NCBI GenBank assembly: GCA_028293625.1
Contig: JAQGOL010000007.1
Span: 62,001-126,000, forward strand
Length of the DNA: 64,000 nucleotides
Direction of reading: 5' to 3'
From: Chthoniobacteraceae bacterium
GTDB lineage: Bacteria > Verrucomicrobiota > Verrucomicrobiia > Chthoniobacterales > Chthoniobacteraceae
Shown here: positions 1 through 64,000 of the stretch, in pieces
Position numbering within the stretch: the first letter of the stretch is position 1
Layout of the letters: every line of letters begins with the position of its first letter
Position numbers and translations under genes: made by a program
The notes under the pieces: generated by a model
What the model was told of the DNA's origin: nothing
Database searches by the model: none
Seen by the model: the letters and a program-made list of their open reading frames with translations, nothing else

Positions 1-425
1 AGTACCGGGGCTCTTTTGTTTCAATCGACGTGCTGTTGACTTGGGCAACGACTCGTTTCAGCGCTGTCATCGTCCGGCACGAGCCGCGCCACGCCGGCCC
101 TTCCAATTACACCGTCCGCAAGCTCATCTTTCACGCCATTAACCTGATGACCGGCTTCAGCACGCTTCCATTGCAACTGGCCAGCCTGATCGGGTTCGCT
201 TTCACCGTAATCGGATTTCTGATCCTCCTTTTTGTCCTCGGCCGTTATGCGATTGATGGCGGCTCGGTGCCCGGCTTCCCTTTTCTTGCCTCCATCATCG
301 CGCTATTTTCCGGCGCCCAGATGTTCGCTTTGGGAATCATCGGTGAATACCTTGCGCGAGTGCATTTTAGGATGATGGACAAACCGCCTTATGCGGTGCG
401 GGAAACAATTGGGAACGGCGCATGA
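1..425 (+). CDS. Family 2 glycosyltransferase, C-terminal part (cut by window start)
   Basis: The reading frame is open from the first bases, so this is the 3' end of a longer gene. The visible 140 or so residues hold two hydrophobic helices followed by the sequence IIGEYLARVHFRMMDKPPY. This arrangement is the usual C-terminus of membrane-anchored polyprenyl-phosphate glycosyltransferases of the GtrB/ArnC/DPM1 type, which load a sugar onto a lipid carrier at the inner membrane. The catalytic GT-A domain lies outside the window. A GT-C type enzyme follows 38 bases later on the same strand, which fits a donor-and-transfer pair (inference). Confidence 0.8.
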   Translation, partial: YRGSFVSIDVLLTWATTRFSAVIVRHEPRHAGPSNYTVRKLIFHAINLMTGFSTLPLQLASLIGFAFTVIGFLILLFVLGRYAIDGGSVPGFPFLASIIALFSGAQMFALGIIGEYLARVHFRMMDKPPYAVRETIGNGA

Positions 426-463
426 ATTCGCGGTGGCGCGCTGCCTGCTGAGTCCAAATCGAC

Positions 464-1777
464 ATGAAATTAATTGAACCCGAGTCGGGCATTGTGGACG
501 CCTCATCTTTTCCCACCAACGGGCACGGGCGCAAGATGCAGTGGCTGGCGTGGTCAACGGCGTTGCTGATCATGGCGGTGGGAATTTTTTTGCGTCTCCA
601 GCCATCGGCAGGGTTTAAAGGGTTCGGATTCGATGAAGCGCTTTACCGGGAATATGTAATCAAAGTCGATGCGGTCGGCCTGGAGAATTATCCCGCGATT
701 TGCCAGAACTACATCGACGAGCAACGGCGCCCGGAGATCATGGCGAAACTGCCGCCCACCCGCTTTCTTTATATCGCTTGTGGCTGGGCCTGGAAACGCG
801 CGCAATTTGGCGATGCTCCCGCGTTATCGGCCAGGACCCCGGGTTTTGTGCAAACCGATCCGGTGCTTCTTTCCCTCGATCACGTCTCGGCGCTTTTTGC
901 CGTATTGTTATTGGGGCTCTCCGGCATCGCCGCATGCCGGATGCTTGGCGTCTGGCCTGGACTCGGTGTGCTGGCGCTTATGAGCGTCGCGCCGACTGCC
1001 GTTCACATGGCCCAGCATGCGCTTATTGACGGATTCTTCGCTTTTTTTGCGTTGCTTTCACTTTGGACACTTTGGGAAGTGCTTCAGCATCCCGGCCGTA
1101 CGGGCTGGCTGGCGGCACACGGAGTAGCCCTCGCGCTCATGGTGCTGGTTAAGGAAAACGCTTTTTTTGTCTTTGTCGCTCTCGCGGCCATCGTTGGCCT
1201 TAACCGCTGGGCCAGGTTTGGCATCGTAACCTCACGGTTGCTCCTTGTGATGATCGTCGGGCCGCTTGCCGGGCTGACCATTCTGGTCTGGGTTGCCGGT
1301 GGAGCCGGTCCGTTTATTGAAATCTACAAACTGCTGGTTAGCAAAGCGCAGAACCTTCAATACGCCATCATGACAGGGGACGGGCCTTGGTATCGGTACC
1401 TGGTCGACATCATGCTGGTCAGCCCGATCGTCCTTTGCCTGGCGATTGGCGGATTTTTCACCTCCGTAAAAGAAAGCCGACCGCTTCTCTACTTAACCCT
1501 CTTCATCGGCATCAGTTACCTAATCATGTGCAATGTGCGCTTCGGCATGAACCTGCGTTACGCCTCCATCTGGGATCTCCCATTGCGCGCGCTTGCCGTT
1601 GCGCAAATCGGCTTGCTTGCGCGTCCGTTTGGCAAACATGCCACCCTTGTCGCCGCGCTTCTGGTCTGTGCCCTTTGCGCCTATGAGTTTCGCCAGTTCG
1701 GAATCTTTTTTAAAGACTTCGGCTTGTACGAACTCGCCAGCGAAGGGCTGCTGCGCGCGGTAAAGATTTTGAAGTAG
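464..1777 (+). CDS. Multi-pass membrane glycosyltransferase, GT-C (GT39/ArnT-like) fold
   Basis: This 437-residue protein has a short cytoplasmic N-terminus and then about ten hydrophobic helices. After the first helix comes GFGFDEALYREYV, with D57-E58 in the first extracytoplasmic loop. That is the place and form of the catalytic acidic residue in ArnT/PMT-like enzymes, which use lipid-linked sugars. It probably transfers a sugar onto a glycan or lipid at the periplasmic face of the inner membrane. It follows a polyprenyl-phosphate sugar transferase and precedes a sugar aminotransferase, consistent with glycan modification. The acceptor cannot be told from the sequence. Confidence 0.7.
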   Translation: MKLIEPESGIVDASSFPTNGHGRKMQWLAWSTALLIMAVGIFLRLQPSAGFKGFGFDEALYREYVIKVDAVGLENYPAICQNYIDEQRRPEIMAKLPPTRFLYIACGWAWKRAQFGDAPALSARTPGFVQTDPVLLSLDHVSALFAVLLLGLSGIAACRMLGVWPGLGVLALMSVAPTAVHMAQHALIDGFFAFFALLSLWTLWEVLQHPGRTGWLAAHGVALALMVLVKENAFFVFVALAAIVGLNRWARFGIVTSRLLLVMIVGPLAGLTILVWVAGGAGPFIEIYKLLVSKAQNLQYAIMTGDGPWYRYLVDIMLVSPIVLCLAIGGFFTSVKESRPLLYLTLFIGISYLIMCNVRFGMNLRYASIWDLPLRALAVAQIGLLARPFGKHATLVAALLVCALCAYEFRQFGIFFKDFGLYELASEGLLRAVKILK

Positions 1778-1954
1778 GAAAGCGTCTTCGCTTTTAACGG
1801 CCGGAATTTTGCGTCTGAAAGTCTGTTAAGCCGGCGAAAATTCTGCGAAAAGGGCAACCCCGCCTGTTTGGATACCCGTTGTTTTGACTTTGCGAGTCGT
1901 CAAGACGCGCCCCATTACAACGCCATCGATGGAAATCTCAATGGGCGCCATTTC

Positions 1955-3199
1955 ATGGAACTTTCCCCCGCCCTTCCCTCCATAGCATATTCCGGTTTGC
2001 GCAACAGCCCAGGCGCTCCTTTGGATTCTCCTCGAAAACAGCTGCCCGCACTACAGACACCACTGGAAGTGCACCCGGCGATTCCTTTTAACCGGCCTTC
2101 GTTCTTCGGTCGCGAAATGGAGTATATCGGGGAAGCCATGCAGCGCGGACATGCGGCCGGGGACGGCTTTTATACCGGGTGCTGCCAGCGGCTGATCGAA
2201 GAGGCAACGGGGACTCAAAAGGCGCTTTTAACAACCTCATGCACGCACGCACTTGAAATGTGTGGCCTGTTACTTGAGTTGCAAGCAGGCGATGAAGTCA
2301 TTGTCCCCTCTTTTACCTTCGTTACCACCGCTAATGCGTTCGCCTTACGCGGTGCTAAAATCGTATTCGCCGATATTTGCCCTGACACGCTCAACATCGA
2401 TCCGGCGTGCATCGCGGCGCTTATCACTCCACGCACCAAGGCCATCGTCGTGGTTCATTACGCGGGAGTCGCCTGCTCGATGGATGCCATCGTGCCGCTG
2501 GCGGCCGGCATCCCGCTTATTGAAGACAACGCACATGGGCTCTTTGGAAAGTACCGGGGCCGCCAGCTCGGTACATTCGGTGCGCTGGCCACACAAAGTT
2601 TTCACGAAACCAAAAACCTTTCCTGCGGAGAAGGCGGCGCTTTGTTGATCAACGATCCGCGATTCAACGAAGCCGCTGAAATCATTCGGGAGAAAGGGAC
2701 CGATCGCAGCCGGTTTTTGCGAGGTCAGGTCGACAAATATACGTGGACTGGCCTTGGCTCGAGCTACGTGATGTCGGACCTTCTGGCGGCAATTCTTTAC
2801 GGCCAGCTCGAATCGCGCGAAGAAATCGCCGCAATGCGCCGCCGGGTCTGGCACGCTTACCAGGAGGGCCTTGCCGGCTGGGCTCGTGAAAACGGTGTAA
2901 AACTCCCGCATGTGCCGCCCGAATGCGAGCAGACGCACCATATGTTTTATCTCATTTTGCCGAGCCTGGCCTGCCGCCAGGCGCTTATTGCCCATCTGCG
3001 CGCCCGCTCCATCCTCAGCGTTTTTCATTACCAGTCGCTTCATTGCTCCCCGGCGGGATTAAACTTCGGCGGCCGTCCTGGTCAATGCCCGGTGACCGAG
3101 AACGTTAGCGACCGCCTATTGCGGCTTCCTTTTTACAATGGCCTCGCTCAAAGCGACCAGGCGCGCGTCATCGAGGCCGTGCTCGATTTTCGCGGCTGA
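1955..3199 (+). CDS. dTDP-4-amino-4,6-dideoxygalactose transaminase-like (RffA/WecE family)
   Basis: This is a PLP-dependent DegT/DnrJ/EryC1 aminotransferase that would convert a nucleotide-linked 4-keto-6-deoxyhexose to the 4-amino sugar. The conserved family start IPFNRPSFFGREMEYI, the block SFHETKNLSCGEGG with the predicted PLP lysine K220, and SYVMSDLLAAILYGQLE are all present. The frame opens upstream at a TTG (1868), but family members start close to IPFNRP, so I chose ATG 1955. GTG 2069 is an alternative that would leave almost no extra N-terminus. With ATG 1955 the protein is 414 residues, somewhat longer than E. coli WecE. The product likely feeds the neighbouring glycan genes. Confidence 0.85.
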   Translation: MELSPALPSIAYSGLRNSPGAPLDSPRKQLPALQTPLEVHPAIPFNRPSFFGREMEYIGEAMQRGHAAGDGFYTGCCQRLIEEATGTQKALLTTSCTHALEMCGLLLELQAGDEVIVPSFTFVTTANAFALRGAKIVFADICPDTLNIDPACIAALITPRTKAIVVVHYAGVACSMDAIVPLAAGIPLIEDNAHGLFGKYRGRQLGTFGALATQSFHETKNLSCGEGGALLINDPRFNEAAEIIREKGTDRSRFLRGQVDKYTWTGLGSSYVMSDLLAAILYGQLESREEIAAMRRRVWHAYQEGLAGWARENGVKLPHVPPECEQTHHMFYLILPSLACRQALIAHLRARSILSVFHYQSLHCSPAGLNFGGRPGQCPVTENVSDRLLRLPFYNGLAQSDQARVIEAVLDFRG

Positions 3200-3224
3200 G
3201 CGCATAGGCAGTTGTAAATTTCCA

Positions 3225-5225
3225 TCAAATATCAACCGCGCCAACCGATGAGGCCGGCGCCGCATCGCGAGCTGTGGCTGATGCGGCCGGAATTGCCAAT
3301 TCGAGTCGAAAAAATCGAATCCGTGCCCTGGACCACTCATAATCATCCTCAACGGAGCCTTCGCCTCCCAACACCATGCTTTTAACGCGGGCATCATCAA
3401 GGACCGGAGAAGCAGTTCCTCTCATAACCGCGGCAAATTGCTCCTTTGTCACTAGTGCGGGGGAAAGAAGAAATCCTGCCTCCGCCACTCGCGGAATCAA
3501 TCGAAAAGTCTTGGGACCTGCAGGTACATTCAGCCGCATCAGGATGACCCCTGGTTTGTATAAAAAGCGCTTTACACGCCCTTGCAACGAAAGCGGTAAA
3601 TCAATTTCCGCCCAGATGAGCCCGCTCAAATCAGCTTCCGGCAGCGGGAACGCGATCCCGCGCTCAACAACTATCTCGCCCAGCGACACCTTGCGGAAGC
3701 TGCCCGGCGCAACCCGCTGCTTCAGGCCGAGATAAGCGCCGTGTTCCTGAACGACTTCATACCGTGTCCAGAGTTCCGGCCACGAATAGCCATCATCCAT
3801 GGCTGGAAAACGTCCATCCAGAAAACGAAGATTGAAAAATACGTATTTGGGAGCGTGTTCTCCGCTTAAAAAGTCCGCGTTCAGCTTCGCTAAATTTTTA
3901 GTGTAGGCACCATAGCCTTCACAGATCGGGCGCGGCCTATACGGGAGTCCCGAGGCCTTGACTAAATTCGCCGCGCCCCAAGGATAAATGTCTACGGGCA
4001 CTTCCATTGAAGGAAAACAAAACCGGCCCCGGATCTGTTTCATATCTTGTGGGTAGCGTTCTTTCCAGAGTGGTTTTCCAATTAGCATCCGGCCGAGTCC
4101 CCAGCAGCCTTCCAGACTAATCAAGGAGGCAAACCGGGGTTGAAAATTCTGGTTGGGCAGATTAAGGGAAAAAACAACGATGCAAAGAGCGCTGCCTGGC
4201 AGAAGCCCGGCAGCGGCGGGTATCAATGTTTGCCGATTAGAGTTGAGCGGAAGGAAAATGACGCCCGCCAAGCTGAACGAAACAAGGGAACAAACGGCAA
4301 CCACTTCATGATGATCCTGGCGGATATACCCAGCCTTGAATACGACGAAAAGCAGATAGCTGAGGCCCGCAAAAAATCCGAAGGAAGGAAGCCAGCTGCG
4401 CTCCCGCTTCCGGGCACAGAACCACGCCCCTGCAAGCAACTGAATCGCCAAAGCAATGAACAGGTTCCTCGTAATGCGCTCCCAGGTGGCTGATTTTTGC
4501 ATCGCCTCTGCAAAAGCCCCGGCCACTTCCATCGCTCGCAACAAATACCGGGGGAAGCCAATAAAGTGCTGGCCAGCCAGAAGCCATAAACCGGCTAAAA
4601 AAAGCAGATAAAGCGGCAGCCACGCCCCCAGCCGTCGCTGGCGCAAAAGCCCTATACAGGCAAAAAGCAGAAGTACCGGCCCGATTACGAGAGCCCACGA
4701 TATTTTCACGGAACTTAAAAGCGCCAGCACACCGATCAGGAAAAAATCAGTCCAGCGCTGCTCTCCCCCGCTCAGAAACCAGCGAACCACTACCAGCCCA
4801 ACAAAAAGGAAGACTTCGGCGTCAACAACATCGACCGAACAAACCGGCAACGAGATTGCCACAATCCAAAGGCCTCTCACCCAGGGAGCACACCCCGCGC
4901 TTTTCCCGATTCCCCAAGCCAGTTGCCAGAAAGCCACCGCGATCGCCGTCCACGACAGATAAGTCCACCAGGCCGTGGCAGGGACCACCCCGTAATAAAG
5001 AAAGCCGAACGGGCCAAATGTAAAAACCACGTCGCTTCCGAATTGGAGCCGTTGCACAAATGCATCGTGGAGAACAAGCGCCCACTCATTATTGCAAGGC
5101 GGCGCCCAGGAGGGAGGAACCCACGGAACAAAGGCTCCCAGGATCCATAAACAGGAGAAAAACGCCGGCATCCATTGGAGAAACCGGTTGCGCGTATTCT
5201 CGGGGCTTGGAATTGGGTCAGGCAT
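3225..5225 (-). CDS. Large membrane protein of unknown function
   Basis: I do not recognise the family. The 666-residue protein has about ten hydrophobic helices in the first half (roughly residues 15-340) and a soluble, probably extracytoplasmic second half. That layout resembles membrane glycosyltransferases and mannosyltransferases, but I see no clear catalytic motif. The C-terminus is rich in alanine and arginine. It lies on the opposite strand to the surrounding glycan genes, ends 25 bases from the aminotransferase stop, and starts 53 bases from the divergent glycosyltransferase frame. Its position suggests a role in the same surface glycan (inference). Confidence 0.6.
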   Translation of the reverse strand: MPDPIPSPENTRNRFLQWMPAFFSCLWILGAFVPWVPPSWAPPCNNEWALVLHDAFVQRLQFGSDVVFTFGPFGFLYYGVVPATAWWTYLSWTAIAVAFWQLAWGIGKSAGCAPWVRGLWIVAISLPVCSVDVVDAEVFLFVGLVVVRWFLSGGEQRWTDFFLIGVLALLSSVKISWALVIGPVLLLFACIGLLRQRRLGAWLPLYLLFLAGLWLLAGQHFIGFPRYLLRAMEVAGAFAEAMQKSATWERITRNLFIALAIQLLAGAWFCARKRERSWLPSFGFFAGLSYLLFVVFKAGYIRQDHHEVVAVCSLVSFSLAGVIFLPLNSNRQTLIPAAAGLLPGSALCIVVFSLNLPNQNFQPRFASLISLEGCWGLGRMLIGKPLWKERYPQDMKQIRGRFCFPSMEVPVDIYPWGAANLVKASGLPYRPRPICEGYGAYTKNLAKLNADFLSGEHAPKYVFFNLRFLDGRFPAMDDGYSWPELWTRYEVVQEHGAYLGLKQRVAPGSFRKVSLGEIVVERGIAFPLPEADLSGLIWAEIDLPLSLQGRVKRFLYKPGVILMRLNVPAGPKTFRLIPRVAEAGFLLSPALVTKEQFAAVMRGTASPVLDDARVKSMVLGGEGSVEDDYEWSRARIRFFRLELAIPAASATARDAAPASSVGAVDI

Positions 5226-5278
5226 AATGCGAGGAAAGCAGCCTCAACGCCCCTAAATCAAACCTTTGGGTACAAAGA

Positions 5279-6079
5279 ATGCGAAGGCACGTCTCCATCG
5301 CCGGACCCGCATTAAACCATCCCCTCATGCCACCCCGCGCACCGCTTCAGCTTCTGTCAGTTATCATCCCCGCCCGGGACGAGGAGTATTCCATTGTTTC
5401 GACGATTGAACACCTCCAAACCGAACTGCGGCTCCATCACATTCCTCATGAGATTGTGGTGATTGATGATGGCTCAACCGACGAGACTTGGGCGCGGCTG
5501 CAACTTCTTCAAACCACCATTCACGAACTACGTCCCCTCCAGAATCCCGGGCGCCATGGCTTTGGCCGTGCCATCACCTACGGACTGGAAATGGCCGAAG
5601 GCGACGCCATCACAATCATGATGGCGGATGAGTCCGATGATCCGCGCGACTGCGTGGAGTATTGGAGAAAGCTGAATGAAGGGTTCGACTGCGTCTTCGG
5701 AAGCCGCTTTACCCGCGGGGGCGGCACCATTGCTTATCCTTACTTCAAACTCGTGATTAACCGAGTCGCCAATCTATTTATCCAAGCTGTTTTTGCGATT
5801 CGTCTTAATGACACCACCAACGCTTTTAAAGCATACCGGCGCGACGTGATTGAAGGAATCAAACCGATCCTCTCTCCGCATTTTAATATCACAGTCGAAC
5901 TGCCACTTAAAGCCATCGTACGTGGTTATACCTGGACCACTATTCCTATTACCTGGAAAAACCGGCGCGGAGGGGTTTCCAAACTAAAGATCAAGGAAAT
6001 GGGGAGCCGCTACCTCTTTATTTGCATTTATGTCTGGGTGGAAAAATATTTCTCCCGTGGCGACTATCGCAAGCCGTGA
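5279..6079 (+). CDS. Family 2 glycosyltransferase (DPM1-like)
   Basis: The protein carries the GT-A hallmarks of the dolichol/polyprenyl-phosphate mannosyltransferase group: SVIIPARDEE near the N-terminus, VIDDGSTDETW, MMADESDDPRD in place of the metal-binding DxD, and a later VFGSRFTRGG. No C-terminal membrane anchor follows, unlike the partial gene at the window start. The start may be ATG 5279 or ATG 5327; the second begins just before the family-conserved strand and gives 250 residues. A methyltransferase starts 6 bases after the stop, so the two are very likely co-transcribed. Confidence 0.85.
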   Translation: MRRHVSIAGPALNHPLMPPRAPLQLLSVIIPARDEEYSIVSTIEHLQTELRLHHIPHEIVVIDDGSTDETWARLQLLQTTIHELRPLQNPGRHGFGRAITYGLEMAEGDAITIMMADESDDPRDCVEYWRKLNEGFDCVFGSRFTRGGGTIAYPYFKLVINRVANLFIQAVFAIRLNDTTNAFKAYRRDVIEGIKPILSPHFNITVELPLKAIVRGYTWTTIPITWKNRRGGVSKLKIKEMGSRYLFICIYVWVEKYFSRGDYRKP

Positions 6080-6085
6080 CACTCG

Positions 6086-6757
6086 ATGAGCCAGCAAACC
6101 CACACTCCCGAAGAATTACAACGCATCTACGGTCAACGTTTCGATGCCAAAAGCGAGTATCGCCAGAAGATCTGGAACATCCTTGCCCGCTTCTTCCAAC
6201 GCTGGATTCCCCTCGACGGCCAGCTGCTTGATTTAGGTTGCGGCTACGGAGAGTTTCTCCATGGCATCTCCGCACGCAAAAAATGGGGAATGGATCTAAA
6301 CCCCGAGAGCCGGCAACGCATCCCCTCCGATGCCGAGCTCCTGGCCCAGGATTGCAGCGCGCCATGGCCCCTCGCCGATGGAGCACTGACCACCGTCTTT
6401 ACCTCAAATTTTTTCGAGCATCTCCCGGATAAAGAAACCCTGGGCCGCACACTCGATGAAATTGTTCGCACTCTGGCGCCCGACGGGCGGCTCATTGCCA
6501 TGGGACCTAATATCGCCAAGGTTCATGGCCGATACTGGGATTTCTGGGACCATTACCTTGCTCTCTCAGAACGATCTCTTTGTGAAGCCCTACGCAACCG
6601 AGGGTTTGAAATTGAAATATGTCACGCCGGCTTTCTTCCCTACACGATGGAAGGGAAAAAGGCATCTCCACTTTGGATAGTTGAGCTTTACCTCAGAATG
6701 CCGCTTCTCTGGCGTTTCCTGGGGGAGCAATTTCTCGTGATCGCCAAAAAGCGATGA
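6086..6757 (+). CDS. Class I SAM-dependent methyltransferase
   Basis: This 223-residue protein contains motif I, LLDLGCGYGEFLHGI, and the later strand TVFTSNFFEHLPDKETLGRTL typical of Methyltransf_11-type enzymes. The final segment, ending in EQFLVIAKKR, is like that of methyltransferases in surface polysaccharide clusters. The acceptor is probably a sugar or lipid-linked sugar (inference from context). The stop overlaps the start of the next gene by four bases (ATGA), which indicates translational coupling with the epimerase. Confidence 0.85.
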   Translation: MSQQTHTPEELQRIYGQRFDAKSEYRQKIWNILARFFQRWIPLDGQLLDLGCGYGEFLHGISARKKWGMDLNPESRQRIPSDAELLAQDCSAPWPLADGALTTVFTSNFFEHLPDKETLGRTLDEIVRTLAPDGRLIAMGPNIAKVHGRYWDFWDHYLALSERSLCEALRNRGFEIEICHAGFLPYTMEGKKASPLWIVELYLRMPLLWRFLGEQFLVIAKKR

Positions 6758-7737
6758 ACCGAATTTTGATTACCGGCGGCGCTGGTTTTGCCGGCTCCAC
6801 GATTGCCCGCGCTCTGAGAGACCGGAATCCCGATTCCGAGATTGTCCAGGCAGACAATCTCGGCCGCCGTGGCAGTGAGCTCACACTTCCGGGACTTGCG
6901 GCGGCCGGCATTCGTTTCCTGCACGGGGATGTGCGAAATCCACACGATTTCCCGCAAGACTTCAAAGCCGATGTGCTCGTGGAATGTTCCGCAGAACCGA
7001 GTGTAATGGCCGGCTACTCCAGCGCGCCCAATTATCTTCTCGAGACCAATCTTTCAGGAGCTATCAACTGCCTTGAATACTGCCGTAAGCACCAGTCTCA
7101 AATCATCTTCCTTTCCACCTCACGAGTTTATTCAACCAGGGCCCTTTGCTCCGCGCGGATAGTGGAAACTTCCACCAGGTTTACCTTTGCAGAGGAACAA
7201 GTTCTTCCAGGCTGCAGCCCGGAAGGGATCTCCGCAGATTTTCCCACAACCGGTCCGCGGTCACTCTACGGGACTACCAAGCTCGCCGCTGAACTGCTCA
7301 TCGAGGAATACGGACACGCTTATGGAATCCATACTGTCATCAACCGTTGCGGCGTCCTTGCAGGTCCCTGGCAAATGGCCCACCCGGATCAGGGTATCTT
7401 CACATTCTGGCTCTGGCGCCATCTGCAAGGAAAACCACTCACCTACATCGGTTTTGATGGCACCGGCCGTCAAACGCGCGATCTGCTTGATGCCCGTGAT
7501 CTTGCGACTCTCTTAGATCTCCAGATTAAAGAACCCGAGGTTTGGAATGGTTGGAATGGTTGGAATGGCAATGTAGGTGGCGGCCGGCAAATAAGCCTTT
7601 CACTACAAGAGACCACGGCGCTTTGCCGGGAACTGACCGGGAACGTTGTTCCAATTGCCGCTGATCTGAATCCCCGGCTGATGGACATTCCAATCTACCT
7701 CTCCGATTGCGCACAGCTTTACGCGCGGACCTCCTAG
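6754..7737 (+). CDS. NAD-dependent epimerase, CDP-paratose 2-epimerase-like
   Basis: This is an extended short-chain dehydrogenase. The nucleotide-binding motif GGAGFAGS is at the N-terminus, followed by NLGRRGSEL, HGDVRNP and ECSAEPSVMAGY, which together are characteristic of the RfbE/TyvE group that epimerises CDP-paratose to CDP-tyvelose. STSRVYS and the catalytic YGTTK are present. The actual substrate may differ, because no CDP-sugar synthase genes are visible nearby. A 9-base unit is repeated three times inside the gene (7542-7568) and expands the loop before NVGGG. The gene overlaps the methyltransferase by four bases and ends the plus-strand block. Confidence 0.8.
   Translation: MNRILITGGAGFAGSTIARALRDRNPDSEIVQADNLGRRGSELTLPGLAAAGIRFLHGDVRNPHDFPQDFKADVLVECSAEPSVMAGYSSAPNYLLETNLSGAINCLEYCRKHQSQIIFLSTSRVYSTRALCSARIVETSTRFTFAEEQVLPGCSPEGISADFPTTGPRSLYGTTKLAAELLIEEYGHAYGIHTVINRCGVLAGPWQMAHPDQGIFTFWLWRHLQGKPLTYIGFDGTGRQTRDLLDARDLATLLDLQIKEPEVWNGWNGWNGNVGGGRQISLSLQETTALCRELTGNVVPIAADLNPRLMDIPIYLSDCAQLYARTS
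7542..7568. repeat. Perfect 9-bp tandem repeat, three units, in-frame in the epimerase gene
   Basis: The unit TTGGAATGG occurs three times without mismatch. It encodes successive Trp-Asn-Gly triplets directly before the conserved NVGGG loop. Because the unit is a multiple of three, gain or loss of units would keep the reading frame. Confidence 0.95.
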
Positions 7738-7848
7738 CGCCCCCGGCGCACCTCAAGACAAATACTCACCGATACCCTGACCTGGCTCCAGGATTGCCGC
7801 TCGTTATTGGAAACTGCATTGCCTTGAAAAGCCGAACCTCCCGAAGCA

Positions 7849-8745
7849 TTACTCCGGGAGCCGCACCGGGCTGACAATAGCCGGTGCCTGCACCGCGCCA
7901 GTCGCGTAGACCAAATCAAGATCGCGCACAATACTTGACTCAGGCAGACGTGGAGTGGCCAGGGAACCCGCCGCATCAAGAACGCCCACGGCAAGAGCCG
8001 CCAAGCCGTGACGAGAGGGATGAAGCTTGTCACTACGCAGGAGCACCGTTGATTTGCCTTTGTCCCACTTTCCATAAGGCAGAATCAATTCCTCGTTTGA
8101 AGTGGCCACTGCCATTAACGAGGCCAATGGGAATACGACGACATTTTTTCGCCCAGCAGCCCACTTTTTCAGCCGCTCATTGCATTGTTCGAGAACTGAC
8201 CGCTCGGGCATCTCCTCCCTGGACAAGATCCCGCCCACCGCGCCGGAGGCGTCAGGTATATCGCCCAACACAAGAGGTCCTTCAATGCGTTCCAATTGTT
8301 GCAATCCAGACTCAAGGCGGCTCAAGCGCTGTTCTGACGACAGGCCTGATCCATAACAAAACCAGAACAATGCATCGAGACCTATGACGAGCGTTGGCTT
8401 GGAGGCCACTGTCGCGGTGATCTTCTGTTCCAGGGTATTCTGAGCATCGAGAAACAGAAGGGCGCTTGCCTGTGTTATTACCGGCTCATGGGTGCCAGCC
8501 AGCGCCGCCTCTACAAAGTTTGAAAACCGATATTCCAGCGCCTTGGGACCGCCCAAAGGCTGTGACATATCAAACCCGGCGGTGGCACTTGCCCCAAGCA
8601 GCACAATTCGCGAGAAGAGCTCCGGAGCCGCCTTTCGTTCCACAGTGGCAGCCGGTTGCTGTGCCTCAAGAGAAGAAATGAGCACTCCCTCAAACGACAG
8701 AAAGAGTAGACCTATTTGCAGGAACCGGCAGAGCGGGATTCTCAT
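7849..8745 (-). CDS. Exported SGNH/GDSL-type hydrolase
   Basis: The protein starts with a signal peptide ending near SSLEAQQ. Block I reads RIVLLGASATAGF, with the predicted nucleophilic serine in GAS rather than the textbook GDS. Near the end, SDKLHPSRHG supplies the Asp-x-x-His pair. Together these fit an SGNH-fold esterase or acylhydrolase acting outside the cytoplasm; the substrate is unknown. The gene is convergent with the epimerase and lies downstream of the catalase on the same strand, separated by 144 bases, so it may be transcribed separately. Confidence 0.7.
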   Translation of the reverse strand: MRIPLCRFLQIGLLFLSFEGVLISSLEAQQPAATVERKAAPELFSRIVLLGASATAGFDMSQPLGGPKALEYRFSNFVEAALAGTHEPVITQASALLFLDAQNTLEQKITATVASKPTLVIGLDALFWFCYGSGLSSEQRLSRLESGLQQLERIEGPLVLGDIPDASGAVGGILSREEMPERSVLEQCNERLKKWAAGRKNVVVFPLASLMAVATSNEELILPYGKWDKGKSTVLLRSDKLHPSRHGLAALAVGVLDAAGSLATPRLPESSIVRDLDLVYATGAVQAPAIVSPVRLPE

Positions 8746-8889
8746 TTGGAATTAAGAGTTACCGCTAATCCTGAGCACAAAGTCAAATTCCCGTTTTGCT
8801 TATCTTCGCTGCTCCGAATGGCTTTGCCTATATTCGGATTCCGATGTGCCGGCGGCACCTAAAGAAAGCGATTGTAGAGACGACAAAGG

Positions 8890-10968
8890 TTAGCCTGGCC
8901 GGCGTAACGAGGGTTCGCGCTGCCATAGACGGCCCTTTTTAGCAGCTTCAACAAAGGAGGCAATCGCTTGCTCGCCGGGGATCGGGACGAGTCCGGAATC
9001 GGTCCCGACACCGGCGCGTTTGAGCAATGGAGCGGCTCCCGCCACATGGCCAATGACTTTTAGATGGGCGAATGCATCCGAAACCCAATCAACCGCCGCG
9101 GCTTGAGTAGCCAAATCATTTGCGCCCGCTTCGGATGCCAGGATGGCTACTGCATCAAAGAAAACTGATGGCGCAGCTGAAAGGGCAAAGTCAGCCTCCA
9201 CGAGCTGGCCTGAGGAATCCTTGGCGCCGCCTACTTTCGGTGCAATCAAGCAGAGAGCAGCCGCTTCGTCTTGAAGAGCCGTGCGCAAGGCGGTGAGAAG
9301 CGAAGAATCAAATCCATCGGTCACCAAAACGCCTACCTTGCGTCCCGCCAAAGTAACAGGCGCTTTTGCAATCAAACTCAATGAAGGAGACAGCGCCACA
9401 TCGCGCGGGTCAATCGCGGCTTTAATGCTCTCATCTTTGGTCTGCATACCAAGCGCGTTGGCCACGGTCTTGTGCAATGACGGATCGATGATTAGAAGGT
9501 GGGCCAGCATTCGCTCACGGATTGCTTTGGTTTCCACCTTGCCGAGTTCAAAAGCAAGCGCACTGGCTATATGCGTTTGCTCTGGCGAAGTCATTGAACG
9601 GAAGAACATGCGCGCCTGCGAATAATGATCAGCAAAAGTTGCCGAGCGTTGCCGCAGCTTGATCCCGTCCATCGGTTCCGGGTGGCTGACAAACCCGCGA
9701 GCTGGGTTTTCACGGGGAGCGCCGGAATCGAGCGAATTCGGCTCATAATTGACACGCCCTTTCGGAACATCCATCTGACGCAATCCATCACGCTGGAAAT
9801 TATGCATCGGACAGCGTGGCCGATTCACCGGGATCTGGTGAAAGTTTGGCCCGCCCAAACGGCTCAATTGAGTATCCTGATACGAGAAGAGTCTGCCCTG
9901 AAGCAAAGGATCGTTTGAGAAATCAATTCCGGGAACAATGTTGGTTGGCAGAAAAGCGACTTGTTCAGTTTCAGCGAAAAAATTGTCCGGATTGCGGTTC
10001 AACACCAGCTTGCCGACAATGCGCAAAGGAATGATTTCTTCAGGAATCAACTTGGTGGCGTCGAGGATATCAAAATCCAAGCTGTCCGCTGTAGCTTGAT
10101 CAAAGACCTGCAATCCAAGTTCCCATTCAGGAAAGTCGCCTTTATCGATCGCTTCCCAAAGGTCGCGTCGGTGGAAATCCGGATCCGCTCCGTTAATCTT
10201 CACCGCTTCATCCCAAACCACCGAGGCGGCGCCGAGCTTTGGCCGCCAGTGAAACTTCACAAAACGCGATTCCCCGGCAGCATTGATCATGCGGAAAGTA
10301 TGCACTCCAAATCCTTCAATCATTCGGAGCGACCGTGGTATGGCCCGGTCCGACATAACCCACATCAGCATGTGCATACTTTCGGGAGTAAGCGTCGCGA
10401 AATCCCAAAACGTGTCGTGCGCGGAGGCCGCCTGTGGGAATCCGCGATCAGGCTCCATCTTCACGGAATGCACAAGGTCAGGGAATTTGATGGCGTCCTG
10501 AATAAAAAAGACGGGAATATTGTTTCCCACCAAATCGTAGTTTCCTTCGGAAGTATAAAACTTAACGGCAAACCCACGCACATCGCGGGGAAGATCTCCG
10601 GAACCCGCGCCGCCTGCGACCGTTGAAAAACGCACAAAAACTTCCGTTTTCACCTTCGGATCCTGAAGAAACGCCGCTTTGGTGATGTCACTCTGCGACT
10701 TGTAGACCTGAAAGTAGCCATGCGCTCCCGAACCGCGTGCATGCACGATCCGCTCGGGAATCCGTTCATGATCAAAGTGAGTGATTTTTTCCCTGAGGAC
10801 AAAGTCTTCAAGTAAAGAGGGGCCACGTTCGCCGGCCTTTAGCGAGTTCTGATTATCTGCGATAACCAGTCCGTGATTGGTGGTTAATGATTGATCAGGC
10901 TCGGTGACCATCTGGTGTGTCTCAGCGGGCAACGAAGGTTTTGAAACGGGCTTTTTCGAGTTCGACAT
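8890..10968 (-). CDS. katE: Large-subunit (clade 2, HPII-type) catalase with DJ-1/PfpI-like tail
   Basis: The 692-residue length is that of large-subunit catalases. The distal haem-pocket segment [15 protein letters not shown] contains the catalytic H76, [11 protein letters not shown] carries the catalytic Asn, and [14 protein letters not shown] contains the proximal haem-ligand Tyr. From about residue 540 a class I glutamine-amidotransferase-like (DJ-1/PfpI) domain begins with [15 protein letters not shown], as in E. coli HPII. The enzyme disproportionates hydrogen peroxide in the cytoplasm. The gene appears monocistronic, with about 100 bases upstream before the end of the preceding minus-strand gene. 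Confidence 0.95.
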
Positions 10969-11066
10969 AAACGGCGTGCCTCTATCCGGCCTGGCCGCGG
11001 CTCGCGGCCGTGCGTTGCCGAATCAATTTCCTGAGAAAAGCGGAGCTGCTCTTTTTAGCCTTCCCT

Positions 11067-12086
11067 TTATTGGGGTGCCTCCACCAGCAAGGCCCACTGC
11101 GCATTGGATAAGCGCTGCCGGCAGATACTATTGGCGTCCCAGGACGATTCCGCGGCCGCGCCGTAAAAGAGCGTGGCACCGCCGGCGTCTGCATCGGGAA
11201 GAAGAAAAGGAGTAACATGGCCATGGCGCTCTGACTGTAGAGCTGCGCGTTCGACCAAAAGGCCGATCCTGCGCCAGCTGATGCCGTCGTGGCTTACGGC
11301 AGCTTCGGTGCCGAGACGTGACTCGGAAAGCATGGCAAGATGATCTCCTATTGGCAAAACATGGATGCCGCCTGCGTCGTGGTCATAAACGGGATTACTT
11401 CCGTGCCGCTCCCAGTGCAAACCATCGGTGGAGGTAGCGTAACCGACATGACGTTGGGAACTGTTGGATTTCGGGGCGTTTTTATCGGGAGCATTCGGCG
11501 GCAGATCTTTGCGCCCGTCATACCACATCTTGAAAAGACCATCCGCGCATAACACAGCGGGCCGGCCAACAGACAAGGAATCCCAGGTGTCGGGTTTGCC
11601 GGGGCCGAGAGCCGTGCCCCGCATCTCCCAACGTTCGCCGTCGGCGGAGGTCGCCACTGCGATTTCATCGGTCACTCCGGTGCCGGCCCGGGTATAGAAG
11701 AGGAAGAAGAGACCGTTGGATTTCACCACCGAAGGATCGTTGCAATGATTGGCAGCGCGATCTTCCATTACGACGCCTGATTGCCGCCAATGAACGGCAT
11801 CGGCGGAAACCGCCAGATGAATCCGGTCGTGTCCGTCACGGCCTTGGCCGCCGTACCACATCCAAAGTTCATTTGCCGAGCGCACGATCTCCGGTGCATA
11901 AACGTTGCCGCGTCCATGCGGCGCGCATTGCGAATCGTTCTCGCCCCGAATTACGACAACAGGACTGGAGTCAGCCGCTTTTGCCAGGCCGCCAGAAAGC
12001 GTGGCGAGGAAAATGCATGCAAGATACCGCTTTAATCCGGTCCATTGCGGGCCTGGCGCGAGCTTTGCCGATATTTGAAGGATCAT
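11067..12086 (-). CDS. Exported five-bladed beta-propeller protein, glycosidase (GH32/43/68-like) fold
   Basis: A hydrophobic stretch around residues 20-37 ending in GGLAKAAD looks like a signal peptide, so the true start may be internal to the given ATG at 12086. The rest carries repeated segments such as ELWMWYGGQGRDG, LFFLFYTRAGTG, LFKMWYDGR and SADGERWEMRG. These are typical of the glycosyl hydrolase clans with five-bladed propellers. An acidic catalytic set cannot be confirmed by eye. It probably binds or cleaves a glycan outside the cytoplasm. It lies upstream of the catalase on the same strand without close spacing. Confidence 0.6.
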   Translation of the reverse strand: MILQISAKLAPGPQWTGLKRYLACIFLATLSGGLAKAADSSPVVVIRGENDSQCAPHGRGNVYAPEIVRSANELWMWYGGQGRDGHDRIHLAVSADAVHWRQSGVVMEDRAANHCNDPSVVKSNGLFFLFYTRAGTGVTDEIAVATSADGERWEMRGTALGPGKPDTWDSLSVGRPAVLCADGLFKMWYDGRKDLPPNAPDKNAPKSNSSQRHVGYATSTDGLHWERHGSNPVYDHDAGGIHVLPIGDHLAMLSESRLGTEAAVSHDGISWRRIGLLVERAALQSERHGHVTPFLLPDADAGGATLFYGAAAESSWDANSICRQRLSNAQWALLVEAPQ

Positions 12087-12302
12087 AAGCGGGAGATGGT
12101 GAAATCAGGTGGAAGATAAACGCTCTGAATTTCAAGCCAACAACTCTCTATTAACTCGATTGCTTCCTTGAGAACTATAGTCGTTTTTACAACCAAGCCA
12201 CGACAGCAATATTGCAAGTGCCGCGTCGATCGAAACGCGCACAGGCAACCATGAACAAGACCTTGTAACCGCAGTTCATTCCCAACCCATTGAACCCTTA
12301 TT

Positions 12303-12767
12303 ATGTCCATTCCCTATCCCCCAGTCATCGCCGCCATCACGGTCAACAATGCCGCCGCCGCTTTGGAATTCTACAAAGCAGCTTTTGATGCGGTTGAACG
12401 CTATCGCTTGACTGATTCGGGAAGCGGTAAAATCGGGCACGCGGAATTTACTATCAGCGGGCAGGTCATGATGATTGCCGATGAATTTCCCGCGTTTAAT
12501 AAAAGCCCCTCCACCCTTGGCGGCAGCGCGACAAAGTTTGTGCTGATAGTTGCAAATGCGGACGCCGCCTTTGAGCGCGCCATCGCCGCGGGAGCAATCG
12601 CAATACGGCCGCCCAGTGACGAATTCTACGGCTACCGCGCCGGCTGTGTGAAGGATCCCTTTGGGCACGAATGGATGGTTCAACACGAAATCGAAAAGGT
12701 CGTTCCGGCTGAGATGCAGCGCCGCTGGGATGCAATGATGGAAACGGACGCCGGCGACTGCGCGTAA
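12303..12767 (+). CDS. VOC (glyoxalase/PhnB-like) family protein
   Basis: This is a single VOC-fold protein of 154 residues. It opens with PPVIAAITVNNAAAALEFYKAAFDAVERYR, shows KIGHAEFTISGQVMMIADE in the middle and ends with VKDPFGHEWMVQHEIE, the usual PhnB/glyoxalase pattern. Members include metalloenzymes and resistance or binding proteins, and the sequence does not tell which this is. A second, different VOC gene follows after 97 bases on the same strand. Confidence 0.85.
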   Translation: MSIPYPPVIAAITVNNAAAALEFYKAAFDAVERYRLTDSGSGKIGHAEFTISGQVMMIADEFPAFNKSPSTLGGSATKFVLIVANADAAFERAIAAGAIAIRPPSDEFYGYRAGCVKDPFGHEWMVQHEIEKVVPAEMQRRWDAMMETDAGDCA

Positions 12768-12864
12768 GTGCTGATTTTTTAAACTCTCTCTTTTTTCAGA
12801 AAAATGTCCGGGCTGGTCCTGACCGCATCTGGTCGTTCGTCGTCTTAAGCACACACCCAACTAT

Positions 12865-13278
12865 ATGCTCAATCCCCTTGTCCAAATTTTCCTGAACTTT
12901 GATGGCCGTTGTGAAGAAGCCGTGGAGTTCTACCGCACCGCCCTTAACGCGAAGGTAGATACTCTGATGCGCTTTAAAGAAAACCCGGAGGCCGGCCCGT
13001 GCGCGCCCGGCGACGAGAACAAAATACTCTACTCCAGCTTCCGGATCGGTGAAACAACTCTAATGGCGTCTGACTGCCATGGAGACTGCGAGACGGCTTT
13101 CCAGGGGTTCTCGCTTTCTCTTACTATGCCCGATGAAACCGAGGCCGGCCGCCTGTTTGCCGTACTCGCCGATGGCGGCCAGGTGCAGATGCCGCTTGGA
13201 AAGACTTTTTGGTCGCCATGCTTTGGGGTCGTATCGGACCGCTTTGGCATGAGCTGGATGGTTAGTGTGATGCCCTAA
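12865..13278 (+). CDS. VOC (PhnB-like) family protein
   Basis: The 137-residue protein has the PhnB/3-demethylubiquinone-methyltransferase-like signature: [19 protein letters not shown] at the start, [15 protein letters not shown] centrally and [21 protein letters not shown] at the end. It belongs to another branch than the preceding VOC gene, which argues against a recent duplication. It stops 17 bases before the BNR-repeat gene, and the tight spacing suggests joint transcription with that gene and the MoaD-like gene. Confidence 0.85.
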
Positions 13279-13295
13279 ATCAACGGAAGAAGCTT

Positions 13296-14411
13296 ATGAG
13301 CAAAGTCCGGGTTTTGGTTGGCACTAAGAAGGGGGCGTTTATCCTCACTGCCGACGGCAAACGTGAGCAGTGGAATGTGAGCGGGCCGCACTTTGCCGGC
13401 TGGGAGATGTATCACCTTAAAGGTTCGCCCGTGGAGCCTGAGCGCATCTATGCCTCGCAAACCAGCGGTTGGTTTGGTCAACAAATTCAACGCTCAAATG
13501 ACGGCGGCAAAACGTGGGAACCTGTCGGCAACGCCTTTCAATATGACGGCACTCCCGGGACTCACCAGTGGTATGATGGCACGCAGCATCCCTGGGAATT
13601 CAAACGCATCTGGCATCTTGAACCGTCGCTCACCGACCCGGACACCGTCTATGCCGGAGCCGAGGACGCGGCGCTCTTTAAAACCACCGATGCCGGAAAA
13701 ACATGGCTGGAGCTGCCCGGACTGCGCGGCGCCAAAGGCCATCTGTGGCAGCCGGGCGCAGGCGGCATGGGACTTCACACCATCATTCTCGATCCGGTCG
13801 ATCCGCGGCGGATTTTTGTCGCCATCTCCGCGGCGGGCGTGTTTCGCAGCGATGATGGCGGCACGACCTGGCGGGCGACAAATCGCGGCTTGAAATCAGC
13901 CTACGAGATTCCCGATCCAAACGCGGAAGTCGGTCATTGTGTCCACCGCATCGCGATGCATCCATCCCGTCCGAAGGTCCTTTACATGCAGAAGCATTGG
14001 GACGTCATGCGAAGTGATGACGCCGGCGAGATGTGGTATGAAGTCAGCGGCAATCTGCCAACTGACTTCGGTTTCCCGATCGACGTGCACGCGCACGAAC
14101 CCGAGACGATTTATGTCGTGCCGATTAAGAGCGATTCGGAACATTTCCCACCGGATGGCAAGCTGCGTGTCTATCGCAGCCGGACAGGAGGGAATGAATG
14201 GGAAGCTTTAACGAAGGGATTGCCGCAACAGCACTGTTATGTGAACGTGCTTCGCGATGCCATGGCGGTCGATTCCCTCGATTCGTGCGGAGTCTACTTT
14301 GGCACCACGGGCGGGCAGGTTTACGCGTCCAGCGATTCCGGCGATACCTGGGAGGCGATCGTGCGCGACCTTCCCGCGGTATTATCGGTTGAAGTTCAAA
14401 CGCTGCCATGA
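13296..14411 (+). CDS. BNR/sortilin-type beta-propeller protein
   Basis: The protein shows repeated Asp-box type motifs: [44 protein letters not shown] and [11 protein letters not shown]. These place it in the WD40/YVTN/BNR or exo-alpha-sialidase-like superfamily. There is no signal peptide; it begins [15 protein letters not shown], so it is probably cytoplasmic. The name sialidase should not be read as an activity. The last codons overlap the start of a MoaD/ThiS-like gene by four bases (ATGA). In my experience such pairs recur in bacterial genomes, which suggests the propeller works with or on the small sulfur-carrier-like protein (inference). Confidence 0.8.
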
Positions 14412-14704
14412 TTCGTGTTGTACTCCCTTATCATCTGCGCACGCTGGCAAGCGTGGAAGAGGAAGTGCAACTTTCAGTACAACCGCCGGTTACCTTGCGC
14501 GCGGTGCTCGACAGCCTGGAAGCGACTTATCCGGCTTTGCGCGGAACAATCCGCGACCATGGCACCATGCAACGCCGTCCTTTTGTCCGGTTTTTTGCCG
14601 ATAAAACAGATCTTTCACACGAGTCGCCCGATACGTTGCTACCCGACGTAGTTATCAATGGAGCCGAACCGCTCCTTATTATCGGTGCCATGGCTGGCGG
14701 CTGA
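14408..14704 (+). CDS. MoaD/ThiS-like ubiquitin-fold protein ending in Gly-Gly
   Basis: The 98-residue protein begins [22 protein letters not shown] and ends [10 protein letters not shown]. The free C-terminal Gly-Gly after a beta-grasp-sized chain is the mark of sulfur carriers such as MoaD and ThiS and of small archaeal modifiers, which are adenylated and thiocarboxylated at that tail. The middle [16 protein letters not shown] differs from classical MoaD. No molybdopterin or thiamine genes are nearby, so a role outside those pathways is likely. Translation is coupled to the BNR gene by a four-base overlap. Confidence 0.85.
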
Positions 14705-14723
14705 GGTTGGCTTTTTTGCCAGG

Positions 14724-16091
14724 CTACTTCATTTCAGCCAGGGCGCGCTCTGCGAGCTTTTTGGCCTTCGTCCGGCTGAAGCGCCCTGCCGAGGCTGCGG
14801 TAAAATCTGCTCGAGCCTCATCCGTGCGGCCCAGGGCCAGCCGGGCTTTGCCTCGGTTATAAAGCACGTAGGGATCATCCGGCGCCAATGGTGCGGCGGC
14901 GTCGAACTCTTTTATCGCCTCCTCCGGACGCTCCAACAGCAGGAGCGCGTCTCCCCGGCGATTGTGGGCTTTGCCTGCAAGCCCGGCCCCTGCGGGGTCA
15001 TTGGAAGGAACGCATTGGGGCAGCAGTTCCAAAACAGCCTCACACGTGGTGACTGCGGAGAGCAGCTTCGCTTTTGAAATGTCAGGTTGTTTGAGATCTT
15101 CCTTCACTTTAGTTAGCAAAACTTCCAACGGCTTGGCGGCGTAGTTACCTGGACCGCGGGAACTGGCAATAAGCTTAAGTTCGTTCAAGCACTCATCAAT
15201 TTGACCTGATTCGGCCAGCTTGTTGAGTTGCGCGAGGGTAGGAACGGCGATCGCCCGTTGCACCAGAACCGCCGGCTCCGCCTCAGCAGGTCCGGCCAGA
15301 TAAATGTCGTCGCCTATCAGGCGCGAATACTCGGAGGGAACCTGTCCGCCATCCGAGCGTTTTAATACGCCGGCTCGTGTCCGTTTGAAAACCTGCTCGA
15401 TCGTGAGCCCGCGGGTTTGCAGATGCTTAAGGAGTTCGCTGGTATAGAGTCCATTAGTGCCTTCCCCATCCAAAGCCGTCTGGCCCGCATCGGTTGCAAA
15501 GGCAATGAGCGAGCCTGCGGGTGGCGTCATTTCGGAAAGGCCTCCATGCGGCAAAGCATCCCGGGTGCGGCCAGTCTGGGCGAGAGGCGTATTGCGGCAC
15601 GCATCGAGAATCACCAGATTGCACGCCGCCCCGGCGGCGCTCATGTCTGCCACCGCTTGTTCCGCGTTAAAGAGACGCGTCTCGGCAAGCATCCGCAAAG
15701 TCACATCGGTGGCGCCTTGGGAATCAAACCCTGACTTCAAAGGGATAAGATAGTTTGATCCTGCGATCGAGATCCCATGCCCGGCGTAGTAGAAAAGAGC
15801 CACCTCGGCTCCCGGGAGTGTTTTTCGAAATTCATCGACCGCCTTCAGCAGTTGATCCCGGGAAAGATCGTGCCGCTCCATGACGGCGAATCCGAGGCTT
15901 CGCAAGGTTTTCGCCACGGCGCTTGCATCGTTGCGGCTATTGCGCAGCGGCCCGGCGGCGGGTTCGTATCGGGCATTGCCAATGACCAGGGCTGTGCGCG
16001 GTTTGACGGCGGGCGCACTGAAAGCGTCTGAACAAAAGATTACCCAGGCGATAACTTGAAGAGATAGACGGACGGAAATTTTGGACACCAT
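14724..16091 (-). CDS. Exported caspase-like peptidase (C14 family) with C-terminal TPRs
   Basis: I chose ATG 16091 because it places a clean signal peptide (ending near SDAFSAPA) at the N-terminus; the frame continues upstream to 16130. The caspase p20-like domain begins RTALVIGNARYE. It contains the predicted catalytic His in LFYYAGHGI and Cys in LVILDACRNTP, and the later GLYTSELLKHL helps confirm it. After about residue 300 come two or three TPRs (PEEAIKEFDAAAPLAPDD and following). Such proteins cut after basic residues or act in signalling in bacteria. It is convergent with the MoaD-like gene and divergent from an NlpC/P60-like lipoprotein gene. Confidence 0.85.
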   Translation of the reverse strand: MVSKISVRLSLQVIAWVIFCSDAFSAPAVKPRTALVIGNARYEPAAGPLRNSRNDASAVAKTLRSLGFAVMERHDLSRDQLLKAVDEFRKTLPGAEVALFYYAGHGISIAGSNYLIPLKSGFDSQGATDVTLRMLAETRLFNAEQAVADMSAAGAACNLVILDACRNTPLAQTGRTRDALPHGGLSEMTPPAGSLIAFATDAGQTALDGEGTNGLYTSELLKHLQTRGLTIEQVFKRTRAGVLKRSDGGQVPSEYSRLIGDDIYLAGPAEAEPAVLVQRAIAVPTLAQLNKLAESGQIDECLNELKLIASSRGPGNYAAKPLEVLLTKVKEDLKQPDISKAKLLSAVTTCEAVLELLPQCVPSNDPAGAGLAGKAHNRRGDALLLLERPEEAIKEFDAAAPLAPDDPYVLYNRGKARLALGRTDEARADFTAASAGRFSRTKAKKLAERALAEMK

Positions 16092-16182
16092 GGTCTGCGG
16101 GAACAGAATGGAATCGGCCTTCCATTTCACTCCCGGCGCCTACTATGAATACCAGGACCGCATGGCGGCAAGTTTCAACCCG

Positions 16183-17067
16183 ATGATCCAACGGCTCGCA
16201 CATCCCCTCCTCCGCACCAAGTTTCGCCGGGAAAAAGGACGCAGCAACGCGGCCGTTTATCTTGCGGCGCTTTTTCTTGGCGGCTGCGCCTCGCTTAAAA
16301 AAGAGAGTGAACCAAAAGTCGTGCTGATTCCCGGCGCGTCGTCCGCACCGTCGCAAGTCACGCCGTCTGAAGCGCTGGCCACCGCTGTGACTTATACGAA
16401 GCACTCGTGGCGCCCTTTTGGCCGCAATATTCTCCATGGCGCTGATGCCCGCGGGATTCGCGTAGATACTCCCGACACCGGCTACCAGCCGCCTGATGGA
16501 CGCGCGGGCTGGTGGATTCCCGGCGAGGCAAACCAGGGGATTCCCTACAAATGGGGTGGCTTTGATGATCCTGCCGCGTTTGACCGCGGAATCGCCTCGG
16601 GCCTTGCGGGCGGTGATGTCTCATCGCCTGCCAAACGCCGCGCCGATAATGCCGCGGTAAGCGCCAGCGCGGTGGGAGTCGATTGCTCCGGCTTTGTTTC
16701 GCGTTGTCTGAAACTTCCCACTGTCCACGACACCGTCCAACTGCCCGCGGTTTGCCATCCCCTTTCCAGCGCGGATGAGCTTCAGCCGGGCGACCTTCTT
16801 AATATCCCGCACAGGCATGTGCTTTTGTTTGCCGGCTGGGCGCAACCGGATCACTCCTGGATCTTATTTTACGAGACCGGCGGCGAACCCGATTGGAAAC
16901 CGGCTTTAAAACAAGCTCCCCTTAACAGCCTGCTGGCGCTCGGCTACGAGCCGATCCGTTACAACGGAATGGCGCATCCAGGGGGACCCTCAGGAAAGGA
17001 AGTTCTTTCCCGCGCTCTTCGCTCGCGCGCGCTGGTGATTCCCAATCCGACTATCGGCGAACCTTAA
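16183..17067 (+). CDS. NlpC/P60-like cysteine peptidase-fold lipoprotein
   Basis: The frame is open from 16081, but ATG 16183 gives a standard lipoprotein signal ending in the lipobox LGGCAS; ATG 16162 is also possible. The rest fits the NlpC/P60 fold. VDCSGFVSRCLKLP holds the predicted nucleophilic Cys, and ELQPGDLLNIPHRHVLLFAGW gives the usual PGD-phi segment and catalytic His. It is therefore likely an outer-membrane or periplasmic protein that cleaves peptidoglycan peptides or amides. It is transcribed away from the caspase-like gene with about 90 bases between the chosen starts. Confidence 0.7.
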   Translation: MIQRLAHPLLRTKFRREKGRSNAAVYLAALFLGGCASLKKESEPKVVLIPGASSAPSQVTPSEALATAVTYTKHSWRPFGRNILHGADARGIRVDTPDTGYQPPDGRAGWWIPGEANQGIPYKWGGFDDPAAFDRGIASGLAGGDVSSPAKRRADNAAVSASAVGVDCSGFVSRCLKLPTVHDTVQLPAVCHPLSSADELQPGDLLNIPHRHVLLFAGWAQPDHSWILFYETGGEPDWKPALKQAPLNSLLALGYEPIRYNGMAHPGGPSGKEVLSRALRSRALVIPNPTIGEP

Positions 17068-17188
17068 ACGGGCTTGCGGGCGGCGGTTTAAAAAAGCATT
17101 CAGAGCTGTCCAAAACGCATCCGCTGATCCGTCGTTGTTAACACGCTTCAAAAGATCCGATTTCGCAACCGTCCAGCTCCATACAGAT

Positions 17189-17572
17189 ATGAAATACTTT
17201 CCAACCATCGCCGGTCTCCTGCTTGGTCTTCTCTTCATCGCCTCCGGCGTTGTTGTGCTTTTCCATCTCGTTCCCATGCCTCCGCTTCCCGACGGAACGC
17301 CCGCCGCGATGTTCATGGGGGCGTTTGGTCCGACCGGCTACCTGACTTTTGTAAAAGTTCTGGAAGTCCTCGGCGGCATGCTGGTCGCTATTCCTCGCAC
17401 CCGAAACCTGGGCCTCCTTCTGCTTGGCCCGATCATCGTCAACATCCTTGCCTACCATACTTTCATCATGAAAGGAGAGGGACTATTTGTCCCGCCACTA
17501 GTGATTATCGTTGTGTTGGCATCCTATCTCCTGTGGGCCGGACGCAAGGCTTTTGCCGGTCTGCTTAACTGA
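17189..17572 (+). CDS. Small DoxX-like membrane protein
   Basis: ATG 17189 starts MKYFPTIAGLLLGLLFIASGV; upstream only a TTG (17135) is available. The 127-residue protein has four hydrophobic helices and the loop MPPLPDGTPAAMFMGAFGPTGYLTFVKVLEVLGG. That loop is typical of DoxX-like proteins annotated in soil bacteria. The biochemical role of these proteins is unsettled. No close neighbour suggests a function. Confidence 0.75.
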   Translation: MKYFPTIAGLLLGLLFIASGVVVLFHLVPMPPLPDGTPAAMFMGAFGPTGYLTFVKVLEVLGGMLVAIPRTRNLGLLLLGPIIVNILAYHTFIMKGEGLFVPPLVIIVVLASYLLWAGRKAFAGLLN

Positions 17573-17648
17573 TTTTCCGCGCTGACGAACAGAGAGCACG
17601 CCCGCGTCTTTTCTTTTTCCCGGCGCGTTACCTGTCAGGATCGCGTCA

Positions 17649-18398
17649 ATGAGCTCCGATTTTGCTGAACTTGACCACCGCCAGACCCCGCTCGGCGAAC
17701 TGACGCTGCGGCGCCGGCGTATTCGCGCGCTCGATGGGCTGGAGGTTTTTGAAGTAAAACTCGGAGACGCTTTCCTGATGTCGAGCCTCTTCCACGAGGT
17801 TGAAGTCGCGCTCGCCGATCTTGGGCTCGCCGGCCTCGACACGGCTGAGCTTGATGTTGTGGTTGGCGGCCTCGGATTGGGTTACACGGCGCTCGCCGCG
17901 CTCAAAAATCCGGCGGTGCGTTCACTCCTTGTCGTTGAAGCGCTCGAGGCCGTCATGGAATGGCACGAACGCGGCCTTGTCCCGCTCGGGTTTCAACTGA
18001 CCGCGGATTCGAGGTGCCGTTTTGTGCATGGCGACTTCTTCAAGCTTGCGGATCCGGACATCGGCTTTGACCCCGAAGCGCCCGCGCGCAAGTTCCACGC
18101 CGTCTTATTGGATATCGACCACTCGCCACGCAACCTCCTGCACGCACGGCATGGCGCATTCTACCATCCTGAAAGCCTTCGCCGGCTTTCATTGCAACTT
18201 CACGAAAACGGTGTCTTCGCGCTCTGGTCGGATGATCCTCCGGACACAGACTTTCTCGCCATTCTCCGTGAAGTCTTTTCCTCGGCGGAAGCGCAAATTG
18301 TCAGTTTTCCGAACCCGCTTCTGGAACGCGATTCAGCCAGCACAATCTATATCGCGATCAAAGGCCCTCCACTCTCCAGTCAGCTCGCGTCCCTTTGA
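17649..18398 (+). CDS. Spermidine synthase-like (aminopropyltransferase-fold) protein
   Basis: The protein has the SpeE-type Rossmann core: LDVVVGGLGLGYTALAAL (motif I), SLLVVEALEAVMEW with the acidic ribose-binding end, CRFVHGDFFKL, and VLLDIDHSPRNLLHARHGAFYHPESL. No clear polyamine-site residues stand out. It may thus be one of the many SpeE-like methyltransferase-fold proteins rather than a true spermidine synthase. Its tail overlaps the convergent WD40 gene by 19 bases. Confidence 0.75.
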   Translation: MSSDFAELDHRQTPLGELTLRRRRIRALDGLEVFEVKLGDAFLMSSLFHEVEVALADLGLAGLDTAELDVVVGGLGLGYTALAALKNPAVRSLLVVEALEAVMEWHERGLVPLGFQLTADSRCRFVHGDFFKLADPDIGFDPEAPARKFHAVLLDIDHSPRNLLHARHGAFYHPESLRRLSLQLHENGVFALWSDDPPDTDFLAILREVFSSAEAQIVSFPNPLLERDSASTIYIAIKGPPLSSQLASL

Positions 18399-19444
18399 AC
18401 AACGTGGATGCGGCCGTAGTCGGGCCACTTGCCTTGCTTGTCGGGTTTGGATTGACCGGCAGCGGCGGCCAGAAAGAGGGTTTTGCCATCGGCGGCAAAA
18501 AGGCTCCGTGTGACACGCGACTTGGTGTCGAGCGAAGCTAGCAACTTCCCGTCAGTGGCGGAAAAAATCGCGACATTCCAGGTGCCTTGCGCCTGGCGGC
18601 CTGCCATCAGAAAGGCGCTGCCATCGGGGAGATGCGTAAGAGTTTCCATCAGGCCAGTGCCGTGCTCGCCATCGTGGATCTGAGCGAGCATTTTTGAGTC
18701 GGACCACGCCCATCGTTGCCACGTCATTTTCCCGTTCCCGGCCATGGGATCCGTCATCGGTCCCATGCCGCAGGCCAGGAGCGATTGGCCATCGGGCGAG
18801 AAAGCGAGGCCGTAGATTCCACCGCAATAGTGCGGGCTTTTGATGATTCCCCAACTCGTGAAATCCGGGGAGGAGAATTGAGCGGCGCTTTGAGCGGAAG
18901 CGATGTTCCAGACCCGGACTTCGCCCATCATGTTCGCGCCGGCGAGATGTTCTCCGTTCGGGCTGAATGTGACGCTTAGAACCGGGGGCAAATGTTCGAA
19001 TGAATGGAGCAGCTCGCCGGACTGGGCATCGAACACCTTGACGGTCGGTTCGGGAGCCAGGGCAGGTTCATATTTCTCGCCGCCGGTCAGATACTGGCCC
19101 GAGACAGTGGCGACCTGTTTGCCGTCGGGTGAAAGGGCGAGTTGCCATGACCAGAAATCGTGGGCCTGGACTCGCCGTATTTCGTTCCGGCTTTCCACGT
19201 CGTGCCAGATCAGGCAGCCGTCGTAGCCGGCGGAAATGAGAGTTTTGCCATCCGGCAACAGGACGCAGCCCGAGGCATAGCTGGCATGTTTTCCAGAGAA
19301 AACCAGGGTCGCGCCGCTGGCGGGATTGACTTCAAAAAGCTGGCCATCCATGCAGGCGGCAAAGAGGCGGGAGCCATCGGGAAAGGCCGCGAGGCCCAGG
19401 ACGCCGGTTGGCAGCGTTAAATCGCGCGGTTTATCGAGTTTCAC
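18380..19444 (-). CDS. WD40-repeat protein
   Basis: At least six beta-propeller units can be seen, with phrases such as LALSPDGKQVATVSG, VTFSPNGEHLAGANMMGEVRVWNIAS and LAFSPDGQSLLACGMG. There is no signal peptide and no extra catalytic domain. It is the last gene of a three-gene operon: its start overlaps the DUF1501 stop by four bases. WD40 proteins next to DUF1501 and DUF1549 genes are common in Planctomycetes and Verrucomicrobia, but their joint function is not established. Confidence 0.9.
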   Translation of the reverse strand: MKLDKPRDLTLPTGVLGLAAFPDGSRLFAACMDGQLFEVNPASGATLVFSGKHASYASGCVLLPDGKTLISAGYDGCLIWHDVESRNEIRRVQAHDFWSWQLALSPDGKQVATVSGQYLTGGEKYEPALAPEPTVKVFDAQSGELLHSFEHLPPVLSVTFSPNGEHLAGANMMGEVRVWNIASAQSAAQFSSPDFTSWGIIKSPHYCGGIYGLAFSPDGQSLLACGMGPMTDPMAGNGKMTWQRWAWSDSKMLAQIHDGEHGTGLMETLTHLPDGSAFLMAGRQAQGTWNVAIFSATDGKLLASLDTKSRVTRSLFAADGKTLFLAAAAGQSKPDKQGKWPDYGRIHVVQRDAS

Positions 19445-20763
19445 GCGAGCACCTCCTTGATCGGTTCGGCATTGTCTTCAACCCGATGGAAGGTCGGCAT
19501 TCCGGGAAGATCATATTCGGCATGCGGATCAAGGCCGAGGGCGGTGAAGATCGTCGCAAAGAGGTTTTGCTCATTATAAGAATGACCATCCGGATCGACA
19601 CCATCGGCATCGGTGCCGCCAACAACGACACCGCGTTTGAGTCCGCACCCTGTCATCATAAGGCTCCACGCATTCGGATAATGATCGCGGCCCCGCGCCG
19701 CATTGAGCCACGGAGTGCGTCCGAACTCGCCCATGGCAACGACAAGCGTGTTATCGAGCTGGCCGCGCTCTTCCAGATCGGTGATCAGGCAATGGAGGAT
19801 ACGGTCGAGTTCCGGGACGAGCATCTGATGAATCTCATGCTGGAAAACATGGTTATCCCAAGGCATTCCGTTGGCGACCATGACAAAGGGCGCACCCTGC
19901 TCAACGAGGTTGCGGGCCATCAATGTATGCAGGCCGAATGTCCCGGGACCGTATCGCGCACGATCTTTTTCCGGGAGTTTACTCAGGTCAAAAAGGTCGG
20001 CGCTCGACATGAGGCCTTTGACTTTTTCAAAGATCGCGTTCTGCGCGGCCGCGGCCGGACTGCGGAGATCGTTCTCATATTTGCGGGCAAAAAAGCGGCG
20101 TAATGCATCGCGCGATTCGCGGTCGTCGGAGAGCGCGTCGGTGGCGCGGCCGAGCTGGGTGTAGTTGCCGCCAAGCCGCACGGGCGCATGTTCAGGCCCA
20201 AGCCAGCCGACCAGATCGCTCGCCTTATATTCCTTGAACTCATTTCCTTCCGGGTTGGGGTCGAGAAGGGTGAAGTTCGGCAGTCGGGATTCGAGCTGCC
20301 CGAGCGCTGATGAAATGGCAGCTCCCAACGTCGGCCGGTTAAACCCGGCGCGCGCCGGGTTGCCCCGGGTGAGAAGGTTGATGGCCTGGAGATGCTCGGA
20401 CTGCGCAGTCCGCATGCAACGCACCACATTGAGATGGTGCGCGATGCTCGCACACCGCGGCATGAGCGAGGAAAAATGAACACCCGGAATCGATGTGGGA
20501 ATGCTGCCGAACGGGCCGCTGCTCGGACGGCCCGGCTTCGGATCCCACGTTTCAAACTGACTCGGCGCGCCGCACAGCCAGAGAAGGATGACTTTCTTTT
20601 GAGCCTTCTGCGCAGCTTCGGCAAAAACCGGATTAGTGAAAAGACCCGTGAAACTCGTCACGGCCGCCGCTCCCGAAGCAGCAAGTCCCTTTAGAAATAA
20701 ACGGCGATGCAACCGATGCTCATCGGGCGTGCAATCGCCGGGTGGCGGCGTAGTAAAGTTCAT
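19441..20763 (-). CDS. DUF1501 protein, Tat-exported
   Basis: The 440-residue protein begins with the twin-arginine motif HRRLFLKGLAASGAAA, so it is probably exported folded by the Tat pathway. The core WLCGAPSQFETWDPKPG, PFVMVANGMPWDNH and VVAMGEFGRTPWLN is typical of DUF1501, a family with an alkaline-phosphatase/sulfatase-like fold. It starts four bases after the DUF1549 stop and overlaps the WD40 gene, giving a tight operon typical of the PVC superphylum. Confidence 0.9.
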   Translation of the reverse strand: MNFTTPPPGDCTPDEHRLHRRLFLKGLAASGAAAVTSFTGLFTNPVFAEAAQKAQKKVILLWLCGAPSQFETWDPKPGRPSSGPFGSIPTSIPGVHFSSLMPRCASIAHHLNVVRCMRTAQSEHLQAINLLTRGNPARAGFNRPTLGAAISSALGQLESRLPNFTLLDPNPEGNEFKEYKASDLVGWLGPEHAPVRLGGNYTQLGRATDALSDDRESRDALRRFFARKYENDLRSPAAAAQNAIFEKVKGLMSSADLFDLSKLPEKDRARYGPGTFGLHTLMARNLVEQGAPFVMVANGMPWDNHVFQHEIHQMLVPELDRILHCLITDLEERGQLDNTLVVAMGEFGRTPWLNAARGRDHYPNAWSLMMTGCGLKRGVVVGGTDADGVDPDGHSYNEQNLFATIFTALGLDPHAEYDLPGMPTFHRVEDNAEPIKEVLA

Positions 20764-20767
20764 GGCG

Positions 20768-22648
20768 TCAATGGTTCGTCAGAAATTCCGGGCCGGTCAC
20801 CAGCGCCCAGAGCAATTGTCCCGCGGCGTCGGCGGGGTGGGAGGCGCGAGTCTCCAAATAAGCGATCCCTTGGGCAAGCTCATCGGCGTCAGGTTCGCGG
20901 ACCAGCGCCATCTGGAAAGCTTCCCGGACCCGCTCCTCTATTTTTTCGAGAGCCCCGAGGCGTTCAGCGGCGTCCCCCGGCTCGGGTTTGAATAAGCCGG
21001 CGAGTTGCTCGCTGTTGGCCAGCAGCATTGCCTGCTGGATGGTGGCGCGCTGGACCCGCGGCAACACGTCGGGAAATGCGCCGGCAAACGCCTGGCGCAG
21101 CCCTGTCTCTTCGGCGGACCGGCCGCTGGCAAGGCGTGCGGAACGGGCAAGCGTTTCAGCTGTCAGCGGCCGTTCATGGGCGGCGGCAAACGCTTCGGGC
21201 GGCGACGGCACGCGTGAGGAGGCAAGCTGGTAGACGCGGCTGGAGGCAATCGCCCGGATCAGGCGCCGCATGTCATAGTTGTGCGCCGCGAAATCCCTCG
21301 ACAACCAATCGAGCAATTCGGGGTGGCTCGGCGGATTTTTCGAATTCATCTCGTCAACCGGATTGACGATGCCGCGCCCGAGCAGGATGGCCCACGTGTA
21401 GTTTACAAAAGCGCGGGCAAGCAGCGGATTCTCCTGGGTCACGGCATCGGCCAGGGCGGCGCGGCGGGAGAATTTCGGGACTTTGCCCAGCGGCCCCCCG
21501 TCGACGTAACTTTCCTGAGTCTCCTCCTGCTTCGCATCGGCGGCGGGCCAATCCTCCTTCACCGTACGGCCATTGAGCAGCATGATGACCGCGGGCTGCG
21601 ACTCTTTTTTGAGGTTCGTAAAATTCACGAAACCGCCAATGGCCGATTCATTGACGACGGTTGCGCCTTTTTCAACGTTCTTGCTGCGGTTGAACGCGGC
21701 AACCAGGCCCCAGTAGTGACCCTGCTTGATCTCGCGCGCCAGCGGATGATCATGGCATTGGGCGCAATCGACTTTTGTCCCATAAATCACAGGCGCGATG
21801 GCTTCGGCAATCGGCTGGAATTCGTTGCGCCGCTCAAAAACAAACCATTGCGCGCCTTTGTCCTCGGGCTTCTCAGGGCGCGCGACAATCATGGCGCGAA
21901 CCACCTCATTCCACGGCCGGTTCTGTTTGAAGGCGCTTTCGAGGAAATCAAACCAGCCGCTCTCACGCCGGCGCTGTTCCCGGCGGCCTGCATTGCGCCC
22001 CATCAGCAGCGTATCCCAGATCTCCCGAAACGCGCGCGGATATTCATCGCTTGCCAACAGGCGATCGATCAGCAACTGGCGTTTGTCCGGAGCCGATTCC
22101 ATGAGGAAGGCCGTGGTTTCCTCGCGCGTGGGAATCCGGCCCGCGAGATCAAGGTAAAGCCGGCGCACAAAAGCCGAGTCATCGCAGAGGGGAGCCGGCG
22201 TCAGCCCGCGGGTCTGCCACCCTTCCTTGAGAAAATAATCAATCGCCGCGGTTGGCTCCGTAAATGTGACCTCTGCTCTCGCCACTTTTTCCACGGGCGC
22301 GGACTCGCCAAGTGCCGCGATCCACGCACGCACTTTAGCCACGTCCTCGGGGGAAAGCTGCTTTTTGGGTGGCATATGCGGATCCGCGCCGGCAACAAGC
22401 GCCTCAAGAAGCGAGCTTTCCTCGGGCTTGCCGGGAACAATCACCGGCCCGTATTCGCTTCCTTTTAAAATGGCCTCAACTGTATCGAGCTCGAGCTTGT
22501 TCTTCTGCTTTAGCGGTCCGTGGCATTTCACGCAGTTCTGATCCAACAACGCCTGGACGCCGCCGCTCCAGAGTGCGGCCGCATCGTTTGCCCGGACCAG
22601 CGGCGCGGCAAGAAAGAGACTGAGTAGGAAGGCAAGCGGGCGGGACAT
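20768..22648 (-). CDS. Exported PSD1-type protein: planctomycete cytochrome C, DUF1549 and DUF1553 domains
   Basis: ATG 22648 starts a good signal peptide (MSRPLAFLLSLFLAAPLVRA); the upstream extension has only TTG. A haem-binding CVKCH (C39, C42, H43) lies in a PSCyt1 segment that continues LELDTVEAILKGSEYGPVI. DUF1549 follows, with FVRRLYLDLAGRIPT and a second CAQCHDHPL motif, and DUF1553 covers the C-terminal half (NPLLARAFVNYTWAILLGRGIV). At 626 residues it is on the short side for the group. It is thought to act in the periplasm with a DUF1501 partner, here the next gene in the operon. Confidence 0.9.
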   Translation of the reverse strand: MSRPLAFLLSLFLAAPLVRANDAAALWSGGVQALLDQNCVKCHGPLKQKNKLELDTVEAILKGSEYGPVIVPGKPEESSLLEALVAGADPHMPPKKQLSPEDVAKVRAWIAALGESAPVEKVARAEVTFTEPTAAIDYFLKEGWQTRGLTPAPLCDDSAFVRRLYLDLAGRIPTREETTAFLMESAPDKRQLLIDRLLASDEYPRAFREIWDTLLMGRNAGRREQRRRESGWFDFLESAFKQNRPWNEVVRAMIVARPEKPEDKGAQWFVFERRNEFQPIAEAIAPVIYGTKVDCAQCHDHPLAREIKQGHYWGLVAAFNRSKNVEKGATVVNESAIGGFVNFTNLKKESQPAVIMLLNGRTVKEDWPAADAKQEETQESYVDGGPLGKVPKFSRRAALADAVTQENPLLARAFVNYTWAILLGRGIVNPVDEMNSKNPPSHPELLDWLSRDFAAHNYDMRRLIRAIASSRVYQLASSRVPSPPEAFAAAHERPLTAETLARSARLASGRSAEETGLRQAFAGAFPDVLPRVQRATIQQAMLLANSEQLAGLFKPEPGDAAERLGALEKIEERVREAFQMALVREPDADELAQGIAYLETRASHPADAAGQLLWALVTGPEFLTNH

Positions 22649-22762
22649 AAGAAGCACAGGGATCAACCCGGGAACGACAGGGAGCTTAGCCGGTTACCTC
22701 TGGTAAAATCCGGAACGCATCAAGCAGTCAGGCCACCACTTTCGATTCTTAAAAGACTCACC

Positions 22763-23827
22763 ATGAAAGACCCTGTTATTTTCACCACCAAAGCCTTCGG
22801 CGCCCAAACCAAGTCATCGCCGCTGGCGGCAACCACGATCGAAAGGCGCACGCCGACACCGCACGATGTGCAGATTGAAATTCTCTACTGCGGCGTCTGC
22901 CACTCTGACCTGCACACGGTGCGCGATGAATGGGGCGGCACCGTTTACCCGTGTGTGCCGGGACATGAAATTGTCGGCCGCGTAACCAAGGTTGGCAGCG
23001 ACGTGACAAAGTTTAAACCCGGCGACATCGCGGCGGTCGGCTGCATGGTCGATTCCTGCCGGAGTTGCCCGAGCTGCCGCGAAGGGCTCGAGCAATTCTG
23101 CGAGGCCGGAATGATCCAGACTTACAACAGCCCGGATAAATACAGCGGCGGCGTTACGTATGGCGGCTATTCGGAAAACATCGTGGTGAGCGAGGATTTT
23201 GTCCTTCGCGTGCCCGAAAACCTCGAACTGGCCGCGGTGGCTCCCCTGCTCTGCGCCGGCATTACCACCTACTCGCCGTTGCGGCATTGGAAAGTGGGCA
23301 AAGGACAAAAGGTCGGCATTGTCGGGCTTGGCGGGCTCGGGCACATGGGAGTCAAATTTGCGAGCGCATTTGGAGCGCACGTCGTCCTTTTCACGACCTC
23401 ACCCGGCAAGACCAAAGACGCGCTGCGGCTCGGAGCGCACGAAGTGGTCATTTCCAAAAACCCGGACGAAATGAAAAAGCATCTCAACAGCTTTGATTTC
23501 ATTCTCGACGCCGTCTCGGCCGATCATGACATCAATGCGTACCTTGAGCTGCTCAAACGCGATGGCACCCTGACCCTGATCGGCGCCCCTCAAAAGCCGC
23601 TCGGCGCAAGCGCCTTCAATCTCATTTTCAAACGCCGTCAGTTTGCCGGCTCGCTCATTGGCGGGATCGCGGAGACCCAGGAGATGCTCGATTTCTGCGG
23701 CCAGCACGGGATCACAAGCGACATCGAAATGATTAAAATTGATCAAATCAACGAGGCTTACGAGCGGATGCTTAAGAGCGATGTGAAATACCGCTTTGTC
23801 ATCGATATGGCTTCTCTCAAAAAATAA
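22763..23827 (+). CDS. Zinc-dependent NAD(P) alcohol dehydrogenase (YahK/cinnamyl-alcohol type)
   Basis: This is a medium-chain dehydrogenase. YCGVCHSDLHTVRDEW has the first catalytic zinc ligand, PCVPGHEIVGRVTKVG the conserved GHE, and CMVDSCRSCPSCREGLEQFC the four cysteines of the structural zinc. GLGGLGHMGVKFA is the Rossmann motif. It would reduce aldehydes to alcohols with NADPH, by analogy to YahK. It diverges from the PSD1 gene and is followed after 17 bases by an Old Yellow Enzyme gene, so the two reductases are probably co-expressed. Confidence 0.92.
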   Translation: MKDPVIFTTKAFGAQTKSSPLAATTIERRTPTPHDVQIEILYCGVCHSDLHTVRDEWGGTVYPCVPGHEIVGRVTKVGSDVTKFKPGDIAAVGCMVDSCRSCPSCREGLEQFCEAGMIQTYNSPDKYSGGVTYGGYSENIVVSEDFVLRVPENLELAAVAPLLCAGITTYSPLRHWKVGKGQKVGIVGLGGLGHMGVKFASAFGAHVVLFTTSPGKTKDALRLGAHEVVISKNPDEMKKHLNSFDFILDAVSADHDINAYLELLKRDGTLTLIGAPQKPLGASAFNLIFKRRQFAGSLIGGIAETQEMLDFCGQHGITSDIEMIKIDQINEAYERMLKSDVKYRFVIDMASLKK

Positions 23828-23844
23828 CCAAATGGAATAAAACA

Positions 23845-25011
23845 ATGACCACGGTAAACTTGAATCCACCAAGCCATGACGTGGGTGCCCACGCCGGATG
23901 CGCCACCTCAAGCCACGATCGCGAATTTCCGGATGTCGATCTGCTCAGCCCGCTGACCTTGCGGGGCGTCACTTTTCGCAACCGGATCGTGATGGCCCCG
24001 ATGTGCATGTATTCGGCCACCGACGGATTCGCCAACGACTTTCACCTTGTCCATCTTGGGAGCCGGGCGATGGGCGGTGTCAGCCTGGTGATGGTGGAGG
24101 CGACCGCGATCACCGCCCAGGGGAGGATTTCCCCGGGCGACATGGGTATCTGGAAAGACGAACAGATCGAGCCGCTTGCTCGCATTGCCAGGTTTGTGGA
24201 ATCCCAGGGTGCTGTGCCGGGAATTCAGCTTGCGCACGCCGGGCGCAAGGGAAGTTGCGCCGAGCCATGGACGGGCGGCGACAGTCTCAAAACGGCGCAG
24301 GAAGGCGGATGGCCTGTTATTGGGCCGAGCGCGATCCCGTTTGAGGAAGGCGATCCGGTTCCAACCGCGCTGGATGAAGCAGGCATTGAAGAAATCATCA
24401 ATGCATGGGAAGCCGCCGCCAAACGTGCCCTGCAAGCCGGGTTTAAAGTGATCGAGATCCATTCCGCCCACGGTTACCTTTTGCACGAGTTCCTATCGCC
24501 CATCAGCAACCAGCGCACGGATCAATACGGTGGTTCGTTGGAGAACCGGATGCGTTTGCTGCTGCGGGTGGCGGAACGGCTGCGGGCAACCATCCCTGAG
24601 CAGCTACCGCTTTTTGTGCGCATTTCGGCGACCGATTGGGTGGAAGGCGGATGGGATATTGAACAATCCATCGTGCTCTCCAGGCGGCTCAAAGCACTCG
24701 GCGTGGATCTGATTGATGTCTCGTCAGCGGGAACGACGCCCGATGCGAAAATCCCGGTTGCCAAAGGATACCAGGTGCCGTTCGCACAGCGAATCCGTGA
24801 GGAAGCCGGAATCCGAACCGGCGCGGTCGGCCTGATCACCGAGGTGCTTCATGCCGATGAGATCATCACGACGGGGCAGGCAAGCATGGTCTTCCTGGCC
24901 CGGGAATTCCTTCGGGAACCGTATTGGGCGCTCAAGGCAGAGGCAGTATTGGGCCAGGAAGCGACCTGGCCGCTCCAATACGGGTACGTGGTTCAAAGAC
25001 GCAGGAAGTAG
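23845..25011 (+). CDS. Old Yellow Enzyme family NADH:flavin oxidoreductase (YqjM/NamA-like)
   Basis: The FMN-barrel protein shows MAPMCMYSATDGFAND, with the YqjM-type Cys in the first strand, HAGRKGSCAEPW, and the active-site stretch IHSAHGYLLHEFLSPISNQR followed by YGGSLENR. QVPFAQRIREEAGIRTGAVG and the final AREFLREPYW are standard. It would reduce activated C=C bonds of enals, enones or nitro compounds with NADPH. The first 30 residues before LLSPLTLRGV are extra and may not all be translated. The alcohol dehydrogenase immediately upstream would suit a joint role in electrophile or aldehyde detoxification (inference). Confidence 0.92.
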   Translation: MTTVNLNPPSHDVGAHAGCATSSHDREFPDVDLLSPLTLRGVTFRNRIVMAPMCMYSATDGFANDFHLVHLGSRAMGGVSLVMVEATAITAQGRISPGDMGIWKDEQIEPLARIARFVESQGAVPGIQLAHAGRKGSCAEPWTGGDSLKTAQEGGWPVIGPSAIPFEEGDPVPTALDEAGIEEIINAWEAAAKRALQAGFKVIEIHSAHGYLLHEFLSPISNQRTDQYGGSLENRMRLLLRVAERLRATIPEQLPLFVRISATDWVEGGWDIEQSIVLSRRLKALGVDLIDVSSAGTTPDAKIPVAKGYQVPFAQRIREEAGIRTGAVGLITEVLHADEIITTGQASMVFLAREFLREPYWALKAEAVLGQEATWPLQYGYVVQRRRK

Positions 25012-25019
25012 CCGTGTAA

Positions 25020-25038
25020 GCGGCTTGCCGGCAACCGC
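25020..25038. terminator. Candidate hairpin between convergent genes
   Basis: GCGG and CCGC enclose TTGC/GCAA arms with one bulged base, directly after the Old Yellow Enzyme stop and before the helicase stop. There is no clear T-run on either side, so termination is only suggested. Confidence 0.35.
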
Positions 25039-25047
25039 CCCTTGATG

Positions 25048-27090
25048 TCAGAGCTTGTCGAGGAAGGAGAGCATGCTGTCGAACCGGCCTTTTACACTGG
25101 TCTCGGGGACAGGTTCGTTGAGGATCTGGCTTACGTCGCGGTGTTCCACCAACTCCGCCGGGAGTTCCTTCACAAATGAGCTGACGAACGTCGGCATGGT
25201 GCCACCGTATTTCACACGGTTCTTGCACCAGGTCAGCGCCAGGGTGCGCATCGCCCGGGTGATTCCCACATAAAGAAGCCGGCGCTCTTCATCGACGGTT
25301 CCTTCGACTTTGGAACGGTCATGCGGCAGGAGCCCTTCTTCCAGGCCGATCAGGTAAACGTGCGGGAATTCGAGCCCTTTGGCCGCGTGCAATGTGATGA
25401 GTGTCACCCCATCGCCGCCCTCTTTTTTTTCCTCTTCCTGTTTTTCCTGGCGCAACATCATGTCGTCGAGGAACCCGCGCAGGCCTTTGTCCGATTTTTT
25501 CTGATTTTCCTCAAACCACCGGATCATTTCGAGCACTTTGCTTTGCCGTTTAAGACCTTCCTCGGGGGTCTTGCAGGTGCGATGCAGATCCTCCAGGTAA
25601 CCCGTTTCCTGGATAAAAGCGCGCACAACGGCCGCCTGGTCGGCAAGCGGTTCGTGCAGCTTGGTTTCAAATGAATCGAGCAATTCAATAAAGGCGTCGA
25701 CCGCCCCCGTGGCGCGCTTGCTGATTGAGCCGCGAAACTCGGGATCGCTGAGGATGGCAAACACACTGCAGCCTTTAACCGCGCTCATTTCCGTGGCGCG
25801 CTCAATCAAGGTGGCGCCGATGCCGCGCGCGGGGGTGTTGATGATCCGCAAAACGGAGACGTCATCCTCGGTATTAAGCAGGCAGCTTGCGTAGGCCAGG
25901 AAATCCTTGATTTCGCGCGCATCGAAGAAGCTTTTGCCACCCACGACCCGATACGGGATGTGCAGTTCGCGAAGGTTATGCTCAATGGAACGCGACTGGG
26001 CGTTCATGCGATAGAGCACGGCAAAATCCTCGGCCTTGGCCGGCTCGGTCACGATGCGCTGGGCAATTTCATTCGCAATGAACTCCGCTTCCTGGCGGTC
26101 ATCGGGCATCTGGACGATGCGCACTTTTGCACCGCCATCGCGCGCGCTCCAGAGCGACTTGGCCCGGCGTCGCGCGTTGTTTTTGATCAGAAAATTGGCC
26201 GACCCGAGAATCGTATTGGTGGAGCGATAATTCTGCTCAAGCGTGACCACCACCGGGTTGGGAAAATGCTGCTCGAACTCGAGGATGTTCGACATATCGG
26301 CCCCGCGCCAGCCGTAGATCGATTGATCGTCATCGCCGACGACAGCGACGTTGGGGCGCGCGCCGGGTGGCGCATTGACCGGCTTGGCCAGAAGCGACAC
26401 CAGATCGAGCTGAAGCCGGTTGGTATCCTGAAACTCATCGACCATGAGAAAGCGAAACCGGTTGTTCCAACGCTCGCGCACATCGGGATGCTCATTGAGC
26501 AACTTGACCGTCAGCAGAAGCAAATCGTCGAAATCGACCGCGTTTAGCGTCTTGAGCTCCGCCTGATAACGGGCGAACACGGCACCGATCAGCGTCTTGT
26601 CGTCCTGCGGGGCGTTCCATCCGTTGTTTTTTGCTTTGCTGATCAGTGCCTTGGCAACGTTTGGCTCGAGTTTTTCATCGCGCGCGGCGGTGCGGGTGAT
26701 GATTTTTTTGATCAGGCCGGTGGTGTCGCCTTCGTCGTAGATGGAAAAGTTTTTTTTGTAACCGAGCTTGTCGATATCGAGCCGCAGGATCCGCATGCAA
26801 AGCGCGTGAAAAGTCGACATGGTGACCTTCTTGGCCACATCGCTGTCTAGCAGCGTGGCAAGGCGTTCACGCATTTCATTGGCTGCCTTGTTGGTGAAGG
26901 TAACTGCCAGAATATCCGAAGGCGGAATGCCCTGGGAGACCAGATAGGCCACCCGCATCGTGATCACCCGCGTTTTCCCCGTGCCCGCGCCGGCCAGGAT
27001 CAGCAGCGGTCCTTCGATGGTGCGAACGGCTTGTTCCTGGGCGGGATTGAGATCAAAAAGACGGAAGCCGGACATGCGGGGCGTGAGCAA
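25048..27090 (-). CDS. UvrD/PcrA/Rep-type ATP-dependent 3'-5' DNA helicase
   Basis: The superfamily 1A helicase motifs are all readable: LNPAQEQAV (Q motif), LAGAGTGKTRVIT (Walker A), VDEFQDTNRLQ (motif II), VGDDDQSIYGWRGAD (motif III), LEQNYRS (IV), TLHAAKGLEFPHVYLIGLEEG (V) and EERRLLYVGITRAM (VI). At 680 residues it has the length of PcrA/Rep and no nuclease domain. It acts in nucleotide excision and mismatch repair or at stalled forks. ATG 27075 (MSGFRLFDLN) is an equally good start. It diverges from the surface-protein gene across a 228-base gap. Confidence 0.92.
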   Translation of the reverse strand: MLTPRMSGFRLFDLNPAQEQAVRTIEGPLLILAGAGTGKTRVITMRVAYLVSQGIPPSDILAVTFTNKAANEMRERLATLLDSDVAKKVTMSTFHALCMRILRLDIDKLGYKKNFSIYDEGDTTGLIKKIITRTAARDEKLEPNVAKALISKAKNNGWNAPQDDKTLIGAVFARYQAELKTLNAVDFDDLLLLTVKLLNEHPDVRERWNNRFRFLMVDEFQDTNRLQLDLVSLLAKPVNAPPGARPNVAVVGDDDQSIYGWRGADMSNILEFEQHFPNPVVVTLEQNYRSTNTILGSANFLIKNNARRRAKSLWSARDGGAKVRIVQMPDDRQEAEFIANEIAQRIVTEPAKAEDFAVLYRMNAQSRSIEHNLRELHIPYRVVGGKSFFDAREIKDFLAYASCLLNTEDDVSVLRIINTPARGIGATLIERATEMSAVKGCSVFAILSDPEFRGSISKRATGAVDAFIELLDSFETKLHEPLADQAAVVRAFIQETGYLEDLHRTCKTPEEGLKRQSKVLEMIRWFEENQKKSDKGLRGFLDDMMLRQEKQEEEKKEGGDGVTLITLHAAKGLEFPHVYLIGLEEGLLPHDRSKVEGTVDEERRLLYVGITRAMRTLALTWCKNRVKYGGTMPTFVSSFVKELPAELVEHRDVSQILNEPVPETSVKGRFDSMLSFLDKL

Positions 27091-27318
27091 AGCAGACCGC
27101 GAATTTTACGCAAACCAAAGTGACGCCGCCGCGCTCCTCCTCTTGCTCCATTCCGGCTCAATCCCTGAAACCGGGAGGGGAAGATTCACGCGGAAAAACG
27201 GGGTTCTGACGGACCGGGTATAACGGGAATCCCCCTAGACTTCAGTCCGGTAGGCATCCGTTCGCGATGGGGTGATAACAGGCACGCGTTCTTTCAACGC
27301 CAGAACCTCTTAAACGTC

Positions 27319-30300
27319 ATGATTCCTCTTCCTTCAGCGTATCGTGCCCGACTTTTCAGCTTCGTTGAACCACTTGAAGCGCGAGTGGCCCCTGCCAATG
27401 CGGCGGTCATCAATCTCTCGAGCCTCAACGCGATCAACGGCTTCAAGATCAACGGAGAGCCTACCGTCGCAGCCCTGGGCACATCGGTGAGTGCCGCCGG
27501 AGACATCAACGGCGATGGCTTCGGAGACGTGATTATCGGGGCCTACCGTGCCAGCTCGCCTGGCGGTGTACAAAGCGCGGCTTATGTGCTCTTTGGGAAA
27601 GCCAGCGGGTTTTCCCCCGGCCTCGATCTTTCTGCGCTCAATCCCACCGACGGGTTCAAGATCATGGCCGAGGATGTCGACGACAACCTCGGCGCGGCTG
27701 TCAGCGCGGCCGGCGACGTCAATGGCGATGGATTCGATGATCTGATCGTCGGCACGCCAGGCGCCGATCCGAACGGGGAAAGCAGCGGCGCCGCATACGT
27801 GATCTTCGGCCAGGCGACGCCGTTTGCAGCGAGCGTGGGTCTTTCCACCTTAACCGGCGCCAATGGCTTCAAGATCAGCGGGGAGGCGGCCGGCGACAAT
27901 GCGGGCAGGGCGGTCAGTTCCGCGGGCGACATTAACAACGACGGCTTTTCAGACCTCCTCATCGGCGCGCCCATGGCCGATTCCAATGGCATTGATAGCG
28001 GCTCAGGCTACGTGATTTTCGGCAAGGCAACCGGATTTCCAGCCAATATCGCGCTTTCCAGCCTTACCGGCACCGATGGATTTAAACTCAACGGGGAAGG
28101 GATCAGCCATTATGCAGGCCACGCGGTCAGTTCGGCGGGCGATATCAACGGAGACGGTTTTGACGACTTGTTGATTGGAGCGCCGGGCGCCAATCCGCAT
28201 GGCATCAGCAGTGGCGCCGCCTATGTGGTGCTTGGCAAGGCATCCGGTTTTCCTGCCACCGTGGAGTTATCGGCGCTTGCCGCGCCCAATGGATTCCGGA
28301 TCAATGGAGTGGCCAAGGGCGATAACGCCGGTTTTGCCGTGGGTGCGGCCGGCGATTTTAATGGCGACGGCCTGGACGATCTGCTGGTAGGCGCTCCCGA
28401 GGCTCAACCCAACGGTGCCCATAGCGGCGCCACGTATCTCATTTTCGGCACGAGCACCGTGTCAGAGCTTGCCCTTTCTTTGCTCAACGGCACCACGGGA
28501 TTTAAAATCAGCGGTGAAGCGGCTACGAACTACTCCGGCGAATCGGTCAGCGGCACCGGTGACGTCAACGGGGACGGCTTTGACGACATCATTATTGGAG
28601 CGCAGGGCAATTCGGCAAACGGCAGTTTCAGCGGGGCAAGCTACGTGATCTTTGGCCATCGCACCGGGTTTACCAGCAATCTCAAGCTCTCCACACTGAG
28701 CGGGACGCAAGGCTACAAGCTGAGCGGCGAGGCAGCTTCCGATGGCGCCGGGTTTGCCGTCAGCGGCGCCGGCGACGTCAATGGGGACGGCCTGAATGAC
28801 CTCCTCATCGGCGCCCCGCATTTTAAGGAAAACATCAGTGCCAGCTACCTGGTTTTTGGCAGCCAGACGATCCTGATCGATCCCGCGGCGAGGACGGCCA
28901 CATTCACCGATATCGATGGCGACCTGGTGACAATCAAAGTCAGCAAGGGAACACTCTTTCCCTCGGATCTGCACCTTTCAGGACCCAGTTCATTGGGCGG
29001 CGCGACACTTGAAATGCTCGACTTGAGCGGCCACGCCGACCTGAAAGACGCAAATATCAGCATCACGGCCAAACCCGGCCCGCTCGGTGGAGATGGGTTC
29101 GTGAATATTGGTTATTTCAATGCCAGCGGGTTCGACCTCGGCACGGTGTTTATCGACGGCGATCTTGGCAGGATCGACGCGGGTAACATGAGTAATTTTT
29201 CCACGCAACCCGCTGTCAAATCGCTCACCGTCGGATCGATCGGTGTGGCTGGTCTCAATACGCAAGACCCTGGCTCTCCCTCTCTGATCAGCCATATCAG
29301 CCGCGATCTCGGCGCGCTTACTGTCCGGACCGATATCCAGGACGCCACCCTTGTGATTGGCGGCGGCGCCGGGGCGGTCAAAGTGGGAGGCAACCTTGAC
29401 GGCGCCCACCTTTACATCATGGGAGGCGGCAGTCCGCTGGCCCTCAAGAGCCTCGGCGTGGGGGGAAGCGTTTTGCGCTCACAGATTCTTGTGGGTTACG
29501 ACTTCACCGTTGCCACCAAAGCGGACGTGCAGATCGGCGCGGTAACGGTCAATGACAACTGGGTCGCGAGTGATCTGGTTGCCGGGATTCGTTCCACCAA
29601 CAGCACGTTTGGAGATGCCGATGATACACTCATTCCAGGAGGAAGCGCGGCGGTGCCCGCCACCATCAAAAGCGTTGTGATCAAAGGCCAGGCTTCCGGA
29701 TCCTTTGAAGCAGGCGGACGGTTCGGAATCGTCGCCGAATCGATCGGTCTGGTCACCGCCGGGCATGTTAAATACGACCTCACATCCGCGCCGGGTGAGA
29801 TCTTCTTTATTGGCGCCACCGGCGATTTCCAGGGACGCGAAGTGCCCGGACCAGCCACTGGTCCAACATTTCCGGTGCTGACCAGTGTGCCCGTGACGAT
29901 CGGGACCACCGGCCGAATCGCCACATTGACCGATGCGGACGGCGATATCGTCACCGTGACGGTCAACAGGGGGACGTTGCTGGCAACCGACTTTGTGACC
30001 GATCCAAGCGGACTTGGCGGCACGACGTTTCGCACGCTCAACTTCCATGCGGACCTTTCCGGCGCGAACGTGACCATCATCGCCACGCCCGGTCCGCTCG
30101 GCGGCGATGGATTGGTCAATCTCGGCTATTTGAATGCCGCCGGCCTCGATCTGGGCACGGTTTCCATCGGAGGCGACCTTGGCCGGATCGACGCCGGCAC
30201 TGGCGGCGATTTGCCGGCGATCAAATTGCTCAAGGTCAATTCGTTTGGGCTCGCGGGACTTGGCACCCAGGAGGCGATGGGAGCGAGCGCGATCAGTTCG

Positions 30301-30870
30301 ATCAACGGCAATATCGGCGCGCTTAATGTCCAAACCGATGTTCGCGGCGTCACTCTCGCTGTCGATGGGCGGGTGGGCGCGGTCGCGCTCGGTGGTGATC
30401 TGATCGATGCGCATCTTTTAATTAATGGAGGCACGCCGCCAGCCAGCGGCAGCACAGCCCTCGCCCTCAAAAGCGTGGCGGTGGCCGGAAACGTGACCCG
30501 ATCGCAGATCCTGGCCGGATACGACCTCACCGGCGGAGTCAATGCCGACGTGCAAATCGGCAACGTGACGATCGGCGGCGATTGCGTTGCAAGCGACCTG
30601 GTGGCTGGGGTTCTGGCCAATAACGGCGTTTTTGGAGATGCGGATGACAAGGTGATTGCGGGTGGGAGCGCCTCCATTGTAGCCAGGATCGCCAAGGTGC
30701 TCATCAAGGGGACCGCGGCCGGGACGTTTGAACCCGGCGGCCAGTTTGGCATCGTGGCCCAGGCGATCGGCGCGGTGAATATCGGGCACGTCAAGGTGCC
30801 GCTCAGCGCGATCCGCGACGTCTTTGCCATTGGGTCAACCGACGACTTCTGCGTGCGCGAAGTATCGTAG
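27319..30870 (+). CDS. Large surface or exported protein: seven FG-GAP repeats plus two copies of a 330-residue module
   Basis: The N-terminus has PLEARVAPA (residues 18-26), a short motif recurrent at the start of large Verrucomicrobia exported proteins (my recollection). Residues about 40-510 contain seven FG-GAP repeats, each with a calcium-loop core such as GDINGDGFDDLLIGAP, enough for one integrin-alpha-like seven-bladed propeller. Then follow two copies of a module, about residues 515-843 and 856-1183. Both contain DxDGDxVTV, PGPLGGDG, LGRIDAG, SQILxGYD, ASDLVAG and FGDADD. Function is probably adhesion or matrix binding (inference). The gene is followed 61 bases later by a TIGR03032 gene. 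Confidence 0.85.
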   Translation: MIPLPSAYRARLFSFVEPLEARVAPANAAVINLSSLNAINGFKINGEPTVAALGTSVSAAGDINGDGFGDVIIGAYRASSPGGVQSAAYVLFGKASGFSPGLDLSALNPTDGFKIMAEDVDDNLGAAVSAAGDVNGDGFDDLIVGTPGADPNGESSGAAYVIFGQATPFAASVGLSTLTGANGFKISGEAAGDNAGRAVSSAGDINNDGFSDLLIGAPMADSNGIDSGSGYVIFGKATGFPANIALSSLTGTDGFKLNGEGISHYAGHAVSSAGDINGDGFDDLLIGAPGANPHGISSGAAYVVLGKASGFPATVELSALAAPNGFRINGVAKGDNAGFAVGAAGDFNGDGLDDLLVGAPEAQPNGAHSGATYLIFGTSTVSELALSLLNGTTGFKISGEAATNYSGESVSGTGDVNGDGFDDIIIGAQGNSANGSFSGASYVIFGHRTGFTSNLKLSTLSGTQGYKLSGEAASDGAGFAVSGAGDVNGDGLNDLLIGAPHFKENISASYLVFGSQTILIDPAARTATFTDIDGDLVTIKVSKGTLFPSDLHLSGPSSLGGATLEMLDLSGHADLKDANISITAKPGPLGGDGFVNIGYFNASGFDLGTVFIDGDLGRIDAGNMSNFSTQPAVKSLTVGSIGVAGLNTQDPGSPSLISHISRDLGALTVRTDIQDATLVIGGGAGAVKVGGNLDGAHLYIMGGGSPLALKSLGVGGSVLRSQILVGYDFTVATKADVQIGAVTVNDNWVASDLVAGIRSTNSTFGDADDTLIPGGSAAVPATIKSVVIKGQASGSFEAGGRFGIVAESIGLVTAGHVKYDLTSAPGEIFFIGATGDFQGREVPGPATGPTFPVLTSVPVTIGTTGRIATLTDADGDIVTVTVNRGTLLATDFVTDPSGLGGTTFRTLNFHADLSGANVTIIATPGPLGGDGLVNLGYLNAAGLDLGTVSIGGDLGRIDAGTGGDLPAIKLLKVNSFGLAGLGTQEAMGASAISSINGNIGALNVQTDVRGVTLAVDGRVGAVALGGDLIDAHLLINGGTPPASGSTALALKSVAVAGNVTRSQILAGYDLTGGVNADVQIGNVTIGGDCVASDLVAGVLANNGVFGDADDKVIAGGSASIVARIAKVLIKGTAAGTFEPGGQFGIVAQAIGAVNIGHVKVPLSAIRDVFAIGSTDDFCVREVS

Positions 30871-30931
30871 CCGAGGCATTTGTGCGACTCCGCGCTTGGC
30901 TCGCGCAACGCGCTGTTTAACTCTGCCTCCC

Positions 30932-32002
30932 ATGAACCAGCCCCAGCTCGAAATCTCCGGTTCGCGCAACTTCACTTCCTGGTTAAAGGAACAACGGCTC
31001 AGCCTCGCGTTTTCGACCTACCAGACGGGCAAACTTTTCCTGATCGGGCTCAAGCCGGACGGCAAACTTTCCATCTTCGAGCGCACTTTTGAACGCTGCA
31101 TGGGGCTCTGCGTCAGCGCCGATTTGCAGACCCTTTGGATGAGCAGCCTCTTCCAGCTTTGGCGCTTTGAGAACGCGCTGCCCGCCGGCCAGAGCACGCC
31201 GAATGGATACGATCGGCTTTATGTCCCCCAGCTCGGCTACACGACCGGCGACATCGACGGACATGACATTGGCCTTGCCCGGGAAAAGCGATCAGCCGCC
31301 GCTCCGGACGCCCTTACGCCGGTGTTCATCAACACCCTCTTCTCCTGCCTCGCCGCGCCGAGTGAAACCCACAGTTTTCGCCCAATCTGGAAACCGCCAT
31401 TTATCTCGCGGCTGGCGGCGGAAGATCGCTGCCACCTCAATGGAGTGGCGATGCGGGATAATACGCCCGCTTTCGCCACCGCGGTCAGCACCACCGACGT
31501 GCATGAAGGCTGGCGCGAACATCGGCACGATGGAGGCGTCGTGATCGACATCGCCACCAATGAAATCATGACCCGCGGCCTCTCCATGCCCCATTCGCCG
31601 CGCTGGCATGAAGGCCGGCTTTATGTGCTTAACAGCGGCGGAGGCGAGTTCGGCACAATCAATCTGGCGACCGGAAGATTTGAACCGATCGCCTTTTGCC
31701 CCGGCTACGCGCGTGGATTGGCCTTTAGCGGCGGATTCGCCATCATCGGGTTATCGACTTGCCGGGAGAATCGCACCTTCAGCGGGCTGCCGCTTGATGA
31801 GATGCTGGCAAGCAGGAACATCCAGCCGCGGTGCGGGCTTATGGTGGTCGATTTGCGCAGCGGCGACGTCGTCCATTCACTCGCCATCACCGGGATCGTG
31901 CGTGAACTGTATGACGTCGTGGCGCTGCCCGGCGTGCAAATGCCCAGCGCTCTCGGATTCAAAACCGAGGAGATTCGCCGAACGATCAGTATCGACGAAT
32001 AA
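30932..32002 (+). CDS. TIGR03032 (DUF4915) family protein
   Basis: ATG 30932 starts MNQPQLEISGSRNFTSWL; the frame opens earlier at 30824 but would overlap the upstream gene. The family's characteristic segments are present: LAFSTYQTGKLFLIG, YTTGDIDGHDI, PPFISRLAAEDRCHLNGVAM, GLSMPHSPRWHEGRLYVLNSGGGEFGTI and GLSTCRENRTFSGLPL. The protein is a beta-propeller-like domain of unknown function with no signal peptide. It has been seen near TPR-rich genes, and a TPR gene is convergent here. Confidence 0.9.
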   Translation: MNQPQLEISGSRNFTSWLKEQRLSLAFSTYQTGKLFLIGLKPDGKLSIFERTFERCMGLCVSADLQTLWMSSLFQLWRFENALPAGQSTPNGYDRLYVPQLGYTTGDIDGHDIGLAREKRSAAAPDALTPVFINTLFSCLAAPSETHSFRPIWKPPFISRLAAEDRCHLNGVAMRDNTPAFATAVSTTDVHEGWREHRHDGGVVIDIATNEIMTRGLSMPHSPRWHEGRLYVLNSGGGEFGTINLATGRFEPIAFCPGYARGLAFSGGFAIIGLSTCRENRTFSGLPLDEMLASRNIQPRCGLMVVDLRSGDVVHSLAITGIVRELYDVVALPGVQMPSALGFKTEEIRRTISIDE

Positions 32003-32009
32003 TCACGCC

Positions 32010-33308
32010 CTACTTGGGCACTTCGCGATACGGCTTTTTCTGCTGATAAAGCGCCACCCGGCCCTCGAGTTCCCCGCGGACTTCTTCGGTTTCCTTACTT
32101 GAAAGGGAGACAGCTTCCTTCTGCCATTTCAGGGCGGCGGCGAAATCGCCTTTCTCCGCATAAGCAGCGGCCAGGGTATCGATGTACGGGGCGTTTTTCC
32201 AGTCGGTCAGCCGGCAGGCTTCCGTGGCGAGTTCCACGGCCTTTTCGCCGTTGCGCAGGCCGTCTTTGGTGCCGGTGGCAAGCAGCCAGGCGTAATCGTT
32301 CCATGCCTGGGCAAACTCTTTGTGCTGGGCGATTGCCATGGAATAATCGGCCACGGCTTTTTCGTATTCGCCCATCAGATAATAAGCGGAGGCGCGTCCC
32401 ATGGTGGCTGCGAGTTCATCGGAATCGAGCGCAAGCACGGCAGTGTAATCAGTCACCGCTTCGGCCCATTTTTTCATCGCGTGAAAAACCGAGGCCCGGC
32501 CCATCAGGCCAGCGGCATTCTTTGGATCGAGCTTCAGGGCGGCCTCGAAATCGGCCAGCGCCTTTTCATTCTGCTCCATTGCAGTGAGGGCGTATCCGCG
32601 TTGAATCAACGGCCGCGCATCCTCGGGCAGTAAAGGAACCGCCTTGTCAAAATCTTCAAGAGCCCGCTGGAACTCCCCTTTTCCAAGGTAAGCCCCGCCG
32701 CGTCCCGTGTAGGAGGCGGCGTCGTTTGGCGACAAATCAAGGGACTTGGTGAAATCGGCAATCGCCCCATCCCAATTCCGGCTGAACGCGCGGGTCTGAC
32801 CCCGGGCCTGGAGTGCGCCGACATTGGTTGGATTAATGGCCAGCGCGGCATCGAGATCGCCAAGCGCGGCGCGCAGGCTGCCGGATTCACCAAACAACAA
32901 GCCGCGGCAATAAAGCGCCAATTCATTGGCGGGATCAAACCGCAGGGCCGCATTGAAGTCGGCCATGGCGGAATCCGAATCGCGGCGCTTCTGGTGAACG
33001 AATCCACGCGAGGCAAGCGCTTCGGCACTTTTCGGAGCCAATCGCACCGCTTCATCCAGATCTTCAAATGCCCGATCGTACGCGCCACGGTCCGCCCGGA
33101 CCCGGCCCCGCCACAAACGAGCGAGCACATTATTTGGGTTTTCCTTCACGGCGCCATCCAGGGCCGCAAGGGCGCCACTGTAATCTTTGCGGGCGATGGC
33201 TTCCTGGGCGCGGCCGAGGTAATCCGGGGGAACCGCGTTGATGACGGAGAGACCGGTGCACGTCAACAAAAGCGACGCGGAGAGGGAGATGATCAAGCGT
33301 TGCAACAT
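32010..33308 (-). CDS. Exported TPR protein
   Basis: ATG 33308 gives a signal peptide (MLQRLIISLSASLLLTCTGLSVINA); the GTG four codons upstream is less likely. The remainder is nearly all tetratricopeptide repeats, at least nine, with the usual spacing of small and bulky residues (for example DYSGALAALDGAVKENPNN, EFQRALEDFDKAVPLLPED, QNEKALADFEAALKLDPKN). It probably acts as a periplasmic scaffold, with no catalytic domain visible. It is convergent with the TIGR03032 gene, with only seven bases between the stops. Confidence 0.88.
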   Translation of the reverse strand: MLQRLIISLSASLLLTCTGLSVINAVPPDYLGRAQEAIARKDYSGALAALDGAVKENPNNVLARLWRGRVRADRGAYDRAFEDLDEAVRLAPKSAEALASRGFVHQKRRDSDSAMADFNAALRFDPANELALYCRGLLFGESGSLRAALGDLDAALAINPTNVGALQARGQTRAFSRNWDGAIADFTKSLDLSPNDAASYTGRGGAYLGKGEFQRALEDFDKAVPLLPEDARPLIQRGYALTAMEQNEKALADFEAALKLDPKNAAGLMGRASVFHAMKKWAEAVTDYTAVLALDSDELAATMGRASAYYLMGEYEKAVADYSMAIAQHKEFAQAWNDYAWLLATGTKDGLRNGEKAVELATEACRLTDWKNAPYIDTLAAAYAEKGDFAAALKWQKEAVSLSSKETEEVRGELEGRVALYQQKKPYREVPK

Positions 33309-33467
33309 AGGAGCTAACACAATGGAGGCAGACTCGTTGGGAGAGAGGCGAAGATCAAGCGTCGTGCGCGGCTTGGCGAGGTTGAATATTGGAACGGCGG
33401 CGGTTTACCGGGCCTGACCTTCCATTCCCTCGTTCACGTAGTGCTGGGGAAAGACGATGATAATTAC

Positions 33468-33487
33468 GATTACGAGTAAGATTACGG
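33468..33487. repeat. Hexanucleotide repeat element, copy related to the one at 37433
   Basis: The sequence GATTAC GAGTAA GATTAC GG follows a six-base period and matches 17 of 20 positions of the right arm of the dyad at 37433-37452. No inverse partner lies close by, so this copy cannot form the same hairpin. Confidence 0.75.
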
Positions 33488-33555
33488 AGGAAACGGCGTA
33501 GGAGAGGCGGGCAAATCCGGCGGCGGGCCGGGGGAACGCGTGGGAGCGCCATGGA

Positions 33556-33618
33556 GTCCGTCGGCGGCTCGGGCAGGCCCGTAGGCGGCCCTCCCAAGCC
33601 CGTAGGCGGACCCCCGGA
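33556..33618. repeat. Three 21-bp tandem units (imperfect)
   Basis: Units start at 33556, 33577 and 33598 and share the core CCGT(A/C)GGCGG. The second and third share an identical 12-base start. They lie just downstream of the O-methyltransferase stop. Confidence 0.8.
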
Positions 33619-33631
33619 TCTCATCACCGGA

Positions 33632-34666
33632 TCAAACTTTCCGGGCGAGGATAAAGCTGCGGTCGGCGGCGGTCGGCTGGAACTCAATCCAGTCAAAGCC
33701 GATCTGACCAAACAACGCGCGCATTTCACCCACCGAATAACATTTCCCTTCAGTGGAATGCATGAGCAACGCGGAATAATTGGCAACCGGCAAGGGCCCG
33801 GTTTTCTCCGCGTTGATGTGGCAATCGTGAATAATGAGCAGGCCGCCGGGGGCAAGGGCGCGGTGGGACTTGGAAAGGATCTCGCGCACGACGGCGTCGT
33901 CCCAATCGTGAAGCACATTGGAAATGAGATGCACATCCGCGCCCCCGGGCAATTCCTGGGCGAACATGTCGCCGGCCACGACATCCACCTTGTCGCTGCA
34001 ACCTTTGCGGGCAATGGCCTCGCGCGCGATCCGGTCGACAGGCGCTTTTTCAAAGACTGTCGCCTTCAGATGCGGATGATGCGCCACGATCGAGCAGGCG
34101 TAGACGCCTGAGCCGCCCGCGATATCGAGCAGCGAGGTGCTCTCCGACAAATTGAGCTTCTTGGCCAGCGCCTGCCCAAGAAAGACGCCGCGGCAATCCA
34201 TCGCGGCGGTGAATTGCTCGGCGAACTCCGGTTTCTCCATCGATTGCGCCCAGGCGGCGGCATCGTAGCTGCCCCAGTTGGCTGGTTTACCGGTGCGCAA
34301 CACCTTCAACATATCGAGTGTCATGGGACGATCCTTGAGCGCCCCATAATATGGGGCCAGGTACCAGGGCGATCCTTTGACGAGATGTTCCCGGGCCCGG
34401 AGCGTAAGATGAAAACAGCCGCCGCTTTGCGTCACCAAGCCGAGCGCGGTATAAAGGGTCATCATCACGTCGGCGGGCCGGATATGGAGGTCGAAATGGG
34501 CGCAGATCGCACCGAGGGTTGAAGCGTGATCGGCCAGCCAGGTGAAAAAATCGAGATGCACGACCCCGGCTGCAAGCAGGTCGACTCCGTAAAGGCCGTC
34601 GCGCAACCGATAGATTTCGGTCGGATCGCTGGCAGGCACTTCAAGGAGCACTGAAAGAGGATTCAT
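33632..34666 (-). CDS. O-methyltransferase (acetylserotonin/hydroxyneurosporene type, Methyltransf_2)
   Basis: ATG 34666 starts MNPLSVLLEVPASDPTEIYRLRDGLYGVDLL, a normal N-terminal dimerisation domain. The longer frame to 35014 would overlap the Dabb gene and is rejected. The methyltransferase core has SLLDIAGGSGVYACSIVAHHP (motif I), KVDVVAGDMFAQELPGGADVHLISNVLHDWDD and the catalytic-His region VLHDWDD typical of the family, followed by LLIIHDCHINAEKTG. At 344 residues it has the normal length. It would methylate a hydroxyl of a small aromatic or polyketide-like substrate, but no biosynthetic cluster is present around it. Confidence 0.9.
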   Translation of the reverse strand: MNPLSVLLEVPASDPTEIYRLRDGLYGVDLLAAGVVHLDFFTWLADHASTLGAICAHFDLHIRPADVMMTLYTALGLVTQSGGCFHLTLRAREHLVKGSPWYLAPYYGALKDRPMTLDMLKVLRTGKPANWGSYDAAAWAQSMEKPEFAEQFTAAMDCRGVFLGQALAKKLNLSESTSLLDIAGGSGVYACSIVAHHPHLKATVFEKAPVDRIAREAIARKGCSDKVDVVAGDMFAQELPGGADVHLISNVLHDWDDAVVREILSKSHRALAPGGLLIIHDCHINAEKTGPLPVANYSALLMHSTEGKCYSVGEMRALFGQIGFDWIEFQPTAADRSFILARKV

Positions 34667-34784
34667 AAGCCTCAAGTAAACGATAGGCCCATCAATAACC
34701 AAGCAAACCGCCAATGGACGCTCAAACTTCTCCCAAAAACATGGAATCCTGTTCAATGATTGGCCTGTTTCCTTCCCTCTTCCC

Positions 34785-35165
34785 ATGAAACTCCTAATAA
34801 CCCTTGCTGCCATTGCCATGCTTGCCGCCTCCTCTCTCGCCGCCGACGGTCCAATCCGCCACGTCGTCCATTTCAGGTTCAAACCGGGTGCCGACCAGGC
34901 GCAGGTGCAGAAAGTCGTGGAAGAATTCGCCGCATTGCGCACCAAGATCCCGCTGATCGAGTCGCTTGAATACGGCACCAACATCAGCCCCGAAGGCCTC
35001 GACCAGGGCTTCACCCATTGCTGGATCGTGAGCTTTAAGAACGCGGCCGACCGCGACGCTTACCTCGTGCACCCCGATCATAAGGCGTTCGCCAGCGGTC
35101 TAAAGCCGGTGCTCGACGCCGCACTCGTGGTCGATTTCGTGACAAAGGTCGTGCCCGCGAAATAG
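34785..35165 (+). CDS. Exported Dabb (stress-responsive alpha/beta barrel) protein
   Basis: The 126-residue protein starts with a signal peptide (MKLLITLAAIAMLAASSLAADG). The Dabb domain follows, with IRHVVHFRFKPGADQAQVQKVVEEF, the internal EYGTNISPEGLDQGFTHCWIVSFKNAADRDAYLVHPDH and the final AALVVDFV. Dabb proteins form dimeric ferredoxin-like barrels of mostly unknown function. Export is unusual but has been seen in Verrucomicrobia and Planctomycetes. It diverges from the O-methyltransferase gene across 118 bases. Confidence 0.88.
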   Translation: MKLLITLAAIAMLAASSLAADGPIRHVVHFRFKPGADQAQVQKVVEEFAALRTKIPLIESLEYGTNISPEGLDQGFTHCWIVSFKNAADRDAYLVHPDHKAFASGLKPVLDAALVVDFVTKVVPAK

Positions 35166-35199
35166 CCATCCGCTCCCCTTCCCCTGTTTCTCCGGCGAT

Positions 35200-37014
35200 T
35201 CAAGCGGAGGCCGGGATGGCCGATGGTGTGACTGGGTCACTCAGTTTAATCGGCAGCATGCCGGCGGCCTCCCGAATCTCTTTATCGTAGCGGAAAACCG
35301 CAAGGTCATCATCGGTGACGGCCACGCTGGCGGAGCCCATCTTCATGAGTTGTTGCACCTTGGTTTTCCAGTCGGAATCGAGCTTTATGGCACTCTGAAT
35401 CGAGGCCAGAACCTTGTTCCGAAGTTCAAGGATCGGCAGAGTCTCTCCGGTTGAAAACTTTGCGGTAATTTTGCTGAGAGCCGCAAACAGTTTCTCCGCC
35501 TTGGGACGCAACGCCTCGGGAATCGCGGCGCGCGCATCGCCGGTAATCCAGAGCAGTTTCAGAGTATCATCGTCAGTTACGGAGATGCCGGCATTTTCCA
35601 GAAGCCAGACCGTCCACTGCCCGTATCCGCAGGCGTTGTTCACATAAATGCCACCGCTGGGCAGACTGCGTGGATTTTTTGTATACGATTCCCCGGCTTC
35701 CAATGCCTGTTCGAATCCGACCGGGGCCGGCCGGAAAAGGCTGGCGTAGGAGAGCGCCTTGAAGATGTTTTTGCGCACTTCCGCGCAGTCGGTTTCCTGG
35801 AGTCGATCGCGCGCATCGCGCAGCGCCGAAATAAAGCGTTCCAGCAGAGTCCTGTCGCCTTCCGGCCATTCACTCATCGGTTTCTGCCAATAGGTGATCT
35901 GCTTCGAGAGCGCCACTGCATAGTTGAAACGCAGCCCCGCGTCCCGCGGTTCGAGTGCCAGTGCTGCGACGTAAGCTTCAAGGGCCTTGTCTGTTTTCCC
36001 AAGAACCAGCTGCGCCTTGCCCCATGTATCAAGCTCCTGCCAGCTCTTAAGTTCGCTCATCGGAATGATCGTAACTTCGTCTGCCAGACGCAGAAAAGCC
36101 GGGGTTGGCTCACTCTTTAAATCCCACTCCCCAAGCGGGATATCCCGCAGCGTCGAATGGCTGACAGAAAGCAGGTCGGATGCGGTATCCGCCCGGATGA
36201 ACGCGCCTGCGAGGAACATCCGTGTCATCATGTAACCGCTGAGAAATCCGGCGACACCAAAGAAGACCAGAATGCTTCCGGCGGCGGCAAAGCTGGCGCT
36301 GACAACCTCCGGCGTGCTTGAGGAGCGCAAGCCCGCCGCCACGGCATGCGCTGCCTGTTGGAAAAGATTGAGGGCGCCGCGCCACTCCACCAAAAGAACT
36401 CCGACCAACATCTTGGTCAGCCAATCGGAAATCAGCGTCAGATTTGAGTTGGTCTCAAATCGCATCCTCGTCCCGGCAGCCGGGCCCTTTCCCGGTTTAA
36501 GTTCCCAGTTGTCGTTAAACGAAGAGCCGTCCCCTCCGACCGCCCGCGGGATCCCAAACAGGAAGCCTACCAAAGCCCCACTGATCAGCGCGGCCAACGA
36601 CGCGATGAGCCCTGTGCAGCCTTCGTGAAAACCGTTCGTGCCGGAGCCGCTGATTGCCGCCACCTCAACCATGCAACCTCCCACTACCACCACCGCGAAA
36701 ACCGTCCCCACAACCAGCGCCTCCGTACGAGACATTGCATCGGGCAGCTTCCGCTCCCTGAGTGAGCGGCCCCAGGTGGTGGAGAACTTGATGAGCGCGA
36801 CAATCAATCCGCCAAAAACCAGTCCGATCAGAAGGAGACGCGGTGTAAACACCGAGGCTTTCCAGAACCAAACAACTATAAGGATGAAGGCAATCAGCCC
36901 GGTCGTCAGCGCAACCACGCCAAGGGCCTGACGCCATTTTGTTAAAAACGCATCAAACGAAAGGCGAGAAGGTTGGTCAGGTTGAGAGGCTTCAGGGGGA
37001 GGTTGGGGGGACAT
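35200..37014 (-). CDS. Membrane protein of unknown function with a TPR-like part
   Basis: ATG 37014 begins MSPQPPPEASQPDQPSRLSFDAF; a TTG 78 bases upstream is the only other start. Several hydrophobic helices lie between residues about 35 and 275 (LGVVALTTGLIAFILIVVWFW, GLIASLAALISGALVGFLFG, AAAGSILVFFGVAGFLSGYMM). After residue 320 a soluble part has a TPR-like stretch, WGKAQLVLGKTDKALEAYVAALALEPRDAGLRFN. I do not recognise the family. The layout suggests an inner-membrane protein with a cytoplasmic sensing or scaffold domain (inference). An AT-rich, dyad-rich island lies about 180 bases upstream. Confidence 0.6.
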   Translation of the reverse strand: MSPQPPPEASQPDQPSRLSFDAFLTKWRQALGVVALTTGLIAFILIVVWFWKASVFTPRLLLIGLVFGGLIVALIKFSTTWGRSLRERKLPDAMSRTEALVVGTVFAVVVVGGCMVEVAAISGSGTNGFHEGCTGLIASLAALISGALVGFLFGIPRAVGGDGSSFNDNWELKPGKGPAAGTRMRFETNSNLTLISDWLTKMLVGVLLVEWRGALNLFQQAAHAVAAGLRSSSTPEVVSASFAAAGSILVFFGVAGFLSGYMMTRMFLAGAFIRADTASDLLSVSHSTLRDIPLGEWDLKSEPTPAFLRLADEVTIIPMSELKSWQELDTWGKAQLVLGKTDKALEAYVAALALEPRDAGLRFNYAVALSKQITYWQKPMSEWPEGDRTLLERFISALRDARDRLQETDCAEVRKNIFKALSYASLFRPAPVGFEQALEAGESYTKNPRSLPSGGIYVNNACGYGQWTVWLLENAGISVTDDDTLKLLWITGDARAAIPEALRPKAEKLFAALSKITAKFSTGETLPILELRNKVLASIQSAIKLDSDWKTKVQQLMKMGSASVAVTDDDLAVFRYDKEIREAAGMLPIKLSDPVTPSAIPASA

Positions 37015-37189
37015 AAAGGCAGGTGCAGGGCCGCTGGAAAAAGTCGCCAGAAGCCACGGTTCAGTTCCGGATCCAGAAAATCCGCCGGCCAAATCGCGCC
37101 ATCGACACCGCTCAAACGGATGTAAGAAGTGCCTTACACGTTATGGTGTTTAAGATGAAACCTGGCTAAAGGCCGTTGCTTGAAATCCA

Positions 37190-37275
37190 CTCAACGAGGA
37201 AACTGATTTAACTAAAAATCACTTTATCTCAGATTTATACAATCTTTTGTACGATTTAAATCACAAGTGATGTTC
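37190..37275 (-). promoter_or_regulatory. AT-rich island with nested dyads, candidate regulatory region
   Basis: The base composition drops sharply to AT-rich compared with all neighbours. TACAA and TTGTA flank a four-base spacer (37238-37251), ATCAC and GTGAT flank two bases (37260-37271), and ATCACTT at 37218-37224 pairs with AAGTGAT at 37265-37271. On the minus strand a TATAAA-like hexamer is present. It could drive or control the membrane-protein gene that starts at 37014. Strand and role are inferred. Confidence 0.35.
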
Positions 37276-37386
37276 ATGCCCGTGTGCCTTTTAGGCAGCA
37301 ACAAGCATCGGAAAGCTGAACATGCTTTCCCGGAACGCCTCCGGCCACGGCTGGTTTTAACAGCGCCTTTCCTCCTATTTCCCCTT

Positions 37387-37457
37387 CCGCCTCTTAATCG
37401 TAATCTTAATCCTCCGCCTTCCGGAAAAGAGCGATTAAGAGTAAGATTAAGAGGCGG
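37387..37457. repeat. Long inverted repeat built from a hexanucleotide unit
   Basis: Left arm 37387-37411 and right arm 37433-37457 are complementary at 23 of 25 positions. Each arm ends in CCGCC/GGCGG and then runs in six-base steps ((T/G)TAATC on one side, GA(T/G)TAA on the other). The 21-base centre contains the palindrome TTCCGGAA (37419-37426). It follows the stop of the minus-strand dehydrogenase by 18 bases and could act as its terminator. A related single arm lies at 33468-33487. Confidence 0.9.
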
Positions 37458-37475
37458 AACGGAAGGGCTTTACCC

Positions 37476-40400
37476 TTATTTTCTCGTGGCGAGATACTCC
37501 ATGATATCCCGCAACTCGCTCTTCGAGAGATTGTCCCGGGTGTTCTCGGGCATCGGCGACGGGGCGTTCATGCGTTCTTTCACATTTCCGGCAGGAACAC
37601 CGGCCACGAGTGGTTTGCCTTGCGCATCGAGGGTCTCAATCTGCAAGGCGGCGGGATCCTCGGAAACGAGCCGGCCCGCGACCATGCTGCCATCCGTAAG
37701 CGTCAGGCTGACGATGCCGAAGCCCTGGGCAATTTTGCGGTTGGGAAAGACGATCGATTCAAGGAGATAATTGCGGTCTTTGTTGGCGCCAATGTGCGTC
37801 AGGTCGGGGCCAACCAAACTGTCGCCCATCTCACACTTGTGGCAGCGCAGGCATTGCACTTCCGCTTTTTCGCGGAAAAGCTTGCGGCCGCGCTCGACAT
37901 CGCCGCCAGCGAGCGAAACCCGGAAAGGGGCAAGATCGTCCGAAAAGGAGGCCTGATATTTCTCAAGCTTCTCTTTGACGGCCGGATCGGCGCTTTTCTG
38001 AGCCGCCTGCAGGATATCCAATTGGATCTCGGGCATCGCCTGGCCGGCGATCAGGCCGTTCATCAGTTCGCCAAGAAGCGCGCCGGCCTCCGGACGCTTG
38101 ATATCCGAAAGAGCTGCGAGCGCACCCTGGCGCTCAATGACGGAACTGGTCCGCACGCTTTCACCGATCAGACTCACCGCGGTCGAAGGATCCTGTTTGG
38201 CCAGGATCTGAAGTCCTTCGCTGCGCAGTTTTGAATCCTTTGAAGCAAAAGCAGCTTTGGCGGCTTCCACCGTATGGGAATCCTTAAGGGAAACCAGCGC
38301 CTGCAAGGCGGCGATCCGGGCAGCGGGACCGGCTTTTTCATTCAATACCAGCTGGGCAAGCGGTTCGCCGGCGGAGGCAATGGAAAGTTTGGCCGCGAGT
38401 TTCGCCGCGATCTCTTCAATGCCCGCGGGGTTATCCTTTAACAAGGAGGCCACCGTGGAATCAACCGCCGCAACGGCGTCGGTGGCGGGCCGGTCGGGCA
38501 GCGGACGCCAAAGGTTCAACAGCCGATCCTGCTGGCTCGGGGCCGCCCAGTTGGCAAGGGCGTCAATGGCGTCTTTGCGCGAACTCTCCGGGACGGACGG
38601 CTCAGCGGCAAAGGCGGCAAGGGCGCGCGCATTCTCGGCTTTTCCCAGGCGATAGTGAGCATTGACGGCGCGTTCGAGAACCCTCGCATTTTTGAGTCCT
38701 TTGCGTGAGGTGAGTGAGGCAAGCGCCGGCATCGCCTCCTGGATTGGCACATCGTGAATCGCGCGCGCGGTTTCAAGCACCACGGCTTCATCCGCGTCGT
38801 TTAAAAACGCGGCGATGGCGGGATCATGCTGGCGACGCAATGCGAGCAAGGCGCCGATGCGCACGGCGCTCGATCCGTCGCCCGATTTGGCCGCGAGCTC
38901 CTGGGCATTCGCGCAACCTGTCAGCCCCATGACCGCGCCGTGCCGCAGGATCGGATCGCGATCCGCGTTCTCGGCCAGCATCTGGAAGAGCGGCTCAACG
39001 GCCGCTTTGTGGGCAAGCTTGCCAACGGCCAGCGCGGCGAAAAACCGGGCCCTCGGGGCGGCATCTTTTAATAAAATCACGAGTTTGTCGGCGGAGCCAT
39101 CGGCCGTCACCTTCCTGTCCCCAAGAACGCGGGCCGATTGGGCGCGGATTTCACCGTCGGCATCGCTTAAAAGCGCGACGAGCGGGGCGGCTGCGCCGGC
39201 TGTTTTTTCCTGAATCTGGCCAAGGCCCCAGATGGCATGGATACGGGCGATTTGGGGCAAGCCGGGATCGGCGGCGGCTTTTGCCAGCAGCGGAGCGGCG
39301 CCCTTGTCAGCGAGGGCGAATTGGGCGGCTTGCCGGACGCGCATGTCGGGGTGGCCAAGCAGTTTCACCAGATCGGGTTCTGCCCGTTGCGACATCCCTT
39401 CGGCGATCAGTTTCTGCGTTTCGGCCTGCAAGCCGGTGTTGGCGCTCGGATCGGTGAACTTGTAGATGCGTCCCTTTCCAATCCCGCTCCAGCTTGACAC
39501 CCAATCGAGCACATAAAGCGACCCGTCGTTGCCGAACTCGCAATCGGTCGTCAGGACGCCTTGAAGGAAATCGCGCCGCTCCTTGAGTTTAAACCAGGCG
39601 CCGGCGGGCTCGAGCCCAACCTGATGCACGACGCTCGCACCTGCTCCGCCGCGAAAATCGGAAAGAAAAAAGCGGCCCTGATATTTTTCACCCAGACCGG
39701 TGCCGGGATTGTAGGTCAGTCCGCTGGGACCATTGCCCACATTGGCGATCGGCGGAATGATATAGCGGGCTTTCTGCCCTTCCTTTTCGTCCCACAACAT
39801 CTCGCGATTCCATGGGCCGCGGTCGCTGATGTATTGGTAAGACATTCGCCAGCCGCAATCGCCGCCTTCCACCAGATTAACAAAACGCGCTTTGTCTCCC
39901 AGATCGGAGTTATTGTCGCCGGTAAAAAGGTTGCCTAATTCATCAAAGGCAAGTTCCTGCGGATTGCGCACCCCAGTGGCGAAGATTTCCAGGTTCGTCC
40001 CGTCCGGATTACAACGCAGGATCGAGCCGGTATCGGTCTCGACGATCTGCTTGCCTTCCTTGTTCACGACGTTGAGGGCGCGGTCGCCAATCGAAAAATA
40101 GAGCTTCCCGTCCGGCCCGAACCGTAAACCGTGCATGTCGTGGCCACGCAACGCGAACTTGATGCCGAAGCCGCTTAGGAGCTTCTCCTTAACCTCGGCC
40201 TTGCCGTCGTCATCCGCATCGTGGAAATGCCAGAGGTTCGGGATGCAGGTCCACCAGACATCGTTGCCCCGGGCGAGGATTCCAGCGCCGGTGCCATCAA
40301 GCGGATCGCGGAAACCATCGGCGTAAATGGACTGTTTGTCGACGACGCCATCGCCGTCGGTGTCTTCCAGCCGGACAATACGTTCTTCAAACGCGGTGAA

Positions 40401-40784
40401 CTTCTCGGCGAACTTCTGCGGGTCCGGATAGAACTTGTGCATCATCGCCAGGCGATCGGCCGTTGTCTGGGAGGCAATGTCCGTTGAGAGCCAGTCGCCG
40501 TGACCGCGATCATCTTCAACTCCTTTTTCCTGGCGGTAGCTTTCGGCAATATACCAGCGTCCCTTGGCATCGAGAGTGAAGGCCACCGCGTTGGCCAGCA
40601 ACGGTTCGGAAGCGAAAAGAGAGACCTTTAAACCCGGGTCGTTCTTGAACGATTTCATCGCGGTCTTCGAGTCATCCTCGGGACCCGCTTTGATATTGTC
40701 ACTGCCATGCTTGATCGCTTCAACGGCGCAAAGCGAACCCGACAAGGCAGCGACACTGGCAAAGGCAAAAAGGGAAAACTTCAT
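37476..40784 (-). CDS. PVC-type membrane-bound dehydrogenase: beta-propeller, HEAT repeats, cytochrome c domain
   Basis: The 1102-residue protein has a signal peptide (MKFSLFAFASVAALSGSLCAVEA). A six-bladed propeller resembling PQQ/sugar dehydrogenases follows (residues about 45-430: FDELGNLFTGDNNSD, GLTYNPGTGLGEKYQGRFFLSDF). HEAT repeats cover about 440-950 (LLGHPDMRVRQAAQFALADKG and others). A C-terminal haem-binding domain has CLRCHKC (C978, C981, H982), MGDSLVGPDLTHIGANKDRNYLLESIVFPN and a final EYLATRK. The family is abundant in Planctomycetes and Verrucomicrobia and is predicted to oxidise sugars or related compounds in the periplasm with electron transfer through the haem. The ClpP-like gene upstream on the same strand ends 156 bases before this start. 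Confidence 0.92.
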   Translation of the reverse strand: MKFSLFAFASVAALSGSLCAVEAIKHGSDNIKAGPEDDSKTAMKSFKNDPGLKVSLFASEPLLANAVAFTLDAKGRWYIAESYRQEKGVEDDRGHGDWLSTDIASQTTADRLAMMHKFYPDPQKFAEKFTAFEERIVRLEDTDGDGVVDKQSIYADGFRDPLDGTGAGILARGNDVWWTCIPNLWHFHDADDDGKAEVKEKLLSGFGIKFALRGHDMHGLRFGPDGKLYFSIGDRALNVVNKEGKQIVETDTGSILRCNPDGTNLEIFATGVRNPQELAFDELGNLFTGDNNSDLGDKARFVNLVEGGDCGWRMSYQYISDRGPWNREMLWDEKEGQKARYIIPPIANVGNGPSGLTYNPGTGLGEKYQGRFFLSDFRGGAGASVVHQVGLEPAGAWFKLKERRDFLQGVLTTDCEFGNDGSLYVLDWVSSWSGIGKGRIYKFTDPSANTGLQAETQKLIAEGMSQRAEPDLVKLLGHPDMRVRQAAQFALADKGAAPLLAKAAADPGLPQIARIHAIWGLGQIQEKTAGAAAPLVALLSDADGEIRAQSARVLGDRKVTADGSADKLVILLKDAAPRARFFAALAVGKLAHKAAVEPLFQMLAENADRDPILRHGAVMGLTGCANAQELAAKSGDGSSAVRIGALLALRRQHDPAIAAFLNDADEAVVLETARAIHDVPIQEAMPALASLTSRKGLKNARVLERAVNAHYRLGKAENARALAAFAAEPSVPESSRKDAIDALANWAAPSQQDRLLNLWRPLPDRPATDAVAAVDSTVASLLKDNPAGIEEIAAKLAAKLSIASAGEPLAQLVLNEKAGPAARIAALQALVSLKDSHTVEAAKAAFASKDSKLRSEGLQILAKQDPSTAVSLIGESVRTSSVIERQGALAALSDIKRPEAGALLGELMNGLIAGQAMPEIQLDILQAAQKSADPAVKEKLEKYQASFSDDLAPFRVSLAGGDVERGRKLFREKAEVQCLRCHKCEMGDSLVGPDLTHIGANKDRNYLLESIVFPNRKIAQGFGIVSLTLTDGSMVAGRLVSEDPAALQIETLDAQGKPLVAGVPAGNVKERMNAPSPMPENTRDNLSKSELRDIMEYLATRK

Positions 40785-40930
40785 AAGTCGAATCGAGAGT
40801 CAAACAACGGGCCCGACCAAAGCAGCGATTTATTTTTCCTGCAAGGCGGACGGAAGCAAGAAACACGGAATTTAAGCGTGGACGCGCAAAAGGGCGGCGG
40901 TGAGGCTTTTACCGCCGGCCTCGCTGAAGC

Positions 40931-40953
40931 CCGGCCCGCCTTATTCGGGCCGG
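40931..40953 (-). terminator. GC-rich hairpin spanning the stop of the ClpP-like gene
   Basis: CCGGCCCG and CGGGCCGG form a perfect eight-base stem with a seven-base loop that contains part of the stop codon of the ClpP-like gene. There is no T-run, so it may be a transcript-stabilising hairpin and not a terminator. Confidence 0.35.
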
Positions 40954-42305
40954 AAATAGCCGTCCGGATTGTAGAGATAATAGCAGTCGATCGGATTGAG
41001 CCGGGGCAACGCCATGAAAGGGTGCCCCTTTGCATCGATCTTCTCCGTCGGCTTCTCCATTGCCCTGACCGAGGCGGCTACCTGGGTGGATGGGCTCCGA
41101 TCAAAATCGGGGTTTTTGGTCCAGGCCGTTTCCTGGCAGCGGCCAACCACCACATCGACCCACTTGAGCTTGGCGGCGTTATCGGCGAACTCCTTCCAGT
41201 CGCCGGTGGCGGTGTGAGCGTACATCTGCTTGATGAAGTCCTCAATGGAGATGCCCATCTTCGCGGCGATGGGCGCTGCCAGACGATGCCACCATTCTTC
41301 CAAGGTCTTCACACTCTCGCGCTGGATGGTCAGGTTTCCGGCCGATCCTGCCGAGATTTGATGATGGAGAATAATCGCGTTGGGATAAGCAAAGGAGCGC
41401 TCCGCCAGGGTCGTAATGGCCGCGGCCATGCTCGCCGCGAACGATTTCACCACGACATAAACCGGGGCTGTGCTGCTTTGCATCGACTTGAGGATCTTGT
41501 AACCGGCCATCACCGAGCCGCCGGGTGAATCATCGATGACCAGAAAAATCGGGAACTCGTGGGTCTTATTATTAAAATAGTCGATCCGATCACTGACCTG
41601 ATCGGCGGTTTCCATGGTGATCGGGCCGTTGAGCGCGATACGCCGATCGCTCAATACAAGGGAGCCGTCACTCTTGAGCGGGTCCTTGAGATAAACTGGA
41701 CGCTGGTCGGCATAAGCGTTCTCTTCGAGTTCCTTTTCGCGCAAGGCGAGTTTGGTGCGCAGTTCATTGAGATGCGCATTGGAAGCGAGCTCCTCGGTCC
41801 TAAGTTCGTTGTTCTTTTTGGAGAACGCCGCACTGGCCAATTCAGCTTCGAGTTCCGCGCGTTCCTTGGCGGCGCGCAGGTCCGCAAGCGTGCTTTGGGT
41901 GGCTAAAAGACGGCGCGCGTTTTCAAGAACAAGCTTCGCATTGAGATGCTCGGCCTCAATGCGCGCCTTATCGATTGAGATCCGTTGTTCGGTCAGCTCG
42001 CGTTCGGCCCTGGCGCGTGCAAGCTCGGCTTCCAGCTTGAGGCGCTGGAGTTCGCCGCTGTTTTCAAAAAGCGTTTTGCGCAAAGTTTCGTCGCGCACTT
42101 GATTCTCAATCACCAGCTTCTCACGCTCTTCCTGCAAATTGATTGTCTGTGCGTCCACGGTGCGCCCCGAGGAGATGGCGACACTGACCGAAGCGGCATT
42201 GGTGCCAACCGAAGGTGATGAAATCTCCGCACCGGCCGAAGTTGCCATTAAGCCAGCAAGGCAAATTGCAAACACTCCGGGGCGGGAAAAGGGCGTCAAA
42301 ATCAT
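40941..42305 (-). CDS. Exported coiled-coil protein with ClpP-like serine protease domain
   Basis: ATG 42305 starts MILTPFSRPGVFAICLAGLMATSAGAE, a good signal peptide; the upstream frame to 42431 lacks a likely start and overlaps the next gene. Residues about 40-195 are highly charged and helical (a long coiled coil). Residues about 200-390 are ClpP-like: FLVIDDSPGGSVMAGYKILKSM, SFAASMAAAI with nucleophile S292, ILHHQISAG with H315, and GDWKEFADNAAKLKWVD with D369, so the full S-H-D triad is present. ClpP itself is cytoplasmic and uses an AAA+ partner. An exported version would work without one, perhaps on periplasmic peptides (inference). The housekeeping ClpP lies at 50747-51430. Confidence 0.75.
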   Translation of the reverse strand: MILTPFSRPGVFAICLAGLMATSAGAEISSPSVGTNAASVSVAISSGRTVDAQTINLQEEREKLVIENQVRDETLRKTLFENSGELQRLKLEAELARARAERELTEQRISIDKARIEAEHLNAKLVLENARRLLATQSTLADLRAAKERAELEAELASAAFSKKNNELRTEELASNAHLNELRTKLALREKELEENAYADQRPVYLKDPLKSDGSLVLSDRRIALNGPITMETADQVSDRIDYFNNKTHEFPIFLVIDDSPGGSVMAGYKILKSMQSSTAPVYVVVKSFAASMAAAITTLAERSFAYPNAIILHHQISAGSAGNLTIQRESVKTLEEWWHRLAAPIAAKMGISIEDFIKQMYAHTATGDWKEFADNAAKLKWVDVVVGRCQETAWTKNPDFDRSPSTQVAASVRAMEKPTEKIDAKGHPFMALPRLNPIDCYYLYNPDGYFRPE

Positions 42306-42402
42306 GGAGCTTGCGAGATAGCAATTCCGCGGCCCTTCACCAGATCTTTTCCTTCTTTTCTCCTTCTTTTTTTCAGGAGATGCCTCCACCTGTGAGAACG
42401 CG

Positions 42403-43488
42403 CTATATCTCGCGTAATCCCCTGGCAACACGGGCTATGACAGCCGGATAAAGCGCGTGTTCGGCCACTTGAATTCGCGCATGCAGACTCTCGTCCGTAT
42501 CGCCTGGAAGCACCGGCACCTCGCTTTGGCCGATGACTTCGCCGGTATCCATGCCGTTATCGACATAATGCACGGTGCAACCTGCGGTTGAAGCACCGGC
42601 CGCGAGCGCCTGAGCCCACGCCCGCAGCCCGGGAAAGGCTGGAAGCAACGAAGGATGAATATTGATGATGCGCGAGGGAAACGCCTCAAGCAGTGGAGGC
42701 TTGATCATACGCATGTAACCGGCCAGCACAACCAGCTCAACATCCGCTTCCTGAAGCAGCTCCACCACCCGGGCTTCCGATTCCGGCTCGAGTTTGGTTT
42801 TGAAGCGGCCGGGCACGATATGCTCGGCGCGAATCCCACGGACACGCGCCAGCTCAAGGATGCCCGCCTCTTCCACATCGGAAATCACAATGCGCACTTC
42901 CGCGTCGAGCGTTCCATTCTCGATCGCCTCGGCGATCGCGCGGAAGTTGGAGCCTTTTCCGGACCCAAGCACTCCGAGGCGCAATGGACCGGCGGACCGG
43001 GCCGGCGCTCCCTGACTGGCGCGGGCAAGGGTGGCGGTAGTCGATTTACCGGCCACCAGTGGCAGGATACGAATCTCGCTTCCGGCGGCGCGCAGGGCGG
43101 CGACTTCCTCCGGGTTGAGCGAATCGACGGTATAATCGCCTCCTTTGGCGTAGACATCGGGCCGGATCTCGCCCACCAGATCGGTGACGCGCTCGGTATG
43201 GAAAACGGTTACAAAATCAACGCACTCCAAAGCGGCCAGAACTTCAGCGCGATCGAGCTCGGTGTTGATGGGCCGCGAGGGGCCTTTAAGCGCGCGCACA
43301 GAATCGTCGCCATTAAGAGCGACAAGAAGCGCGTCACCGAGCGCCCTCGCTTGCTGGAGATAACGCACGTGCCCGACATGCAGCAGGTCGAAACAGCCAT
43401 TGGTGAACACAAGGCGGCGGGTGGAGCCGGCAAATTGCGCTTGAATAAGGGCAAGTTGGGCGGGGGTTTTAAGTTTGTCCGTCAGCAC
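42403..43488 (-). CDS. Fusion of RfaE2/HldE-C nucleotidyltransferase with PurN glycinamide ribonucleotide formyltransferase
   Basis: Residues about 24-155 are a cytidylyltransferase-fold domain of the RfaE domain II group: VFTNGCFDLLHVGHVRYL with H37-V-G-H40, VALNGDDSVRALKGPSRPI and YAKGGDYTVDSL. It would adenylate heptose 1-phosphate for ADP-heptose. After a short linker (about 156-168), residues 169-361 are PurN. They contain GSGKGSNFRAIAEAI, ILELARVRGI, AGYMRMI, IINIHPSLLPAF with N276 and H278, and MDTGEVIGQ with D314, the three catalytic residues. The chain is continuous with no frameshift. The two reactions belong to LPS and purine synthesis and share no substrate. Confidence 0.85.
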   Translation of the reverse strand: MLTDKLKTPAQLALIQAQFAGSTRRLVFTNGCFDLLHVGHVRYLQQARALGDALLVALNGDDSVRALKGPSRPINTELDRAEVLAALECVDFVTVFHTERVTDLVGEIRPDVYAKGGDYTVDSLNPEEVAALRAAGSEIRILPLVAGKSTTATLARASQGAPARSAGPLRLGVLGSGKGSNFRAIAEAIENGTLDAEVRIVISDVEEAGILELARVRGIRAEHIVPGRFKTKLEPESEARVVELLQEADVELVVLAGYMRMIKPPLLEAFPSRIINIHPSLLPAFPGLRAWAQALAAGASTAGCTVHYVDNGMDTGEVIGQSEVPVLPGDTDESLHARIQVAEHALYPAVIARVARGLREI

Positions 43489-43626
43489 GCGCGAACCTTA
43501 ACAGTCCGGCCCGCCAACTCAATTCCTTCATCAGCCGCGGATGCCAAAAGCGAGCCCGCATCTCCAGTCGATTAGAAAATCCGTGTTCCCTCCCTGCTTC
43601 CGGGAGGCTAACAATCAGTGCCCGCC

Positions 43627-44352
43627 ATGAGATTCCCCGCCCTCTTCCTTGCCTTTTTTGTTTCGATCTCCACCCTTTTCGCCCAGGAACCGGGCATTGC
43701 GGAAAAAGAATTGGCGGCCGCCACGGAAGCGCTTGTTAAGGCGCCAGACTCGGTCCCGCTCCTTTCCCACCGGGGCGATTGCAATTTGTTCACCGGCCAT
43801 TTCGCGGAGGCGGTTGCCGATTTTGAGAAAATGATTGCCCTTGATCCAAGCCAGGATGCGCCGCATTGGAGGCTCGGGATCGCCTATTACTTCGCGGGCA
43901 ACTTCGAGAAGTCGGCGAAGCAGTTTGAAAAGTATCACGTTTATGACGGCCACGATCGCGAGAACGGGATCTGGAAGTTTCTCGCCGATGCCCGCCGGGA
44001 AGGGATCGAAAAGGCGCGCACCAGGATGCTTGCGTATGATGCGTTTGATCGGGAGCCGTTCCCATCGCTTTACGAGATGCTTGCCGGCCGCAAATCGGGG
44101 GATGAAGTCCTTGCGGAGATTGAAAAAAAGGGATTGGCCGGCAATCCGAATGTCGAGTTTTTCGCGCACTATTACATCGGGCTGAATGAAGAGCTGCTCG
44201 GGCGCCGCGATGAAGCGAGGGAACATCTTAAAAAAGCGGTCGCGGTCTATGAAGGGCGGCGTCCTTCCTCAAGCGCAAGTTACATGTGGCAGGTGGCCCG
44301 GCTCAACGTGGCGGCGCTTAAAAAACCTGTGGCGGTTGAAGCAAAAAAATAA
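43627..44352 (+). CDS. Small exported TPR protein
   Basis: ATG 43627 starts MRFPALFLAFFVSISTLFAQEP, a signal peptide; GTG 43618 lies just upstream. Two TPRs are clear (LLSHRGDCNLFTGHFAEAVADFEKMIALDPSQD and PHWRLGIAYYFAGNFEKSAKQFEKYH), and one more is near the end (ELLGRRDEAREHLKKAVAVYEG). The rest is helical. It resembles lipoprotein-like TPR proteins of the PVC group without a recognised role. A bidirectional hairpin follows the stop. Confidence 0.75.
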   Translation: MRFPALFLAFFVSISTLFAQEPGIAEKELAAATEALVKAPDSVPLLSHRGDCNLFTGHFAEAVADFEKMIALDPSQDAPHWRLGIAYYFAGNFEKSAKQFEKYHVYDGHDRENGIWKFLADARREGIEKARTRMLAYDAFDREPFPSLYEMLAGRKSGDEVLAEIEKKGLAGNPNVEFFAHYYIGLNEELLGRRDEAREHLKKAVAVYEGRRPSSSASYMWQVARLNVAALKKPVAVEAKK

Positions 44353-44389
44353 AGCCACGGACAAACCGTTGAGCGGCTCGTCCGTGGCT
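44353..44389 (-). terminator. Strong hairpin terminator between convergent genes
   Basis: AGCCACGGAC (44353-44362) and GTCCGTGGCT (44380-44389) form a perfect ten-base stem. On the minus strand the stem is followed by TTTATTTTTTT, a classical intrinsic terminator for the ACT-domain gene. On the plus strand the trailer is weaker. Confidence 0.8.
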
Positions 44390-44408
44390 GGAGAGTTTTA
44401 GAAGGCGC

Positions 44409-44804
44409 CTATTTCTCGCTTAAAAGAGCGAGCGCCTTGGTTGGATTTTTGACCCGCAGAATCAGCAAGCCCAATTTCGCACCAGGACTGGTGGCCAGGT
44501 AGGCGTATTCGATATTGATGCGGGCCTTGGCAAGTTTCTCGGCAATGGAGGCAAGCGCGCCGGGCTTGTTGCTGTTTTCGAGCATGAGCACGTCATTTTC
44601 GACAACAAGCACGCCGCGATCTCCAAAGAGATGAAGGGCCGTGATTGGATCGCTCACCACCATGCGCACCACGGCATGGTCAATGGTGTCGGAGATGGTG
44701 AGGGCGTAGATGTTAATCTTCGCGGCGGCCAACGCGTCGCACACCTTTGAAAGGGTGCCCGGTTTGTTGTCGAGGAAGACGGAAAGTTGTTTTGCGATTT
44801 CCAT
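44409..44804 (-). CDS. Tandem ACT-domain regulatory protein
   Basis: ATG 44804 gives MEIAKQLSVFLDNKPGTLSKVCDALAAAKINIYAL, the start of a first ACT domain. A second begins MLENSNKPGALASIAEKLAKARINIEYAYLAT. Stand-alone tandem ACT proteins bind amino acids and act as regulators or sensors; the ligand cannot be told. The upstream start at 44837 is possible, but AAGGGTG sits about ten bases before 44804. It diverges from the DUF6421 gene. Confidence 0.85.
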   Translation of the reverse strand: MEIAKQLSVFLDNKPGTLSKVCDALAAAKINIYALTISDTIDHAVVRMVVSDPITALHLFGDRGVLVVENDVLMLENSNKPGALASIAEKLAKARINIEYAYLATSPGAKLGLLILRVKNPTKALALLSEK

Positions 44805-44941
44805 GATCACGCACCCTTGAGAGTTGCGAGCCATCACACAAGCCGTTTCTCATTTGACACACGCCAAGTGGCTTATTTTCAAGGTTCCGAGCCCAATTCA
44901 AATGCCGCCATGGCACATTGGCGGTCTCAAGGTAAAGTGCC

Positions 44942-44950
44942 AAAGGAGAA
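44942..44950 (+). promoter_or_regulatory. Shine-Dalgarno site fixing the start of the DUF6421 gene
   Basis: AAAGGAGAA lies seven bases before ATG 44958. It is one of the few strong ribosome-binding sites in the window, and it decides this start over the open frame that begins at 44787. Confidence 0.8.
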
Positions 44951-44957
44951 TCCCTTC

Positions 44958-47027
44958 ATGAACCTCTCACCGAGCAAGCTGGCACGGATCGTATTCGATG
45001 AATTCCATAGCGAGAGCTGGTCTGTTTCGGCCGCACGCGCCGCGGAAATGCAACCGGACGATCCCGCCAACGCATCGTATGAAATGGCCGCCAATTTGCT
45101 GGCCGCGCGTGATTTTTGCCTTGAACGCAATATATCAAAGCCGCTCGATGACGAATTGCTCAACGAGGCCGACGTTTTGGCGCTCATTCATCCGTGCGAC
45201 CCAAGATGGGAACAAACTACCTCGCGTCATTCCCCCGCTCTCTCCGCCACGGAATTGGAGACCGTCCTCAAATTCGTCCAGCGGGGCGGCGGTCTGCTTT
45301 TAATCACTGAATACGAGCACGACAAATACGGCGACAATTTCAACGAGCTTCTTGCCACGCTCGGGCTCCGGATTGAGAACGGAAAAGCCTTCGATAAGAC
45401 CCGATGCGCGCACGAAAACTCTGAATGGCTGATCGCTGAACCGGCTGAAAACTCGCCGCTTGGTCATCTCGCCCAGCGTGCCTGTTTTTATCGAACCGGC
45501 TGGTGTGTCGAATCCGCCGTTGAAAACTCCACGGCTGAAATTGCCTGGCACGCTTCGGCGGCGGCGCATCCGCCCAAGGCAGGAGTGATCGCCTTGGCGC
45601 GGCTTGGGAAAGGCCGGGTGGCGGTTGTCAGCGACTCGGTGCTTTTTGGCGATGAACGCATCGAGGCTTTTGAGCACCGGCAGCTCTGGATCAACCTGCT
45701 CTATTGGCTGGCGGCGCCCGGCTTTTCCAGGCAGCTCCCACAAAAGAACGGGGCCGAAGTTTCACCTGGAACCACGAGCCTCATTAAAAAGGTCAATGAG
45801 CTCCGGATCCTGCAGGAACGCGATGGAAGCGTTGCGCCCGCTTCGCAAGCAGCCGCGGCGCTATACGCCGGCTCGGTTCTTGAAACCCTGGCTCTTTTGC
45901 GGCCGGAGTTCCCGCATCAAAACGGATATTTCGACGCGCTTGGACGGGATCTTGAGCGCTGGATAACCGGCGGATTCTCCAAGCCGGACTTTGCTGAATC
46001 GCTGGGCGTGTTTCGTCCGGAACTGGAACGCCGCGACGGGCTCACGCATCTGGTTCTCTTTCCGATGTATACACCCAACGCGTCGAGCGATACCCGTTTT
46101 GAGGCGCTGCTCATGCGCACCGCCTGGCCCGATTGGCTCGCCCAACTCGAACAGACCAGTTATCGGAATCCAAAGTTTGTCCCTGGCCATTTCCTGGCAT
46201 TCAGCGCCGGTTACGAGAGTGAATGCGCGGTGCTCTTTCCGGAGACGGTCTCGCTTAAAGCGCGTGCATCGAACCATTTTGGAGTGATTTTTTGCGATCG
46301 GGAAGCGCGGCGCCTGCAGCGTTACGCATCACGGGCCGCCGATGCCGTCGGACTGATGCTTTATCCCGAACTCGAATGCCTCCTTGGCTCGATGCCGCTT
46401 CTTTTGGAAACCATGGCGCTCTGGGATTTGATTCACGATACATCCCACAGTCTCGGCGAGCTTCCTTTTGATCCATTCATGATCCGCCAGCGCGCGCCGT
46501 TCTGGATGTACGGCCTTGAAGAACTGCGAGTCGACCTGCGCACCTTTGAAGAAGCGACGCGACTGGCCGCCGCTCAATTTCCTTTTGCCCGCCATGTCTG
46601 CGCGGCCATCCTGCTCGACCGGATCTTCCGCTTCCCGATTACCGGCACGCGGGTGCGCAACTACGACGCATTGGGAGGCCAGCTTCTGTTTGCGTTTTTG
46701 CATCAGCACGACGTGCTGCTCTGGACAAACAACAGGCTGACCGTCCGCTGGGAAATGTTGCCGGCCGGCATCCACGCGCTTCGCGAGGAACTCACCGGGC
46801 TTTATAAACTCGGCGCCGATTGCTCGAAAGTGAGCTTCTGGCTCGCCGCCCATGATCTGATCGCGCGTTACCTGCGACCCAATGTTGCCTCACGCTGGAA
46901 AGCGGGCACCCGGGAGGTCACCGATGAAACCGATCCCAAAAAATGGATTGGCCTGGTCCACGAGGATGAGTTTCCCCTGGGCAGTTTTCATCTTAACCTG
47001 CTCCGCAAGATTGGAGCGGCAAGCTAG
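44958..47027 (+). CDS. GATase-like/IFT52-type domain fused to DUF6421
   Basis: Residues about 1-245 look like the GATase-like fold of GldG/IFT52 and DUF4350 proteins. ADVLALIHPCDPRWE is followed by a sheet in VLKFVQRGGGLLLITEYEHDKYG, NFNELLATLGLRI and ARLGKGRVAVVSDSVLFGD. From about residue 265 to the end the sequence matches the DUF6421 family as I know it: RILQERDGSVAPASQ, HLVLFPMYTPNASSDTRF, AVLFPETVSLK, LWDLIHDTSHSLGELPFDPFM and FPITGTRVRNYDALGGQLLFAF. DUF6421 proteins usually stand alone, so the fusion is of interest. The stop overlaps the convergent tsaD stop by four bases. Confidence 0.75.
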   Translation: MNLSPSKLARIVFDEFHSESWSVSAARAAEMQPDDPANASYEMAANLLAARDFCLERNISKPLDDELLNEADVLALIHPCDPRWEQTTSRHSPALSATELETVLKFVQRGGGLLLITEYEHDKYGDNFNELLATLGLRIENGKAFDKTRCAHENSEWLIAEPAENSPLGHLAQRACFYRTGWCVESAVENSTAEIAWHASAAAHPPKAGVIALARLGKGRVAVVSDSVLFGDERIEAFEHRQLWINLLYWLAAPGFSRQLPQKNGAEVSPGTTSLIKKVNELRILQERDGSVAPASQAAAALYAGSVLETLALLRPEFPHQNGYFDALGRDLERWITGGFSKPDFAESLGVFRPELERRDGLTHLVLFPMYTPNASSDTRFEALLMRTAWPDWLAQLEQTSYRNPKFVPGHFLAFSAGYESECAVLFPETVSLKARASNHFGVIFCDREARRLQRYASRAADAVGLMLYPELECLLGSMPLLLETMALWDLIHDTSHSLGELPFDPFMIRQRAPFWMYGLEELRVDLRTFEEATRLAAAQFPFARHVCAAILLDRIFRFPITGTRVRNYDALGGQLLFAFLHQHDVLLWTNNRLTVRWEMLPAGIHALREELTGLYKLGADCSKVSFWLAAHDLIARYLRPNVASRWKAGTREVTDETDPKKWIGLVHEDEFPLGSFHLNLLRKIGAAS

Positions 47028-48031
47028 GAACTGGCTACCAAACGGAGATTTGGATCAATATCGGCAGCAAGCGGCGAACGATGGCCTGCGGCAAATTTGA
47101 GCGCGGCCACGTAACCGATCATCGCGGCGTTGTCGGTGCAAAGGGACGGTTCGGCGAGAAGGAGTTCGAGGCCGCGCTCGCGGCAGCTTGACGCGAGCAA
47201 CTCGCGCAATCGGGTGTTGCAACTGACCCCTCCGCTGACTGCCACCACCCGATGCCCCGTGGCCCGGGCTGCCCGCAAAGTTTTGGTCACCAGGATTTCG
47301 ACTACGGCTTCCTGAAAAGAGGCGCAGACATCCGCAAGGCTCATCGCACCAAGCTTCGGCAAGAGATAACGCACCGATGTCTTCAGGCCGCTGAAACTGA
47401 AATGAAGATCGCCCGAGTCGAGCATGCTTCGAGGAAAATCAACCCGCGCCGGATTCCCCTGCGCCGCCAGACGATTGACATTGGGACCACCAGGATAAGG
47501 GAGACCAAGCAACTTTCCCACTTTATCAAAAGCCTCGCCGGCGGCGTCATCGTGGGTTTGTCCCAAAAGGCGGTAACTGCCGAACTGATTGATCTCCACG
47601 AGCAGCGTGTGACCGCCACTGACAACGAGCGCCACGGAAGGGCGCACACCGCCCGGTTTGCCAAAAAAGGGCGACAAGAGGTGTCCTTCCATGTGGTTGA
47701 TGGCCAGGTAAGGCTTGCGCAATGCCACTGAAAAGCCCTTGGCAGCGGATGTGCCGATCATGAGCGAACTGGCTAGGCCGGGTCCGGAGGTGGCGGCAAA
47801 GGCGTCGATCTGGCTGATGCTCAGACCCGCATCTTCGAGCGCGCGCCAGACAACCGGCTTGATCGTGCGCAGATGATTGCGGGAGGCGACCTCGGGCACC
47901 ACCCCGCCGGTGGCTTGATGGATAGCAATCTGCGAGGCGACTTCACTGGCCAGCAGCTGTTCACCTCGAAGGATGGCCACCGCCGTTTCATCGCACGATG
48001 TCTCAATCGACATCACGGTTGGCTCATTCAT
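47024..48031 (-). CDS. tsaD: tRNA N6-threonylcarbamoyladenosine transferase TsaD
   Basis: The 335-residue Kae1/Qri7/TsaD family protein makes the t6A37 modification of ANN-decoding tRNAs together with TsaB and TsaE. VMSIETSCDETAVAIL opens the ASKHA fold, and NHMEGHLLSPF carries the two metal-binding histidines. VSGGHTLLVEINQFG and VSGGVSCNTRLRELL are family motifs. It starts seven bases after the S41 peptidase stop and is the last gene of the tig-clpP-clpX-S41-tsaD series on the minus strand. Confidence 0.95.
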   Translation of the reverse strand: MNEPTVMSIETSCDETAVAILRGEQLLASEVASQIAIHQATGGVVPEVASRNHLRTIKPVVWRALEDAGLSISQIDAFAATSGPGLASSLMIGTSAAKGFSVALRKPYLAINHMEGHLLSPFFGKPGGVRPSVALVVSGGHTLLVEINQFGSYRLLGQTHDDAAGEAFDKVGKLLGLPYPGGPNVNRLAAQGNPARVDFPRSMLDSGDLHFSFSGLKTSVRYLLPKLGAMSLADVCASFQEAVVEILVTKTLRAARATGHRVVAVSGGVSCNTRLRELLASSCRERGLELLLAEPSLCTDNAAMIGYVAALKFAAGHRSPLAADIDPNLRLVASS

Positions 48032-48038
48032 CGTGTAA

Positions 48039-49358
48039 TTAGAGCGCGGCCTTTTTCGCCGCGTTCTTTTCCGCGTAAATCAGAACCCCTTTGACGGCAT
48101 CCACAGCACGATCAAGCTGGGTGTCGCGGAAACTGACCAGTTCGTTCTTCTCAGCCTCGGACGCGATATCCTCGCGGCGTTGAAGCATCAGGAGCCGTTC
48201 CTGATCCGTGCTCAAGGTCGCGCGAATGGTCGGCGTAACACCATGCTCATGGATGACCTGCTTGCTTGGGGTGAAATATTTCGCAGTGGTAAGCCGCAAC
48301 GCCGAGCCTCCGTCAAATTGGATCACGCTCTGGACCGATCCTTTTCCAAATGTGGTTTCTCCCACAAGGATGGCGCGATTCAGATCCTTCAACGCGCCGG
48401 CCACGATTTCAGACCCGCTTGCGCTGCCGTTATTCACCAAAATGGCGAGCGGATAGTTGGGGCGTGGTTTCACCGTATCGCGGGTCCGATAATTTTTGCT
48501 TTGGGAAGGAACGCGGCCCTCGGTGTAAACAACCAACGTTTTGGGCGGCAAAAACTGACCAGCCACATCGACAGCGGAATCGAGGAGACCACCCGGGTTA
48601 AAACGCAAATCGAGGACAAGAGCCTGCATGCCCTGTTTCTCAAGTTCATCGAGCCGTGCGCCAAGCTCGTCGGCGGTCGGGAAATTAAATTGCGTGATGC
48701 GCACATAACCGACTTTGAACGGGCTCCCATTTTCCGGGGCGATAATGTGCGCATCCTTCACACTGGCCACATTGATGTTTTCGCGCACGAGCGGGTAATC
48801 TTTCACCTCGCGGGTGGACGGGCGCAGGATAGTGAGAGTGATTTTTTGGCCTACGTCTCCACGCAACATGCTCATCGCATCGGTGAGCTCCATTTTTTCG
48901 GTCGATTTGCCGTCAATCTTGATGATCTGATCGCCCGGCTGCAGTCCGGCTTTAAACCCCGGGCTTCCTTCCATGGGCGATACCACGATCAGGCTGCCGT
49001 CCCGCACCGCAACATGCACCCCGAGTCCTCCAAAACGACTGTTCGTATCATCCTGCATCCCCTTGAAATCGCTCGCTTCCATGAACTGCGAATGGGGGTC
49101 GAGGCTTGAAAGCATGCCTTTTAGAGCCGCATGCGTGAGCTGCTCGTAGCTGACTTTCTTTTCGTCCACATAATCCTGCCGAATCAGCTGCATGGCGCGC
49201 GCAAACACCGCCATGCTTGTGTACCCGGCATCCTGTTTTTCCTCGCCGGCAGCGCGCGAGGAATAAACACGCAGGCCCACCGCCACGTTAAAGACAACAA
49301 GCAGAGCGCAAGCAGAATGGAGAAGGCGCTTTTTCATGGAGGCGAAAGTAACATCCAC
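48039..49358 (-). CDS. S41 family C-terminal processing peptidase with PDZ domain
   Basis: The protein has an N-terminal signal anchor (LHSACALLVVFNVAVGLRV). A helical part with YEQLTHAALKGMLSSLDPHSQF and a PDZ domain (GGLGVHVAVRDGSLIVVSPMEGSPGFKAGL) follow. The peptidase core has LVLDLRFNPGGLLDSAVD, the nucleophilic serine in NNGSASGSEIVAGALKD and the catalytic lysine in GETTFGKGSVQS. It acts in the periplasm on C-terminal tails, like CtpA/Prc. It lies 74 bases after the clpX stop and directly before tsaD. Placing a periplasmic protease next to ClpXP suggests coordinated quality control. Confidence 0.95.
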   Translation of the reverse strand: MDVTFASMKKRLLHSACALLVVFNVAVGLRVYSSRAAGEEKQDAGYTSMAVFARAMQLIRQDYVDEKKVSYEQLTHAALKGMLSSLDPHSQFMEASDFKGMQDDTNSRFGGLGVHVAVRDGSLIVVSPMEGSPGFKAGLQPGDQIIKIDGKSTEKMELTDAMSMLRGDVGQKITLTILRPSTREVKDYPLVRENINVASVKDAHIIAPENGSPFKVGYVRITQFNFPTADELGARLDELEKQGMQALVLDLRFNPGGLLDSAVDVAGQFLPPKTLVVYTEGRVPSQSKNYRTRDTVKPRPNYPLAILVNNGSASGSEIVAGALKDLNRAILVGETTFGKGSVQSVIQFDGGSALRLTTAKYFTPSKQVIHEHGVTPTIRATLSTDQERLLMLQRREDIASEAEKNELVSFRDTQLDRAVDAVKGVLIYAEKNAAKKAAL

Positions 49359-49432
49359 CGCCCGTTTGTAAATTAAGGCGATGCGCGATCCGCATGAGGT
49401 AAAGCGCGGCGCTTAAAAAGGCCGCCCGTTTA

Positions 49433-50728
49433 TTACGCGGCGTCTTTGTCCTGCTTGCGGCGGATCAATGGAGGACGTTTGCCTTCCACAACTGAGCGAT
49501 TAATGGTCACGTCGGCCACATCGTCCCGGCTTGGAATCTCATACATGAGATCGAGCATGATTCTTTCGATCATGGAACGGAGCGCACGGGCTCCCGTCCC
49601 CTTGGTAACGGCCTGTTCGGCCAGGGCGCGCAAGCCATCCTTGGTGACGTTGAGAGTGACCCCTTCCATGGAAAGCAGCTTGGTGAACTGCTTGACCATC
49701 GCGTTCTTCGTGTCTGTCAGGATCATCACCAACTCATCCTCGGTAAGCTGATCAAGAGCAGTGACAACCGGCAGACGACCGACAAATTCCGGAATCATCC
49801 CGAAACTCAAAAGATCTTCCGGCTCGGTAAAACGAATCGCCTCGCTGGCGGGTACTTCAGCGAGACTCGCCTCGGATACCTCATGTGCGTTGACGCCGAA
49901 CCCAAGCACTTTTTTACCCATCCGCTTCTGGATCATCTTGTCGAGACCAACAAAAGCGCCGCCGCAGATAAAGAGGATCTTTTCCGTGCTGACCTGAATG
50001 TATTCCTGATGCGGATGTTTGCGGCCCCCTTGCGGCGGCACATTGCAGGTGGTGCCTTCGAGAATCTTCAGGAGCGCCTGCTGTACACCTTCGCCGCTGA
50101 CATCGCGGGTAATCGAGACGTTGTCGGTCTTGCGGCCGATTTTATCGATTTCATCAATGTAAACGATTCCGATTTCCGCGCGTTTGACATCGTAATCGGC
50201 AGCCTGAAGAAGGCGCAGGATGATGTTCTCAACATCTTCACCCACATAACCGGCCTCGGTCAGCGTGGTTGCATCGGCAATACAGAACGGCACGTCGATC
50301 ACGCGGGCCAAAGTACGGGCAAGGAGCGTTTTTCCCGAACCGGTCGGACCGATAAGCAGGATGTTGCTTTTCTCAATCTCGATATCGCCCAACGGATCCA
50401 TTTGGACTGGAGCCGTGCTCGAGCCAATCGATTGATTGTGCAGGATCCGCTTGTAATGATTATGGACCGCAACGCTGAGCGTCTTTTTGGCGCGATCCTG
50501 TCCGATTACAAACTGATCCAGCTGGCGGCGAATCTCGATCGGTTTGGGGACCCGCAATGCAGTCGACTGGCGGCGCGCATCCTCATTGAGCTCCTTATCG
50601 AGGATCCCCTTACAAACGGTGATACAGCTGTCGCAAATGTAAACACCAGGACCTGCGATGAGCTTGCGCACTTCGGCGTGGCTTTTGCCACAGAAGCTGC
50701 ACATTGTGAGATTAGAGGCGCGTGCCAT
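49433..50728 (-). CDS. clpX: ATP-dependent Clp protease ATP-binding subunit ClpX
   Basis: The N-terminal zinc-binding domain has C10, C13, C32 and C35 ([11 protein letters not shown] and ICDSC). Walker A is [14 protein letters not shown], and [18 protein letters not shown] is the ClpX pore-1/YVG region. [13 protein letters not shown] is Walker B, and [13 protein letters not shown] precedes the sensor regions. It unfolds substrates for ClpP. The gene follows clpP by 18 bases on the same strand. Confidence 0.97.
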
Positions 50729-50746
50729 GTCGGTTCAAACGGGAGA

Positions 50747-51430
50747 CTAAGGATTCTTGGATTCTGCTTCGACCTGCTCAACGATGTCGGCGGCCGTTTT
50801 TAATTCTTTACGGCTTTTAACCACTTCATCAACAAGACCGTAATCTTTGGCTTCCTGCGCGGTCATGTAATAATCGCGGTCGGAATCGGCCTTGACGATT
50901 TCTTCCGGCTTTCCGGTGTGATGAGCAAGCAGCTTGATGAGCCGTTTTTTGAGCTTGAACATGTATTCCACAGTCCGCTCCACGTCGCTTGCGGTGCCTT
51001 GGGCCCCGCCGCTCACCTGATGAATCATGATGTCGGAGTTGGGCAACGCAAAACGCTTGCCGCGCGTACCGGCCGCAAGCAGAACCGCGCCCATGGAGGC
51101 CGCCATGCCGATGCAGTAGGTATTCACGTCGCACGTGAGGAACTGCATGGTGTCATAGATCGCGAGTCCGGCCGTGACCGAACCGCCAGGGGAATTGATA
51201 TAAATGCTGATGTCTTTTTTCCCATCATCCATCTGGAGGAAAAGAAGCTGCGCAATCACCGAATTGGCGACACCGTCGTCGATCGCCGTGCCCAAAAAGA
51301 TGATCCGATCTTTAAGAAGACGCGAATAGATGTCGTAGCTGCGCTCCCCGCGTCCGGTTTGTTCAACAACAACTGGAACGTAATAGTTATTCCGCGGAGT
51401 CTGCATACCGCTGTTTGGCTGGATAATCAT
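50747..51430 (-). CDS. clpP: ATP-dependent Clp protease proteolytic subunit ClpP
   Basis: This is a 227-residue serine peptidase. [27 protein letters not shown] with nucleophile S112, and [12 protein letters not shown] with H137 are present, and the Asp is in [15 protein letters not shown]. It forms the degradation chamber used with ClpX, encoded next door. It lies four bases after the trigger factor stop, so tig, clpP and clpX almost certainly form one operon. Confidence 0.97.
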
Positions 51431-51434
51431 AGGG

Positions 51435-52778
51435 TCAATTTGCGTCCGCGCTGCCTTGCTCCTGGCTTTCGGGAACGTGGGTCACGCTAGCTTTGGAGAT
51501 CAGGAAATCAAGGGTCTTAGCCGTAATGATCTCTTCGTTGATCTGATCGATGGCATTATTTTTCTCCACTTCTTTCACCATCTTTTCAAACGGCACTTTG
51601 TAATGCTCAGCCATGGCCGCGATCCGGCCGAAAATTTCTTCACGGCTGACACGAATGTTTTCCTGCTCGGCGATGCGCAACAGGATGAATGCTCCTTTGA
51701 GCTTCTCCCGCGCCCCCTGGGAAGCGACGCCGATGAGCTCGCGCTGACTTTCCTTGATCAATTCTTCGGTCACGCCGCGCGATTGATTGTCGCGAACGAT
51801 ATCGTTGAAAATGCGCTGGGTCTCATTGCGCACCATGTTGACCGGCAGTTCGCATTCCACGCCCGAAAGCAGGTGCTTCATGATCTGGACACGCTTGCTC
51901 GATTCCACATTGGCCTCTTTCTGCCGGCCGAGTTCTTCACGAGCCATCACGCGCAATTCCTCAAGGCTCTTTCCTTTGGCCACGGAGTCGGCGAACGCGT
52001 CGTCGAGCTCAGGCAGCACTTTTTCCTTCAGTCCTTTGAGCGTCACCTTGTAATGGATTTTCTGCCCAGGCATCCCTTCGACTGGAAAATCAACCGGCAC
52101 TTCGACATCAAATTCACGCGTCTCACCAGGCAGCGCACCGACCAGGTTGGCGCAATAGCCGGGGAAGAAAGCTTCATCGGTCATCTTGATCCAGAAATCT
52201 TCATTGGATGAAAGCGGCTTGCCGGCTTTCGGGAAAACCTCATGCACCGGTTTTCCATCCACAGTCCCCTCGTAATCAACCACCACAAAGTCTTCAAGCT
52301 GAGCGGGGCGCGCGGGGACATCGACAAAATCCGCGGCCTGATCGCGCAGGTTCTCGATCGATTCCTCGATTTCCTTATCTGTGACTTCGGTCGGCTTCAG
52401 TTCAATCGAGAGCCCTTTGTAGTTGGGCAGGTCAAATTGCGGCTGGGTGACCACGGTCGCAGTGAAGGACATCGTGTTGTCATCGGCCAGCTGCACGTCT
52501 TCCACGTTCGCGATCTGAAGGACACGCAGCTGCTTTTCCTGGATTGCTTCGCGGGTGCTGTCGCGCAGCAACTTGCCTTCGAGCTCTTCGCGGATCTGCT
52601 TCTTAAACTTCTTTTCCACAAGCGCACGCGGCGCTTTGCCTGGACGATAGCCCGGCACTTTGGCGGTTTTCCCATACGCTTTAACAAGTTCGTCCAGGGC
52701 CTGGTTGACTTTCGCCGGCTCCACCTCAACGCGAAGAGTGGCCAGGCAATTTGGAAGGGATTCGTAGACGACGTTCAT
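51435..52778 (-). CDS. tig: Trigger factor, ribosome-associated chaperone
   Basis: I chose ATG 52778 ([21 protein letters not shown]), since the upstream ten residues are unlike the family N-terminus. The ribosome-binding domain shows [16 protein letters not shown], the equivalent of the GFRxGxxP signature. A peptidyl-prolyl isomerase-like middle domain has [14 protein letters not shown] and [17 protein letters not shown], and the C-terminal helical arms end [15 protein letters not shown]. It is the first gene of the tig-clpP-clpX series. Confidence 0.95.
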
Positions 52779-52803
52779 GTTTGGGAAATTTGAAAGGGGC
52801 GAA

Positions 52804-52831
52804 AACATAACGGCTCACCCAAAAATGCAAA
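52804..52831 (-). promoter_or_regulatory. Weak candidate sigma-70-like promoter for tig-clpP-clpX
   Basis: On the minus strand TTTGCA and TATGTT are separated by 16 bases, about 26 bases upstream of the trigger factor start. The match to consensus is modest, and the placement is the main support. Confidence 0.3.
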
Positions 52832-52910
52832 CACCGAAAATTCCCGGTATTTGAAATGATTGCCTTCAACCGCCAAATGCGGCCTGAATTTAAGGTCCAA
52901 ATCGTGGGAT

Positions 52911-53204
52911 TTAATCCACCACAAGGTCTACCAAACGGCGCAACGGACAGGTGGCGGCGCTTTGATCGTCAAGAAACTCTACCCGATAAGAATGGCCGTT
53001 CTCAGTGATGGTGATTTCGTAAATCTGGAAATCGGCGCCCTTGGCGTCACCGGCCACGCGCGCGGGAAGTTTGAAAAATTGCGTGCTTTGAACAAGAGCC
53101 TCGATTTTTTGCGCCTTGGCAGCGTCGAGCAAGTGCGTATCGACATCGGCCACCCGCTGGACAAGACCTGCAAAACCGCCGGATTGAGTTATTAAAATAT
53201 GCAT
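52911..53204 (-). CDS. Predicted protealysin/M4 peptidase inhibitor, emfourin family
   Basis: ATG 53204 gives MHILITQSGGFAGLVQRVADVDTHLL, the emfourin N-terminus as I know it (a strand, then SGGFAGL). It continues with KIEALVQSTQFFKLP, DFQIYEITITENGHSYRVEF and a final helix CPLRRLVDLVVD, all at family positions in a chain of 97 residues. Emfourins are small proteins that block M4 peptidases of the protealysin type from the same gene neighbourhood. Here the M4-type gene lies directly upstream on the same strand. A hairpin between them may set the protease-to-inhibitor ratio. Confidence 0.85.
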   Translation of the reverse strand: MHILITQSGGFAGLVQRVADVDTHLLDAAKAQKIEALVQSTQFFKLPARVAGDAKGADFQIYEITITENGHSYRVEFLDDQSAATCPLRRLVDLVVD

Positions 53205-53221
53205 GAAAACGTGCAAAAAGA

Positions 53222-53252
53222 AACAGCCCGGAGAAATCGCCTCCGGGCTGTT
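53222..53252 (-). terminator. Strong hairpin between M4 peptidase and emfourin genes
   Basis: AACAGCCCGGAG (53222-53233) and CTCCGGGCTGTT (53241-53252) form a perfect twelve-base stem with a seven-base loop. On the minus strand it is followed by TTCTTTTTG, suitable for intrinsic termination of the peptidase transcript. Read-through would reach emfourin, which starts 18 bases further. Confidence 0.8.
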
Positions 53253-53275
53253 TTACGTTCAATAAAAGGGATTTT

Positions 53276-54670
53276 TCAGCCCCTTGATTTTTTTAATTCT
53301 TCGAGCTCCTCCCACATGCTCTGTTCAGCGCCGCTATATTCAAAGTGGTTCATCGTTCCGCAGCAGCCTTCACAATTCTGCAGCACACCGGGAGGATCCT
53401 GAATATTAGCCGCCAGATACTGGCCGGCAATATGGCTCTCGCTAAGCGGCGTTGGCGAGACGAGCACCTCACGCAGGGTGAACCGGTTTCGAATAAAGTT
53501 GCGGTATTCCGTGGGTTTGCCGTCGGCGGCCGCAAGGATCAGCAACTGGTTGGCCACATCGGCAAACGTGGCGGCGCTGTTTGGGGCGGCGCGGAAGGCG
53601 CGAATGACCAAGCCGCAAAGATATTTGCCCGCCTCGTAGAGAACCGCCGAATCATCGCGCTGAATCGGCCGCTGTTCGAAGCGGAAAATATCGGCCAGAA
53701 TATCGTAGATTGCACCGGTGAAGACCTGCGAAAGCGCATGCACTTCACTGCCGACCTCACTTAATTTGAGATCATTATCCGCGTTGCGAAGTCCGTTGGG
53801 CCGGCCAAGAGAGAGCCCGAATTGTTCAGCCAGATCGGCCAGGAAGGTTTTATCGTGCAGATTGGCCTTGGTCTGGGCCACCACGGCTTCGACCTGATCG
53901 AGCTGCGAAAGCGCCAGGAAGATCGCGGTCAGATCGCCAAACGACTCATGCAAACCTCCGGTTTGCGGCGGATTATTAAACCCAAGCCAGGCCGGCTTCA
54001 TCCCGTCCAGCACAGCGTGCCCTGTCTCGTGGGCGACAATATCAAAAGAGCGGCAGGTATAGATATGCTGTGGAGGCGTGGTTCCCGGCTGCACAAAGTC
54101 GCCAAATCGCAGCGCTTTTTCCTGGCGGCTGTAATAAGCGTTCATCACGTCGGGCAGCCCGTGCGGATAAACGCTCAGCGGCTCCACGTTGTGCGCATTA
54201 TTCCATTCCCAAGGACAAGGATTGGAAAGCGCGCGCTGGAACATCGTCAGCGTCTCGCGCACCACTGAAAACGTGTGCACCGAATCAAACGCAGCCGTGC
54301 CCGGCGTCTGAATAAAGTCACCCATCAGATTGGGGCTCACCGAGGGAAGCGCCGCCATGCCGGTTCCATTCCTTAAACGGGCATCACGCGGTCCGGGGAA
54401 AACGTGACCTGGGAGGAAAGTCTTGCGAACATTGATTTCGGGCACCGAGGGATCTTGCTTCCACATGAGCACACGCGCTCCCGGCAGCGGGAGCGGGACT
54501 GGAATTGGGACCGGCATCGCGGGGATGCCGGGTTCCATTGTGTTTTTGCGAATTTTGCGATGCACGCGATATGCCCGAGTGGGCGTTGGAACGAGAGATA
54601 CGGGCATGCCCGATTCCGGATGTTGGTTTCCATTTCCATCGAGGGTTGGCTGATCAAATGTTCTAATCAT
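53276..54670 (-). CDS. M4-type (thermolysin/protealysin-like) metallopeptidase
   Basis: ATG 54670 (MIRTFDQ) is the likely start. There is no signal peptide, as in leaderless protealysin. The metal site is VAHETGHAVLDG (H214-E215-T216-G217-H218), with GGLHESFGDLTAIF giving E242 as third ligand. SEVHALSQVFTGAIYDIL matches the region with the catalytic transition-state His of M4. The gene lacks the HELTH wording of classical M4, so it is a divergent branch. A proline-rich stretch (residues about 50-62) precedes the catalytic domain. The emfourin gene follows downstream. Confidence 0.8.
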   Translation of the reverse strand: MIRTFDQPTLDGNGNQHPESGMPVSLVPTPTRAYRVHRKIRKNTMEPGIPAMPVPIPVPLPLPGARVLMWKQDPSVPEINVRKTFLPGHVFPGPRDARLRNGTGMAALPSVSPNLMGDFIQTPGTAAFDSVHTFSVVRETLTMFQRALSNPCPWEWNNAHNVEPLSVYPHGLPDVMNAYYSRQEKALRFGDFVQPGTTPPQHIYTCRSFDIVAHETGHAVLDGMKPAWLGFNNPPQTGGLHESFGDLTAIFLALSQLDQVEAVVAQTKANLHDKTFLADLAEQFGLSLGRPNGLRNADNDLKLSEVGSEVHALSQVFTGAIYDILADIFRFEQRPIQRDDSAVLYEAGKYLCGLVIRAFRAAPNSAATFADVANQLLILAAADGKPTEYRNFIRNRFTLREVLVSPTPLSESHIAGQYLAANIQDPPGVLQNCEGCCGTMNHFEYSGAEQSMWEELEELKKSRG

Positions 54671-54883
54671 TGCGGTGTGCTTTTGCTTTTTGGTGAGCCC
54701 CGCCAAAACCCGGCATCGGGCTTTCTGGGGGGCGCCACAATGACGAGTCGCCCTGCCTCCCGCCATTGGGGCAGCCGCCCGTTGAACCCTAGGCTAAAGC
54801 CTGAGCCAGCCCGCCGATCCTCCCGCCTTTTTGACTCAGTAAAAAGCGCAGGTTTTCATCCTCCAAAAACCGCTCAACCCGTC

Positions 54884-55465
54884 TCAGCGCCCCGCGTACG
54901 CTTCCGAATGCTCCTTATGCAGCTTCCAATTGTCGGTATAACAGGCAGCCAAGGCTGTATCATGGATAACCAGCAGATTCTCCGCGTTGGACGCCTCGGC
55001 CGCTTTTGTAAAGTTAAACGATCCTGTAATGATCACCTCGTTATCGATGATCATAATTTTGTTATGCGCAATCGCATGCTTGGCGTCGATGTAGGTCGGG
55101 ATCCTGGCGTGCGCGACAAAATCCGCCGACGAATACTTTTCCGAGCGCTGGCTTTTGTCCAAAAGCACCTGCACCGAGACGCCCCGTCGATAAGCCGCCA
55201 CCAACGCTTCCGCGATTGGCGCCGACGTAAATGAATACGCCTGCACAAGAATCGTCTTCTTTGCCCGGCCAAGCTCCTCAACGATCTTTTCCGTGCACCC
55301 GCCTTTTGGGGAAAAATGCGCTTCCACCGACTTGGCGACGCTTCGTGTGGAAGCGATTTTGCGTATCGCCGGCACGTCGCGCACAAGCGGCACTTTGTCG
55401 CTGAAAATAACACCGAGAATGAATGTGAGCGTGGTTAACGCAAGAGTCTTGGGGATGGGCCGCAT
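54884..55465 (-). CDS. Phospholipase D-like nuclease (Nuc/EndA type), membrane-anchored or exported
   Basis: The 193-residue protein has one HKD motif, which is the size of the Nuc group that dimerises to build its active site. H134, K136 and D141 sit in AIAHNKIMIIDNEVIITGSFNF. FSPKGGCTEKIVEELGRAKKTILVQAYSF is the usual N-terminal region. A hydrophobic N-terminal stretch (residues 8-22) may be a signal peptide or anchor. It probably cuts nucleic acid outside the cytoplasm. It lies between the ABC-F gene and the M4 peptidase gene on the same strand. Confidence 0.85.
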   Translation of the reverse strand: MRPIPKTLALTTLTFILGVIFSDKVPLVRDVPAIRKIASTRSVAKSVEAHFSPKGGCTEKIVEELGRAKKTILVQAYSFTSAPIAEALVAAYRRGVSVQVLLDKSQRSEKYSSADFVAHARIPTYIDAKHAIAHNKIMIIDNEVIITGSFNFTKAAEASNAENLLVIHDTALAACYTDNWKLHKEHSEAYAGR

Positions 55466-55507
55466 GGGGTGGCAATGGGTGGCGAAACAAGCGGAGGACT
55501 CCGCTTT

Positions 55508-57118
55508 TTACTGAGCCGTCAAGGCGGCGCGTTCATCGCCTGCGGAGCCGGATTTTTCGAGATAATAATCGTAACCGCCGGGATATGCGAACACCTTGCC
55601 GCCGTTAACATGGAGCACTTTCGTGGCGAGGTGCCGGATAAAATGGACGTCATGGGAGATAAAAACCAGGGTCCCCTCGTATTTCTCAAGCGCCAGGGTC
55701 AGCGACTCCACACTATGAATGTCGAGATGCGTCGTCGGCTCGTCCATGAGGAGCAGGTTCGGCGGATCGACCAGAAACTTAATAAGGTTAAGCCGGCTTT
55801 TTTCGCCGCCGCTCAGCACCTCGGTTTTTTTGTAGATCTCTTCTTTTCTGAAAAGAAATGAGCCGAGAATGCCGCGCGCTTCGTCCTCGCGAATGGTCGG
55901 CGCGCTATTAAGCACTTCCTCGATCACGGTGCGGTTTGGATCAAGAAACTCAGCCCGGTGCTGGCTGAAATAACCAATCTTGGCGTTATGCCCGAGTTTG
56001 CGTTCGCCTTTTTGAAATTCAAGGACGCCGGCGAGAATCTTAAGCAGGGTCGATTTGCCCGCGCCGTTGGGGCCAACCAGCACGGTGCGTTCGCCACGTT
56101 CCACCGTCAGGTCAAGCCCTTCATACACCTTGTGCGTCCCGTAAGCCATGTGCAACCCTTCCAGCGTCACCGCCCGGGAGCCACCCCGCGGCGGCTGCGG
56201 GATCTGGAAGCGGAATGGCTTGCGGGGCGCCAGCGGCTTTTCAATCAATTCCATGCGCTCGATCTGCTTGAGCTTGCTCATGGCCTGCGAGGCTTTTGAC
56301 GGGTTGGCGCGAAAACGATCCGCAAACTCCTGCAGCGCTTTAATCTCCTTTTGCTGGTTCTTATACGCGGCCGTTTGCTGTTCGTAGAGGGCCTCGCGCT
56401 GGCGCAAAAATTCGGAGTAATTGCCCTTGTAAGGGATGAGCTTTTGCTCGGAGATCTCGTACACGTTTTCGATAATCTCATCCATGAACTGGCGATCATG
56501 GGAGATCATCAGCAAAGCGCCCGAATACGTTTTCAGATATTCCTGAAGCCATAACAACGACAGGAGATCGAGATGATTGGTCGGCTCGTCGAGAAGCAAC
56601 AGATCGGGCTCCATCACCAGCAACCGGGCCAGATGCGCCCGCATCACCCAGCCGCCGCTCATCTCTTTTGCCGGGCGGTCAAAGTCCGCTTCTCGATATC
56701 CAAGGCCGCGCAACATTTTCTTCGCCTTGGCTTCCACCTGCGGATTGTTCAATGCGTCGAACTTGGCATGCGCTTCAAGGTATTCCGGGCCATCGACCGT
56801 GCCGGCCGTTTCCAGTTCGTGCAGACGTTTTTCCAACTCCGGCAGTTCGCCGGCGCGTCCGGTGGCCACATCCATTACGGTTTCGTCGCCGCGCACCTGG
56901 CTCTCCTGCGGCAGATAACCAATCATGGTCCATTCGTCGCGCTCAACACTGCCCACATCGGCGTCGTCGGTTTTCAGGATGATGGAAAAGAGCGTCGATT
57001 TGCCCGCGCCGTTGGGTCCGACCAAAGCCACGCGTTCGCCGTAGTTGACTTGCATCGAGGCATTTTCAAACAAGGTTCGGCCGCCGACGGTTTTTTTGAG
57101 ATCGCGAATAGTAAGCAT
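55508..57118 (-). CDS. ABC-F family ATPase
   Basis: ATG 57118 starts MLTIRDLKKTVGGRTLFENA; the upstream extension is discarded. Two ABC domains are readable. Walker A VGPNGAGKSTLFSI comes with signature MSGGWVMRAHLARLL and Walker B LLLLDEPTNHLDL in the first; VGPNGAGKSTLLKI with LSGGEKSRLNLIKFL and LLLMDEPTTHLDI in the second. There are no membrane segments. A basic linker lies between the domains. ABC-F proteins work on the ribosome in translation or antibiotic protection. The chain of 536 residues is of normal length. Confidence 0.92.
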   Translation of the reverse strand: MLTIRDLKKTVGGRTLFENASMQVNYGERVALVGPNGAGKSTLFSIILKTDDADVGSVERDEWTMIGYLPQESQVRGDETVMDVATGRAGELPELEKRLHELETAGTVDGPEYLEAHAKFDALNNPQVEAKAKKMLRGLGYREADFDRPAKEMSGGWVMRAHLARLLVMEPDLLLLDEPTNHLDLLSLLWLQEYLKTYSGALLMISHDRQFMDEIIENVYEISEQKLIPYKGNYSEFLRQREALYEQQTAAYKNQQKEIKALQEFADRFRANPSKASQAMSKLKQIERMELIEKPLAPRKPFRFQIPQPPRGGSRAVTLEGLHMAYGTHKVYEGLDLTVERGERTVLVGPNGAGKSTLLKILAGVLEFQKGERKLGHNAKIGYFSQHRAEFLDPNRTVIEEVLNSAPTIREDEARGILGSFLFRKEEIYKKTEVLSGGEKSRLNLIKFLVDPPNLLLMDEPTTHLDIHSVESLTLALEKYEGTLVFISHDVHFIRHLATKVLHVNGGKVFAYPGGYDYYLEKSGSAGDERAALTAQ

Positions 57119-57207
57119 GGAAAGTGAAGGGCGGGAGGCGTCGGGAAAACGCGTCACGGCTAGCCGGCCACTCTGCGGGCAGGCGGCACGAAGTTCAAAT
57201 GCGGAAT

Positions 57208-58128
57208 TTAAACCCGCGGGATTTTGCCTTGCCTGCTTTGCTGAATAATCGAACGGAGCAGCGCCAGATTCTCCACATCCCCGGCCATTTCAATTCCCTT
57301 TGGCGTCTCCAATACCTTCGGGATTTTCCGTAACCGGGGCGCGTTCATCACGTAGCGAAAGGCCTCGATCCCGATCTTGCCTTGTCCGATATGTTCGTGC
57401 CGATCGACCCGGGAACCGAGCGCGGTTTTGGAGTCATTCAGGTGCAACGCGGCAAGATGCTTTAAACCAACAATCCGGTCGAACCTGGCGAACACCGCCT
57501 TGGCGCCTGCCTCGGTGGCGATGTCATAGCCGGAGGCGAATAAATGCGCTGTATCGATGCAGACACAAAGGCGCTCAGGCTCGCGGACATGATTTAAAAT
57601 AAAAGCCAGCTGCTCAAACTCGCACCCAAGGCAGGTTCCCTGCCCGGCCGTCGTTTCCAAAGCCACTTTGGCTGACACCTGCGGTATCAGCGATGCAACC
57701 GCATCGAGGCTTTCCACCACTTTTTCAAGGCCGGCTTCCACGCCCGCCCCCAGATGCGCCCCGGGATGGAGGACAAGAAACGGCAATCGCAACTGGTCGG
57801 CTCGTAAAAGCTCCTCCGCCAAGGCGCGCCGCGATTTTTCCAGAAACTCCGGATTGGCCGCCGCCAGGTTGATCATGTAGCCGCTATGGCCAAAAACCGA
57901 ATGGATTTCTCCCCGCTCGGAATGTTCATGGAACGCGCGAATATCACTCTCTCCAAGCGGCGCGGGAGCAAACCATTGCATGTTATTTTTGACAAAAATC
58001 TGCATCGCGTTCGCCCCGATTTCCCTGGCCCGCGTGATGGCCTTGTCCATTCCACCCGCGGTCGACACATGCGCGCCCAGAAGCGGGTGGACCGTTTTAT
58101 TCAACGGGGCAGAACGTTGAGGCGCCAT
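57208..58128 (-). CDS. nfo: Endonuclease IV (AP endonuclease)
   Basis: The 306-residue protein carries the Nfo signatures: LLGAHVSTAGGMDKAITRAREIGANAMQIF, FGHSGYMINLAA, LVLHPGAHLGAG, VALETTAGQGTCLG, VCIDTAHLFASGYDI and HLNDSKTALGSRVDRHEHIGQGKIG. The metal-binding histidines and acids of the TIM barrel are in these blocks. It cuts at abasic sites in base excision repair. Its start overlaps the end of the AsmA-like gene by 28 bases; an internal start is possible. Confidence 0.95.
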   Translation of the reverse strand: MAPQRSAPLNKTVHPLLGAHVSTAGGMDKAITRAREIGANAMQIFVKNNMQWFAPAPLGESDIRAFHEHSERGEIHSVFGHSGYMINLAAANPEFLEKSRRALAEELLRADQLRLPFLVLHPGAHLGAGVEAGLEKVVESLDAVASLIPQVSAKVALETTAGQGTCLGCEFEQLAFILNHVREPERLCVCIDTAHLFASGYDIATEAGAKAVFARFDRIVGLKHLAALHLNDSKTALGSRVDRHEHIGQGKIGIEAFRYVMNAPRLRKIPKVLETPKGIEMAGDVENLALLRSIIQQSRQGKIPRV

Positions 58129-60407
58129 TTTGGTTTGGAGAGTTTTTCGCTCGCGACGTATTCAAAAAAACTGCCGTCCGGGGAGAGCAACAAGCCGGGA
58201 ATCCCGCGAGCATTCGCACGCAAATTAAAATCGATCTGATCTTCGAGAAACATCAGCCGGCCTCCGCCGGCCATCGTAAAACCGCTGGCATCGACGGCGA
58301 AATCGCTGGCCGAAATCACGCCGTCATTAAAAGTAAAATTAACCGACGCTTTCCGCACGTTTTCCTCGGCCACACCGGGAACCGTCTCATTTAAAATCTC
58401 CGCGAGTGGCTTCAGAAAAGGCAGCGAAAAGAGATCGCCCTCGTGAAGCTTCCAATCGCCATGGCCATGCAGAAAACGCGCTTCGCCACCGAGCCCGCTG
58501 ATATCGCAACTCCCGTCGAGCCGTCCTTTGGAACTCTCGTCCTTAAAGTAAAGCTTCATCAACGCGCCAAAATCGAGCTCCTCAAAATGAAGCTGCATAT
58601 TGTGGGCGGGCTTTCCTTGCAACAGTGAAATACCCGCTTTTCCACGAAGCCGCCCACCGAGCAGCCCGGCCGAAATCTCGGACACCTTGAGCCGTTGATC
58701 GCCCAGAATGAGCTTGGCGGAAATCGGCGCAAAGATCAGCTCCTTGTTCCAAAAAGCGACTTCCATCCCATCCGGCGCCTCGGCCGCGATCGTGACGGAA
58801 GTAGCCTTGCCGTGATCGAGATCAATGAGTCCATCGATAGCAAGCTGCGGCGGCTGCTTTAAAAAACGAAACGCGGCGACAAGATCGGTGAAACTCGGCA
58901 CACACCACGTCATCACGTCCGCCGGATGAAGGCGGCAGCGGATCTTATCGAGATGAATCTCGTTCAGGCCCCAATCGTAAGTGACTCCCCCGGATGCGGT
59001 TCCTTCAGCGCGGTTTATTTCAAACGGCGCAATTACAACCTTCTGCCCCTCATATCGCACCGTGGCCGATGCACTTTCCACCGCCGTATTGTGAAAGCTT
59101 GCGCGCGCCAGTTTGATTTGCGCCGTGCCACTGCACGCGGCCGGTTTGGAACCGCGCAATTCAAAACCGAGCGAAGGCGCATCAATAAAATCAAATTGTG
59201 AAACCAGCTCCGCGAACCTCGGAGGCAGCATCGGCGCTATCGCCCGAGGATTCATCGTGCTCTGCAGCCGGGCTCGAAAATCATCGGGCACCTGCACCAC
59301 GTCGCCAGTCACCACTCCGGACCGGTGCTCCAGACGGAGGTCACGAATGCTCCAGCGTCCGTTATCCCAGGAAGTGTCCGCCTCCAAATGCTCGAATCGA
59401 GCCGCGCGAAACGCAAAATGGCCCAACGCAACGTGGCCTGTTGCGCGCAGCGAAGGCAATTCACCCAGCGTCGAGGAAAGCGACAGATCGAGAAGCGGCG
59501 CGGCATCCGAACTGAACTCTTCGACCAAAGAGCGCATTCCCATCACGATGGCAATTGCCTTGGCATCCAGGCTTGAACGCAAGCGCAAGGAAGCTTCGCC
59601 TGAAGCCACTTCCCAACGCCCGGTTGCGGTAAGCCCCCCTTTTTTATCGCTTGCGGAAAGATGCGTGAGTTCCACCACTCCATCCCGCAGACAGCCTTCC
59701 AATTCAAGGTTCCCCAGCCGGTAACCATCGCGATGCGCACGGCGCGCGCTGAGTTTGCCTTCAATAAAAATCTTTTGCGCATCCGCCAGATCGCCGCTGA
59801 AACGGAGCGCCAGATGGGGAGCTTCCGCCTCAAATTTGACCAGTTTCAATTCTTTGATCAGCCGCGCAGCGACCGCCGCAGCCAGGCGCGTCCCGTTGCT
59901 TCCCTTTATTTTAAATTCACCAGGGTTGACCAGGCGGCCCATCGCCGAGACGCGCACCCCGTATAAATCCGCTTCAAACCGGCTCAGATAGAGCTGCTTG
60001 GGTGGCAATAAAAGCCGGCCGCTCAGGTTTTTGACCTCCACGGCGGGACCACGCGGGTTGGTGGAATCAAGCGGCAACGCGAGCCGCGCTTCCCGCAGAT
60101 CGAGCGCTTCAATAAACGGCTGGCTCTTAAAGAAATTGGCGTAATTTATCACCAGGACGACTTCATCGATCACGGCCACCGTCCGGCGCCGGTCGCGGGT
60201 GTCATAAACTTTGACATCGCGGGCCACAAAACCGCGCCACGGCTCGAGCGCAAGCTGTCGCAGGGAAACCTCCACGCCGCGTTTGCGGAATTCCCCGGCG
60301 ACATAACTGCGCCATTTTTTAGTGAATCCCTTCTCATATGCATACCAGCCCGCCCCCAAAAGAACTGCCAGGAGCAGTCCTAAAATTGAGAAAACAATGC
60401 GGCGCAT
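58101..60407 (-). CDS. AsmA/DUF3971-like membrane-anchored protein
   Basis: The 768-residue protein has a single N-terminal membrane helix (IVFSILGLLLAVLLGAGWYAY) and a long beta-rich body. The body ends with the AsmA-like C-terminal region: GLLGGRLRGKAGISLLQGKP, LHFEELDFGALMKLY, LDGSCDISGLGGEARFLHGHGDWKLHEGDLFSLPFLKPL, VASEKLSKPKWRLNVLPR. AsmA-like proteins are repeating-beta-groove proteins that span the periplasm and influence lipid transport to the outer membrane. Function here is inferred from the family. It overlaps nfo by 28 bases. Confidence 0.8.
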   Translation of the reverse strand: MRRIVFSILGLLLAVLLGAGWYAYEKGFTKKWRSYVAGEFRKRGVEVSLRQLALEPWRGFVARDVKVYDTRDRRRTVAVIDEVVLVINYANFFKSQPFIEALDLREARLALPLDSTNPRGPAVEVKNLSGRLLLPPKQLYLSRFEADLYGVRVSAMGRLVNPGEFKIKGSNGTRLAAAVAARLIKELKLVKFEAEAPHLALRFSGDLADAQKIFIEGKLSARRAHRDGYRLGNLELEGCLRDGVVELTHLSASDKKGGLTATGRWEVASGEASLRLRSSLDAKAIAIVMGMRSLVEEFSSDAAPLLDLSLSSTLGELPSLRATGHVALGHFAFRAARFEHLEADTSWDNGRWSIRDLRLEHRSGVVTGDVVQVPDDFRARLQSTMNPRAIAPMLPPRFAELVSQFDFIDAPSLGFELRGSKPAACSGTAQIKLARASFHNTAVESASATVRYEGQKVVIAPFEINRAEGTASGGVTYDWGLNEIHLDKIRCRLHPADVMTWCVPSFTDLVAAFRFLKQPPQLAIDGLIDLDHGKATSVTIAAEAPDGMEVAFWNKELIFAPISAKLILGDQRLKVSEISAGLLGGRLRGKAGISLLQGKPAHNMQLHFEELDFGALMKLYFKDESSKGRLDGSCDISGLGGEARFLHGHGDWKLHEGDLFSLPFLKPLAEILNETVPGVAEENVRKASVNFTFNDGVISASDFAVDASGFTMAGGGRLMFLEDQIDFNLRANARGIPGLLLSPDGSFFEYVASEKLSKPKWRLNVLPR

Positions 60408-60563
60408 GCGGGCATGTTTTCGGACTCGGCCGCCTTGCTGGCCAGTGGAATCTGGATTGGACGATTAAAAAAGCCATTCCGGCGCCGCTCACGACCGATC
60501 GTCTGATAATTTTCTGCACGCGTTTTGTTTCCGGGCACGGACGCTGCTCATGAAAGGTTTCCG

Positions 60564-61241
60564 ATGATAAAAGCCAATTGTCGGGATCGGTTCACGGCGG
60601 AAGATTTTGATTTCGTCGTGGAGACACTCTCCAAATCGGAGCGCGATTCGGTGAATTTGGTGAAGCTTCTCACCGATAACGAGGCGCGCGACTCCATCCT
60701 CGACCATCCGCGTCTGGTTGACGCGCTCGCCGAGCAATCCGGCGCGCTGCGCATTTCGCCGCAGCTCTATTTCTATCTTTTGATCAGGCATGTCTTGAAA
60801 GAGACAGACCTCAACGATCGGGCCATCAGCGATTACGTCGCTTCGCTCCTTGAGAATTTTTCTCAAACCCATCGCATCTGTTCGCCCGCCAACGGCATGA
60901 CCGGCCCGATCCAGTACGTTTCCGACATGCTCATCGCCCTGCGCGATGCATCGCCCTCCCAAAGTTTCCTCATCCGGGCGCATGTCGGAAACTATTCGCT
61001 CTTTATCACCGGGATCTTTCACGAAACCGTGCAAAGCCGCTCACAGCGCGGCGGTCCCGATGTCGGCTTTTACGAAGGAATCGGCAGTGCCAATTACAAG
61101 GCGATCGCCTCGCATAAAGCAGCCCGTAGCGCCGCTTTAAGCAGTGTTTACGGACAACTCGCCGATGGATTCCATGAGATGCGGCTCGCGCTCAATAAAC
61201 TCTCCGACACTCTCATTCATCTGGATGGCGGCCTCCATTAA
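60564..61241 (+). CDS. Unknown protein, first gene of a two-gene unit
   Basis: ATG 60564 has AAAGG about seven bases upstream, while the frame opens only at a TTG before it. I do not recognise the family. The 225-residue protein is mostly helical, with ADFD-like acidic segments (FTAEDFDFVVETLSKSERDSVNLVKLL, ILDHPRLVDALAEQSGALRISPQLYFYLLIRHVLKE) and a later FLIRAHVGNYSLFITGIF. No signal peptide or catalytic motif can be seen. The next gene begins four bases after the stop and is also helical, so the two may form a complex. Confidence 0.65.
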   Translation: MIKANCRDRFTAEDFDFVVETLSKSERDSVNLVKLLTDNEARDSILDHPRLVDALAEQSGALRISPQLYFYLLIRHVLKETDLNDRAISDYVASLLENFSQTHRICSPANGMTGPIQYVSDMLIALRDASPSQSFLIRAHVGNYSLFITGIFHETVQSRSQRGGPDVGFYEGIGSANYKAIASHKAARSAALSSVYGQLADGFHEMRLALNKLSDTLIHLDGGLH

Positions 61242-61245
61242 TCCC

Positions 61246-61977
61246 ATGAACACCACGCTCTTCAGCGAGATTCAACGCCTTTTTGAACGCACCTATGCAA
61301 AGGTCGGCATCAATTTGGAGGATTGCCTGATTGACCGGCAACGCTGCGGCCAACTGAGCCGGCTGGCGGGTGCTTCGGCACGGGAACTGAGCGAGCTTGC
61401 GCGCACTTTTTTACGCAAGGCTAACGGCCAGCTTTACATCGGCATCTACTACTCGCGATGGCTCATTGAGCAGCTTGAAAAAAATGATCCGCGAAACTCG
61501 CTGACAAACACAAACATCGTTGAACTCATTGCATTTGTCGAAGAGATCAATCACGCCCTCCATGCTGCGCTCCAATTCCAGCGCGGTGTTCACGCCATCC
61601 ATAGCGAGGATTTTATCCGCAACCTGGAGCTCCAGGCGCAGGTCGATACTTACCTCGTCCTTTTGCTCTTTGTCGGGTTCTTCCGGAAAACACAGAAAAT
61701 TTCCCGCGTCGACCGACGCTGGCTGCGTTTCCACCTCTTCTCCCGGCATCATCCGCAGGCATATGCCGATCCCAATCTAAGGGGACGCTATCTGGAAACG
61801 AACGAACTGGCGGAAGTCTATACACGCTGCCTCGATGCCCTCAACGGCGCGCGGCGTGTCGATGAAATCCGGCATTTCCATTCCCTCGATTACTCGCAAA
61901 AAAAGCAGCGCATTCTCGCGCTCATGGATCGGCGCCGGGAAGAAGACGAGGAGTGCGAAACACCGAGCCCGGAATAA
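61246..61977 (+). CDS. Unknown protein, second gene of a two-gene unit
   Basis: ATG 61246 starts MNTTLFSEIQRLFERTYAKVGINLEDCLIDRQRC. The 243-residue protein is helical and charged; IVELIAFVEEINHALHAALQFQRGVHAIHSEDFIRNLELQAQVDTYLVLLLFVGFF is the central part, and the tail is very acidic (RREEDEECETPSPE). The glutamate and histidine spacing in EEINHALH resembles a metal site, but nothing can be claimed. I do not recognise the family. It is four bases after the previous gene. Confidence 0.65.
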   Translation: MNTTLFSEIQRLFERTYAKVGINLEDCLIDRQRCGQLSRLAGASARELSELARTFLRKANGQLYIGIYYSRWLIEQLEKNDPRNSLTNTNIVELIAFVEEINHALHAALQFQRGVHAIHSEDFIRNLELQAQVDTYLVLLLFVGFFRKTQKISRVDRRWLRFHLFSRHHPQAYADPNLRGRYLETNELAEVYTRCLDALNGARRVDEIRHFHSLDYSQKKQRILALMDRRREEDEECETPSPE

Positions 61978-62059
61978 AAAACACGCTTTTTAAACCGGCA
62001 ATTACGGAAGTCTTTTGCCCTTTCCCATCCGGCGGCGCCTCGTCTAGCCTGCCCGCCTC

Positions 62060-62689
62060 ATGAAACCCCTCCTTATTACAGCGCTCATCGCCATGGCGCT
62101 CCCGGCCTTTGGCGCCGACTCAAAAGACGGCTGGACCAGCCTCTTCGATGGCAAAACTCTCGATGGCTGGAAGATCAGCGAGAAGCCAGGCACCTTCAGT
62201 GTCAAAGATGGCGAAATCGTGGTGCGCGGCGACCGCTCGCATCTCTTCTACGACGGCCCGGTTTTAAACCACAACTTCAAGAACTTCGAGCTCAAGACCG
62301 ACGTGATGACCCGCAAGGGAGCCAACTCCGGCGTCTATTTTCACACCGAATTTCAGGAGACAGGCTTTCCGAACAAAGGCTACGAGGTGCAGGTCAACAA
62401 CACCCATACCGACCCGAAGAAAACAGCCGGCCTTTACGGGATCCAGGATAACTTCACGGCACCTGCCAAGGACGATGAATGGTTCACGCTGACGATCAAG
62501 GTCGAAGGCAAACACATTGTCACCAAGGTAAATGACAAAGTGATTAGCGATTACACCGAGGAGGCAACTCCAAAACGCGAAGGCCAGTTCCTCAAGCGCC
62601 TGGTTTCAAGCGGCACATTCGCCCTTCAGGGACACGATCCGGCCAGCGAAGTCCATTTCAAGAATATCGAAGTCAAGCCGTTGCCTTGA
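62060..62689 (+). CDS. Exported DUF1080 (3-keto-disaccharide hydrolase) protein
   Basis: The signal peptide MKPLLITALIAMALPAFGAD is followed by the DUF1080 pattern: GWTSLFDGKTLDGWKISEKPGTFSVKDGEIVV, NFELKTDVMTRKGANSGVYFHTEF, GYEVQVNNTH and a final ALQGHDPASEVHFKNIEVKPLP. DUF1080 proteins have a concanavalin-like fold and act on keto-disaccharides or related glycans outside the cytoplasm. They are very frequent in Planctomycetes and Verrucomicrobia. A strong hairpin follows the stop. Confidence 0.92.
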   Translation: MKPLLITALIAMALPAFGADSKDGWTSLFDGKTLDGWKISEKPGTFSVKDGEIVVRGDRSHLFYDGPVLNHNFKNFELKTDVMTRKGANSGVYFHTEFQETGFPNKGYEVQVNNTHTDPKKTAGLYGIQDNFTAPAKDDEWFTLTIKVEGKHIVTKVNDKVISDYTEEATPKREGQFLKRLVSSGTFALQGHDPASEVHFKNIEVKPLP

Positions 62690-62701
62690 CCTGAACGCTT
62701 C

Positions 62702-62731
62702 GCGCCCCACCGCGTTCGTACGGTGGGGCGC
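62702..62731. terminator. Hairpin between convergent genes
   Basis: GCGCCCCACCG (62702-62712) and CGGTGGGGCGC (62721-62731) form an eleven-base stem with an eight-base loop. It lies between the DUF1080 stop and the deacetylase stop. The trailers have few Ts. Confidence 0.6.
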
Positions 62732-62739
62732 TTAAGCCG

Positions 62740-63612
62740 TTATTTGAGCGGTGCGGCCGCAGGAATGGTCGTAGCCGGCACAGGCGCCGGCGCGGGTTCA
62801 GAAACGGGCTCCACCGGAGCAGGCGCGGTTTTTGGAGTGGCCTTGGGTTTGGCTGCCGCCGGAGGCTTGGCGACAACCGGGCGATCCATCGCAAGCAACT
62901 CGGTAACGGTCACAAATTTGAAGCCTTTTGCCGCGAGGTTATCGAGGGTCGCGGGCATCGCATCGACCGTCGTTTTATGGATGTCGTGTGAGAGGACAAT
63001 TGAGCCATGCACGGTCTGGCGCTCGATTTCACTCTGCACATGCGCGGCATTGCGCACCTTCCAATCAAGCGGATCAACGTCCCAGAGGATGGTTTTGTAT
63101 CCCCATTTTTTATTGGCCCAGGCGCGTTGATTGGCAGTGAATCCCCCAAATGGCGGCCGCATCAGCGTCGGAACCACCCCTGTGGAATTCACAATGGCAT
63201 CGTGCGTGCGCTGAAGCTGCTCGGTCACCGCTCCCTCGCCCATCTTTGAAAGCAATGGATGCGACCACGAATGGTTCCCTATTTCGTGCCCTTCCGCGAT
63301 GATCCGCTTCATGATGGCGGGATATTGCGCGGCGCATTCGCCGACAACAAAAAATGTCGCCTTGATATTGCGCTTTTTAAGCATGTCCAGCAGGCGCGGC
63401 GTGTTTTCGGCATGCGGTCCATCGTCAAACGTCATCGCGATGTACGGCCCGTCCACATGGCATTGGCTGTATGTGGTTTTTGAAGCCGCGGGCGCCGTGG
63501 CAGGTGCGGCCGCTGGCGGCGTTGCGGACGGCGGTGCGGCTACTGGCGGGGTCTGAGCCAGACACGAAACCAGTGGCAACGAGAGCAAAGCAATTAGGGA
63601 TACTCGAAACAT
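62740..63612 (-). CDS. Polysaccharide deacetylase (NodB fold) lipoprotein
   Basis: The signal peptide ends in the lipobox LPLVSC (C17). After an alanine- and proline-rich linker the NodB domain begins AMTFDDGPHAENTPRLLDMLKK (D63, D64). The zinc ligands continue with HEIGNHSWSHPL (H114, H118), and MRPPFGGFTANQRAW and ILWDVDPLDWK complete the family set. It would remove N-acetyl groups from peptidoglycan, chitin-like or surface polymers. The C-terminal 50 residues are again proline- and alanine-rich and may cross the wall or envelope. It is convergent with DUF1080. Confidence 0.93.
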   Translation of the reverse strand: MFRVSLIALLSLPLVSCLAQTPPVAAPPSATPPAAAPATAPAASKTTYSQCHVDGPYIAMTFDDGPHAENTPRLLDMLKKRNIKATFFVVGECAAQYPAIMKRIIAEGHEIGNHSWSHPLLSKMGEGAVTEQLQRTHDAIVNSTGVVPTLMRPPFGGFTANQRAWANKKWGYKTILWDVDPLDWKVRNAAHVQSEIERQTVHGSIVLSHDIHKTTVDAMPATLDNLAAKGFKFVTVTELLAMDRPVVAKPPAAAKPKATPKTAPAPVEPVSEPAPAPVPATTIPAAAPLK

Positions 63613-63740
63613 AGAAGGCAGGAACGAAATTCAATCAGAAAGCAGGTGGGCGAAATGGTGGTTATCGCAAAAAACCAATTCCCACAACCGCAGCTTCGAA
63701 AAAGCAGAAGCGGCGCTCCGCCTCCATTTTCTCTTCGCGC

Positions 63741-64000
63741 CTACAAAAACCGCTCCAGCAACGGACGCAACCGTTTCGTTGTTTTCTCGGGCCAAAGCTC
63801 GCGCGCTGTCACCAGCGCCGAATCGAGGGCGCGATGTTCAGGCCAATCAGCCAGGCGGGGAATTTTTGGGATCACATCCGCCAGCAGGCGTTTGGCCGAC
63901 TCGGCGTTGGCGAGCAAATGACTGATCACCGCTTCAGCCGTCACCGGTTCTTCATCAATCTTCCAGCAATCGTAATCGGTAATCAGCGCAATGGTGGCGA
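63741..64000 (-). CDS. S-methyl-5'-thioadenosine phosphorylase / purine nucleoside phosphorylase, C-terminal part (cut by window end)
   Basis: The minus-strand frame enters from the window end and stops at 63741. The visible chain has ATIALITDYDCWKIDEEPVTAEAVISHLLANAESAKRLL. This is the C-terminal region of MTA phosphorylases, with the substrate-binding DYDCW. These enzymes split MTA or purine nucleosides with phosphate for methionine or purine salvage. The N-terminal two thirds are outside the window. Apparent starts inside the frame are not real starts. Confidence 0.8.
   Translation of the reverse strand, partial: ATIALITDYDCWKIDEEPVTAEAVISHLLANAESAKRLLADVIPKIPRLADWPEHRALDSALVTARELWPEKTTKRLRPLLERFL

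Follow-up and report, generated by a model that had tools for sequence, protein, structure and literature searches.

A predicted M4/M36-like metallopeptidase gene followed by an emfourin-family gene in a Chthoniobacteraceae genome and in four other phyla

Here we describe a two-gene locus on the minus strand of a 64-kb stretch of DNA (the window, meaning the whole of the stretch analysed), in which the gene for an apparent zinc metallopeptidase is followed by one for a small emfourin-family protein. The features of the locus are these:

53276..54670, minus strand: gene for an M4/M36-like gluzincin metallopeptidase as judged by motifs and model (open reading frame, 464 aa from ATG)
53221..53253, minus strand: perfect hairpin of 13 bp whose T-rich tail runs to about 53211, terminator-like, in the gap between enzyme and inhibitor genes
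52911..53204, minus strand: gene for an emfourin-family protein, a predicted peptidase inhibitor (open reading frame of 97 aa; Pfam PF20242, AF2, Foldseek)
52828..52853, minus strand: weaker terminator-like hairpin past the emfourin gene, ahead of the trigger factor gene (consensus scan)

An alternative in-frame ATG at 54766 would extend the enzyme from 464 to 496 aa. The gap between the genes measures 71 bases (53205-53275), as the first-pass annotation of this DNA had it; the hairpin described there is perfect and terminator-like with a minus-strand T-rich tail, but its arms are of 13 bp rather than twelve. Next after the pair, in the same orientation, comes an ordinary tig-clpP-clpX run (49433-52808), from which the weaker hairpin separates the emfourin gene; the consensus scan returned no more terminator-like sites in the region than it did in shuffled sequence.

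The small protein matched the Pfam Emfourin profile PF20242 at 53.9 bits (cut-off 27; E 2.5e-14), with residues 5-93 aligned to positions 1-88 of 91, which upholds the family first proposed for this same-strand gene; the emfourins of all 20 relatives scanned matched the profile as well. Its AF2 model (pLDDT 93.6) had as top Foldseek match the solved emfourin of Serratia proteamaculans, 6zyg (probability 0.89, E 6e-3). In a second aligner (VIA) 6zyg scored Z 5.3 with an rmsd of 5.9, below unrelated Mago proteins, and family membership is therefore taken mainly from Pfam. Profiles of the window-type emfourins did not find the S. proteamaculans protein in a PDB sequence search; the Pfam match and the predicted fold are what suggest the link to it. 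The emfourin gene is under purifying selection among Massilia, the median dN/dS over close pairs being 0.26.

The enzyme carries the zinc motif HETGH at residues 214-218 and a third ligand, E242, exactly where the first reading had placed them, the latter accompanied by D246 in the sequence GGLHESFGD. Further motifs are SEVHALSQ, containing H311, MNAYYSR, containing N177, and a C-terminal CCGTMN (436-441); by motif context we equate H311 and N177 with H231 and N112 of thermolysin. HExxH and the glutamate ligand are conserved in all 68 relatives of the enzyme, and N177 is replaced only in a fragmented one (L063). H311 is kept in every relative except L035, a Bacteroidota metagenome-assembled genome (MAG), where the equivalent residue is lost (GTDVLALSQ) and no emfourin is present. 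The Cys-Cys-Gly of the C-terminal motif (436-438 of CCGTMN, in the C-terminus encoded at window 53279-53370) is invariant across the family alignment of 32 sequences (A1), and may perhaps serve in metal binding or as a latch. No signal peptide was seen, the highest 15-residue mean hydropathy being 1.25 and lying within a proline-rich stretch, in keeping with the original description of the enzyme as leaderless.

Assignment of this enzyme to a family is less direct. M4 peptidases have the third-ligand motif GxxNExxSD, from which GGLHESFGD deviates by Asn to His and Ser to Gly. Pfam and NCBIfam scans of the enzyme gave nothing above cut-off, M4, M4_C, PLN_propep and M36 included: the M4 profile PF01447 reached 14.2 bits against a cut-off of 22.4, and the M36 profile PF02128 had no match. 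Among 32 relatives, PF01447 matched 29 at an E of 1 or less (best 5.8e-5) and PF02128 weakly matched three (best 0.0038). The protealysin propeptide profile, PF16485, did not match either, although this is a weak test: the classical control L078 reached only 16.3 bits with the cut-off at 28.1, and L076 gave no match. PDB sequence searches with the enzyme, including its family profile, returned no relevant match.

A structural model was built from alignment A1 (mean pLDDT 75). Over residues 63-420 its closest counterparts are the M36 fungalysins (Z 26.8-27.1), followed by M4 peptidases at Z about 20-22. The best match is with the fungalysins of Aspergillus (4k90) and Pseudogymnoascus (7qp3; Z 27.1, 312 residues, rmsd 3.1); thermolysin gave Z 21.6 over 279 residues with an rmsd of 4.2, and protealysin Z 19.6. 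Foldseek matches 1 to 26 were all M4 or M36 peptidases. As modelled, the enzyme thus has both fungalysin-like and thermolysin-like fold features, although it differs from the fungalysins in being bacterial, in sharing 14% identity with them, in lacking a visible signal peptide or an M36 Pfam match above cut-off, and in having an emfourin gene alongside. Because the third-ligand motif departs from that of M4, and in view of the fold and motif data, we call it an M4/M36-like gluzincin rather than filing it in M4. The label "M4-type" given at first pass accords with motifs and predicted fold and fails at the M4 profile, and the idea of a divergent protealysin is given up: the modelled fold and the profile results point to a separate gluzincin family, nearer to M36. 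The protein would be a zinc protease of the cell interior and no more than a distant relative of thermolysin.

The published work on emfourin considered here concerns protealysin: in S. proteamaculans the two are encoded in the same operon, emfourin inhibits protealysin 1:1, and deletion of emfourin makes optical density fall earlier and extracts cleave more actin (PMC9505478). The Serratia operon, in which an M4 peptidase with a PLN propeptide is joined by its inhibitor, M4in, resembles the window pair in forming one unit of an intracellular enzyme with a thermolysin-like core and an emfourin-family inhibitor. It differs from it in several respects. The window enzyme has GGLHESFGD where protealysin has GALNESxSD; at 464 aa it is the longer of the two, its tail carries a conserved CCGTMN, and it matches none of Pfam M4, M4_C and PLN_propep above cut-off; the window pair also has its 71-base gap with a hairpin.

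The pair is also found beyond this genome. At 48 of the 68 relatives' loci an emfourin gene lies immediately downstream of the enzyme gene on the same strand, in Oxalobacteraceae, Nitrosospira, two Nitrospirota, Methylomirabilis and Emticicia, and so in Pseudomonadota, Nitrospirota, Methylomirabilota and Bacteroidota. The paired genes often overlap or stand within 10-20 bases of each other, which indicates an operon. Since the two-gene unit recurs in unrelated bacteria, the known partner of the emfourin family appears not to be the only kind of protease that it serves. Enzyme and emfourin have also been inherited together: their distances correlate with an r of 0.83, a value attained by none of 2000 permutations, although much of this may reflect shared vertical descent within Massilia. 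The PLD nuclease encoded upstream, earlier counted as part of the context of the pair, has no relative at any of the 68 loci and is therefore not part of the unit. A search of plasmids found no full-length relative of the enzyme and no emfourin.

How the pair came to the window genome can be judged from the genomes around it. Three congeners gave no match to either gene. The enzyme was matched in five of 57 near-relative genomes, the window's own included, the other four giving only distant, partial matches at 34-37% identity; among 289 genomes from across the phylum the full-length type was found in the window's own alone. The nearest relatives of the enzyme and of the emfourin are the same two MAGs, a Nitrospirae (L002) and a Methylomirabilis (L003). 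As the enzyme type was not found in the congeners, both genes were probably acquired together, joint horizontal transfer being the simplest reading.

Classical pairs, in which emfourin directly follows a HELTH protealysin-like M4 enzyme as it follows the enzyme in the window, occur in the host's order (L076, L077, L078; also L080, whose emfourin match is below cut-off), and two members of the host's family carry emfourins of the classical kind. The inhibitor family is thus not new to this order; the enzyme type is. Unlike the window enzyme, the classical enzymes checked (L076, L078) match PF01447 and PF02868 strongly. The emfourin tree, from which that of L080 was left out, splits by type of partner enzyme, placing the classical-pair emfourins on the other side from the window type, with weak support for the split (69/51). 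The Methylomirabilis MAG of L003 (G625) holds both pair types, a classical HELTH and a HETGH enzyme (L096 and L102), each with its emfourin.

The other 20 loci comprise 18 from Oxalobacteraceae (Massilia/Telluria and kin) and L035, all without a paired emfourin, and L033, which breaks off within the gene and so tells nothing either way. In the 18 the enzyme motifs are intact and a putative ferredoxin gene takes the place of emfourin downstream, so that emfourin seems dispensable there. Of ten such genomes searched with PF20242, seven had no match anywhere, so the enzyme does not in every case need emfourin to inhibit it; in the other three emfourin was present beside a classical HELTH enzyme. 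The notion that loss of emfourin goes with loss of catalysis was rejected, as the 18 orphans retain all motifs; L035, missing both emfourin and the His311 equivalent, is the sole exception (n = 1). These orphans are the ground for supposing that the emfourin-like protein is instead a chaperone, an assembly factor or a regulator of something else, placed beside the enzyme by joint transfer only. We regard this as very unlikely, given that the same adjacency, with overlapping genes, is found across four phyla and that classical protealysin-emfourin pairs exist in the host's order and in Massilia.

At 25-36% identity over the catalytic region the enzyme also has distant relatives, with the motif HETTHALLDG...AFHEAFAD (L071-L075, and L090 on Rhizobium leguminosarum pRL1, 4716-7810). 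They differ in being much larger, and no emfourin was found at their loci; two are fused to subtilase and one has a weak match to Effector-associated domain 2. A putative metallohydrolase gene follows the HETTH gene in L071, L073, L074 and pRL1, and the pRL1 gene also lies near one for a DUF1837 protein. Possibly these proteins form a separate protease-based conflict system.

Such relatives bear on whether the window pair might be a toxin/immunity module, the enzyme being delivered to or released on competitors and the emfourin protecting the producer and its kin. The subtilase fusions, the effector-associated match and the DUF1837 neighbour on the Rhizobium plasmid fit this idea, as do the apparent horizontal mobility of the module and the role in competition that the authors of PMC9505478 propose for protealysin and emfourin. 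Yet neither the two window genes nor their neighbours showed any delivery domain, secretion gene or signal for export, and some Oxalobacteraceae retain the enzyme without the immunity gene, so a toxin/immunity module seems to us improbable; a role in bacterial competition is possible.

The arms of the gap hairpin (53221-53233 and 53241-53253) are 100% complementary over 13 bp, a 14th pair being added in the scan, and are followed on the minus strand by the T-rich tail CTTTTTGCAC. It is the sole perfect hairpin with arms of at least 13 bp in the 64-kb window, and none arose in ten windows simulated at the same first-order (Markov) composition. The folded hairpin region has a z of -4.0, and the gap alone a z of -4.65 against dinucleotide-preserving shuffles. 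No Rfam family was found in the region. Unusual gap hairpins (z of -2 or lower) occur in the window and in L002, L004, L011, L018, L020, L021 and L040, and three of the 11 gaps tested have none; where relatives have a gap of some 70 bases or longer, it frequently contains a strong stem of unrelated sequence. Of these hairpins, only those of the window and of L021 (Emticicia) have a clear T-tail, and the overlap of the two genes in many Massilia pairs leaves no room for a hairpin.

Only 16 bases separate the end of the stem from the emfourin ATG. A conventional promoter does not fit in that space, no sigma-70-like site was found in it, and separate control of emfourin would thus need a leaderless start, the other course being read-through. 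No Shine-Dalgarno sequence is apparent ahead of the ATG. From its sequence, the hairpin could act in partial termination or protect the 3' end of the mRNA; both are possible. An efficient terminator, or mere protection of the enzyme mRNA, with emfourin transcribed on its own from a leaderless start, would suit the strong stem and T-rich tail, the short spacing with no apparent Shine-Dalgarno sequence, and the stems without a T-run in several relatives. Most Massilia pairs overlap or nearly touch, however, which makes co-transcription the common state, and separate transcription is in our judgement unlikely.

We therefore favour, as a likely though by no means assured reading, a two-gene protease/inhibitor unit in which emfourin holds a non-exported zinc endopeptidase in check. 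The endopeptidase, encoded by the first gene, would have the catalytic core of thermolysin and fungalysin, and no protealysin-type propeptide is detectable in it. Emfourin would most likely bind in its active-site cleft, keeping the protease harmless in the cytoplasm until needed, and so would take over the protection that other M4/M36 enzymes owe to a propeptide or to export. The hairpin would most likely be a partial (leaky) terminator or a 3'-end stabiliser of the enzyme message, so that the inhibitor would be made by read-through past it. With the effect of emfourin deletion in Serratia as a model, a cytoplasmic zinc protease checked by its own emfourin is the most likely arrangement.

A wider picture is offered more tentatively, as one that may well not hold in full: a peptidase family of its own, lying between M4 and M36 and outside the curated Pfam models of both; emfourin replacing the propeptide as a cytoplasmic safety catch; emfourins diversified along two enzyme lineages; and a dose of inhibitor set by a recurrent intergenic hairpin. 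If the enzymes do form a distinct second family, served by a separate lineage of emfourins, the known targets of the inhibitor would be widened, the orphan enzymes of Massilia would provide natural controls, and the pair would suggest what keeps a thermolysin-like protease safe inside the cell when it has no recognisable propeptide.
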